64,000 nt of DNA, taken from NCBI RefSeq assembly GCF_036370855.1, contig NC_088102.1:67031601-67095600 (forward strand). The letters are read 5' to 3'. Both the position numbers and the translations under genes were made by a program. Positions 1-64,000 of this stretch are shown one piece after another. This DNA is from Dromaius novaehollandiae (Eukaryota > Chordata > Aves > Casuariiformes > Dromaiidae). Each line of letters starts with the position of its first letter. The first letter of the stretch is position 1. Under the pieces are notes generated by a model. That model ran no database searches. It was not told the DNA's origin and saw only the letters and a list, made by a program, of their open reading frames with translations.

Positions 1-3000
1 ATTCATGTAATTCCTCAGCTGCGTTGCCTGGTTTAGAGTCCAGGCTACGAAGTTTGAACAAGAAGGGTGGGGGGGAAGGGGAAAATGCATATATGCTTCA
101 CCCTAAGCCTTGTTCTCATACCAAGCTTCCCCACCCTGGCGTAGCTGTGCGATCGCAGCCGCTTCCCCCCCATTTCTTCTATAAATCACGGCTCGCCTTT
201 GCGGCGGGAGCAGCAGAGCTGGGCCCATGCACACACGCAGCTTCCCATCCCACCCCCACCGACCCGCCGGAGCGGGGAGCGGGGGTGTGGAAAGGCGTCG
301 CACACCGCGCGATAAGGCTATGCCAGGCAGCCGAAGTGGAAGAAGATACGGCGCAACTGTCATCAGGCAGAAATGGAAGCAAACCACAGGCAAAAAACCT
401 AGCTTCCCTTTAAACATTAAAACGACTCACTTTTCTAAGTGAGTCTTGATTTCTCCGCACTAAAACATATCCCATTTCTGCCCAAAGAAGGAATCGACAC
501 TCTGAGTCCAGGCTAGGTCTGGAGCACCTCAGTCCCCAGGCTGAAGAGCTGGTCTCACAAGAAGGCCTTTCTTACTGGACTTCCAGCTGTTTCACAGATC
601 CAGATATGCAGCCGCACACCCGTATGTGCCAGGTACTTTTGGTGTTACCTGGAAGCTGGTAGCTTACAGCTTCCAAAGGCATCTGGGGCAAGATGAGACA
701 CACTGCAGAGAGCTGCTGGTGAGCGACAGAGCAGACCCCCAAGCAGAGACTCCAGCGCTGCCGACCCTTTGGCACGTTGTCCCTCCCGCGGGACGCCGGC
801 TCTAGAAGCTCTTGGTGACACACGGGGACGGTCCGCACTTCCAAACGCCGTGGGCATGGCACAGCCCTTCTCAACACCCGCCGTAAGGGTGGTTTTTCGA
901 AGGCACCGTGCCTGCAGCTCAGAAGACCCCGAAGGCCCAGACTGCTGAGGACGGTCTTGCGGAGGGGGCTGGGAGGACAGCTGCTTTGCAACCCTCTTAT
1001 CATCGACACGCTCTACTCCTAAACGGATAAACTCACGCAAAGGAGACGAAGCCGGTTCTTCCCCTACCTACGACAAGATCTTGGAAGCATCCCACTGGCA
1101 ACGGGCCCGGGCCCAGGGAGCAAGCCGAACCGTGGGGGTTGCTGTCCTTGGCAGGACACCACGCCGACAGCGTTCGCGAGCCTGGGATGCAAAAGCTGCT
1201 GGCAAGAACGCACCTTCTCCCCGTGCAACGAGGTAGCCGATGGGAACGATGAATTTTTTTTTCTTCTTTTAATCACAGCAGACAGAATCCCAGAGACTCT
1301 TTTAAAAGATGATGGATTGCCCCCCCCGGACGGCAGGTCCTTCGCACGCAGATACGCCGGTGCGGTAATGCGCTAACATCACCCGTGTGGAATTTGGAGC
1401 GGCTGGGGGGGCGGGGGGAGCTGCTGGCCACCACGAGCCCTCCCAGGCCCCCGCCGGGGCTGCGGCGTGCCGAGAAAGCGGTGCCGCGTACGACGGCGAG
1501 ACCGTGGGAAAAGGCCCCGGCTCGAGATTCCCAACGCGAGGCTCGAGAATCCCAATCCCTCTAAGGAACGGGAGGCTTCGGGTCTGGCTTTGGAAAGGCA
1601 TTAGGGGGGATAAAACAGACTCGTCAGAAAAGGCTCCGTCCAGCTTACCCAGCGTTTGTGTTTCTGCTCTCTCGGGGAGGGAAGGGAGCCTGCGCAGTCT
1701 CCCCGCCTTGGCTGCAATCAGGCAGCTTCCTCCCTGCTACGCTTCGGTTGTAAAGCAAGTCTGATTGCACAGGGGAGAACAATAGCCTTGCCCCTGCTTA
1801 AAACCGGTATTAAAAGCAAGATTAATATCAGGCCTGCTGCTTTTTATAGCACCAGCGAGCTGAGATGTGAGAATCCCCCGGCTTGGCCACAAGTCATTGA
1901 TTTCACGGTCCTCAGGGCTGCGCGATTGCCCTGTAGCCCCGGTCAGCGAGAGGAGCTTCCTGCAAGGGCACGGACAGGGGTGCAGGGAGGCCACGGCAAC
2001 GCGTGACATGGCTCCCTAGGGGAGTTAAGGTTTTCTTCATTTACAGCTACGGTTGAGGGGCTGCACCGCAACAGCCCCGGGGCTGCAAGGAGCCCTCGGT
2101 CCCCGCTGCGCCAAGCCCACGAGCCTTCACGCGAAAACCATCTCTGCCACGGGCTCAAGCTGAGGCCCTAGACATCCCGCCGGCTCGGAGCAGGCAGGCG
2201 TCCGCGAAGGAGCAGCTGGGCTAGAAGAGCCAAAAACCCAGCCGGGCTGCAGGACTCCCCTCTCCTCCCAGAGGAGGAACGTGCCCATCAGCGGCAGGCG
2301 TGGACTCCCGACGGCACAGGGCCCCCAGGCTTCACCTTCTCTCCTGCTCCCTTACTCAGAGGAGACGTGGATGATGGCCCCACGTGTGGCTCCGAGCACG
2401 ATACCTCAGCAGAGCTGCCCTGGCGATGCGGAAAGCCCCGGGGCCATCCATCAGTGTGGCTCTCGAGGGCTCCCAGCGTCCCCGTGCAGCCCTCTCCCCT
2501 CCGCCGGCGCCTGGCCTCCCCTCCCACCCAGCTCACCACCGGGCCCTGGCCTAGGCCACAGGAGCCGGCGATGGGGAAAGAGGCATTAAAAAAAGAACAA
2601 AATATAGATAGATATAAAAAAGGCCACTAGCAAATCAGAGCAACTACAGGGAGGGCAGAGGAGGGGAACACACTGGCGTGTGAGGCAGTGCTGCAAAGTA
2701 TAAATTACGGTGACGGGTCCCCGGTGTCCCCATGCCCTCCAGCAGCAGCCCGTGCCGGCAGCTGGCCGCGGCTCTCCCCCGCATCCCTCCCTCCTCGTGC
2801 TACTGGCTCGCCGCATGTTCATCCTCCCCTTCTCCCCCTAAGCAGCTGCCCCACCTCTCATCAAGCTCGCTTTGCTCCCCGTATCTATCCACGGAGGTGA
2901 ACACGAGTAGGGAGGTACCGCAGCCGTCCCCGAAGGTGGTCGCCGCTCCATCCCAATCAGCGAACGTCCCGCCCAGGCCCCGCCGTGGCACCAACCGCCC

Positions 3001-3773
3001 CCAAAACCCGCTTCCCCTGCGGTCCAAAGCACGGTCCGACCCACGCTCCCTCCCGAGCCCTGCTGGCCCCTCGTTCCCACGGCCGCCCCAGCCGGCACGG
3101 CTCCGGAAGCAAGGCGGGAGCGCGGGGGCAGCACCTTTCCCGCCGGGACGCATCAGGACGCGCTCTAGGGAGCGCGGGATGAAAGGACGGCATCACACGG
3201 AGCCGGGTGAAAACCCCCGGTCTCCGCGGAGCTAAACGTTCCCCTCGTGAACTGACATCAAGCTTCAAGAAGTTAGGGGAATGTTAAAAATGCCCCAAAT
3301 CCTGGGGGATTTACAGTAGTGCCAAGAGATCGCCACGGCCTGAAGAAATGCACGGTGCAGAAGACAGCGTGCTTCGGCTCGCAGGGAAAGAAGGGGCCAG
3401 CAGCCTCGTGCAGGCGCCCGGACCAAGACTGCTTGGATCGAGCTGGAGATGGAAAGCATCTCCTCTCCCGGGGCTGCTCCGTGTAAGTCAAGGCAAAAAA
3501 CAGGGGCACGCAAGCACGATTTCAGACCTCATCCTTTGGCTTTCCATACCAATGACTCCACCGATGATAAGGGAGAAAAAGTTCTGTCCTACTGAGGAAA
3601 GGCTTAGATTTATCTCACCATCTATCTACTTTTCTGGATCATTTTGTACCCTTGGGCTTTTTCATCATCAGGTTCAGTTCCCCTCCTGCATGACAATATT
3701 TGCATTTCATAGTCTACTGCATTGCAAAGGCATATAATCATTTATTTATTGCCTATATAGCAGTCATGCTTTG

Positions 3774-3862
3774 GGGACCTCATCCTGGGCCGGGTCACCC
3801 GTTGTGCTGAGTATCATACAAACAGCGCAGAAAAAAAATCGTCCCTCTCCCCAAAACCAGTC
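3774..3862 (+). repeat. Ancient interspersed repeat fragment, copy A
   Basis: The core at 3,802-3,825 reads TTGTGCTG followed by a variable stretch and TACAAACAG. It matches 19 of 24 positions of a second copy at 12,140-12,163. An A-run and a CCCTCTCCC-like stretch follow. I know this kind of motif from old repeats shared widely among reptiles and birds, but cannot name the family with certainty. The edges are approximate. Confidence 0.5.
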
Positions 3863-4226
3863 ACAACTCACTTCCACGCCAAACCAGAGATTCACCCACG
3901 TGCAAGAAACCAAACGGGCTGCTACGAGAGCAGCAGCTCTTCTAACAGCTGTCCATCCACACGCAGGCTTCACCCCACGGCTGCACATCCCAGCTACAGC
4001 CGCCAAGGACGCGGTGGAGGGACGCGCCTGGAGCCAGCGAGCGGCCTGGGGACTCAGGAGGAGCTGTGTCCGCAGGGACGCCGCGTAATCCAGTTTCGAG
4101 GAGTGGCACAGCCAGCGCTGCGGACTTGCAAAGAGGCTGATTTGTAGGTTAATTAAACAGCAATACTCTTTTGTGGCAACGCGTGAGGCACGCTAGAGAG
4201 AGGGAGAGGGAGACTCCAGCGGGAGC

Positions 4227-4323
4227 AGATAATGAGCTGAATGAATCGACGTGACAGGCGTTGGATTCTCATCTTATTTATAGGAATTCATTAGAAGGAT
4301 AAGGAAAAACAGACCGAGATAAG
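4227..4323. promoter_or_regulatory. Candidate intronic enhancer with GATA and ETS-like motifs
   Basis: An AT-rich island inside GC-rich intron carries AGATAA at 4,227-4,232, GGATAAGGAA (a GATA site fused to an ETS-like GGAA) at 4,297-4,306 and AGATAAG at 4,317-4,323. Three GATA-type sites within 100 bases, one next to GGAA, is a pattern known from blood-cell enhancers. It would fit a leukocyte gene such as LSP1. This is inference from motifs only. Confidence 0.3.
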
Positions 4324-6791
4324 ATGAAACAGCTCATGTTTGGAGAGGGCTTTGCAAATACAAAGTCTTGCAGGAGCAAGAGAGATCGCCACTGTTAACT
4401 TCTTACAAACGGGACAAGTCTTTCCGCAGGGATTTCTACCAGACAAGGGGCGATCCCGGGAGAGGAGGGGAGGTGGGCAAGACTGGAATTGCCCCTTCTG
4501 CCTGATGCATTTGCCAAGTCACTAGCCCCTGTGCGTCCTCCGCAGGCCCAGGGCATGACCCCGGGCTCTGCCAGGGTGACGGGTCCCTCTCAGGCTCCAG
4601 CTTTTCGGGTGGGAACGGCACGTTCCCGCCAGGCGCGATCAGTGTCCCGGTGCCGGTAGCCGGCGAGGAGCGGGAAGGGCTCGTTTCCCAGCCCAGCGCC
4701 AGCTCACGGAGCGGTGAAGGCCAGATGCCGTCCCCAGAGCGCTGACGCAGCACCTCAGCCCGGGAAACATCGCTCTCAAGCGCACTGACCAGCGCTGAAG
4801 CTCAGTGCGCTAAACCCGTCCGCACGGCTGGTGGAAAAGCCAGTTTTCGCAGATCTGGCTCCTGGGAGCGATGCTCGGGTGAACGCAGGCTGAGCCAGCG
4901 TTTGCAGCCGACGCTCCTGCTCGGCACCGGGGCACAGGCCATTTTCTGCGCCTGAAAATTTCATCTCAAGCGCATGCCTGACGCTCAAGCACCGGGTCTT
5001 GGTCTAAACTCCGTAAGACTTTCACCCTGATTTCAGAAGGTTTTTGGATCAGGACTTTAACCCCACTTCGCAGCTTCCTCAGCTGAGTGATGCTCGAAGA
5101 AGGTAATTCCCTGCAGACCACACACAGCGGGAAGGGGAGCGGGGGGCGGCGAGGGCACCGACACAGCCCGGACAGCCCCCACGGCTCCCTTTGGGCAGCA
5201 CGGACACACACGTCCTTCTGGCTTTTGGTGAAGAAGGGGCAAAACCAGCCTGCCGCTGGGAGCCAACAGGTCACCCCAAAGACCCCACAGAGCCTTGTGT
5301 GGGGCTCAAAATGGACCACAGCCACGACGCTTTGCCTCAGGAGCGGCAGCACGGGAGGAAGCACAGATCTGGTGGACCAGCATCACACCGAAATCCCCAG
5401 TGTCTGGTTAGGCAGCTCCGAGCACAGCGGTGCTTCCTCTCGTGCTCCAGGTCACCGAAACACTTCGGGCACATCACGGAGAGCCTGGGGGCAGCACAGT
5501 GTAACCGCTCTGCCCACGGCCGCCCTGGGAGAGATTAAAGCAGAGCAGGAACGCAGGGATCTTCTTGGTGATGTATGTTGAAGCCAGGAAGCTCAAGCAA
5601 TTCAGCAGCTGAAGAAGCCTGTGCATGCACCCGGGCTGGCAGGGCCTCAGAGCCGGGCTGCCTGCCTGCGTTACGGGCAAGCGAAACACTCACTTGGATT
5701 ACGCTTAACAAGTAACGCTGCACAGCGCAAGTGTCCCTTGGGTAAAAGCCCCCGGGGCGCGTGGGTCCCTGGGGCACCAGAAGTCCCTGGCTGCAGCAGG
5801 AGGAGTTCAGGGCCACCATTACGGAGAGGGAAACACCTCCGGGCACCGGTTTTCCGTGGATGAGGCACTGGAGCCTGCCCCCTCCGCCTGCCGTGCTGCA
5901 AACGAAGTCGCTGCCCACCTGCGGACGGGCGACGTCCCCTGGGCTCCCCTGCCCGGCCCCCCGACCCACGTCAGCCTCAGCCCTCGCCTGCCCGCTGCAG
6001 CCCCCCGCGGAGGTTTCCTCACCCCCGGCAAGCCCCTCGCCAAGCATCCGCGGGTCGCTATTTCAAACAGAGCGGAGACCTCCGACCCCGGGCCGGGCCT
6101 GGGGAAGGACAGCAGGGGCCAAGGACGAGCGCAGAGGAGGAGTCTGTCCTGGCCCTTTTCCATCCCCGGGGCCAGGGCAGGCAAGGGGAGTTTTTCTGTC
6201 GACTCCCCCGGTGGGACAGACCAAATGGCTGTATTTTCCCTTCCTGAATTTCCCTTCCAAGGCAAGAAACTCTTTGTGGAGGGGTGAGGTTCAGAGGCTG
6301 CGTTCTCCACCATGGAAATCCCAAACTGGCTGGAAAGCACCCACCCAAAAGACACCTCCACACACACCCTGCTTGACCTCTTCCAACTCCCGGCTGGAGA
6401 GCAGCAGGCACCGGTGGGGACGGACGGCGCGAGGGAGCCAAGAGGCGCTCAACCTGCGGGACGTTAACCCAGCACTCACCGATTCAGCCCCTAAATTAAA
6501 CACAGAGAGCCGAGCAGCCCGTTTCGCCCGCCCGGCCCGAGCGATCAGCAGGTAGAGCACAAGCTCCCCAGCAGCGAGGGGAGGGCAGCGGAGACCCACG
6601 CAGGGAAGTCGCACGTCCAACCCGCACCCAAGAGCGGAGCGGCGGCAGGGAAGGGAAGCCCAGCGCTGGCAGACGCTGTAGCCGTCCTCGCACGGCTCAG
6701 CCTCGCCGGACAAACGGGAACGAGCCCAAGCGAATCGCCCACCTCCTACCCCGGCGGTTACACTTGCAGAGGAAGGTTCAAAGCAGCATTG

Positions 6792-6810
6792 CTATTGATT
6801 AAATCAATAG
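6792..6810. promoter_or_regulatory. 19-nt AT-rich palindrome, candidate homeodomain site
   Basis: CTATTGATT and AATCAATAG are exact reverse complements around a single A. The flanks TTG and CAA extend the symmetry with a two-base slip. TGATT/AATCA half-sites resemble homeodomain or PBX-type sites. It lies about 425 bases from the inner LSP1-like exon. No function is shown. Confidence 0.3.
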
Positions 6811-7099
6811 AGCAACGTCAGCCCACACCCCCGCGAGGATCTGGCCCTTTACAGATGTCTGAATTAAAAAATGCACGTTGCAACATACATTTGCTACCAA
6901 AAAAGAAATCCTTTCGCTAGACAGGAGCCTTCAGCACTCGGGGAACACACACCGGCAGCGAGATGCCTTGCACACAGAGGGAGGGAAAAAAAAAATACCA
7001 GCCGGCTCAGGTGAGTGCCACAGCACAGTTGCATTTCGTTATTCCGGCTGCATGCTCCCGCGAAAGCCATCGGTTAAGTTCAGACCTGCTTTTCTCGCA

Positions 7100-7620
7100 T
7101 TGTTTGGAGGGAGGATGCGTTCTCCCCGCTCCCCGGCACACCGTGCCTGCCGGGGGAGGGCGGCGGGGCCGCAGCCGAGCCGATTTCATCCCGCCCGCCG
7201 CCCCACGCGCGCTGCCCCGGCCCGCAGCACCTACCGCAGGAGGTTTTGCAAGCCCCGCTTGCTGCAGTGCCGCCGCAGCACCGCGCCGCTCATGCTGCCC
7301 GGGCCCGAGCCGCCGCCGCTGCCGCTGCCGCCGCCGCCCCGCTGCCGCCGCCCTTTTGTTCCCGGCCGCCCCCGCCGCGCCTCCACCTCTGCCGCCCGGC
7401 CCGGCCCGGCCCGCCGCGCCGCCTCCCCCCTCCCCGTCCCCTCCCTCCGCGCTCGCCCTTTCTCCCTACCTTCGCTCCGTTTCCCATCACGTAGGCGAGG
7501 AACAAAGCAGCGGCTCCTGGTCCGGTCGCATCGAGAAGCCCCCCCCCCCCCCCCCCCCGGGGGCCCTGCCCTGACCCCTCCGAAAGGTCCCCACACACGG
7601 AGGGACAGATTAACGGGAAA
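7100..7620 (-). promoter_or_regulatory. CpG-rich promoter of the inner LSP1-like first exon
   Basis: This very GC-rich, CpG-dense block surrounds the first-exon candidate at 7,235-7,293. Upstream of its ATG on the minus strand lie GCC/GGC-repeat sequence (about 7,300-7,460) and a run of 20 C (7,539-7,558). There is no TATA box. The composition is that of a CpG-island promoter; transcription direction is inferred from the exon's splice donor. Confidence 0.5.
7235..7293 (-). CDS. LSP1: First coding exon, probable LSP1 alternative start (inner promoter)
   Basis: The exon starts with ATG at 7,293-7,291 and encodes 19 residues beginning MSGAVLRRHCSK and ending GLQNLL, plus two bases of the next codon. 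It stops at a good donor, GTAGGTGC (7,234-7,227). The peptide resembles what I remember of LSP1 isoform N-termini (an LRR..SK.GLQNLLR pattern), though this is memory and not a search. Two observations support the call. LSP1 is the gene expected next to TNNI2 on this strand, and the exon ends in phase 2 exactly like the other first exon at 20,386-20,465, so both could join one shared second exon. LSP1 is an actin-binding protein of leukocytes. No other LSP1 exon lies in the window, so the identity is likely but not proven. Confidence 0.6.
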
Positions 7621-7759
7621 GGGCCCTTCTGCTGGGAATCCAGAGAAAATTGCTCCCGTGGGATTAAAGTAGCAGCCAGACCCCGGGGAAGGCTCTGGGC
7701 CAGAGCCCTGGCAAGCAACAGCCTGGTGCTGCTCCCAAGCCTCCTCCCGACCTGTTGAA

Positions 7760-7810
7760 GTGACTTTGCCTCTCTCCTGCCTCAGTTTCCCCAGCCGTCA
7801 GACTGGGGGA
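7760..7810 (+). repeat. MIR-like SINE fragment
   Basis: The stretch contains TGACTTTGCCTCTC followed by TGCCTCAGTTTCCCCA and a downstream GACTGGGG. This follows the order of the well-known MIR core (GTGACCTTGGGC, CCTCTCTGTGCCTCAGTTTCC, then AAAATGGGG) with divergence. It looks like a short, old remnant. The ends are approximate. Confidence 0.45.
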
Positions 7811-10800
7811 GAGGGAAAACATCTGTCTTCTCTTCCTGAAACACCAAGATTTCAGAAGAATAAGTGTTCGAGTGTCTGATGAGGGACCAACACCATCACC
7901 TACGACAACGCTGGCTGCCATGCAGTCAGACTCAATTACTCGTCCTCGCACTGCCCCGGTCATGGGAGCAACCTTAGAAATACCTTCCTTTCCTACCTGG
8001 CATCTCCTGGTCCATGTGTGCCTCTTCTGGGAGGAGATCTGCTGCTGTACCAAACTGACAGCTGCCTGGACTTGCACCCAGCAAACCCCTGCCCTACCTT
8101 ATACCTGCGCCCAAGGGTGCTCACGGCATAGCCTGCCCGCCTTTCCCGGCAGTAAACAGAAATACTCATCCTGCCGTCTCTCAGATGTGAGGCTGTACTG
8201 AGGGCCCATCCTGCTCCAGCACCCACCTTCCTTCTGCCCCCACTCCCTCTCACGCAGGTCACACATTTTCTTTCCCTCCCTTCTGCAGGACCATTTCTTG
8301 CAGCTCGGTAAGTTGAAAGGGGGAAATGGGGAAGTTGCCCATGAAAAACACCAAGAAATCTCAATAAAGAGGAAGTGTATTAAAACCAGATCAGAAGGAT
8401 GCACCCCCCCTCCCCACCCCCACCCCCTACACACACATCCTCATTTTGCAAGAGTTTATTTATTCTGCAGGTATTTACTAAGCTTCCCCTAAGTGATTAG
8501 ACATAACAAAAGCCACTAAGCACCGAAACTGATCCTGGCCTAACACTATGGGCTGCTCGGGTGCAGTCTTTCTGTTTTCCATTTCTAAATTTGGGGTTGG
8601 CAAGAAGATGCTAGAGATTCAGCACAGAAAGCCCCTGCTGCTCAAAAAGGGCATGGCCCAACCCGGCAAGCACTCGCAGGACTAGCTGGGCTTACGCATG
8701 CGAACGCTCCTGCTGACTTCATCCCGACTGCCCACACATTTCAAACAAAATCTGCACCTACAGGGTTTCCTTTTTGGAAGGAATTAGCGCAACCCGCCAA
8801 CAGCTCCCATGGCCTGACCCAGCCAAGGATCCAGAGCAGCCCTGGCAGGCAGGGTCGTAGCTAACAGCGGTGGGCCAGCAGCACCCGGGGCTGAATGAAG
8901 CCGCAGCACTGTTATAGCCGGAGATGCCACGCAAGCCGGAGCAGGTAGCAATGCCGCTTCTGCGGCAAGGGGACAGCGAGGAGCTTGCTGGCTGCAGGGA
9001 GGGCAAGAGGGGACGGCACACCGCTCAGTACAGGAGACAAGGCCCTCGATGTAGATGAGCAAAGCAAGAAGCTGTTGATTTACCCAGCAACAGAGCGCCT
9101 TGCCTTGACACCCAAGATCAGCAGCCTCCAGAAAGGCAGTCCCCATGAAGCCAATGGGCTCCTCAAGCCCGGTGCTGACCACCACTCAGCCATGGGTGCC
9201 TTCAAGAAGTATGGCAGATAAATACCCTGCTGGATGAGGAAATCTAGGACAAAAAGGAAGGCTATGGCATTAGCCATCTTACTGGTCTAGCGCAATAAGA
9301 TCATTTGGAAAAAACAGAGTGAAATGCTCAGGAAAGGGATCCTACATCAGAACAAGCAGCAGGCTGAGAGAGGTCCCTTGTGCTGAACTTGGCCTGGAAA
9401 AACCTTCTTGCCTTAGGAAGGTGGCTGTGCTGCTTGTCCTCCAGGGAAGGTGTCCTGCCCTTCTACCTCTGGCAAAGATGAAAACCAGCAAGATGGTAGA
9501 TAGGAGAAAATATATCTTTCTTGCAGCATTCAGCGGGGACCTGCAGAGAAAGTGAGCAAGACCCTGTCTCTAAACTCACAACCCCCCAAAAGAAAGGGAA
9601 CCTATACCTATCTCAGTGGGCCAGGAGGCATTTAAACCCAAAAACTCAAAAGCGCAAAGCCTGGGCCTAAGGGACCATGGAGAAACAGCAATGCAAGAGA
9701 AATCCCATACTCCCCGCAGAACAGAAGTAACTTCTGTCCCCTCTCTCCTCCCTGCACAGTCCAGATGCAGTCTGAGTCATACCATATATTCAAGAACAGT
9801 AAGGTTAGCATCAGCCCCACAGCTGCTCGTATGTTTTGCAGAAAAACTCCACAGTCCCACCAGGAAACAGGTAGTAGTACAGCAGAGACAGGAAGAAAAC
9901 AGCAGAGAATTCCTATTCTATTTTTTGGCACAATTTAGACTCGAAGAACCATCACAAATCCCTGCAGCAAAACTGCACCCCAGTATGGGAGCAGGGACGC
10001 CCAGAGCACTTTTTGTGGCTGAATGTGGAAGCACACTGCTGGCCAAAGAGCTTCCCAGAGCTCTTCCCAGCAACAGGCAAGGCTGCAATGGCGAGACATG
10101 CCAGGAAGGAGCGATTCAGGGTCCACTGCTGGAGGAAAGAGGGCAGAAGTCCAGAAAGGGCCACACCAGTTCCCGTTAATTATGTAATCGCTCTGCTATG
10201 TAAGGCCAATTGCAAAAATCAGTTGGCGGCTAAAACATTGTTTAAGGAAAAGAAGCAAAAAGAGTCTAGTCCTGTTAGCAAAGAAGCGTAGCCTGAGCTA
10301 TCTTCTCCAGTATTGCTGGGATGCAAGCAACATCAGCCAGGCTCGGTAGCAGTATAAGCCACAACACCCAGTTGCTTTGAGGGCCAGACCTTTACGGGTG
10401 CCAGCTGCTTCAGCCGGCTGCCAGCACAGTTGAGACATTCATGCTCCACAGACCAGTGGTGAGATCCCAGAGATCTGCTTGGAGAAAGGGCCTCACTGCA
10501 TCGATATGGGCTAGGCAGCCCTGTCCCAGCAAGGGATGCTTTGAGCCAGCCAGAGACGCCATGTGCTGAATATTCAGCAGAGCTCAGCTCCAGGAGCCCT
10601 CACAAGGACGATGGAGCAGAGGACATCTCTGTGTTTCTGCTGCTTAGCTGATGTGACCCCATGGCATCTCAGACACCTTTCTCCCTATCCTGACACCTAT
10701 CCCTCCACCATGCACAGATGTCAGCACGTGAGCACAACCTCTTAAGCACTTGCCAAGCTACCTTGGAGCCCCGGTTCGATGAGAGGGGCCATATGAGTTG

Positions 10801-12113
10801 GCACATCATCTGCATAGACAGCCCAGTGCGTGAGTTCGCCTGACAGACGCCCAGGGTTTGCCCATGTCACCTTCATCCCTGGATCCCAGTTCGCAGCCTT
10901 GCTTATTCTGCCAGGACTCGCTTTTGGGCAGCTAAAGATAATCCCAAGGGAACAGTCTCACAGCCAACGCAGCACATTTCATCTCTTTCTCACCGGAAAC
11001 AGCTAGTTACAAGCCCCAGGACCGTGCTATCGGGAGCGTGGGGCAGGGCACCCCATCTGCGTGTTAGCTCAGGGTGCCACGATTCGAGGGAAAAGACAGG
11101 AATGGGAGGGATGCCGAGTTCTGGCTTTGCTCACTCATGACCTGGCAGCCCTGGCAAGCACTAGAAAACACCTCAGTGTGAAGCAGGAGCCACACGACCA
11201 CGTTAAAGATGCCTCCGGAAGGCAAAGTACCCCAAAACCAGTGCGATGAGAGGCCCTCGATACTCAGCCTGCGACCACAGCCACCCCTGTCAGGACAGCG
11301 GAGCAGAAACTGGCTGCAGGGAGAGGAGTCCAGCCCTGCCAGCGCTCCTGAGGCAAACCCTCCTCGGCCCAGGCAGCGAGTCAGGAGGGACGCTCAAGCC
11401 AGAGCATGACCCCGGGGCGTTCGGGGAGGGGATGCTGTAGGCGGGAGCCGTCTTGGCTCAGAGCTCTCATCCATCCCACGCACTTGGAAGAGCACCAGGG
11501 CAGTGGGCAAAGGAGCCAGCAGGCGCTTGTGGAGGGCTCTGCAGGGGACAGCGTGGAGCTGGGCTCCCCCTGCAAACGGGCAAGGCAGCAGGACAGCCAA
11601 GGGACAAGGAGGAATATCAGAGTAGCTGCAAGAGGTTTGGCTCGCCAGGAAGAACATGTTTAATTGTGGGCTGAGTCCAAACAGTCAAACACGGTGTCAT
11701 AATAAGTCTGAAGTACTTGGCTCGGGAACAGCGATGACTCTGTTCCTATAACATCCAGAGAGGCAAAAACGAGAAGGAGAGAAAGCAGTGTCTAGGAGGA
11801 GCAGCCCTCATCCCTTACGCCACAACTATCCTCCCCAGGAGGGGGGACTCATCCTGTTCTGCCCCCATGGGCACTTTATGGCCAGACCCAAAACCAGAAA
11901 GCAAAGATCGCTTCGTCTGCTAGTGAGGGGCCCTTCAGGAGAGGTGCAAGTCCGCCAGCCTCACTTTGCTCCAGGAGAGCAAAAGAAATGAGAAAGAAGG
12001 ATGAGGGGGCTGAAGGAAAAGAAACCAAAAGGAAGATGCTGAAAGATACGTTAAAGAAAGGGTGGGTGGGGAAAGCAAAGAGAGGTGGCGTAAGCCTTAC
12101 CCAGGGCAGCGCA

Positions 12114-12190
12114 GGGGCTACAGGGGATCAGGGCCCCTATTGTGCTGGGTGCTGTACAAACAGGGAGAGGTGCAGCCCGAGCGGCCCAGG
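12114..12190 (+). repeat. Ancient interspersed repeat fragment, copy B
   Basis: The core TTGTGCTGGGTGCTGTACAA at 12,140-12,159, continuing to CAG at 12,163, shares 19 of 24 positions with copy A at 3,802-3,825. It is preceded by GGGGATCAGGGCCCC, a lead-in I associate with an old sauropsid repeat. The family name is uncertain and the edges are approximate. Confidence 0.5.
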
Positions 12191-15100
12191 GCAGCTGCCA
12201 TCCAGCTTTCACGGACAGGGAGCTGAGGCAGCCTCACCCGAGCCCTAGAGGAGCGCTCGGAGCCGGCGCGGTCACCCTGATGTGTACCATATCTATATAT
12301 TAGGTTAAATCAACAGAGCTGTTGGGAAACGGGCAGGAAGACAAAACAATGACTGCAGATAAGACACTCTCGGCAAAGGCGGGAGGGTCACTACAGGACA
12401 ATAGGAGAACTATCGGCCCTGAGGAGACCGGCTCCTTCTCTCTGAGCTCCCCCTCAAAAGCAGGGCCAAGCACCAGGGATTTATCCAGCCCAGATAAATA
12501 GGTCATAGGCAACTGCTGCCAAGAGTCTGCTCCCACACAGGCCGACACTGCCTGGAGTTTAAAAAAAACCAAAAAGCACACACTTCTTACAGGACCGCAA
12601 GGCTCCAGGTAGCACTGAGGAACAGTTGACATACACGCCTGTTTAAAATCCTACATCTGAGTGTTTTCCTTTCACTGAGAGGGTTCGACAGTTCTGTAGT
12701 TGTAAGGGTGTTGGAGGGATACAACTTGTGCCAACGCTCCCACAACCCCCAAAGAGCTGCCAGAGTTGAACTGCAGTGAACGAGTGTAGTCCAGGGTCTA
12801 GTGGGGAACAGGAGGTTTACATCCTTCAGCCTCCTGGAAAGTACCATATATTGACCACAAGCAAATTTATCATCTCTAGTTTTAGGAGTGTTTCACATAT
12901 CCACAGAGCTATTGTAGAAACTTGACTACTTTTGATGTTGAGCCATCTGCAGAGCCAAGATCACAGATACTATAGAAAAGAAGGGGGCAAAAGGGTGGCT
13001 GTCCAGCCTGAGGACAAAGCATTGCCATGGCTAGCCTGTCTTCCCTGGGGTTTTCAAAGCTACTGAATGGATTTGAACTTCAAACCTGCATCAAAGTAAA
13101 CAGGACTGCCTTTGCTTTGGCTGGCTGGATTAGCTGGATACTGAGCAGTCCAAGACATCTTCAGGCTTCTCCAGTGATTGCAAGAAGGTGCAGCTCTAAT
13201 ACAGGCACTAGCTTGTTTCACCAAGTGGCATCTGTTTGATGTATTTAAGCATCACCCAAAGCCAAGCAACACATTTTGTCGCCAGATAAGCTTGTAATGG
13301 TTTGAACAAAGGCCTCCTGAGACATTCAGGGAACTGCCCAAGCTGCAGCTCAGATGAAAGGCTGCCAGTGAGAGCTCCCTGCCCACCTCCCATTTCTGCT
13401 CTTCCAGTGTGCTCAGGTCATGGCCACATCCCACAGCAGCGTGGAGAGTCCCTCCAGGCTAGGGCAGCCAAGGCAGCTGTAGAGTTGGAGGAGGCACCAC
13501 TGCGTGGCCCAGCACTCTGCCCAGGCTGCACAGTCCAGCTGATCAGCCCAGCGTAGCTTTCCAGGACTGAAGCACAACTTCTGCTCAGTATAGGCATATT
13601 AGCTCATCTGCAGCTGGCTTGGTAGCGCTGCATTGTGCAACACAGGCTTTCTGAGCAGTCACTAGTCCCTGCCTCACAGTGCAGTGCTGATTACTCCAGC
13701 TGGGGTCAGAGCTAAGGGGGAAGCAGGAATCCCCAAGCATCCTCTAACAACTCCCACTTCCAGGCTATATCCTCACTTCAAGCTTTGTCTTGTCACATGG
13801 AAAGCCATCTTAGAGCTTGCCAGTGTCCATCCATGCTTCCCTCACTGAGCCAGGGAAAAGATGGGAGTCATTATAAAAGGACAGGCAAAATTATTGTCAT
13901 GTATCCAAAAGCCCTGAAGATCACCACGTGCATCTGCCAAGAGGGAGAGCAGTGGGTTAATGCTCCAAAGCCAGGCATGATAAAAAGTTAAAGAGGAGTC
14001 TTTCTGCCATTGAGTCCAGAAAGCTGGATGGGGCCAAGCACCAGGAACAGCTAAGGCTGTACACAAAGATATCAGCTGGAGTGAAGAGAAACATGAGAGA
14101 CACGTACCAGCTCAAGGAGGGAGAGGACCTAGCCGAGCAAGGATGCACAGACTCAGCATCACATCTTATTCATTCCTTGGGGACATCTAAGCTCACACAT
14201 GCTGTTGTCAGCCCCTGTTACATGAAGCTAAGCGGCAACTGCATAGAGGCACTTATTTTAAGAGGAAATGATTATTGCTAGCAATTTTATTGAGGGAGCG
14301 CTCCCCCCTCCCAAATGGCTGGCAGTTGTAGTTGTTTGGGATCTGTCAATAGTTCAGTTTGTCTATGCTAACAGCTCTGGAACAACCTTTCTCTGGAAAG
14401 GAAATTACATTTGCAGCAAAGCACATGCATGTACATGCACAAAAGAAGAGATCATATTTTCCATACTGTCTGGCATGGGCTTGATAAAAGGAGTTGCACA
14501 TACTGTCCGTTTAACAGCAGAAAGCAGAAAATACTTAGAGCTGGGAAAGGGGCTTCTTCGTAATGCAAAAACAATCCCTAGCAAAGGACACATTTGTAAA
14601 ATGAGCATGTAAGCCAGAAAACCAAGAACCTCCAGCTGATGCAAACTAACAGCTTTACTAGAGCCAGTGGGATGGTGCCGATTTGCACCAGCTAAAGAAT
14701 TTGGCCCTGCACTTTGGTGCATAGCAGAACTCCAAGTAAACTGCCTTGCACATCTCAAAGCAAAAAGGTCCTCCCAGGTGGCTCTGAGTCTGCAGATCCT
14801 CTGGTGCAAGTGGGCCACCAATCAGGCCGATAACAGAAGTCCACTGACTTGAATTTCCATCAAGGGACTCCGGTGGGTCACATTTTTGCTCTTTACCTAT
14901 AGAGTTATCAGACATGCTGAGCTGGTATTTCAGCTGGCATGAATCAGAGCTGCCCCTCCAGAGGTGGAGCTACCTGGCTTTACCCCATCTCAGACAGAGC
15001 TGCTCACCCCATATGACTCAACACTGAGCACTTAACCCTGCTTCCAGTCCCAGCAACTCATCCCAGGAATGAATAACCTAAGGCAACAAATAACAGAAGA

Positions 15101-18100
15101 CACTTGGTCCTGGCTTGCTGCAGCTTTTCTTGCAGAGGATGGGACTGCCAATCACCCTGCCCGTGCATTGCATGAGCAACGGCGAAGCCCCCAGAAAGCC
15201 TGCTGCAGACCTGCCCGTGAGAGACAACCCAGCGTGCCGAAACCTGGGATTAAGACACTCCGATGGCTGCCTCACACATCTGGTGTGTGTTAGGAGGGAT
15301 ACTCTGGCAAGGAAAACACACCCGGATTCCAGCAGTGCTGGTTAACCCATTCGTGGCTGGGCCTCCACACAGCACCGGCACAGCAGAGAGGCTGAGACAC
15401 CCAGCCAAGCCCCAGGAGAGCCCGAGTCAAATCTCAGCAGTGCCCCATGCTTCCTGGGTGGCATTAGGAGCTCAGGGAGCAAGCCAGGTGCCTGAATATA
15501 GGTACCAAGTGCCATTTCAGATGCCTCGGGTTTTTCAAGACACCTGCATAGGCCTGGCAGATATCGCATGGGTCTGAGAAGAAATCCACACCCTTGAGCA
15601 TGCAGCGACCAGCGGTTGCCTTCGGCAGATGCCGTCATTCCCCGACAAGGCTGCAGCATCCCAGCAGGCTCAGGTAGCCGGGATGGTGCCAGGAGGGCTG
15701 GCACTTCCACGACAAAGGAGGGCTGTGCTGAAAGAGTGCAGTGAAAGCCACAGCTCTTTGCGGTGTTACCTGAGAGCTCCTGATGACTGCAGCAGATTGG
15801 TACTCTCAGCGGAGGAGTCAGACTGCAGGCACAGGAGCCTGGGAGAGCCCAGATCAAACTGCGGGGGACTCTGGGTATCTCCTTCCTTGGGCCCAGGCTC
15901 CCACCCCAAAAAAGCAGAGTAGGACCCACCCTTTCCCATGTGCCCAGAAGCAGAGATCAGCTCAGTGACCTTCAGAGCAAAACGTACTCTCTTCCAGAGG
16001 AAAACACGGTGCTGAGACCTCGGAGCACCTCCTTCGGGAGGCTGTTTGCCCAGCAACGCGCTCCAGATGCGAGTCAGCGAGGAGAAGGGGCAGGGTCCCA
16101 GCAGAGGCAGCAGCCAGCCTGGATGACGGCTTTGCTGGGAAGTGGCCCAACTCGTGGGAGAGCAGGGAGGGAGAAAGCGAGCGGAGCCAGCCACGCTGGG
16201 GAGGGAGCAGGAAGGAGCCAGCTCTGCCGACCTTGTAACCGGGCGTGCGAGTCGGGAGGGCAGAGAGGGTAACGGGGTGGCGGGCGCGAGTGGGGACGCA
16301 GGCAGCACCGATCCCGTTTCAGCCACAGCGAATGCAGAGACATTCACTCAGCTAACCCCAGTGGCACGGCTGGGAACAGCCCCAAATTGCCCCCCATCTA
16401 TCCCGAGGCCAGGAGACCGCCCTGTACCAGAGAGGGCTGCTGCTCCCCCAGGCAGCAGCTCTCCCCACCGCGGGGGATGCCCACCTGCTCCACGCAAGCA
16501 ATAAGCCCTGCCTTCCCCAGAACCGCCTGGACATCCCCGCTTTCCTCCCTGCTGCGGGTTTATCAGCGCTGTCCTGCGACTAAGGCCGAGCGGAGCTCGC
16601 CCTCTCGTGGGACACGGAGCCCGTGGCTCCACGGCCCCCGGGGGTTTCATTCCCCGGGTTTGCAGGCCAGGCTCTGCCTGCACCCCCGCTGGGTTTGGCC
16701 CTTCTCCAGAAGCACGGGCTCTCCAGCACAGCCCCAGCCAGAGCACTTCCTCACCTCACCCCGACAGCACCAGGCTGGCAAAAGCCTCCTCAACACCCAG
16801 CCCAGCCATCACACACAGCCCCACAGCCAGGTCTCCCCCAAAATCCAAGGGCAAAGGATGCCGCAGTGCAGCCAGGCTTCACCCCAGGAGTCTTAACGCA
16901 GCTCGTCAAGAGCACATCCTCTTTTTGCATCTCCACTCAGCTAGTCCTCCAGCCCCCACAGATTCTTCTGTGGTTAAAGAGAAAAGTAGAATTCAAAGAA
17001 CTGGGCAATCCCCCACTTCCTCTAACATGCACCCCCTGCAAACCTGCAGCTTTACATTGCAAAATAAGCTCAGAGGCAAGACAAGCTAGGCTTTTCTTTT
17101 TGCAAGGGAAAAGGGACAGTGAAGGCACCCGCCATGTCCCTGTAATTAGAGGAAGTTCTTTATCCCCAAGGGCCACTCCCAAAGCACCTATTTTCAATTT
17201 GAGCATGCTGAAGTGTTGCTGAGCTTCATTAAATTATCCAAGTGAAACCTGCTGACCCTCCCCTGCTCACTTCCCCAGTTTTCCACTTTGATGCACCCAG
17301 CTGGGTCAGACTCTGACCAGTCCCTCTGAGCAGGGATCAGCCGTCCCCCCATCCCTCCCCTAAGGAATCCCACGCCCCGAGGAGTCCAAAGACTCTCTAC
17401 ATATCACTTTTCCCCAGACAACCTCCTTCCAGCCACGGGTATACTTAGCAACAACAGTCATCTTAGCAAGCACCCTCCAAGTCTCCTCGAAGGATCTGGA
17501 GAATTCAAGACAGCTGGGGATAGATACGGCAAAGACAAGACCGGGGCTTGCTAGCGCAGCAAAGCCTTTCCCCAGGCAGTGACCATACATGGGCTGCCAA
17601 GGGCTCCCCGCAGCTCTCGGCATGGGAAGCCCCAGCAGGAAGGAGCCGCGGGAAGCTGACTGTGTTTGCAAAAAGCCGTTCTCATCTCAGACCCCCGCAG
17701 CGGCAGAGAAACCTGTCCCGCTCAGCTGGGAAAATCCTGCAGAGCACGGCACAGATAGACCCTGACACAGGCACATCCACACACGCAGTAACCGAGGTCA
17801 GGGGCTACCTGAAGCCCCTGCTGCTTCACAGACGGTGTGCTGTATAACAGGGGTACCGTAGGTTGTCTATCCCCAGTGTAAAGCAGGCCTCCCCTGCACC
17901 TCCAGCCCCTCCACATCACCGTGGGAGGCCTGGTTTCCCCACTCCAGCCCAAGTTCTGCTCCAGGTGTTGTTACACCAGCATGAGTTTTTACCAGAAGGT
18001 CCCAATTTGCATGGGGAAACAGAGCAAGCTACAGCCAAATTCACTAGGATTTCATTGGTATAGTTATACAAGTATAAGCTCTTTCTAGTATAAGCTAATC

Positions 18101-20385
18101 TTCACATACACTGGGCAGCATTAAATAGATATGGTTCATTGCTTAAGCCAGCCCAACTCCTTTTCTCTCCCCCACCATACCTCCTCAGGGCACAACTACA
18201 TTGCCACCAGAGATCCTCAGGATTTGCTTCCCAGGGAGCTCCTTCGTAGACCTCACTGCTTACACCCCCGGCAGCCCTTCAGCTGTGTGGGGACCACTGC
18301 CTTGACTCCATCTGTACACAGAGCACCTTGAAAGCAGCCTTCTCTTCAAGGAGAGGGAAGATCAAAGAGTTGAGCTCATCACCCTGGCCACTTGGTGAGA
18401 TGAGGTAGTCCTAAACAGCAAGCAAATACTTGCTTCCTCCATTTTGGGAGTGGAAGTCGCAAGAGCCTGGCAGATGCTTAAACAACGCAAGCAAAAGCAG
18501 GAGATGTTTAGAAGTTGTTACACAGGTTGGGAGAGAAAGCAGTTGTCCATATTTAAAAAACAAAAGAGAAAGTACTTTTTTTTCTTATTTTTTCTGTTAA
18601 GTTTTGGATTTCATTAAAATTTTAAGATTCAGCTAGGGAGAAAGGGATGTACAACCCTTCCATTGATATTCATACACACACACTTTTTAAACCAGCTTCA
18701 AGAGGCTGTAAGAGTTAGACTGCTATAGATCTCTCCAGACACCCTCCTCTGCTTGCCAGAAACAAAAAAGGAGAAGCCTGACCCTGCCTCACCAGCAACC
18801 GCTGCCCAATGAAGCTGACATACCTGCACACACTACAAGAGGGGAATGGGAAAGCTCCAACACCCTGAGCCACCCCCAGCATCAGCTTCCAGAGAGGAGG
18901 CCAACTTGAGGTTGGTCTTACACCCCAGGGCAAACCCAGCCCTACCAGACCTTGCTCAGGCTGCAGCAATGCCTGGAAACCCCATGCATCACACTGAGAA
19001 ATCAGTGCACTCCCCAAGCAGCAAAGCCTTCCCCTCCAAGCAGAGACATTCACACACTGAGCCTCCACCACCTTTTGAAGCCTCCAGTCGAGTCCTCAGC
19101 CCAGGCTAATTGCTGTCAGGTGTCAGCCAAAACACTTGCTGCAACCCTTAGTGATAGGAGATGACACACCTTTCTCCTCTCCTTGTCACTCAGGATTTTT
19201 TTTCTGTAAACATGAACTGCAGCAGCTTTCAGCAGCCTTGGGGAGAAATGCTAATGCAAGCTTTGAAGCTAGAGGCAAAAGTCAGGCAAACCCCCAAGCT
19301 CCCCAATGCTCAGTCTGAATCCAGCTGAATCCAAATCTAAATACGTCAGCGCGATACCTCAGCCGAGCTTATCTCTGTCTTCCTCCACCAGCTGGCACAC
19401 AGACAACTGCAATTTGGTCTCTGCTACTGGTCTTTTTTCTTTTAACACCCATGGAAAGCTGTTTGCTTTGGAGCTGAGAGACCAAGGTTTACAGGCTCTG
19501 TGGATACAGCAACAAAGCAGATCAGGCAAAGAGATGCATAAACCTATAAAAGGCAGCAAGTAGTCTGAAAAATTTCTGGTTTAATCCGGTTAGAGGCAGA
19601 GTAGACGCAGGAAGAGTTCAGACCCCCGAAAGAGCATCACCTCCCCGTCACACCCCGCCACCGCATCGGCGAGGCGTTGGCCTCCAGTTTCGCGAACGCC
19701 CAAGAGAGTGGCAAAAATGGCAGATTTGCTCGCTTCGCCTGGAAGCCAAGGGGCTTTGGGCATCTCCAACACCCTTTCCGCCAAAGTCACCCACCGCAGA
19801 AAGGACACCCATTTCCTGAGGGCCTGCCGACACTCGCTCTTCCAAACCCCCTTCCCGGCCCTGCGTGGCGGCTGCTCCGTCGGTCCTGCCCAGCCCAGAG
19901 CTACCAGCGGGAGGAAGGTGCAATCACGTTTTGGGGGCCGGAGCGCTCTGGAAAGCCCACGTCCCCCAAAGGCTCAGGTGGGATATCCCCAGGATTGCTT
20001 CAAGGAGAGGCAGCTGATCTCCACCCACTCGTCTTAAAGACGGGGCTGATTTCCACTGCGGCGCATGACAGCGGGTCCGGACCTCGGAGCTGGACCCCTT
20101 GCTGACCTTGGCTTGTGCTAGAGCCAAGGTCTTCCTCCCAGTCTCACCCCAAGGGCTTTAGAGGCTGGTGGGTCAGAGGAGATAAGAAATTCAGCAAGTC
20201 CAAGTCTCTCCTGGCCTAGGGAGGCCTGTCAAAAGCACCCAATGGCTTTCTGCATTTCCGTCTCATGGATCAACCTGGTTTTGGCCTTGCATCTTCCTCC
20301 TCCCCGCCATCCCCAATCTCCCAGCCTCCTGGTTTCCCCAGGGAAGGCAGCCGTGGCGGTGGGCTCCCCTGCGCCCAGCTCTCAC

Positions 20386-20465
20386 CTCTCGCCCTCCGCG
20401 GGGGACTCGTCCCCTGCCCGATCCACGCCTTCCGCGCCCCCTTGGCACCCCTCCGAGTCCGACAT
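20386..20465 (-). CDS. LSP1: First coding exon, probable LSP1 (outer promoter)
   Basis: ATG at 20,465-20,463 opens 26 codons starting MSDSEGCQGG and ending SPAEGE, plus AG of a split codon. The donor GTGAGAGC follows at 20,385-20,378. The peptide is acidic and low in complexity, as is usual for the N-terminal half of LSP1, but I do not recognise the exact sequence. Placement is the main argument: it lies about 1 kb beyond the 3' end of TNNI2 on the same strand, where LSP1 begins in other vertebrates. The phase (2) equals that of the exon at 7,235-7,293. A (CGGGGA)4 tract sits just upstream of the ATG in a CpG-rich block. It could instead belong to an unrelated gene that splices leftwards. Confidence 0.55.
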
Positions 20466-20600
20466 GTTCCCTCCTTGCCGGCAGCCCTGGCAGGCAGCTC
20501 TGCGGGGACGGGGACGGGGACGGGGATGGGGCGCGCGTGCTGCCGCCTCGCTCTTCCTGTGCTCAGCAGAAGTGAGCTGCGCCGGAAACCTCATGGGCTG
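20466..20600 (-). promoter_or_regulatory. GC-rich promoter of the outer LSP1-like first exon
   Basis: The sequence is GC-rich and CpG-rich with four copies of CGGGGA at 20,503-20,526, which may bind Sp1-type factors when read on either strand. There is no TATA box. A promoter role is inferred from the first-exon structure next to it. Confidence 0.4.
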
Positions 20601-21460
20601 AGCGCTCTGGGGGGATGGGAAGGCCAATTGCTTTTTTGGATTATTTTGAGGTTTTGCCTCTGTCGGCAGCCTCGAAATCAGGAAGCATCGTCCCGGGGCG
20701 ATGAGCACGGCAACCTGCCCTTCCCTGCCGGCGCCCAGGGCACAGGCAGCTGCAAACCGCGGGTGACAAGGCCTGCAGGTTGTCCTGGTTTCACGCCTTG
20801 CCTGTGAACACCATGGTTGGTCCAGCCCGTTCCTCTTCAGATACTTGGCATGCGCTGCCCCTTTCTGGTCCCGCAGGCCCAGGGTGGGGTCTGCCCCGCG
20901 GTCTCCCGCCCCGGTTTCCTGGCACCCCCAGCACGAGCTGCTTAAAGGTGGCGCGGGCAGGGGCAGCTGCCTGCGCCGAGGCTCGCAGGGGACAGGGAGA
21001 GCGGTTCGGGTCCCAGCCTGAAGACGGTGGGGGCGAAGGAGCCGCCGGCGCTTTGCCACAGCGAGTGGCAAGGACCAGGGCCAGCCGCACAGCGTGGCTG
21101 GCCTGAGAGCTGGTGTGAGGACTGCGACGGTGGCCTTCAGCCACCGCGGGGTCACCAAGCTGGTGCCTGCCCCTCTGCCTGTGCACGCAGGCCTGGAAGG
21201 GGGCGGATGGAGCAGCCATGGTCAGCCCTGCCGAGGCAGAAGAGGAAGCAGAAGGAGCTATGGCCGCCGATGCCGTGAGCGCACGGCCTCACCCGTTTCC
21301 TTCCTGTGGCAAATGGTTCCTCCATATCCCCCGTCTTCGTCCGTCCCCGGGGAGCGCCCTGTGGGATGGATGAGACCCCAGCGTTGGGGTCCGGCGGCTC
21401 GGAGACCCTCGCAGGGTGCCAGACAGACACGGCCGGACCGACCCCGGCCCTACTCCACCA
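20600..21460. other. Spacer between TNNI2 3' end and the LSP1-like promoter
   Basis: About 0.9 kb of GC-rich DNA. The long minus frame at 20,382-21,158 runs through it into the first exon but shows no family motif, so I treat it as chance. I see nothing else here. Confidence 0.4.
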
Positions 21461-21467
21461 CCAAAGC

Positions 21468-21473
21468 TTTATT
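21468..21473 (-). terminator. TNNI2 polyadenylation signal
   Basis: AATAAA on the minus strand lies 88 bases after the TNNI2 stop codon. This is the expected place for cleavage of a short 3' UTR ending near 21,450. Confidence 0.8.
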
Positions 21474-21560
21474 TACACCATCGCTTTCCCACCGCGGCTT
21501 TTACAAAACAGGAGAGAAACGGGAAAGCGGGAGCCGCGGGTGCCGAGCGACCGCCTTCGC

Positions 21561-24500
21561 TTAGGACTCGCCAGCCTCGAACATCTTCTTCCTGCCCTCC
21601 ATGCCGGACTTCTCCTCAATGTTCTTCCTCCAGTCACCCACGTCACGAAGGTCCTTCTCCTGCGGGCCGGAGGTGCACGTGGCAGGGCGGCCGGCGGTGC
21701 CGCACGGCCCCGCTCCCCGCTGCCCCCCAGCCCACCGCCCCACCGTCCCAGCAGCTAGCGGATCCCATGGATCTGGGGACCTCTGGGTACTTTTCGGACC
21801 GTTTGTAGAGTTTCCCTCCCCCCCGAAGCGCATTTGGAGAGACATCTCCAAATCCCGGGGGAGCAGAGCCCCGGCTCAGGGCCTCCAGTGCTCCCAGCGT
21901 GAGCTTTCCAGCTCTGCTCACCCCGATGCTCGTGACCCGCAGCGGGAATGGGTATCGCTCAGCCCGCAGCGTTAGGCTGCTGCTGGCAGCAGGGCAATGC
22001 CCTCTGCGCATCCAGCCGTGGAAACCTCGCAGCACGTGCCGGGAAAGTTTTCCCTTGGAAAACACTGCGCCAGCTCAAGGAGCACCGTTCCACCCCTGCT
22101 GTGTGTCTTTGGGGGCTACACCCTACTTTTTCAACACTGTGGGAGCTGGAGGAGAAAATATGGGGGAGGAATAGTAACTGCAGAGGTGGGGTCACCCTCA
22201 GGCCTGGCTACCACCCAGGGTCCCCAACAGCAGGGCCAGTCGCCGTCCTGGTGCGTGGGAGAGGGAAGGGGTACCTTCTCCGTGTCCTCCTTCTTGACTT
22301 GCTTCAGGTTGGCGCGGAGGTCCATGCAGACCTTGTGCTTGGAGCCCAGCAGGGCACGCAGCATGGCGTCAGCCGACATGCGCACCCGACGCAGGGGCGG
22401 CCGCTTGAACTTGCCCCGCAGGTCGAACAGCTTCTGGTTCAAGTCTTCCAGCTGCAGGGAGGAAGTGAGGGGAGAGAGAGAGGGAGGGGGGCATCAGCTT
22501 CGGGAGGTGGACTAGGTGCCAACAAGTGCTGTGAGGAGAAACTAAGCACGAGCTGGAGACTCCTCTGAGGCAGCGGAGAGATCGCTCCACAGGAAACCCA
22601 CCTCCTTGGTAGTCTTCTGTAGCTTCACCTCTGTGTCATACCTTTCCTCATCCACTGAATCTATCTTGGCATGAAGCTTTTTGCACAGATCCTGGGAGGA
22701 AGAGCAGAGAGGAAAGTCAAGAGCGAGGACCAACACACGTGATTCCTCTCCCCTGACCGCTTCCTTCTTCTCTGCTCTGAAAGACTCCCACCCAGAAGAC
22801 TGCTGAAGGATCAGTCCATCAGTCAAGACCGACTGGTCGCAGACGGGGAAGGGTGGCGTGCAGGCCAGTTCCTGCTCACTGTTCCACCAGCTCCATGGGG
22901 CTTCTGCCTCAGCACGCCACCAGAAATGTGGCTTTCCTGACAGCTAGCTCCCTCTCCCGCAGGAAGACCCCAGCCGGACACTCAAGGCAGCTACGTGGTA
23001 TCCATCCAGGCAGGGGACGTGTCATTGGGCAGCCAAGGAAGGAGGCCGTGGCCTTGGCGCTGCAGATGAAACGCCCCACAAAAGGTGTAAGTTGCCTTTC
23101 TGGCCCTGCACTGCCAGCTGCCCCCCAAAAGGTCTTGGGGGTGCTAGTGCCCCTGCCTCTCCCTTGTCTCTGCCTCCACGGTGGAGAGGGGCACCCAGAG
23201 ATGGGCCAAGATGGGAAGGGAGATGTAGACCCACTGGGCTGACCGGTGGAGCCAAATCCTTTCTGCTCCAGCCCAGCGAGAGGGTTGGATAGATCATTAC
23301 CTGGAGCTCCTGCATGGATCCGGGCAGCGACAGAGGAGGACAGTGCTCTGACAGGTAGTTCTGCTTTTCCGCCTCTTTAGCAGCTGCTTCCCTTTCTATT
23401 TCAGTGGCAGCCAGCTGGAGCATAGCACTCTGGAAGGCAGCGGGAGGAGGTCAGCCAGGGGTGGAGGCAGGGGCAGGGGGAGGGAGCTGTGACGGGCCCT
23501 GGACGGCGAGGAGCTCCCTGCCTCCGCAATACCGACACCTCCAAGCAAGGGGGACCCGAGGGGACGCAAGCCCAGCACACCTCAGCCTGTCCCAGCAATG
23601 CCACCTACCTTCAGGTGCTGCCGACGGGCAGTGGCTGCCCTCCTCTTTTTCTGCAAGAGGGAGGAAAGAGAGAAAAGCAGGTTATCATGTGCCCATTCCC
23701 CCCTCATTTCCCCTTTCCGTATAACCCCACTGTCCATTTAGCACCTATATTCCTGCCAAGGAGCTGGCTCCAACTGGGAAGCACACTTGGACACACGGTT
23801 GGTCCCCAAACCAGCTGCACTCCAAAAAGGGTCTCCCCACTGAACCCAGCTTTGCCAGTCTCGGGCATCTAAACCCCACAAACTAGGCCTGAGGTGAAAT
23901 AACGAAATTAAGGTTGCATATAAAAGAGAGCTCTAAACCTGGCTTCTTGGGATTTTTTAAACTTTTTAGCCCTTTCTCGAATTTCCTCTTCACTCAGAAG
24001 TGTGTTTTGCTCTCCATTCAAGCTAATGGGCCCCAACGCTCCTGGGCACTAGGGAGCTTTGGAATTTCTTTCCGAGAGATCGATGGCACATCCAGGTGGG
24101 AACAGCCAAACAGATGAGTACATGAAGGCTGTGTAATTTGTGGGGCTGAGAAGACCTAGCGCAGGGCCTGTTCTGGCCGGTCAGCCTGGGAGAGACGGAG
24201 GGCAGCAAGGCTGCGGCTGCAGGACAAAAGCCAGCTCCGTCTTCCCTGAGATGCCAGCTGAGAAGTATGCTGCACTCTCCAGCTCTGTAAACCATCGCGT
24301 TTTGGGGAGCGTGGCAGACCGAGCCTGCCTTTTTGTGCCCATGGTGTGTTGGAACAGCAGCAACAGGTCTCCTGGTTACAAAAGAAGCCGCAGCCTTGAC
24401 CTGTCACTGCATTGCAGCTGTTTCCTCAGCATTTCGCCCAGAAGACAGAGCAAGCCTGAGTGTGGCTGGGGCAGGGGAAGTGCACTCTGACATCTGACTC

Positions 24501-26102
24501 GCGGTTGTAGGGGAGAAGAAAGCAGTGTTTGGGTGTGAATTTGTGCTACACGCAGGAGGAAGTGGATAAGGATCTATAGAGCAATGTAACCAAATCTGAC
24601 ATGTTTTGCATATACAGTTGGTGCTAAGGCCTTCCTGAAAGAGGTGGAGGACTCTGCAGAGAAAAGGCATCCAGCTCAGAGATGCAGTGCAGCACTGGCT
24701 GCACTAACTGGCAGGATTCTGCTCGTATGACTCTGGGCAAGGACCACGAGGCTGGATCCCTTGAGCACTCTCAGCCCAGGCCTTATCCTCCATTTCAAAT
24801 ACAGTACTTCAGCAAACAGTACCCTCCTGGCCTTCTTTGGGGGTGCTGGGTTTCGTGGGGAGTCAAAGCATCTGTTGGACATCAACTCCATGTTGCAGAG
24901 TCTCTGGGCTTTGCTGAGATACTCTTCTCTCCGGGTGAGGACAAGCCCTACCTTGTGTTCTCTCAGACATCTGGTGAGGTGCCAGATGGAGATGGAGGAC
25001 TGAGCAACCTGCTAAGAGGAGATGTGGAGCGATGCTGGCAGAACTAGCGCCTGGTCGTGATTGCTATGTCTCCTGCATTGACTAGAGGGGAGTTTGGGTC
25101 TGCTATTGATTCAGAGACAGCTCAGTATGCACAAAATCCTCCTCTGTGTGAAGATGTGCATTATGTGACTGCCTCCCACCAGTGCTGGGATTCCACATTC
25201 CACAAAGAAGAAATCAAACTCAACAGGACAAACATAGAAGTTTACACTTTTTTGAAAGAGGCAGTGAATTCTGCTGTGACAAGGCCACACACAGTCCTCC
25301 CACACCTTATCCTGTGGTCAGCACAGCTGGAGACCCTGTGAAACCCCAGTGTAGCTATTCCAAGGCTTTGAACCCAGACCAGCTCCAGGTCTGCTGGAAG
25401 CCAGGGAGAACACCTAAGCATGCAGTCTCCATCATCTTCACGTTCCCCTGGAACCCAACCACATCAGATCGCATTTGAAAAGCGATTTGACGGTGCTTTG
25501 AGGGTTGAAGACGAGGGAACGAGTATGGGGAACGACAGGCAGTGCAACCAAAGAGGATGCACTTCCAAGGGCTGGGATTTCATCTGTTTCTGCAGTAAAG
25601 ATGGGGGAGATGCGATTCAGGACCACCAGCCCTTGCTCTCCAGGCAGGGGTTCCCAGCACCATCTCGTGGCCAACTTGGGAAGCAGGAAAGGGGAAAAAC
25701 CACCTAACTTCAAGCCAGGAGGCAGACAGGACAAACACCTTCGAAAGAGTTTTCCCTGTCCTTCACCGCCTTTGCCGAAAGGAATCATCAAGAAAACCTT
25801 GCTACAGCCTGGGCTCTTCTTCCTCCTGAGCAGCTGTTTTTCCCCAAGGAGGAACTGTGAGGCCGAGACTGGTGCCACGAGCATTGCTAAAGGAAAAAAC
25901 CCAGCAACACACACTTACCTCTTCACTGTTCAAAAGGAAGAGATGGACAAGGAAGGGAAGGAAGAGAAAGGAGAAAGAAAAAAGTTAGCATCCTGATCAG
26001 AAACAAGTGGAGGAATCTTAACAAGTGAAAAAAGTTGGCTATTAAAAGTTTTAAAAGGCCAAAAAAGCATTAGAGACAGAAAATGGGAACTTACTCAGAC
26101 AT
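21561..26102 (-). CDS. TNNI2: Fast skeletal muscle troponin I
   Basis: Inhibitory subunit of troponin: it blocks actomyosin ATPase on thin filaments of fast muscle until troponin C binds calcium. Coding exons, 5' to 3': 26,102-26,095; 25,925-25,919; 23,650-23,609; 23,429-23,301; 22,691-22,602; 22,451-22,275; 21,659-21,561. Joined, they give 183 residues from MSDEEKKRRAA to KKMFEAGES, all with GT/AG junctions and matching phases. The second coding exon has only 7 nt. The N-terminal part (to about residue 60) binds troponin C and holds the AMLQL..EIEREAA helix. The inhibitory region [13 protein letters not shown] is followed by the switch helix [12 protein letters not shown] Cys (KVCMD) follows, as in mammals; as I recall, chicken has Asn there. 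The 5' UTR part of the ATG exon reaches 26,124. Length and sequence match the family throughout. The gene looks intact. Confidence 0.97.
25919..25925 (-). CDS. TNNI2: TNNI2 7-nt microexon
   Basis: TGAAGAG lies between an acceptor ending AACAG and a donor GTAAGTG. It completes the Asp codon left by the ATG exon (GA|T) and adds Glu-Glu, so the protein reads MSDEE before KKRRAA. Both flanking introns have good consensus. Without it the frame would break. Confidence 0.92.
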
Positions 26103-26606
26103 CTTGCTTTAGATGGCTGTGAACCTGCAATGAAAACCAAAACCAAAGGTTCACAATTATTCATGCTGGTGATGACTTTCTCGGGCTTAAAAACAAAGCA
26201 AGATTTCCCTAGTAAAAAAGAAGAACAGGTTTGTTCTTATTTCCCAACTTCTCCAAACTTTCATCACAGAGGGAAGCAGGCTGCGGTCTGCGGACGAGAG
26301 CCAAACACGTGCCTCCTCGCAGCCACGCAGACCTCAGCGTCTGGGGGTCCTCGACTGGGCAAAATGGTGTTGGGCCAGAAAAGGAAAGAGATTTGGTGCC
26401 AGCCCACCCCCAGTTAAGCTAGCCTCTCGCAGAACTGACAACTTCCCAAAACACAGCTCTCTGCAGACCTGGGAGGCCGTGCTGGGAGCTGAAGCGTTAA
26501 TGGGGCCTGAGCCCAAGGGAGGATGCGCAGATTGCAGGGATGAGCTCTCGGAGGAAACTTTATCCTGGAAAATGTGCAGGCCCATCACATTACTGGGGGG
26601 AAAGTG

Positions 26607-26800
26607 CTTCTAAAAATGGTCAGGGAGCTGCACAAGGAGCTGCAGCTGTCTCCTCAGACGGCAGCCTTTCGCCGGTGCCAGGCCCCATGACTCAGGGAGG
26701 CCGGGGCAATGCAAAGCAAAAGCCACCACAGGTGGCTCAGCTGCAGCAGCGGGACGGGGCCCCCGAGGAACGCAAGCTATTTTTACTTGCATTCCTCCTG
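26607..26800 (-). promoter_or_regulatory. Candidate TNNI2 intron 1 muscle enhancer
   Basis: Within 200 bases lie a CTAAAAATGG MEF2-like site (about 26,610), CAGCTG E-boxes (26,643-26,648 and about 26,738), CAGGTG (about 26,729), an AP-1 site TGACTCAG (26,688-26,695), CTATTTTTAC close to the MEF2 consensus (about 26,777) and an M-CAT site CATTCCT (26,790-26,796). E-box plus MEF2 in intron 1 is the known design of the quail fast troponin I internal regulatory element. The match in position and content is inference. Confidence 0.5.
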
Positions 26801-27396
26801 CACGCACACATGCACCCACTGCAATGACATCTAAGCTGCAAGCACAAGGGAAGCAAGAGACAATCCCGGTTCACGGCTATCTGCCCGCAATATGGGCTTT
26901 ACATCACCTGTTCGGTGGGATACAGTAAATCTGAGCGGCTCTTGCTATTTTACAGGCTTCCAAACGCTGAGGACAGTTTTGGGGAGCAAGGCACCGCACA
27001 GACCACTGAGGAACGGGAGCGAGGGCTCTAAGTAGGGGAGCACTGCTGAGTTACCCCAGCTAAGGATGGGATCCCGCTTCCCCCGGCCTCGGGGAGGTCA
27101 GCGTTACTGCGGCTCCACTTGCCCTTCCACTCAAGCCAGAGAGCAAAACCAGTCAAGCGAGGGGAAGGCAGGAAACCAAAGAAAGAGAAGGTAGCTGGAA
27201 AAGACAGGGAGACTTTCTGATGCGTGGACCCTCTCCAACAGGCAAAGGATGGAGACAGTCTCGTTAGCACCCCTGTTTTCCCCAGCAGGCCACCCCGCTC
27301 AGCATTTATCTCCCCAAAACTCACGTGAGTGGATCTGCGTCCCCTTTGCCCCCTAACAGCAAGCCGGGTCAGTAGGAGACATGCAAAACGGCTCAC

Positions 27397-27500
27397 CCAA
27401 GTCCTGAGGAGGAAGACAGAGAGCCCCCGTGGACGGACAGGACTGACTGGCGAGCCGTAGGCAGCTGACTGAATAAGGAGGTATAAAAGGGCTTCTCGGG
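27397..27500 (-). promoter_or_regulatory. Candidate TNNI2 untranslated exon 1 and core promoter
   Basis: On the minus strand, a CTTTTATAC stretch (about 27,490-27,482) is followed by roughly 80 bases ending in GGACTTGG and the donor GTGAGC (27,396-27,391). Spliced to the acceptor before 26,124 it would give a normal two-exon 5' UTR. It would also put the motif cluster at 26.6-26.8 kb roughly 0.65-0.85 kb into the transcript. There is no direct evidence for the start site. Confidence 0.35.
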
Positions 27501-27509
27501 TGGCTCGGC

Positions 27510-30386
27510 AGAAAATCCACCTTCTCTTTAAGGGCATGGAGACCTTCTCAGACCAATGATGTGCAAGGCTCCCTTGTGCACCTCCCTTGGCCGGGGACGG
27601 CGAGCCAAGCAGCCCCGGAGGAGAGGGCAGCCACCATGGGCAGCGGGGCGACGGCGAGGGGACGTGTAGCTGCGGGGTGGGCAGGGGGAGGACTTCTGCT
27701 GCTGGTGGGTGGGGAAGCGGAGCCACCTCGGAGCCGGGGGCTGCTCTTCCTTGCGAGCGCTGAGGAAGGAGCCTTCCTCCCCCTCTTCTCTCGTGCTAGC
27801 CTCCGACACTGGCTATGGCTTCAGGGCTATGGGGACCCCAGGCTCCCTGCCATCCACCTGCAAGGCCGGGGCTGCCAGGTACAGCCCGTTAGCAAAATTC
27901 CCCATTGGAGACCTAGTCTGGTTTATGCATGGACGAGGGAACGACAGGGCAGGGCTCCTTTCGCTGCCCGGGGACTTAGAGCAGCTCTGCCCTTCGCTGG
28001 GTGGAAAGAGCCTGTAGTCTGTGCACGCTCCCCTCCAAAACAGCTATGCATAACGTGTGCAGGAGCCCTCCCAGAAGAGCCACCCCTCGCTAGCACTGTC
28101 TTCTAACCTCAGCCACCACACGGGAAACATTTGCACCTCTTCCCAGTGTGAAGTCTTTCAACACAACTAAGGTTTTTAAAAAGCGAACGGTGTGCAGCCA
28201 TGCCGCTCACTGCGGTGCAGGCACTGGGGAGGAGGAGCAACGCACGGGGGAGCAGCCCCACGCGACCAGCAAGAAAGGGCAACCCCAGCATCTGCTGTGG
28301 GATGCCCCATCCCCTTGCCTCCACGGGCCAAGGGGGAGGGGAGATGGAGGGTCCCATAGAGTTAGGAGCCCAAGTAGCTCCTGCCCTCTTTCCCCAGGTC
28401 AGGGGCTCCCTCCCCTTTCAGCCACAGTTTTTAGGCGGATATTTTCTCCGAAAGCCTCTCAGATGTTGTGTATACAAGTGACAAAGCCGCTGCTGCGGGC
28501 TTCCTGTTTCACCACCTTTAGCATGGTGCAACGCCGGCTGCGGACGCCTGCAAAGGACAGCAGGTCCTAGCAAAGCAGAGCACAGCCAGGCCACACCAGC
28601 CACCTTCTCAAAGGCCGGTGACAAAGGGGGCTTTGGTGACGGGCACGGGCGGACAGTGACTTCTGAGCACCATCTGCTGGGAAAGGAGCAGAGAGGCACA
28701 CGGGTCCCCCTCTGCTCCCAGGCCCTGTGCACAGCTGCCCGGGCCAGGGCCCACACCGCACCTCCCCATCCCCATCCCCAGCCTGCACTCTGTGGTCTGC
28801 ACTCGGGCGGGGACAGGTCTTCAGCCCCAGGCAGGCCTGCAAAACACATGGTTAAAACCCCAGCAGCTTCTGCCGCGCATCCCTTGCTACCGCCACTGAA
28901 GACGACTCACTGGTGGAGGCTCACTGTGGGCAATTTAAAATTAAGGGCCACCCAGCATCCACCTCCCATCTGGTCTCCAGCAAAAGCAGACAGTCTGGCA
29001 GGAGGAATGTCTGCTTTTCCCAGTTAAAGCTAGTTTCTCAGAAAAGACAAAAAACAGACCGAAGCAAGCAACACAGAAAACTGTTTGAAGACAGACAGCG
29101 ACCACCCTCCACCAGCAGAAACCATCCATTAAGAAACAGCTTAGCTGCTTCACTTTTCCCCTAGTACCAACTCTGTAAGCCATCTTTGTCTCATTTAAAC
29201 CAACTCTTTATTATTCCAGAGTTTCTACAGCAATATTTTTTCATCTCCCTACACAACTACACATATTCTGGCAACCATTGGCTCACCGGTCCTCGAGATA
29301 GTGGCTCAGCTTTTGGAGGAAGAATCAAAACTGGCGAGTTATCAGTTCAAAGCTTATCTGCAGCCAAGGAGTTTCATTCAGCCCCATGAAATGAAGGCTC
29401 ATTGAGCTTCCTGGAGTGCAGGCATGCTGCACAGGATAAAAAGATTTGCCCTGAATTCGAGTTTTTGGTTATCACGTTGTGCCTGCAACGGTTGGTCTGA
29501 ATGGGTGTGCGGGGAGTTCACAGAAACAGCTGTCCTCTCGCTACACTGCTTTTGCACAAAGCAAGAAGTGCTCTGCAAGGCCCTGACAGAGGGGAGATCT
29601 GGCACATAAAGAAGGTTCTGCCCTATATTTTAAAGAGATCCAGGTATTGCACTTCCAGCTACGCTCTTCCAGGGAACCATCATGGGTCCAAGCTATCCCT
29701 CATGGCCATCTCCTTACCTTTATATTACTGGTTGCCTCCTCTTGATCCTACGAGCATCATGTGGACAGACACTGCGTCCTGTAAAGCACCTCATTCACTG
29801 CATAGTCATGTGTCTGGACTAACTAATCCAGCATGGCACCAGATGACATTATGTTTCCATCTATCACTACCTAGATCCCATTTCATATGGTTCTGAATGG
29901 TCCTCCAGTGCCAGACTGGCTCTGCTCCTCTACATGGTCCCATCCTGCTCCCTGGTCCTAACACATCTGGAAGAAGCAGCTCTTATTTCCAAGGATGATA
30001 CTGTCAGCAAGGACCTAGGCCTTCTGCTTAGCAGCAAGTGTGCTGATAGTAAAAAATCAGGCAGGAGCACTAAGCAAACCAATGTGGGACTCCCCTTTGC
30101 CTTCCCAAAATCACATCAGAGCAATGCACATGGCTCCCACCTCACCCAGGACATTCCCTCTCCCTCTGGTGTTTCCCTAAAAGAGCTCCCCACACTAATT
30201 CTGCTGGCACCAGACACTGGGAACTGCTACAGAGGAAGGCCATAGCCTTTGCATGTTGCCCCAGCGCCGTCCTAAATACCCCACAGCAACAGTCATCTCA
30301 TTCACTTATGCGATAAGTTAAGGCTATTTTCCTTTTGGCTTTTCCTCTTCAGGGCTGCTGCCAGGCAACACAGCCGCCCTGCCCTT
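27510..30386. other. Intergenic DNA between TNNI2 and the phosphatase-like gene
   Basis: No exon I can support. Open frames such as 27,561-28,106 (plus) and 28,418-28,849 (minus) are GC-driven and lack motifs. The right half (about 28.9-30.2 kb) is more AT-rich and probably holds the 3' UTR of the minus-strand gene ending at 30,387. A minus-strand AATAAA-like signal occurs near 29,207, but this is too far away to assign. Confidence 0.4.
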
Positions 30387-33300
30387 TTAGCTCCATGCCG
30401 TCTTCCTTGACAGGGAGTGCTTCAGGCCTGCCGCGTTGACACCTCCAGGCTGCAGGGATGTCTCCAAACCCACCAGCATGTCCTGATGGCACTCCTGGAT
30501 GTTCAGCGGGTACCGTGCCCTCACAAACTCATAGGCTGCCAGCAGTCTCATGCTGTGCTTGACCATCAAGTACTGGATGACGCAAGCAGGACCCAGAGAG
30601 TAACCATCTCTGCAGTGGATCAGGACACGCTTCCCTTTCTCCAGCGAGGCTTCGATGCACTCGTTGATGTCCCGGAAGCAGGGCTGCCCCAGTTCGCAGT
30701 GGTCCCCATCCAGGGGAGCCTGGATGTCAACCTTGAGGCGTGACCAGCTGTGCCTGAACCCTCTCCGGCCACAGGTGCAGGGAATGATGCTCAGGCTGCG
30801 GTCACTGGGCAGACTGCTCATATCAATGATGCTGTCAATGCTGTTCTTGCACAGTGCCCGCCCGCTGTAAGCAGCGTTGAGGTTCCCCAGGTAGATGCAG
30901 TCTGTTATCCTAGCAATGATGGGTTCTGTGAAGGGGAAACACACAGGCTCTCCTGGCTTCGGACCACTGGGATCCTCAGGATGTGGGTTCTTTTTCCAGG
31001 TACCGCTGCGAGATTTCTTGGAGCTGGCACTGGACAGAGGGCTAGAATCTGATTCGAAGCTGCTGCTCCACGATGGTGGCAAGAACGAGGAGAAGTGGCT
31101 GGAAAGCTTGGCTTTGGAAGGGGGCTCCACTGGGCAAGGCAGGGGAAGACCCAGGCTGGGACTGGATCTGAGAGCGCAAGAGAGGGATGCCTGCACTGGG
31201 GACCACGTGCTGTGGGCTGCCCCTCTGCTCTGAGCCTCATCCATCTGCAAAGCAGGAAAGGACTGGTGAGACTGCAGAAATTCATTGCTCCACTGCAAGA
31301 ACAAGGAAACACGACCTAGCAGTAGGCTTTACCCAGAGCAGCACTTGGGGTCCAACCCACCAGTAGATACCAGAGGCCCTGAAGACCTTGCACATCACTA
31401 GCCCAAGTATCCAGCCAGCCTGTTCCCCTGCGACAGAGGCATGAAGATGCAGTGAACACTCACCTGGGCCTGTGGACCACTCTGCCAGTCCTGGGGTGCT
31501 GGGTGGTCGAACTGGCCCTCCCCTCCTGATGACAGTGACAAGCAGAGAGACCAGGGTGTCCTGCCAGGCTGCTGGGCTACAGATGCCACATCCCTAGGCT
31601 TCTCTTCATGTGCTTCACTTTTACTTGTCATCAAGTTTGGACAAGAGCCTGTAGGAACAGAACAGCTCAATACAAACACTCGCATACAAGTGTTTTCATT
31701 AAAAACATTGACCTCATAGAGAAACAGGGCATTTTAATGAGCCGTTCCACTCCACAGGGACACGTCTTGGTGGGCTCTGCTGGAGAGGTTTGTGACTCAC
31801 TGTGAGCTGGAGCTGGGAGGAAGGACAGCATTTTAAGCTGAAATCATGGGGGAGGGAGGTGAAGAGCAGCTGCAGGGAGAAGAAAAACAACAGAAGACCC
31901 CACTGGATAAAGCCCCTTCTGACTACGATAACACCTGGGGGCTTTTTGAGCTGGAGGCAGGGAAACTGTAGGATGTAAGGAGCAAAAACATCTGCTTTCT
32001 GACCTTAGGCCTCAGCAATGGAGATGCTCTATCCATAGCCAGGAGTAGGGTCTCTTGGTTCCCAGCTCAGCCCTAAGCTCAGGTCTCACTCTCAGGAGCA
32101 TTATCCACTTCCATTAAGGGCACTTTGGCTAGAAGGTCCCTCAGACCCTTCCCACAGCCCAGTCCTTTCTTCATGGCTCAGTACAGCCCCAGACTGAGTG
32201 CACAGGCCCTCTGAAAGCCTAACACCCCTGCCCAGACACTGGTCCGTACCCAGGCCTCGAGCAGCTGATGTGTCGGGGAGGTGAGCCTTCCCACATGGCC
32301 ATGGCGTCTGTCCCTCTACAGAGCAGACTCCTCATCACAGTCCTCTGTGCGTTTGCTGTCCTCAAATCCTGCACGCTAAAGACCAGAGCAGGAGCCAGAA
32401 CATGTCCAGAGAACAGACTGATATCTCTCTGTTTTTGAATGAGCAAGGTTTCAACACGTCTCCATTCTTCAAAAGCCTTTTAGGCTCTACACCAATATGA
32501 CTCCCCAAGGTCAGTGACTGCCCTGCAAACCAGTGGCCACCTAGAGACTGATCCTCCAGAAATCATCCATTTCAAACCCACTGGCTTTGCAAGTGCCATG
32601 TAACTCCAGAAGCCACATTTAAGAAAAGTTGGCAGCTGTGAAGACCCTCGACAGTCTTACCTACCCGAGCAGCACTGAGAAAGAGCCATGGGAGAAGACA
32701 GCTGCAAGGAGATGGGCCTCTGGAAGGTCTTCTGGAGGTGCTTCATAATCAGGCCTGCAAAGGCAGGGGATGAGCTCACGCTAGGAAAGGGCAGAGCTGG
32801 AAAAATTCAACACAAAACCCCACCAAGCGTCTTTCAAGGACAGGCCCAAAGAGCAACTCTTAGAAAGCCACTTGGCATGGGCTGTTACAAAGAGAGGGGA
32901 CAGTCCTGGTCCTAATCGCTTGCCCCCAGCCCATGTCATGGTACAACATGTCCTTACTGGATAACGCAAGCCTGAAATCCAGCCAGCCAGAGTCTTTCAG
33001 GCACAAAGATCTGTCAGCTGGCATCCAGTGTGAGATCCGGAGTCAGACCCAAGTTCAGAACATATCCAAAAGTCATGGCTGGGATAAAATGAATACAACC
33101 CTTTAAAGCAACACACTAGAGAGACCTTGAGGAATTTGTTTCTTACCTGTTCTTGGTCACATCCAGAATAAAGTTCCCCACCAGATGCTCATAACATGGA
33201 TGCCAAGTGTTTTAACTGGGGTGCATTAAGTGATGTCCTCCATGCCAAAATTCGGGCTTCTCTGTCAAAACTGGTCTGACCGATATGTAAGTTTAGCACA

Positions 33301-34361
33301 AAATGCTCTCCATCTAGGTGTGCAAGGCCTTTCCCACATATATTCACCCAAACTGGTTAGTTAATCCAGTACACAGCCAATTCTGCAAGTGCTGAGGGTG
33401 GATTTCATCCGAGCAAACCTAGATGCTGACTGTGCAGAAATCAACATTTGAGCCAGCCACCTCCAGTCCCTTCACAGGCAATGGGGAGAAGTGGGTATTT
33501 CAAGGGTGCAATTTTTCTTGTCCTAAGGCAGATGGATGATTCGTGCCTTAACGTGCCCGTTTCCCACAGAGGGATTGTTGACCCCGGATAACTAGCTCTG
33601 ATGGGGACGTCTGTAATGTCCATGTTTGCAGGAAGGGTGATGAAACCCCTGCTGAGTTTCACGCTTGCGTGGAGACCTACTGTCTTCCCTGCCTCTGCTA
33701 CCCATACTTAAAATGAGTTTGGGTGTTTGCAAGTTAAGGCCTCATTTCAGCTTGGTTTAACTCTTATTCCTCATTGACTTCAATCTTGTTTCTGTTTAAA
33801 TTGAACTGCAGTAAAACTGCCCGCAGGGGTTTCATCAGCTTTGCGTGAGGCTAGCGAGGCTGGTTGAGAAATCCCCATTTTATTAACACGCAACAAATCA
33901 TCACAGCCACAGGCGCTAAATCTGGCTTTTCCAGGAGATTTAACTTCAGTCGCCCTGAACAGACATTTCTGAGGCGATCTTTTATACCGAACCAAGGGTA
34001 AGAAGGTGAAAGACCACCTCACAGACCCTGCTTAAGCCTTCTCAAGTCCCCGTGACACGGGTGAGGACCAGCCGATTTGAAAATGAGAAAGAGGAGACGA
34101 ACGAGATGGCCCAAGGGGAATCGTTCCCGCTGGGGGGGACGGAGCCGGTCTGCACCTCCCGCCCCACGCTCCGGCCAGCAGCCCGCGTTTGCTCACACCT
34201 CGCGTGCTGGTGGCACCTGCAAGCCCCCGGTCTGCCCTGCCGTATGCCCCCGGTGCCCCCCGGCCCCGCTCACCCGTGACGCCGTCCTTCCTGGGGTGGC
34301 ATTTTTTGTCTGGCAGCTTGAAAGCGATGAAATCCTTGTGCTGCTTCTCTGACGGCTCCAT
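30387..34361 (-). CDS. Dual-specificity-phosphatase-like protein, probable pseudophosphatase
   Basis: Coding exons: 34,361-34,274 (ATG, ends phase 1), 31,648-31,464, and 31,244-30,387 (stop TAA). The joins are in phase and give 376 residues. Residues 1-91 (MEPSEKQHKDFIAFKLPDKK...) and a Ser/Pro-rich stretch (about 100-190) look disordered. A DSP-type fold follows at about 199-353: ITDCIYLGNLNAA, then IDSIIDMSS, then the P-loop region VLIHCRDGYSLGPACVIQYLM, then a C-terminal helix pattern ending in HQDMLVGLE. The canonical motif is HCxxGxSR. Here His301, Cys302, Gly305 and Ser307 stay but the essential Arg is Leu308, so phosphatase activity is doubtful and phosphoprotein binding, as in STYX-type proteins, is a better guess. 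Acceptor ACATTTCAG before the ATG exon implies an untranslated exon upstream. I do not recognise the gene; human has none here that I know of. Confidence 0.85.
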
Positions 34362-35270
34362 CCTGCTCAGGCCTGAAATGTCAAGAAATATGAGGTCGGG
34401 GCATCTCCCCACCCGAAATAAATTCGACCCCCCGCAGTTTCACCTCCGTAGACATTTTATATGGGCCAGTCGGATACAGGAGGTAGCAGGACCACCCGCT
34501 CCGCTTCACAGCCGCACAACTGGCACTGAAACAACCTGACACACTGATGCTGTTGCCCAGGATGACTTGAACTTCCCCAGGTTGGGGAAGGGACTGTGAA
34601 ACGTCCCCCCACTGCTCAGGGCCGGCAGATAGAAAGCAAGTGAAGAAGCACAGCTTGGGTGTAGGTTTTGGTCTGCCTGCCACAAAGTTCAAATCGAAAG
34701 AGCAGTCAGAGAGTGGGGAGAATTTCTGCACCTTCAGTACCATCAGCTCTATTTTTCAGGCTTAGTTTAGGGAAAGAGGCATTTTCCTTCCTGCTACCCC
34801 AGGGAAGAAAATATCCCCCCTCCCTTTCTGCCCACAGCACTGGAGGATGCACCTTGGTGTGAAAAGGCAACTGCTGTGCTGGGAGTGGAAGGGGACAGGA
34901 AAAGAGGAGAAGGAGGGGGGAAAAAAAGAGGAGAAGGGGAAGGGTAACTCCCTGCCTCTCTCCGAGAACCTGAAAGCTGCCTTCACAGCGGACTCAGCCG
35001 GGGAAGAGCACCGGGGCAGAGGAGGAAGCAGGCTCCCCAAAACACAGCAGCGTGCAGCCCTACACCCCCCTCCTGCTGCCCTTTCCCCCCTTGCCTGCTC
35101 CCATGCCGCCCAGGACCCCCACGGCACGCACCCCTCTCCCCCGCAGCTCTGCCGGCGCCCCTCTTTCCCACCGGAGTTTCCCAGAGGCCACTTGGCCGAC
35201 GGGAGCCGTCCCTCCCGCCCCGCGTCGCGCCCCACCGTTCAACCAATTTTGCACCCCTGGGGCGTTTTAC

Positions 35271-35405
35271 CGTAGGCAGGGGCTGGATGCGGGGGCCTGT
35301 GGCTGCCGGGGGGCTCAGCCCCCACAGCTGCCCCCCGCCACCCCTACGGAGCCGTCCCGGGGAGCAGGGCGGCGTGCCGGGCAGCCTGGGAGATGTAGTT
35401 TCGGT
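35271..35405 (-). promoter_or_regulatory. Candidate untranslated exon 1 and ZNF143-type promoter of the phosphatase-like gene
   Basis: On the minus strand, AAACTACATCTCCCAGGCTG (35,401-35,382) resembles the ZNF143/Staf promoter motif ACTACAATTCCCAG. About 110 bases further, CTGCCTACG meets a donor GTAAAACGCC (35,270-35,261). This would splice to the acceptor in front of 34,372. The block is CpG-rich. Start site and splice are inferred. Confidence 0.4.
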
Positions 35406-35409
35406 GGGA

Positions 35410-37383
35410 AGCGTGGCCCCGCGAGCGAGAGGCACTGTGGGGCCCGGGGAGGAGGGTCGCTTTGGCCCCCCGCCGCTTGCGTCCCCTCCTGCGCGCAGGC
35501 CGGGGGTGCCGGCTTTCCCCGCGCCTTGCGCGCTCCCGGGGCGGGTGGTGCTGCTCGGGCCCCCCTCGTGTTCACGCCAGGCGAACCGCTGCCCCTTCTT
35601 GTTTCGAGAGAGTCAAACAAAGGCAAACTGCGTTCGGCGCTCTCTTGCTTTGCCTCCGGGTTTTGAGCGGGGAGGCATCAAGATTTCAGCTTTTTTTTTT
35701 TTCCTACTTTCTTTCTGCAACCACAAAGGATAAAAATGCACTTTAGGAGGAAAAGCTGCAATCTGCGTAAAACCCCAGGAGCTGCAGCTTTTAAAAAGAA
35801 ACACACACCCGGCAAAATGTACGTTTCACCGTGAAGTTTGAGACATAATGATCCTAGTTAAAACACATTCAGAAGACAGGCGCACTTACTTCTTGGGAGA
35901 GAAGCTTAGGTAACCTCCAGTGCTCAAAACCTGCGGGACTAGGCAAAGAGGCCAGGCTGGACGGCAGCCAGCGCCTGCCCAGGCTGCACAGTGGCAGCCC
36001 GTAATCGTTTTTGTCTCGCTGGCAGACAAATTGCGACAAGCGTGCACAGCTCTCAGCCTGCTCCTCATGCCGCCTTAGCGGCCTCGTTTCCTAAAGCACC
36101 GGGGCGAGTGCCATAAACTCACTGAACTATGGGATAATTTGCTCCGGGAGGGACTTGCGGAGGGCACCTGGCCCAAGCCCGGCTTGGAGGAGGGCCAGCT
36201 TCAAGGGTAGGTCCAGCCGCAAAGTCAGAGCGGGCTGCTGAGGGCCACATCCAGGCGAGCCGCGAACGTCCCCGAGGACGGGGACCCCACAGCCCCGCGG
36301 GGCCAGGGGCTGCCAGGCGCTCGTGCCCTCCGGCTGCTCCCATCGAGGCACTGCTGTGCTGCCCGTCTCCCCACGCGTCTCGCATTAAGCTGTCCCGGGA
36401 GACAGATTTCTAAAGAGACTGGCACCAGGGGATTCCTCTCTCCGAGGAATATTCCCACCTGGATCCGGGTGCAAATAATTCAGATCAGGCTATGAATCTT
36501 TTCAGCACTTCTTGCTTCCTTTCATGGACCCTTGCCCGGCTCCCCCACCCGTGGGCAACCCACACCCTGTGCCTCCTCACCGGCCCCAAAGACAAGCACC
36601 GACCTGGGACTTGGGGCTTTGCAGCCAGACGTGCCCGCGGCTTGTTGCTTCTCACTGCTGTCAGGATTTAAAAGGCTCCCTTTGCTGCAAACCCATCTGT
36701 GCAATTTGGGATGGTTTCTAACACACAAGAGCAGGGAGTCACCAGAGTTTTGTGCAGGCTGCCTCTAACCTGCAGGATCTAGGTGCATTTGCCTCACCCT
36801 GTGGCTAAGCGTGCGCTTCCACGCCAGGATGAGACCCCGGCTAACACGCCTGCTTACAAGCTGAGGAGGAACCGATTTCCCCCTCATTTAACAAACAGAG
36901 GTTTGTTTTTTGTTACCTCTCCCATGGGGGAATCTACCTGCTCTGGAAGTGCAGTTGCATGCTCAGCTCTCCAAGTACAAGTGCATCATCCCAGCTTGAG
37001 ACATGTGGGAGGACAGCTGACCTGGCCAAGGCCACTGGCAAGCCTTGATGGGGACAAAAGAGGAGCACCCAAAAAAAGCATAACTAAAACCAACCCAGAG
37101 ATGCAGTCTGGACCCCAAACCCCGTTCAGAGATGTTCCCTCCTGAACAGCCTGCTCCATCTTGGTTTAAGACCGAGGCTTTAATTCACTCAGTGCCCTTT
37201 TACAAGTATTTCTCAGATGACTAGTTTTCTCCTCCAGTTCATTAACTGGAGCCATCGCGTGCTGCTTTCCCAACAGAAGCCACACTCCACTTGTTACAGC
37301 TATTTCAAAACCACCATGTCATTTCTGCCTTCATCACAGCCACTATTAAGCCTAGGGAACATCTATTAAGAAGCAAACATAGC

Positions 37384-37428
<45 letters not shown>

Positions 37429-38807
37429 TTAAGCTCAGGTTATTAATCTCTACCGAGAGTTTTCACAGCCTTCCTCAGCTTCACAGTATTTGCTTAACTC
37501 TCCAGCAGGCATTCAGAGGAACTGCAGATAACTGAAGATTAACTGCTCTCCAATATTAGTGGTCTTCACTAACAGGTCCGGCTCTCCCCGGCCCCGGAGG
37601 CCGGACGATAGCTACTGGCGTTGCTTCTGCAGCTCCCTACGCGATGCCCGCAGGATGCTATCGCGCCCGATAGTGCTGGGGCAAATAATGTTCCTTTTGG
37701 CTTTTGGGCCCGAATGCAATATGAGGCCAAATCTGCCATACGCTACGGCTGCTTTGTAGCACAAGGCCAGGAGACTGGAGTCTTGCTGGAGTATTTTAGA
37801 GAAAGGGCAATTCCCTCCTTTCCCTTTCCCTTGCTGTTCCTGCAGTGGGAGCGAGGATGCAAAGGCAGGCATGGGTGTCAAGGCACAACGGAGCAAACCT
37901 GGCTTCGCTCCTCTTTTGCCTCCTCGGTTAAAGCAAAAACTCGCTTGAGAGCAATCCCCCTCCTAAACATCCCCTTGAAACGCACATTCAGGGCGCTGCT
38001 GGGGCACGTCCCCCACGCCGGCCCCGCGGAGCCCTGGAGGACGCTGAGCTGGAGTCAGCCGGGTTTCCTCCTGCAGAGGGTCAGAGGAGCTGCCCCCGAG
38101 CCACCCAAACCGCAGCGCTGCGGGGACAGGCGGGAGGTCGGCCTCTCTCAAGCACACCACGAGGGACGTTTACTTACACACCCCTACCCCAAGGCACCGC
38201 GGAGGGGACAGCGGGTACAAGGAGCCTCCAGGGGATGCACAGCCTGCCCGGAAGAAATGCAAGGAGGCAGCCCAGCCCTCAGAGCAGCCACCTTCCTCAC
38301 CAGCCCATCCTCTATCTCTCCATGTTTGAAGCCCACACCTCTTAGGATCCTTCCCTGACCTACTGCTTCAAGATCTTTGCCTTGTTTGAAAGTCTTCCCT
38401 CCTTCCACCTCCCCAGGACACAGTTAGGAAGCAGCCAAGAGCTCAACCCTTGCCCGGTTGTTCACAAGCGAAATAAATACCCACTCCGAGGTGCTAGCAC
38501 ATCAGTCCTCTACTTCAAAAATATTGACAGACTCACTGCTACCACAGGAGCTCGAAGCTCTGGGCATATCTCCCCTCCACCCGCCAGCGGATGCGACGAG
38601 CTGGTTGCCGTGCCCATGCCGTCCCCTCCAGCGTCCTCTGCCCTGCTCCACAGAGCTGTGCCGTGCTGGTTCGTGGTGCTACGCTGGGCACTAGCGACCA
38701 GCTTGCTCCTCAGCCTTGGCTGCAAAGAGCCCCCAGGTCCGCCCAGCCTGGCCCGTGGTCACTCCCGCGTCCCGCGAGGGCGAGCTGAGGGAGACACAGG
38801 AGCCCCC
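35410..38807. other. Intergenic DNA between the phosphatase-like gene and SYT8
   Basis: GC-rich to about 35.7 kb, then mixed composition. I see no exon with paired splice sites or family motifs. A 38-base T run lies at 37,387-37,424 (own entry). The long plus frames at 37,621-38,358 and 38,382-39,239 are shadows or chance; the second overlaps SYT8 antisense. Confidence 0.4.
37387..37424. repeat. Poly-T tract of 38 bases
   Basis: An uninterrupted T run is followed by AAAGTTAAGC. Read on the minus strand it is a poly-A tail that could mark the 3' end of an old retroposed sequence at about 37,425-37,600. I do not recognise that sequence and see no clear target-site duplication. Confidence 0.8.
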
Positions 38808-41800
38808 CTATCTGGCGGGCAGCGGCAGCTTGAGGTGGGTTTTCAGCCCCAGGGCCTTGTCGACCACGTCCACGGCTTGCAGGCTGTGCCACTGGGCGAC
38901 GGGTCGCCGGGGGCTGGACAGCATGTCGGACCAGTGCCGGAGCTGGTTGCCTGTGGCTCGGCAGCCCAGGAAGAGTTTGCCGATCTGCTCGTTCTTGGTC
39001 ACCTTGTCGTGGTCCCAAACGGAGATGACCAAGTCCACGTTCTGGGGGGAGATGGGGAAGGTGGCGAGGGGGAGGTCGCTTGGCCCACTGGACACCATAT
39101 CAGCACTGGGCCAAGGCTGTCCAGGGAGAGGGAGCATGTGACAGCAACCACAGAGGGTCAGGCACCCATGGGTGCAACTGTGCTTGCGGTCACACGTGTG
39201 TCATCACCAAGTGTGATGGGGCAGAGGGAGGAGTGCTGACTTGGGATGTCCTCCAGGCAGGGGAAACCCACCTGAATCTGACTGAAAGGCACCTCAAAAA
39301 CAAACGCCTCATTGAAGTAAGGGCTTAAGGTGTTTTTCTTCACACTTGTCGTCTTCTTCTTCCACTTCTTCCTGTTCAGGATGAGATGCACCTTGACAAA
39401 AGGATCTGCGGGAAGAGAGACGTATGGCTGGGACAAGTGACAACTATTGTTTGACCCACTTGGCTGTCCCAAGCAGAGCTGTCATGCCTGGTGATGGAGC
39501 CTGACCCCTCTTTTCCCATGTGTCACTCCTCACTGCTATCATCAAGGTAAGCTACACCTGCCCCAGGAAGGGGTAGAGAGAGATCTGAGTAAAGGGGACC
39601 ATCCTGACCTGAGAGCCCGTGGGAGTCCATCCTCTTAAGCTTCTTGGCTTCGAGGATCACCACAGTCAGCTTGCCGGTGCTGGGGACGTAGCGGAGGGAG
39701 AAGCAGACCTCGCCAAGCTGCTCTTGCTGTTGGAGAGACGTGAGCAGTGAGCACCAGATGGAGAGCCAGAGCTGAGGAGCCTGCAAGGCCAGCCCAGCTG
39801 GAGCTAAAGCACCATCTCGGGGCTGGTTCCCATCTTCTCTGGTGCTCTCTCCTCCTCGCCTTTGCACCCAAAGGCTGCTTTTGCTCCTCGGAGAGGTGGC
39901 GAGGAGAATGTGCAGTTTTTAATCATAAAGATGCCTCTCCTGCTCCCTGGTGATGTGACCAGACCCAGTTCAGCTTCTCCCTCACCAAACTCTGCTCCTC
40001 TGGGCCGGCTCCCTGCACGGGCACTGCAGGAGGGACACAGGGTCCCCTCACCACCCGAGCCGGGAGCCTCAGCACCACTGCGGCACTTTGCAAGCAGAGC
40101 CAGAGCTTGCCCTCTTCCAGGGTGCCAGGAGGGGAGATCCAGCACTTCTCCTGCTCCTGGCTCTTTGCATCACCTTTTCCTTGCTGCCCGGAGCAGGGAG
40201 GACATGGGAAGCAGCTGCTCCCACAGCAGGCCAGCACGCTGCAGCATGAGAGGCAAGACCCCTTGCTGGGGCTGCTGGTGTAGTGGGGACCGACACTGCA
40301 GGAACAAGAGCTTGGGGAGGGAAAACGGGATGAAGCCCCCAGGAAGGAGATCTCCAGGATGTTGTTCTCCCAGGCGAGTGTCCCACCCGGCCTCCCAGGA
40401 CCAACCTCCACTTCGCTGGCGGCCGCGAGGTCGCTCCACTGCTCGATGACACGCTGCAGGTTGACACTGGCCAGGGGCAGGCGGACCTCCCCAATGATGT
40501 CGTGCTTGGCAAAGCGGTTGAAGTCATAGACCTGCATCACCAGCGTGGATTCGGGCACCTCTGCCTGGGGCACCTGCAGGGCGGGATCCCACAGCACCCC
40601 CTCACTCCGCCGCCGCAGCCCTGCCCCACCAGGTAGGGCAGCAGATGGGGCAGCAGCTCCTTCACTCTGCCGCTTCCTCATGCCTGTGGCGAAGGCACCT
40701 CTCTGCCCAGACACGTTTGTGCCTCGGGAGCAGGGTCCACGCAACGCTTTTGAGGGGACCGAGGAAGCGTCAGTTGTTTCCTACCTGGAAAGTGAAGCTC
40801 TCATTGAAGACAGGGTTCAGGGTCTTGCGGTAAACCTTGGTCTCGTACTTCTTCTTCACATCGGATGTTAGGTACACAATAACGTATGGATCAGACGTCC
40901 CCCCGCTGTCCATGGCCTGCAGGTCGGCTGCCTGCTGCACACCGACTTTCACCTGAGAAGGAAGCGCGCACCAGGTGACTGCAGAGGAGGACAGGGCCAC
41001 GTGAATGGGGCAGTGCTGGGGGCTCCGCGAAAAGTGGCAGGGTACAGCCTGGCTGTTGGGGTCTACTTTGGTGGACAGTGAAGAGGGACTGCAAGAGAAA
41101 GTGCCGGGGGACTGGCAGGAGAAGGGCCCCAGTGGCTCGCCCCAGCGCGGGGAAACCTACCTGCTGCGCGCGGAGGTTGTACTCCAGGGAATACTGCAGC
41201 TTCCCGCGGCTCTTGTCCTCGGGGCTGCACTCCAGGCCTTCCATTCCGGGCTGCACCTGCGGCAAGGAAGCAGCACTGCCCTCGAGCCTGGCGCAGGAGC
41301 CCGGGGGTGCTGGGCCGGGTCCCTGGTGCAAAGCCACTCCTGGGGAGGCCGCTTTGGGCCACGGCGCAGGCACGGCGCAGCCGGAGCGAGCCTCCTGCTC
41401 TGCTCCGAGCTGGCGAGGCCAGGCACCAGGTGAGCACCCTCCCATCACCCCACTCAATGCATCCGACAGACCTAGAGGCTTCAAACCTCAGGCTTCAGAA
41501 AGTCCCCCTGCTACATGCTGGGAACCAGCTGGAAGCCGCCCATACTGACACACACCAAGCAGCAAAGCCCGGGAGAAGCTCCGCTGATTTACCCCGTAGC
41601 CTACATGGGGTCCCCAAGCTGCAAACCAGAGGCTGCACCCCATCCTGCGGCTTTCCTTCCCCATCCAGGTGCAAGGCGAGATCTCGGGGCCCAGCTAGAG
41701 CCTTAGCTTCATGGCAACACGACCCCTCTCCGGTCTGAAATGCACCCTGGAAGCGCCAAGGTGTCTCTCAGTAGTGAGGGTCCAACTGGACACCCACCAC

Positions 41801-42583
41801 GGAGCCCCTCAGCTCCCCGCCCAGAGAGAGGGGTGGAGGGGAGAAAGCACAACACAACATACAAGGCTGGCTGCGGTGGGGCCGCTGAAGGAAAGCAGGT
41901 TGACTTTCTCCTTCTTCTTGGGCTTCTTCTTGCCGCAGCAGCACTTGATGATGCAGACGAGGAAGAGGAGGAGGAGAACGGCCACAGCGACGGTCACAGC
42001 AATGAGTGCCCATTTGGGTACTGGTGCAGCATTCAGAGGACAGAGGTGAAAGGGAGAATTAAAACCAAACAAAAATGCGTAGAGTGCATTTAAGTCCACC
42101 TCTGGGTTTTTTCAACACTGGGGAGTTGTACTTCCAGTATTTCCTCTGTAATCACACGGGCTGGAAATTGGCTCTCGCTCTCATGAAAGCTGAGATTCTC
42201 CTGTTACACCTGACACCACCTCAAGCACTGGTAGCACTTCCCTTCTCCTTCGCTCATCTACCCCCCGTAAGCAAACACTCCCCAGCCTCGCCACCGTCTG
42301 TCGTATAAAACATCCCCCACATCAGAAGTCACATTTGCATTCTGGCTGCAAATCTTCTCCTGTTTCCCCCGGTACCAGCTCGCCGCCCAGCAGCACCACC
42401 GCAGACCTTTCGCCTTTCCAGCAGCACGGGAGACCCCGGGCGCCCGGGAAAGACCCTGCACCGTCCCAGCACGTACTCACGCGGGATGCTGCCCAGCAAG
42501 CCGCCGGCGAGGCCGGGCTGCGTCGCGGGGCTGCGGGAGAGCGGCGAGGCGGTGGTGCGGCCGCCGCTCGCCTCCTTGGCCAT
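38808..42583 (-). CDS. SYT8: Synaptotagmin 8
   Basis: Membrane-anchored C2 protein of the synaptotagmin family, which couples vesicles to SNARE-driven fusion. Coding exons: 42,583-42,481; 42,020-41,863; 41,256-41,161; 40,952-40,785; 40,573-40,406; 39,726-39,609; 39,405-39,272; 39,041-38,808. All phases agree and give 392 residues. A short luminal N-terminus precedes a transmembrane helix (about 38-60), CCC for palmitoylation and a Lys-rich stretch. C2A (about 107-230) holds [11 protein letters not shown] and [12 protein letters not shown]2B (about 235-375) holds [30 protein letters not shown] and the [17 protein letters not shown] tail. Calcium-site residues, compared with synaptotagmin 1: C2A Asp134, Asp140, Asp192, Asn194 in place of Asp, Asp200; C2B Asp265, Asp271, Asp325, Asp327, Glu333. 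The SYT8 name rests on position beside TNNI2. The acceptor before 42,600 implies an untranslated first exon. Confidence 0.92.
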
Positions 42584-44600
42584 GGCTCCGCTCCGGAGAC
42601 CTGGGAAAAGCAAACAGAAGTCTCAGGCAAGCGACTGCCTCCGCAGAGGCGCGTGCGCTCCCGCTGCCTCCGCTCGCAGCTCTGGAAGAGTAAATACGGT
42701 TAAAACGCCAAGACAAAGCGCAGCGGGAGCGTTTAGGGCTTGGCCCCTTCAGAAACCGGGCACGAAGCCCTCGCCTGGGACCGCGTTGCGGGAAGGGCCC
42801 CGCCGAGCCCGCTGGCCCCCGGCCAGCCCCGAGGGCGGACAGAGGCGCTCCTCCCCGGCTGCGCCCGTGACGGAGGCGGCAAGCTATGCGCCGTGCCATC
42901 TGCAAACGCAGCCACCGCGAGCACCGAGACCAGGCTCCCCGTATCCCTAGGGAGAAGCCACCTTCGTGCTTCCCCTGACCAAGCTGCTGCTGGAAGCGTC
43001 CCACGGCATCCAGAAACGTACGTGCAACGTTTCGTTTCCCAAAGGATTCCCCGAGTGTAACTCAACGAGTCATTGAATTCCACACTGTTATCATCTGCAA
43101 TAAAACAGCCCCAAAGGCCCCATCGTCACAAAGCCCTGCTGTAGCGGGCCTTGCATCCCCACGTCTAAACACCCCGCCTTGCTTGGGCCACGGGGCCCTG
43201 CTGAGCCGAGCCGAGCCGGGCGGGGGGGCAGGCGGAAACGGGGAGAAAACTGGGTGTGCTGCCGCAGGCGGCTCCCATCCAGCCCTGGCATCTCAGGAAT
43301 CCCGTTCGCACCAGTGCCGCCCATGGCAAGACCGCAGGCGCGATGGGTCCCGCTCGGACACGCGCCGCGGAGGGGGCTCGGCGGAGGCGAGCCCCGCCAG
43401 GAAAGCTGGGCAGCAGTTTCGGGGGCCACGGTTTTGGTGGGATTTGTGGTAGTTGCATTTAAGTTTGCTCCTGCAGCCAAGCAGGGCACTCTCCTGCCGC
43501 GGGAGACGGTGCAGCGGTGGCAAAGGCATCCGGGGAGCAGCCGAGAGGACCCGCGAGGAGGGCCGGCATCCCGCTCCTCACCCCATCCCCGCTCCCAGTT
43601 CCCCCCGGGATAGCAATGCGGCGGGGATGCCAGCTGCCGGGGGGGGGTGACTGGAGCAATCGGGACTTACCGCGGTGCTCCCTTCCCCGCCTCGCCGTCA
43701 GCGCCGACACCGGTCTGCACTGCGGGAGCCTCCGCGGCAGGAGCTGCCGCCCGGCTGGGAGCGGGCGCCGTGGCACGGCCCCACCTCGGGGACTCGAGAA
43801 CTGGTACTGCACAGGGCTGTTTCACCAGCCGGGTTTATCTCGAGGGAGGGATTTTCCCGGTTTTGTTAGCTTTGCGCTGCTTATCGGGCACCCTGCGAGT
43901 TTCCTCCCGGAGGAGGGCCGAGGCTCACGGCCCGCGGGGCGCGACGGCCGGGCAGACGCAGCCCTATTGCATGAAGTCCATGCTTGCTCGTTCCTCCCCT
44001 TGCTGCCAATTGAGCAAAGCCAGCCTGACCCCCACCTTGTCACGGCTGAGACATGCAGTGGGGCTGGAAGCTGGGAGCGCGGCGTGATGCAAAACCGCGG
44101 GAGGAAGGAGCCCGGCGAGCGGCCGCCGGTGACGGCAGTGCGGGATGCGGACCCACGAGCCCGGCTGGATTTTCTGGTGGCCACACAGGTGCCACCACCC
44201 CGGGTGGCCGCCCGAAACCAAGCAATGCAATAAAATGGGACCAAAAGAACATGTTTTTGCTCAGCCCAGCAATGGGGATGCAGCAGACTGTGGGGCATCT
44301 CCGGTTCCCGGCTTACTCACAAAAATGCATCGGGCATGGGAGGTTTGGTTGTGTGCAAAAAGCTGCTCATCCGAGCAGCCTTTTCGCTTGCTAAACTCAG
44401 GGCTGGTTTTCAGACAAGGGAAGAGCAACCCCAAAAACACTGCGCTAAGAGCGCAAACGCGGAGGTCGAGGCAAACCTCGGCGGACGCCCGGCCTCCCCG
44501 GAGGCCCGCGAGCCGGCTGTGCGGCGCAGCCTGGGAAATGCAGTCTCGCCGGCGGCCCGGCCGCTGCAGCCGGGCTCGGCGCCAGGCCGCGGGGCTGCCT
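42584..44600. other. CpG-rich divergent promoter region between SYT8 and the nucleotidase gene
   Basis: About 2 kb of GC-rich DNA separate the minus-strand SYT8 coding start from the plus-strand nucleotidase promoter. It holds the candidate SYT8 first exon, but I see no other exon. GCAGCCTGGGAAATGCAGT at 44,525-44,543 resembles a ZNF143-type motif on the minus strand, and CTACAAATCCCGG at 44,599-44,611 resembles one on the plus strand. Confidence 0.4.
43671..43840 (-). promoter_or_regulatory. Candidate SYT8 untranslated exon 1 and promoter
   Basis: A strong minus-strand donor, GTAAGTCCCG (43,670-43,661), follows GC-rich sequence ending GAGCACCGCG. It would splice to the acceptor TTTTCCCAG before 42,600. 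A GATAAACC stretch near 43,832 could act as a weak TATA. A second possible minus donor (AAAG|GTAAGA near 44,770) suggests an alternative first exon. Confidence 0.4.
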
Positions 44601-44650
44601 ACAAATCCCGGCGCGCCGGCGAGGCCCGCCTGCTTCCTGCCCGCCGGGGA

Positions 44651-44739
44651 AATATAAACGGCAGCATCTCCTGCAAAGGCGGCGGGGCTCGGCTGGCGCC
44701 GCTGGACCGGCCGCGCTGGAAGCAGGGACAGCAGGAGCC
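44651..44739 (+). promoter_or_regulatory. Candidate TATA promoter and untranslated exon 1 of the nucleotidase gene
   Basis: GAAATATAAACGG (about 44,649-44,661) is a good TATA element in a GC-rich setting. A donor GTGAGTCTGG begins at 44,740, about 60 bases after the expected start site. A long pyrimidine tract (about 45,885-45,932) ahead of AAAG near 45,950 would supply the acceptor just before the ATG at 45,999. There is no direct evidence for this join. Confidence 0.4.
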
Positions 44740-44920
44740 GTGAGTCTGGTCTTTTTTTTTTTTTCTTACCTTTAGCAAGTTCTTGGCTGTTTCCCGGCTG
44801 GAAGTAAGTAGCAGGATAAGGTCTGCGCTTCACGGCGGGGCTGCGAGATCGGCTATTGCTCCGGCTGCTTGCGGTAGAGAGGCAGCTCAGCAGGCAGCCT
44901 CCCCAGCTGTACTTGGCACT

Positions 44921-45085
44921 GCATATATATATATGTGTGTGTGCATGTATATATATATGTATATATAGAATATAGGTGTGTGTATATGGGACAATATATA
45001 GTAAAAAATATATATATGTGTGGTACATGCACGAGAGACGCGTGCAGATGTGTGTGGGGGGGTATATATGCATATATCTGTGTAC
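44921..45085. repeat. TA/TG-rich microsatellite
   Basis: Runs of TATATA and TGTGTG alternate with GCATG and GGTG units over about 165 bases, the longest being TATATATATATGTGTGTGTG near 44,923. Read through, they yield meaningless Tyr/Ile/His-rich frames on both strands. Confidence 0.85.
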
Positions 45086-45998
45086 ACGAGGTGCCTGTAA
45101 ACAGTATTGCAGTTAACTAGAGGCAGTTTGATGGAAATGGGAAATTAGAGTGAGTTTTCTGCGCTGGAAAGACCGGAGCAGAAAATGTGTTGTTAAATGC
45201 GTCGCTCCCCCTCCAGGAAGGGGAACTTGGCTCCTTTCCCCTTCTTTTCATTTCATTTTAGCTTTCGGAAAAGCCGTTTGCTCCCCGCCACTCGTTTCGA
45301 AAGGAAAACCTCTCCCCGCTCGGCGAGAGGAGCCTGGCGGCTGGCGGCCCCGGACGGCCACGGCCTCCGCTCCGCGGGAAGAAACCCCGTCCCCGCCGGG
45401 GCACGGACGGAGCGAGCAGCGCGACGCTCAGCACCGCTCGGGTTTCCAGCCCCAAATGCCCAGCACAGCGTTCGGCCCCTTGTGCAGCTGCAAGCTCGGT
45501 GCTTACACAGCGAACTTGCTGATTTGCAGATGCAACCTTGCCACGTAAACAAAAACAAACAAACAAAAAAAATGGCAAGAATGGCGTAAGGGCACAGCTA
45601 AAAGCCTGCCTTTGAGATCTGACCCATTTTGGCCATAGCTCCCGCTTGCATCCAGAGTCTGAGCCCTAACTAAAGGGGGTCCCTAAAGAAACTTGTTTTG
45701 CTCTGCAACTTCGTTCAGCAGTTGCTCCAGAAAAGTGGGAAAAAAGTGATCACTGCTTGAAAACTAGTTTTCTATCACGCTCTGTCAGACCTATTAGGCC
45801 AGCTTTTGTCACAGCAGAGCTATTTTATCAGCAAAAACAGGCTCACTGCTTGGGCTGTTCCACTGCTGGGCAGGAGGTGTAATCTTCTTCCCCCCTCCTT
45901 TTTTTTCCCCCCTCTCTATTTTTCCCCCCTGCATTGGACACGTCGTAAAGCATCGGTTTAAGCAGAGACTTGCTGTCGGTTGAAGCTGAACGGGGAAG

Positions 45999-48900
45999 AT
46001 GGCCGAGCCCGAAAGCACCATCCTGAACACCGACGTGAAACAGGTCAGCTTGTCACTAAATGCAGATTCGGTGTTTCCCAAGCTTAACTTCAGCGTGTTT
46101 TGCAATGTCACCCTCAGCGATGACAACCACAACACGACGTCGCAATGGCCTGAATTGCTCACGTCCAGGCAACTGGAGCCCTCAAACACAGAGGCTGCGG
46201 CCGAAGCAGCCTGTTTGAGGGCCGTGGGGTATCTCTAGGTCCCAGGGGGGTCCATGGTGTGCAGATGGGAACAGGCGGAAGGGCTGAGGCTTTAAAATTG
46301 CTGGCGAGCACAGCGTGCATATATATGCATATACTGCAGCTCAGCAATGCCCAGCTCAGCGCAGGGAGGTGACTGAGGCCGTGGGGTGCCCAGACCTGCC
46401 CCAGCGATGGAGCAATCCCCTCCGCGTGAGCCGTCCTTGGCGTGCATCACGCTCACCTGGCAGGTTGGGCTGTCACAGCCGCCCACCCCGGCCTTGGTGG
46501 CCTGGGCATCCCTCCTGGCACACGTGCCCCACAGGCCCTCGCAGGCATCAGCGGAGCCAGAAACGACGGGGCAGGTGTGATAGCTCCAACGCCCACCCCA
46601 ACGCCCCTGGCCACCTCCCCGCCTGACCGCTCTTTCCTTCCGGCTCCGCAGAAAGACCCCAGCCAGGCGCTGGTCATCGCGGTGACAACCAGGGCCATCT
46701 TCGACCTGGAGGAGGAGCACGCGCTCTTCCTGGCCAAGGGCAAGGACGAGTACGTGAGGCACCAGCAGGCCAACCAGGACAAGCCCCTGCCACCGGGCAC
46801 GGCCTTCGCCTTCATCCGGGTGAGCCCCCTGCCCAGCCAGGGCCATGTACATACCTGGCTTGGTGGCTTTTCTGAGCTTTCCAACCTTCCCCTCCAGCAA
46901 GGAGGGCTGCCCCATCCACACCTCGCTTGCAGCGTGGGCTGAAAGCCCATTTCCATCCTTGCTCCCAGCTCCGTGCTGACCACGTTGAGCCACTTCCGGC
47001 TTTCGGCCTCATTATTCCCATCCCAGGGTGCGGATACACGTGTCCTGGCCCCGCTGGAGGCTCTGGCAGCGGCGTCCTGCTCCCTGCCCTCCTAGGTCTG
47101 GTTTTTATGGGATGCCCACGCTGCCCGGCTCCCTCACGCTCAACGCTGTATAATGACAGCTGTGGAGCAATGTCCTCGCTGTGCCTGGCCTCCAGCCCTA
47201 TCCAACTGCTCAGTCACAAATCAGAGCCCTGGCAAAGTCATCACCAGCGCCGAGCCAGTCTGGGCGACTGCTGGAAGCGTTTGGTGCCCATGTCGGCTCC
47301 TCGCAGGCGGTGCAGTCCGTGAACGAGCAGCTCCTGGCGAGCGACCCGGCGGAGCAGGACCTCTTCGACGTCATCGTGCTCTCCAACAACAGCCCCGAGA
47401 GCGGCACGCGCATCATCAACAGCGCCAAGCACTACGGTACGGGGAGCCCGGCGCTGCCGTGCGGCCACCTCTCCTTTGGGGCACTGTGAAACGGGTACGG
47501 CGAGAAAGGGAGGCAACAGCGGCAGTGCAGAACCCGGGGCCAGGAGCCACCCAGCCACCAGGGAAGGGTGATATTTTAAGGGGAAGGGGTTATTTTGGCA
47601 GCAGAAGTCAAATTCCTGCTGGCTCCAAGCAGCTTTCCCAGGGTGTCAGAGCACATTGCAAAGGCCAGAGGAGAGTCTGACTCTTCCTTCTGCCTTATCT
47701 GTTGCACAGGTCCTTACACCAGTAGGACCTAGCAGCATTTTGTGCAGCCTCTGCATCCTCAAACAGCCACTCGAGAAACCAGGGCTACAGAAAAATCCCA
47801 GCATGGCTTTTGGACAGGTTCCTATAGGAGCAGTGGGACAAGAAGGTGCAGCAGGAACAGCAGCAAGTTCTCTGCATGGCCCTAGGGAAGGCCACTAGAT
47901 ACCAATGATTTCTGCCATTTCAGGCAGCCCCTACCATGACCCCCAGCACTCATCATAGCCAAGGGACAGGACTGTCACCTCCTTTATGGAGAAGGGGATG
48001 TATCTCAGCTTTGGTGCTGCTGCATACCAAGGTCAGGGGGTGGGGGGAGAGGGAGAAAGAGGGGGGCCCAAGGCAGAGGACACCATCTCATAACAGATTT
48101 TGCTCATCCCCCCAACCCAAAGGCTTGGAGATCTCCAAGTTCTGCTTCGTCAGCGATGAGGACTCAACACAGTACCTGAAATCCCACCAGGTGAAACTCT
48201 TCCTCTCGGCTGACCGGGTGGACGTTTGCAACGCCCTCCGCAGAGGTATCTTCTCCTCTCCGTCCCACGTAGTCCTCTGGACGCACGATAGGGAGTCCTT
48301 GCACCATGCCCAGGTCCCGCAGCCCCAAACCCAGCCCCACAGATGGGCTGTGCTTTCCCAGAGTTTGCTGAGAGCCGAGGTGCACAGCTTGGTCTCGGGG
48401 CCTGTGGCTGCTCCCCAGATGAATGAGAGGGAGCACCTGAGATGCCTGGGATTTAATAGGGATGCTATAGAAGTTTGCTTTCTTAGAACAACAAAAATTA
48501 ACCACTTACTTAATGGTAAGGACCACTTTAAGGGCATGCTTGACCTGAGTTGGAGGGAGTATGGTCTCCCCAACAGCTCTAATGGGGTTAATCTCATTAA
48601 TGTGACTGATTTCCTTGGGTATTGAGCACAGCAGCTGGCCAAGCCCCTTTAAGTTAGTAACCAATCAACTACAGCCTGACCAATTTGGGGGGGGGGAGGG
48701 GGAAGGAGGTGTTCCTTAGCTGCAAAGTAAATTCCTAAAATCTCTCTGGTGAATATTGTTGCTCTAACAAGTGTCTCATCCGGGGTCCTCAGTCTGCAGA
48801 TCAGATAAGGAGCAGCTTGCAGGAAGGGAGCCGTAATTAAGCCAATTATACCAATCTGGTGGAGGTGCCAGTCCCGATTACTCACAGCATGACGTGGTAA

Positions 48901-50307
48901 ATCTGGGTGTTAAAGCTGGGCTTGGCAGAATGAGTGTGTGCCAGGAGGAGGGTGGCCCGCACCTGCTGTGTTTGCAGCCACCTCGGATCTCCTATGAGCG
49001 TCTCTCCAGACTTTGGCTAGCGGCTGCTTCCTTGGACCCCAAATAATGTAGCTCCAGAAAGGCTGGGCTGACCCCCAACACAAACCAGCCTGGCTTGGAG
49101 AGCCCAGCCCCACTCGTGTCTTTTCCAGAGACATTTGCAGTGTCACGCAGGGCCATGGCAGAGGTCCAGGGAGAAGCTGCCCATGCACAAGCTGCCCCTT
49201 GGATGAGGTGTCCTAGCTGAACCCCCCCCTTGCCCCTACGCTTTGTCTCACAGGAGTTTCTGCAGCGCTCGTCTTCCAGCAAGAGGTGCAGACCCCCAGC
49301 ACCCAGCTGCGCGTGGTGTTCGATGGAGACGCCGTGCTCTTCTCGGACGAGACGGACCAGGTCTTTCGGGAGAAGGGGCTGGAGGGGGCTGTGCAGTACG
49401 AGAGGGCCATGGAGGCTGTGCCCATGGGAGAGGTGAGCTGGCCGCCCTGTCTACACGGGCAGTTTGCACCGGGCTGCAGATGTCTGTCTCCTGCCAGGGC
49501 TTTGCCACGAGTCCCTTGCAGCAGAAAAAGCACAAATCCTTATGGGTTCCCTTCACATTAACCCCTCCCCAGCCATTGGTGTGGGCCTGGTCAAGCGTTG
49601 CCCTGGAGATGTCTCCTGTAAATGAGCCCTGGGTCTCAAATAGCTGGAGGCAGGTCAGCCGTGGTCACCCGCAACGTCGCCACCACCTTTGGGACCTTTT
49701 GCAATCCAAGTCACCGCGGGTTTCAGACCCAGCAGTGCTGCTAGCTGGGGTGGGCTTCCCTGGTCGCTCCAGGATTAGCACTAGCACCACAGTACTCCAC
49801 TGTCTTCTGACCACCCCAGGCCTTGAGCCAAGGCCAGTGCACGAATGCCCAGTGCCAACCCCAATGTCCAAACCACTTCCCTGCAGGTCTCTGCTCTGCA
49901 AAGGCCTGAAAAGCCCTACAAGGGTAGCTTGTGTACAGTCCGTCTGCTCTTACACAGAGCAGCCACTTCTTCCTGCTCACTCCCAATTCTCTGTGCGATT
50001 CCAGGGTCCTCTGAAGGCTTTTGCCATGCACCTTGGGAAGATGCGAAAGAAGTTCAGCCAAGAGAAATCCCCCATCCGCACCTACCTGGTGACGGCCCGT
50101 AGCGGCCGGGACATGGGCATCCGAGCCATCAAGACACTTCGGGAATGGGGGCTGGCCATTGACGAGGCCTTCTTCATGGACGGGGCTCCCAAGGGCCCCA
50201 TCCTCACCCAGATCCAGCCCCACATCTTCTTTGACGATGGCCTTCATAACATCCAGGGGGCTCAGGAAGTGGGTGTACCCTCTGCCTGGGTCCCCTCGCA
50301 GTGCTGA
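45999..50307 (+). CDS. Cytosolic 5'-nucleotidase 1A-like
   Basis: Predicted cytosolic nucleotidase of the NT5C1 family, which cleaves AMP (and related monophosphates) to nucleosides. Exons: 45,999-46,043; 46,652-46,819; 47,307-47,436; 48,123-48,245; 49,254-49,432; 50,005-50,307. Phases agree, giving 315 residues. Landmarks follow NT5C1[45 protein letters not shown], then the HAD-type motifs [11 protein letters not shown] (Asp179, Asp181), YLVTARS (Thr245), GAPKGP (Lys278) and HIFFDDG (Asp292-Asp293). All catalytic positions are present. The protein is shorter than human NT5C1A (about 368 residues), lacking its Pro-rich N-terminal and C-terminal tails. The first intron donor is a weaker GTCAGC. 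It lies head-to-head with SYT8. Human NT5C1A is on another chromosome, so this is a paralogue, and I give no symbol. Confidence 0.93.
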
Positions 50308-51714
50308 CGGGCTGGGCACCACGGGCCAGCAGTCTTCCCTCCCAGCAGCATGTGGGTTTGGGTCATTTCAAGGCAAAACTTGTGGTGGGAAGGGAAGGGT
50401 GGCCCAACCTGCAGCAAGCCAACCTCAGGGAAAGGGGAAGAGAACACTGCATGAGAGTGCCGGCCACCGGACAAGGCTCTGTGCTCGTTTCTGCTCCTGA
50501 GACAAGGTCCATGCGGTCCTGGGATGAAGCCAACGAAAATGCAAATTCTCCAGGAGGGAAGGATACCTTTGCTGTGACACTAAGGACTGCCACTCTCCTG
50601 CCCTGTAGGGCCTGGGTGCTTTTCTGCTCTCCAAACAGAAGCAATGAAGCTATCTCAGACACAGTCTGCAAGATGTACTCTCTGGCGCTCTGGCCAACAT
50701 GAGCCTTTGACACCCCGCCTCAGCCAGACGCGCTCCTCAGCTCGGTTTCCCGAGGAAGCGAGGCTGATGTGGGACTGAGTCCTTCCGGCATCTCGCTGCT
50801 GATCACGGAGCAGAGCTCTGACCAGCTCCAGCCAAGCCTGGCAGAGGGAGCGTGGCCTCGAAGGTGCGAGGGTCCTACCGATTTTGCAAAAATGGATGAC
50901 TGGGTTGAGAAAAGAATCCTCAGTCTCAATCAAAAAAACCCACATACAAGAGACTACAGCAGGAATCACCTTCTCTTGGGGTGCGAGCAGCAGCCACCAG
51001 GGGACACTGTGCCCCAGGGTCACTACCCCATGGGTCCCTTCTTGCAGAGGAGCGAGCAAGAAAAATGAGCACGGCTCTAAGAGCCTGCTGCAAATAAGCC
51101 TCCTGGGGGGACTCCCCTGGTCCCCCTCGTGCAGCTCCGCCTTGCTAAACAGTCTAAAAAAGGCTGCCGGCCTCCCAGCCCCAATGACACTAGAAGTTCA
51201 CTGCCAGCGTGATGCTACCTCTCCCTCTCAGCTGCTTTGCAAAGTTCTGAAATGCAAATTTTATGGTAGACCTCAGAGAAATAGAGATCCCTGATGAAAT
51301 TTTTAATCGCTTTTGGTTGAAACTCGGAGGATTTCATGCAATTGAAATTGCAGCATGAAAAAACATTCAGTTGAAAAACAGCTGGCCGGCTGTAATGACC
51401 GGTAGTACTGGTAACGCTGACTGGCCCGGTACATCCAGCCTGCTCTGGTGTTTTAATCTCGAACCACTTGAGCTTCCCGTGAAGGGGCTCAGGGCTTGCA
51501 CTGCTCCGGTCTCCGGAAGGGCACATCAAAGCCTCCCCAAATGCACAAAATCTCTGAGATCACCCTCACAGGTGCAAAATTATCTCTCTTGGTACTCGTG
51601 TTTTTTAATCTAATCATCCAGCTCTCCAACGTGCTGGTGGCTCGCGGGCTGCCCACATCATCTCCATGCCATGGACACGGCTGTTTTACCCCAGTTGCTC
51701 CAAACCAATTTGCC

Positions 51715-51769
51715 TATCATGTTTTATCCTTATTGGATAAATCATCATGACTTATCATGTTTTATCCTT
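51715..51769 (+). repeat. 38-bp spaced direct duplication
   Basis: The 17-mer TATCATGTTTTATCCTT occurs at 51,715-51,731 and again at 51,753-51,769, 38 bases apart. The intervening GGATAA complements the TTATCC in each copy. Confidence 0.7.
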
Positions 51770-52167
51770 CTTGGCCCTAGTTTTCCTCCCAGAAGAACCC
51801 AGCAGATCCCAAACACCATTAGCAAAGATAAGAATGGGAAAACTGAGTGAGGACATGGATGTGGGGGCAGGGATTGACCAGAGCTGGTGATAAAAAAAAG
51901 TACTAACTAGCCTCTCCGGGCAGGGAAAAGTCAGTGCGTGGCTAAGAGAGACGCACGATACACGTGTACAACAAGGACCTGCTGCCCACCTGCTTGCAAC
52001 CAGCACGGGAACATAAACTCAGCAAAATGCTGGTCCCAGCTGCTGGATGAGTTGAGGATTATGGCCAAAGGGGATGAAGATGACAGTGTTTTTATATGCC
52101 CGTGGGATTAGAAAGCAATTTTCTTAATGGATTTGCAGGTGTCACTCTCACCGATGCTTTTTCCTCC

Positions 52168-52173
52168 AATAAA
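52168..52173 (+). terminator. Possible polyadenylation signal of the nucleotidase gene
   Basis: AATAAA lies about 1.86 kb after the stop codon. It is the first canonical signal I notice downstream on this strand, so a long 3' UTR is possible. Weakly supported. Confidence 0.3.
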
Positions 52174-54541
52174 GAAAGATACATGTAGGATTTGCTGGTG
52201 GTGAAAGTTCTTCTCCCTCACATTTGTGTTCAATGATGCAGAAAAAGGGGAAGAAATGACTCAGCGCATCTTTACAGAGCTAAGGTTCAGCTTTCCGGAC
52301 CCTATGCACACACATAAGCAGGCAGACATCACACCAAGCAAGTTAGGCTTGGCTTAGTACTGCTGAAATCACAGCAAGCCTTCAGCGGGCTTCGGATTAG
52401 CTCCCTGTAGCAGGAGGGACACCAAAATCAAGCACTGAACTGCAGAAGACACCAGAATCCTTAATTTAATAGAATTCACTCCCCAGCCCGCGCTGCCTTC
52501 ACTACCTCCGCGCTGGCTCCCGTCCGAGCGGCAGCACCATCAACCACTAATCGTTCGCTAATAATGCCGAGCGCGTGTCATCTTCGATCGCTGAGCAAAC
52601 GTTAATCAGAGGATCCTCCAAGCGTGCCTGCTAAGCGGGTGCAGACGGGCGTCCCGGTTCTGCAGGGGCCGGATACCCCGCGTGGCCCGTCCCGCAGCCC
52701 CCCTCCGCCAGGCGCGACAAATCCGCCGCTGCAGAGCAGCAGCGAGCGAGGTGATCGCTATTCCCGCGGCCGGCACGCGCTAAATTTAACGCCGACCCAG
52801 GCAACGACTCCGGCGAGCGGGGATTAGCTGAGTCGAGGCCAGCGCGGACGGGTGCATCCGGCACGGGGGCCCTCACCCCGCTCCAGAAACGCTAATTTTG
52901 TGCGGGGTGAAGCTGGTGCACGTGAGCGATTGCACCGCGCGGCTGCTGAGGAAGGGGCGACGCGGCCACGCGCCCGTCATCCAGCGCTGTCAGCACAGGC
53001 AGAAGGATGACAAGGCAAAAAGTGCCTAAAACATGCCCAAAACAGAAAAAGGGGAAGGAAGCGTCAGGCGTGGGGGGATTGCTTCACGCGAGGGCTGCAG
53101 CACCAAGCACTTCTGCTTCAGGCTGGTCTCAAGGGAGGACTCTTGGCCCACATCTCCCGCGCTCCCACGGGCGCTCGCTGCAGCGTCTCCTCGCCGCGCT
53201 GGTGGGAAGGGCCAGTCCCCTCCCCTTGCCTTGGCCGCTCTCCGGGTACCCCGCGGTCGTCCCCGTTTTCCCCAGCCGCCTGTCGGGACCCCGCAAGGAT
53301 CTCTGCAGCTTGGCTGCCTGCTGCGTGAGGAGCCTCTGTGTTTTTGCCTTAGAGGCACCTGCAATAAATCCACCCCATTTACTGCTTGGGACATTGCTGG
53401 GGTCTTTGCTTTCAGAGGCGTTTTAACATCCCTGCTTCAGGGGAGGTTCGCGCAGAGGTTTGCTCTGCGTCTGAGCCCCACCGGCGTGGGGCAAAGGGGG
53501 CTCCGGGCTGCCGAACGTGCTTAGGGCCCTGGCTCTCCCGCCGGGAGCACGGTGAGCAGCATTCGTGCCGCTCTCCAGGCGCTGTCACCCTCGGCTCAGC
53601 AGCAGCCGCTCGTCCTGGAGCCGGCGCCTCTCGCCCCGGCGGGCTGCGCTCCACCTCCCCGCCCCGGAGGAGCCCGGGCTGGGGCTCGCGCCGGGTCGGG
53701 CCTGGCCGGAGGGTCTCGAAGCCGGTCTTGGAAGCTGGTTTTGAAGCCCCCGCTATGGGGCCGATCCCCCCCGGTGGCACCGAACAAGCGGGCCTTGTGC
53801 CGGGGCGCGCGTGACCCGCGCCGGGGGATCAGTTCCTGCTGCCCCGAGGTGCTTGCAGGAGACCTTTGCCCAGCAGCGTGTCCTTAATCCTCCTCTGCTG
53901 CCCCATAGCCCCAGTCCCGCGTCGCCACGGGGCCGGATGGAAAACACCTCCGAGTGCCGAGCAGAAGGGGCAGCTGCCCCGAACCTCAGCACTAGCGATA
54001 GGCATCTTTGCACCAGGTTGCAACTTCAAAGAAACCAAGCAAATGCCTTCAAAAAGAGAGAAAACCGGAGGCGAGGGGGCCCCCGGCGCGCAACGGGGCG
54101 GTTGAGCAACGCCGCGCGAGGCTCACCTGCACGGGGGCTCGGGCATGCCTCATGCCGTGACTCACCCCGCGCGGGCTGAAACCCTGCCGGCGTGAACACC
54201 CAGGAAAGCCGACAGACACTAATAACGTCTTCCACCTTCTATTTTAATGAGATTCCCATCTTGCCCGACTGGTCCTCTGCGAGTCTCTGTAGTGTCCTCC
54301 ATCCCCACAGGGCGGCCGCTTCTCCCCCCACCCCGGCAGCTCTCCACGTCGGGCCACCCCACACCACCTTGCCTCGGGGCGGCCCAGGGCCCTGCGGATG
54401 ACAAGATCTACAAGCCCGTAAAAACCGAGATTGCTCTCGCCAAGGCGCTGCGGTGTGGTTTCGAGACCTTAATTCCAGGCCTCCGCATGGGAAAATCCCG
54501 GCTACGGCACACCGCGAGGCCTGCGCTCAGGAAAGGCTACA

Positions 54542-54625
54542 GATGTATGTGCAAATTAATATAGCTACAGAAAAATGTGCAAATTGATATAGCTACAGAT
54601 GTATGTGCAAATTGACATGTGGGTT
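54542..54625 (+). repeat. 28-bp tandem repeat carrying octamer-like motifs
   Basis: ATGTGCAAATT recurs three times, with its GCAAATT core at 54,551, 54,579 and 54,607, separated by ATATAGCTACAGA. The exact 28-bp period shows tandem duplication. Each unit holds GTGCAAAT, one base from the octamer ATGCAAAT bound by OCT/POU factors. Confidence 0.75.
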
Positions 54626-56700
54626 CACCTGGAGTCAGTGCATTACACGTCTACACGTCTCTGTCTTGTTGCAGCTGGAAGCACCAGGAAAAGAGAGATT
54701 GGCCCAGAATTGCGTCCTCCCTCCCCGGGTGTCCCTGGGTGCTGTTTGCTTTCGCAGCACCCACACATCTTTTCCCAAAGGACGGCTGAAACCCAGCCGG
54801 GCGCCTCGAGCGCTCGCTTCGGCGCCCCGGAGGCAGCAGCGCGGGGAGCCAGCCCTGTGCCGGGGCAGCGGGCGGCCGACGCGGCCGGGAGGCCGAGAGC
54901 CGCCGGTTTCGGTTCCGCAAGCGCCGCGGCACTTTCCACGCGCGCGACTCAGCACCGCGCCGGCGCGGCTGCCGCTTGGGCAACCGGGGTCACCTCGCCG
55001 GCCCCACGGTGCTCGGCGCTCGCCGGTGCCGTTCCTCACGCTGCCCGGCAGAAGCCAGCGGCCCGGGCGAGCCCTCGCTGCAGACGTGGCCCGGCGGCCG
55101 TGCGGGAACCGGCTCCCGGCGCTCCCCATCCCATCCTGGCGTGGGAGGAAATAAGCGGATGCAATGGGTGCCACCTCCGTCCCTTCCCATCACGCAGCCG
55201 TCACGCAGCAATTTCGGGGCACTGCGAAACACCTCCGGCGTGACAAACAGCACCCGGGGCGCGGGGGCGAGCGGGGGGGATGCGGAGGAGGGATTTGGGC
55301 TGGGGGGCTGGAGGCCACCTCCAGCGCCCGGCCGGCCGCCCTCGCCCCCTGCCACGAGCAGCAACCGCCCTGCAGCCCAGGGCTTTTGCAACTATACTTA
55401 GCATCTCCCCAAGGTCACCGCAGCTGGCGGCAGCGATGTTTGTGCAGGCCCCCGGCCAGGTTTCCGTTCCCGGCAGACCCAGCCGGGCGGCACCCGTGGG
55501 AGAGGAGCGGGAGCCCCTCCGGGCCGCCGAGCACCGGCAGCCCGGCGAGTATCAGCACGAGGGCAATAAAGCTGATTGCAGCAAGCGGCGGGTTATCGGC
55601 GGGGTAAAAGGAGGGCTGGAGCGTCTCTCTGGCTTTTTTCCCACCGCCTCTGCAGCCCCTTGAGGCTTTCCTCCCCCTCGCAGACGGCGTGGATGCAATA
55701 CAGGAGCCCCGGGGCACTTTGGGACACGAAGGCGCCGCTCAAATACATGAGTTTTCATGTGACTTTTCCATGGTGCAGGAGCAGGAGGAAGCGTTGGGAA
55801 TGGCTGAGGTCCTGGCACCGTGCCGGGAAACAGCGACCGCCGGCGTGCTGGGGCCGGAGCCGGCAAATCCGGCTCTGCTAACGAGCCGCATCCACGAGCT
55901 TCACGGCTGCACCGGCCCCGTCTCGGAGTGGCTGTGTTTTTCAGTAGCTTTGCACCTCGGAGCGCGGCCGCCCTCCGCTCCGCTCTTGCTCGCGGGCCTC
56001 CCACGCGCCCCGGCAGCGCCCAGACCTGCCGCGTCTTGTCCGCACCGAGGCTCGGCCGAGCCGGGGACGGTTTTTTTCCCCTTGAGCTCTGCTACGGGCT
56101 GGGTGGGGTGGGACAGGCAAGCCCGGCGAGGCGGCCGGCGCCAGGCCCAGGCGGCAAAAGGCAGCAAAGGCCATCGCAGACCTCTTGGGTTTTTTTTCAG
56201 CTCGTCTTGTGGTTTTTGCAAAGCCCTCGGCGGGCGCCGGCGGCGTTTCGAGGGGCCTTGCAAGGCCCGGCGCCCTCCGAGCAGCGCCGGGGACCACGAG
56301 CAGCCCTGCAAACCCGTGGCCGGGGGGGTTCGGGGGTGCTGCCTCCTCGCCGGCTGCTCGGTTGTGTTAATAAACCGTTTTGCCTAATCACCCCGGCGCC
56401 CGCTCGCAGGCGAGCGGCGGGCGGCTTTTTTCCGGGAACGCCTTTGCGACGCGCGGGGGGGCCCCGCGCTGCGGGGCTTTGCAGCGCTGCCGTCCGTCCT
56501 GGCCCCCCCTCGCTGGGCACCTGCCGAGAAAAGCCTGAAAGCCTGGAAAGGGGGAGGAAGGGGGGAGAAAACAAACAGAAAAGAAAAAAAAAAGAAAACC
56601 AAGAGCGCGGCGCGGGGCGTGCAAAGCGCCCTTGTGATCTCTTTAATTGTGTTTATTCCTCTTTCCGCGCGGGGAGGCGGCGCAGGCTCGCGGCTTTCCC

Positions 56701-56953
56701 ATGCCGCTTCCCCGCCCCGGCCCCGCCGATCACATGACGCCGAGTTGCAATTTTAGACCGTCAGCTGACCCGAAAATCTCTGGATAAGGGGCCCCGCCGC
56801 TCAGCCCTGCCTTCAAAAACCCCCGGGGCGGCGGCGAGGCCGGGCGTCGCGGCGTCGCCGGCTGCAGCAGCGCGAGCCCCCGGCCTGCCCCGCATCGCCC
56901 CGCGGCATCCCGCATCCCGCATCCCGCATCCGCCTCCCGCATCCCGCATCGCC
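56701..56953 (+). promoter_or_regulatory. CTSD: CTSD promoter and 5' UTR
   Basis: A GC-rich, TATA-less promoter. It holds TCACATGAC (56,730-56,738) and the palindrome GTCAGCTGAC (56,760-56,769), both close to the CLEAR element GTCACGTGAC used by TFEB/TFE3 on lysosomal genes, and GC boxes (CCCCGCCCC) just before them. Near the ATG, GCATCCC-type units repeat in tandem (56,904-56,950). The start site is not determined. Confidence 0.6.
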
Positions 56954-63702
<6,749 letters not shown>

Positions 63703-64000
63703 GTAAGTGCCCCCTCCGTCTCGCTACACCCACGCGGGCAAGGGGAGCCGTCTGCTCTGCAGAGCTCTGCCTCCTGCAGCAGAGCCAGGCCAAAAGCGCA
63801 GATTAAAATCCCACCCTACGGCTGGGTCGTTTGTCCCTGGGAAGCGAGGAGAGGCGGGAAACAGCAGGAGACGTTCTGCAAAATCCCTTTCTCTTGTTTA
63901 CGGCTTGGCCCGTGAAAATGCACGCTGCGCCCTTGCAAAGCAGGGAAAAACCGCAGCCCGTCCTTGCTGTGAGCGGGGCGAACGCCTAGCATTAAGCCCC

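Follow-up and report, generated by a model that had tools for sequence, protein, structure and literature searches.

The window, a 64,000-nucleotide stretch of Dromaius novaehollandiae contig NC_088102.1, carries on its minus strand a gene for a protein with a dual-specificity phosphatase (DSP) domain. Exons of TNNI2 lie at about 23.6–21.6 kb of the window and synaptotagmin C2 exons, assigned to SYT8, at about 41–38.8 kb, all on the minus strand, which bears out the placement between SYT8 and TNNI2 proposed in an earlier, sequence-only reading of this DNA. The gene order around the locus is chicken-like, and the troponin I of the window differs from PDB 1ytz, which we take to be chicken troponin I, at 10 of 178 residues (hand count). 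The features of the locus are collected in Table 1.

Table 1. Features of the putative pseudophosphatase gene (window positions)
Feature	Position	Strand	Description
Core-promoter motif ACTACATCTCCCAGGCTGC	35381..35399	minus	M4 / THAP11-ZNF143 type; exact match
Predicted non-coding exon 1	35271..35380	minus	Donor ACG/GTAAAA; contains no ATG
Coding exon 2	34274..34372	minus	ATG at 34361 in AGGATGG context; MEPSEKQHKDFIAFKLPDKKCHPRKDGVTG
Coding exon 3	32665..32754	minus	90 bases, phase 1-1, 30 residues, in frame
Coding exon 4	31464..31648	minus	In frame; strongest donor of the gene
Coding exon 5	30387..31244	minus	Ser/Pro-rich stretch, then entire DSP domain, short tail, stop
DSP-type domain	30456..30947	minus	Within a single exon; Pfam DSPc match
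P-loop HCRDGYSLGPA	30585..30617	minus	Leu codon CTG at 30596-30594 where the invariant Arg is expected
Candidate poly(A) signal AATAAA	29207..29212	minus	About 1.2 kb past the stop

The sequence-only reading had joined coding exons 2, 4, and 5 into a 376-residue protein with Cys302 and Leu308 in the P-loop. The in-frame join, the stop, and both residues stand, whereas coding exon 3 had been overlooked. This exon keeps the phase and is flanked by good splice sites: among window sites, its acceptor ranks within the best 0.2% and its donor within the best 1.7%. The four-coding-exon model of 406 residues is therefore the better one, and the two P-loop residues become Cys332 and Leu338. As had been claimed, frame and splice sites are intact, the 406 codons being free of stops and frameshifts and the coding splice sites usable. 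GC contents by codon position are.52/.31/.79 in exon 2 and.41/.41/.79 in exon 3, and GC3 is coding-like in these two exons and in the domain. Exon 4 shows neither a codon-usage nor a GC3 signal, its in-frame score being no better than those of the other frames. Coding-type GC3 is also missing from the N-terminal stretch of exon 5. The GC3 excess of exon 5 is matched by 7 of 198 other window ORFs with 120 codons or more, some of them overlapping known exons. The N-terminal part of the protein contains 19% Ser and 12% Pro over 220 residues; the term "disordered" for this part, including the probably disordered exon 4, is a judgement from amino-acid composition.

The segment upstream of the ATG (34362-35405) is predicted to comprise the leader, an intron, and the promoter. 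The ACTACATCTCCCAGGCTGC motif is located in a CpG-rich stretch (CpG o/e 0.76-0.88), and the ATG follows about 1 kb downstream. Only 0.02 matches are expected per window with at most one mismatch allowed, and the genome contains 1259 copies versus 0 for the reversed control. The donor of the predicted exon 1 is weak, ranking in the top 7.1% of window GT sites.

Pfam PF00782 (DSPc) matches the protein with scores of 49.6 and 48.6 bits, above the cut-off of 33.5 (51 bits in the genome-wide search), confirming that the fold family had been assigned correctly. Of the 103 window ORFs with 150 codons or more, this one also has the best codon score, a score trained largely on DSP paralogues and thus leaning towards homologues. 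Because of the DSPc match together with the top codon score, the ORF is not a product of chance, and judging from frame, splice sites, and domain homology, this is most likely a real protein-coding gene. Its length was discarded as evidence, since 13 of 60 simulated windows hold an ORF at least as long. Tandem repeats were likewise rejected as a source of the ORF: two rows were found in 29.5-36.5 kb, both outside the coding exons. No Rfam family reached the gathering score in 28-38 kb. DSPc alone was found in the 406-residue protein, with no rhodanese/CH2 domain of the MKP type; a weak match to Tc-R-P (E 0.22, below the cut-off) was taken as fold similarity only.

In the P-loop, the Cys residue is retained, as are the Gly and the first Ser residues, while the Arg residue is replaced with Leu and the following Ser with Gly. 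Thus, the HCX5R(S/T) motif of active DSPs is absent. All 33 other DSPc loci fetched from the same genome keep the Arg residue. The domain is more eroded than that reading had claimed: the hydropathy pattern is retained, but the domain lacks the PN..F residues, which do not vary in any of the paralogue rows that cover these positions. The hydropathy correlation with paralogues (r=0.50) is reached by 0 of 124 circular shifts, and is nonetheless the lowest among the DSPs compared (0.65-0.87 for 21 paralogues). The general-acid column contains Gly in the MAFFT alignment and Asp in one profile alignment.

No second copy was found in the genome. The protein search gave at most 24 bits elsewhere and the DNA search of the coding exon 5 region returned only the region itself, which disfavours a retrocopy or a recent duplicate. 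The domain shows at most 26% identity to 21 DSP sequences, obtained from 21 of the 33 fetched loci. The other DSPs of the genome are labelled here DUSP14-like, DUSP18-like, DUSP3-like, and STYXL2-like, presumed identities based on their motifs. The best PDB match is DUSP3 (VHR), with only 35 bits over 66 residues, where the human DSPs compared are those with solved structures; 38% identity is found over 55 residues to the DUSP3-like gene. The branch is very long, with 2.6 changes per site under LG+G and 5.4 under a mixture model. Four placements (with DUSP14/18; DUSP3/13/26/STYXL2; the MKPs; DUSP28/12) were tried, none being rejected and none supported (p-AU 0.30 with DUSP3 and 0.34 with DUSP14/18 as a joint clade); the mixture-model test was performed on the set lacking the short sequences L025 and L040. 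No pattern match was found in a viral contig collection, and none of the 28 pattern matches in a bacterial one was confirmed, as expected for a vertebrate gene; these absences say nothing on orthologues.

Likenesses to known DSPs are partial. The P-loop of the DUSP3-like gene, HCREGYSRSPT, closely resembles that of the window's gene, but the latter has lost the Arg and the following Ser residues and has a long N-terminus; moreover, the domain of the DUSP3-like gene is split across exons. The DUSP14-like and DUSP18-like genes have the domain within one exon, as here, but they keep HCAAGVSRS and show 23-26% identity to the window's protein. In the text available from two reviews, STYX, STYXL1, and STYXL2 are the three DUSP pseudophosphatases, in which the Cys residue is replaced and the Arg residue kept (PMC8269279, PMC9464862). 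They share with the window's protein a DSP domain with a disabled P-loop, and STYXL2 (1,158 aa, according to the same partial sources) also shares a large region outside the domain. The replacement is the reverse of theirs, however: the Cys residue is kept and the Arg residue lost. Arg-lost members are found in other branches of the PTPs, e.g. auxilin and GAK. A search of the open-access literature for VHR R130 found no paper.

These observations suggest, at a probability of roughly 0.55, that the locus is an intact single gene for a catalytically dead atypical DSP that most likely serves for docking or scaffolding independently of phosphate. The four coding exons would yield 406 residues, or 376 if exon 3 is skipped, in which the DSP domain comes after a long, probably disordered N-terminal half rich in Ser and Pro. 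The P-loop, with Cys in place but lacking both the Arg that holds phosphate and the Ser next to it, is predicted to be inactive. If the protein is expressed and folds stably, the outer surface of the domain may bind, as its partner, a kinase, an active phosphatase, or the substrate of that phosphatase, and the disordered half may supply regulatory sites. In the accessible part of PMC4322731, the P-loop Arg is described as critical for binding the phosphate of the substrate and the P-loop Ser/Thr as stabilising the thiolate. Since both are lost here, phosphate binding is predicted to be lost, and phosphate-independent scaffolding is likelier than phosphoprotein binding. Precedents can be seen in the available portions of two reports: the phosphatase domain of Styxl2 is dispensable (PMC11147509), and the PTPRK D2 pseudophosphatase domain binds a partner independently of phosphorylation (PMC9640194). 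The latter is a receptor PTP domain, not a DSP, so that a possible shared mode of action, and no membership, is proposed.

Early decay is the most serious alternative, though doubtful. On this view, an atypical DSP has only recently become non-functional in this lineage, with the P-loop changes among the first lesions and frame-breaking mutations still to come. The very long branch, the lowest hydropathy fit, and the loss of several paralogue-invariant residues beyond Arg are consistent with it. So is a chicken list of 16 protein-coding genes in the region (GRCg6a, Ensembl 106), which, in the text available from PMC10525433, contains SYT8 and TNNI2 with no DSP named between them. The uninterrupted frame, the usable splice sites, and the promoter motif argue for the intact gene. 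Under assumed indel rates, a gene released from constraint would have a probability of less than 0.05 of keeping its 1221 coding bases free of stops and frameshifts once neutral divergence reached about 0.02-0.04. A divergence as large as that seen here would not be expected to build up neutrally with an open frame; therefore, any loss must be recent.

A dead pocket that still captures and shields phosphorylated partners in the manner of STYX, the view of the sequence-only reading, is improbable. The retained Cys, Gly, and first Ser residues and the similarity of the rest of the P-loop to its DUSP3-like counterpart would suit it, and some other pseudophosphatases bind phosphosites (PMC11147509, accessible part). 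The comparison fails at the substrate-critical Arg residue, which STYX, STYXL1, and STYXL2 keep according to the partial reviews above and which is Leu here, followed by Gly. Residual or different phosphatase activity, with another basic residue replacing the role of Arg, is very improbable: the nucleophile is kept and a general-acid Asp may be present in one alignment, but Arg is kept in all the other fetched loci and the MAFFT alignment places Gly at the general-acid column. Least probable of all, two assembly errors could make an active DSP look dead, given that a single base change separates CTG from CGG (Arg) and GGT from AGT (Ser), but this would take independent errors in two neighbouring codons of a contiguous assembly (271 contigs), and other conserved residues are eroded as well.

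That the chicken list names no DSP at this place speaks mildly against broad retention; alternatively, annotation may be missing. An unnamed gene, ENSGALG00000006608, appears in several chicken QTL, ranging from that of TNNI2-SYT8 to BRSK1, in the available text of PMC7990949. Titles and abstract openings in the open-access literature revealed no pseudophosphatase at the TNNI2-SYT8 locus, and no paper in that literature joined TNNI2 and SYT8 with a dual specificity protein phosphatase, or a pseudophosphatase with TNNI2. An entry for the gene as a predicted locus may well exist in some annotation. More speculatively, and with a fairly low probability, the gene could be one conserved in sauropsids and lost in mammals, representing an Arg-lost, Cys-kept class of DSP pseudophosphatases in which the fold serves as a phosphate-blind interaction module, perhaps redox-sensitive through the Cys residue and perhaps muscle-linked through the TNNI2 neighbourhood.

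If the docking or scaffold reading is true, a DSP that keeps the nucleophile and loses the Arg residue would draw a line between "dead but still phosphate-binding" and "dead and phosphate-blind", a distinction relevant to the working of pseudophosphatases. The TNNI2-SYT8 interval, for which signals for breast-muscle disorder and meat quality in chicken are given in the accessible parts of PMC7990949 and PMC10525433, would also gain one gene.

The exons of the candidate gene (minus strand, 34.4-30.4 kb) can be joined in frame. The three exons of the sequence-only reading do give the claimed 376 residues with Cys302 and Leu308. Between the first two of them lies an additional 90-base candidate segment, here exon 3, with symmetric phase (1-1). 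Scored with consensus frequencies and compared with all such sites on both strands of the window, the acceptor ranks within the best 0.2% (9829 AG sites) and the donor within the best 1.7% (5733 GT sites). The GC contents at the three codon positions are.41/.41/.79. Because of this phase, the splice-site ranks, and the GC distribution, a predicted four-exon model of 406 residues with Cys332 and Leu338 is preferred. The earlier observation is confirmed and extended by one exon. Around the candidate ATG (34361), position −3 is A and position +4 is G.

Features in and around the candidate gene
Feature	Position	Strand	Remark
TNNI2 exons	~23.6-21.6 kb	minus	joined protein vs PDB 1ytz, 345 bits
Candidate exon 5	31244-30387	minus	predicted DSP domain
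Candidate exon 4	31648-31464	minus	
Candidate exon 3	32754-32665	minus	
Candidate exon 2	34372-34274	minus	
Purine-rich tandem repeat	34890-34939		short; in predicted intron ahead of coding exon 2
M4-type core-promoter motif	35399-35381		exact; within CpG-rich stretch
Synaptotagmin C2-domain exons	~41-38.8 kb	minus	
Second M4-type motif	44526-44544	minus	one mismatch (ACTGCATTTCCCAGGCTGC); upstream of SYT8 exons
Cytosolic 5'-nucleotidase-like exons	46655-50304	plus	PF06189 family match
CTSD-like exon	58.3 kb	plus	

The predicted dual-specificity phosphatase (DSP) domain is real, since it matches Pfam DSPc at 49.6 bits vs a cut-off of 33.5, with a query beginning with one residue translated from the intron. 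The codon score of the open reading frame (ORF) ranks first among 103 window ORFs, with a training set composed mostly of DSP paralogues. Exon 2, exon 3, and the DSP domain have a GC3 typical of coding sequence, which exon 4 and the N-terminal part of exon 5 do not show; the excess over the whole of exon 5 is equalled in 7 of the 198 ORFs compared with it, some of them lying on known exons. In exon 4, the codon score of its own frame is no better than those of the other frames. ORF length alone was rejected as evidence, an equally long ORF being present in 13 of 60 simulated windows. The genome (1.47 Gb) contains 1259 copies of the M4-type motif and 0 of its reversed control; human M4-type motifs cluster close to transcription starts (PMC5006282).

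The proposed placement between SYT8 and TNNI2 holds, as TNNI2 and synaptotagmin exons flank the candidate, both on its strand. The window agrees with the order TNNI2, SYT8, C5NT1AL, CTSD in a chicken gene list for the region (PMC10525433). The nucleotidase-like locus, one of three PF06189 loci in this genome, fits chicken C5NT1AL in position. In PMC7990949, candidate genes are those ≤5 kb from a QTL; those given for the TNNI2-SYT8 QTL are TNNI2, SYT8, and the unnamed ENSGALG00000006608, which reappears in further QTL up to BRSK1. A DUSP8-like DSP gene (L029, G000:C5:67175166-67175685) lies on the same chromosome, ~80 kb past the window end; with 24% identity, it is not a near paralogue.

Protein and DNA searches of the whole genome with the candidate returned its own locus and six weak DSP matches (≤24 bits). 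The 44 DSPc matches comprise the candidate, one on contig C35 that was left out and scores the same as one on contig C33, and 42 within 33 fetched loci. The P-loop Arg is kept in all 33 and absent from the candidate only. Read from the peptides, the Cys is also visible in 25 loci, falls at or past an apparent exon edge in six, and is missing from two (STYXL2-like L030 and STYXL1-like L040). Identity over the aligned domain is at most 26% to 21 DSP sequences, some partial, from 21 of the loci. In trees the candidate sits on a very long branch without placement: three groupings were tested and none could be rejected, and the best tree shows a fourth, with MKPs, without support. The identically scoring matches on two contigs (G000:C33:17866355-17866504 and G000:C35:31566642-31566791), presumably CDC14-like, are perhaps a Z/W gametologue pair.

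The fold-pattern residues, described earlier as intact, are so only in part. Hydropathy tracks the paralogue columns (r=0.50, reached by 0 of 124 circular shifts), at a value below those of each of 21 paralogues measured alike (0.65-0.87). The candidate agrees at 15 of the 32 columns common to ≥75% of paralogues; the invariant Arg is absent, as are the PN..F residues. The general-acid position is Gly in one alignment and Asp in another. If indel rates are as assumed, a copy free of constraint would have a 95% chance of containing a stop or frameshift once neutral divergence reaches ~0.02-0.04; as such a copy is soon broken, the divergence most likely built up under a maintained frame. Constraint could have been lost recently.

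In PMC4322731 and PMC9464862, the P-loop Arg is described as positioning the substrate, with stabilisation of the intermediate proposed as a further role; the residue that stabilises the thiolate is the P-loop Ser/Thr. Since both are gone from the candidate (HCRDGYSLGPA), the predicted pocket should not be able to hold phosphate or cleave it. The claim of a pseudophosphatase is well supported by sequence. Binding of phosphoproteins, also suggested, is disfavoured by the same losses, whereas STYX, STYXL1, and STYXL2 retain the Arg. The locus may be a sauropsid gene that mammals have lost, as the sequence-only reading suggested. Most likely, the surface of the DSP fold would bind a partner independently of phosphate, and the Ser/Pro-rich half would serve regulation. 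There are precedents in PTPRK D2 for phosphate-independent binding and in Styxl2, which acts without its own phosphatase domain.
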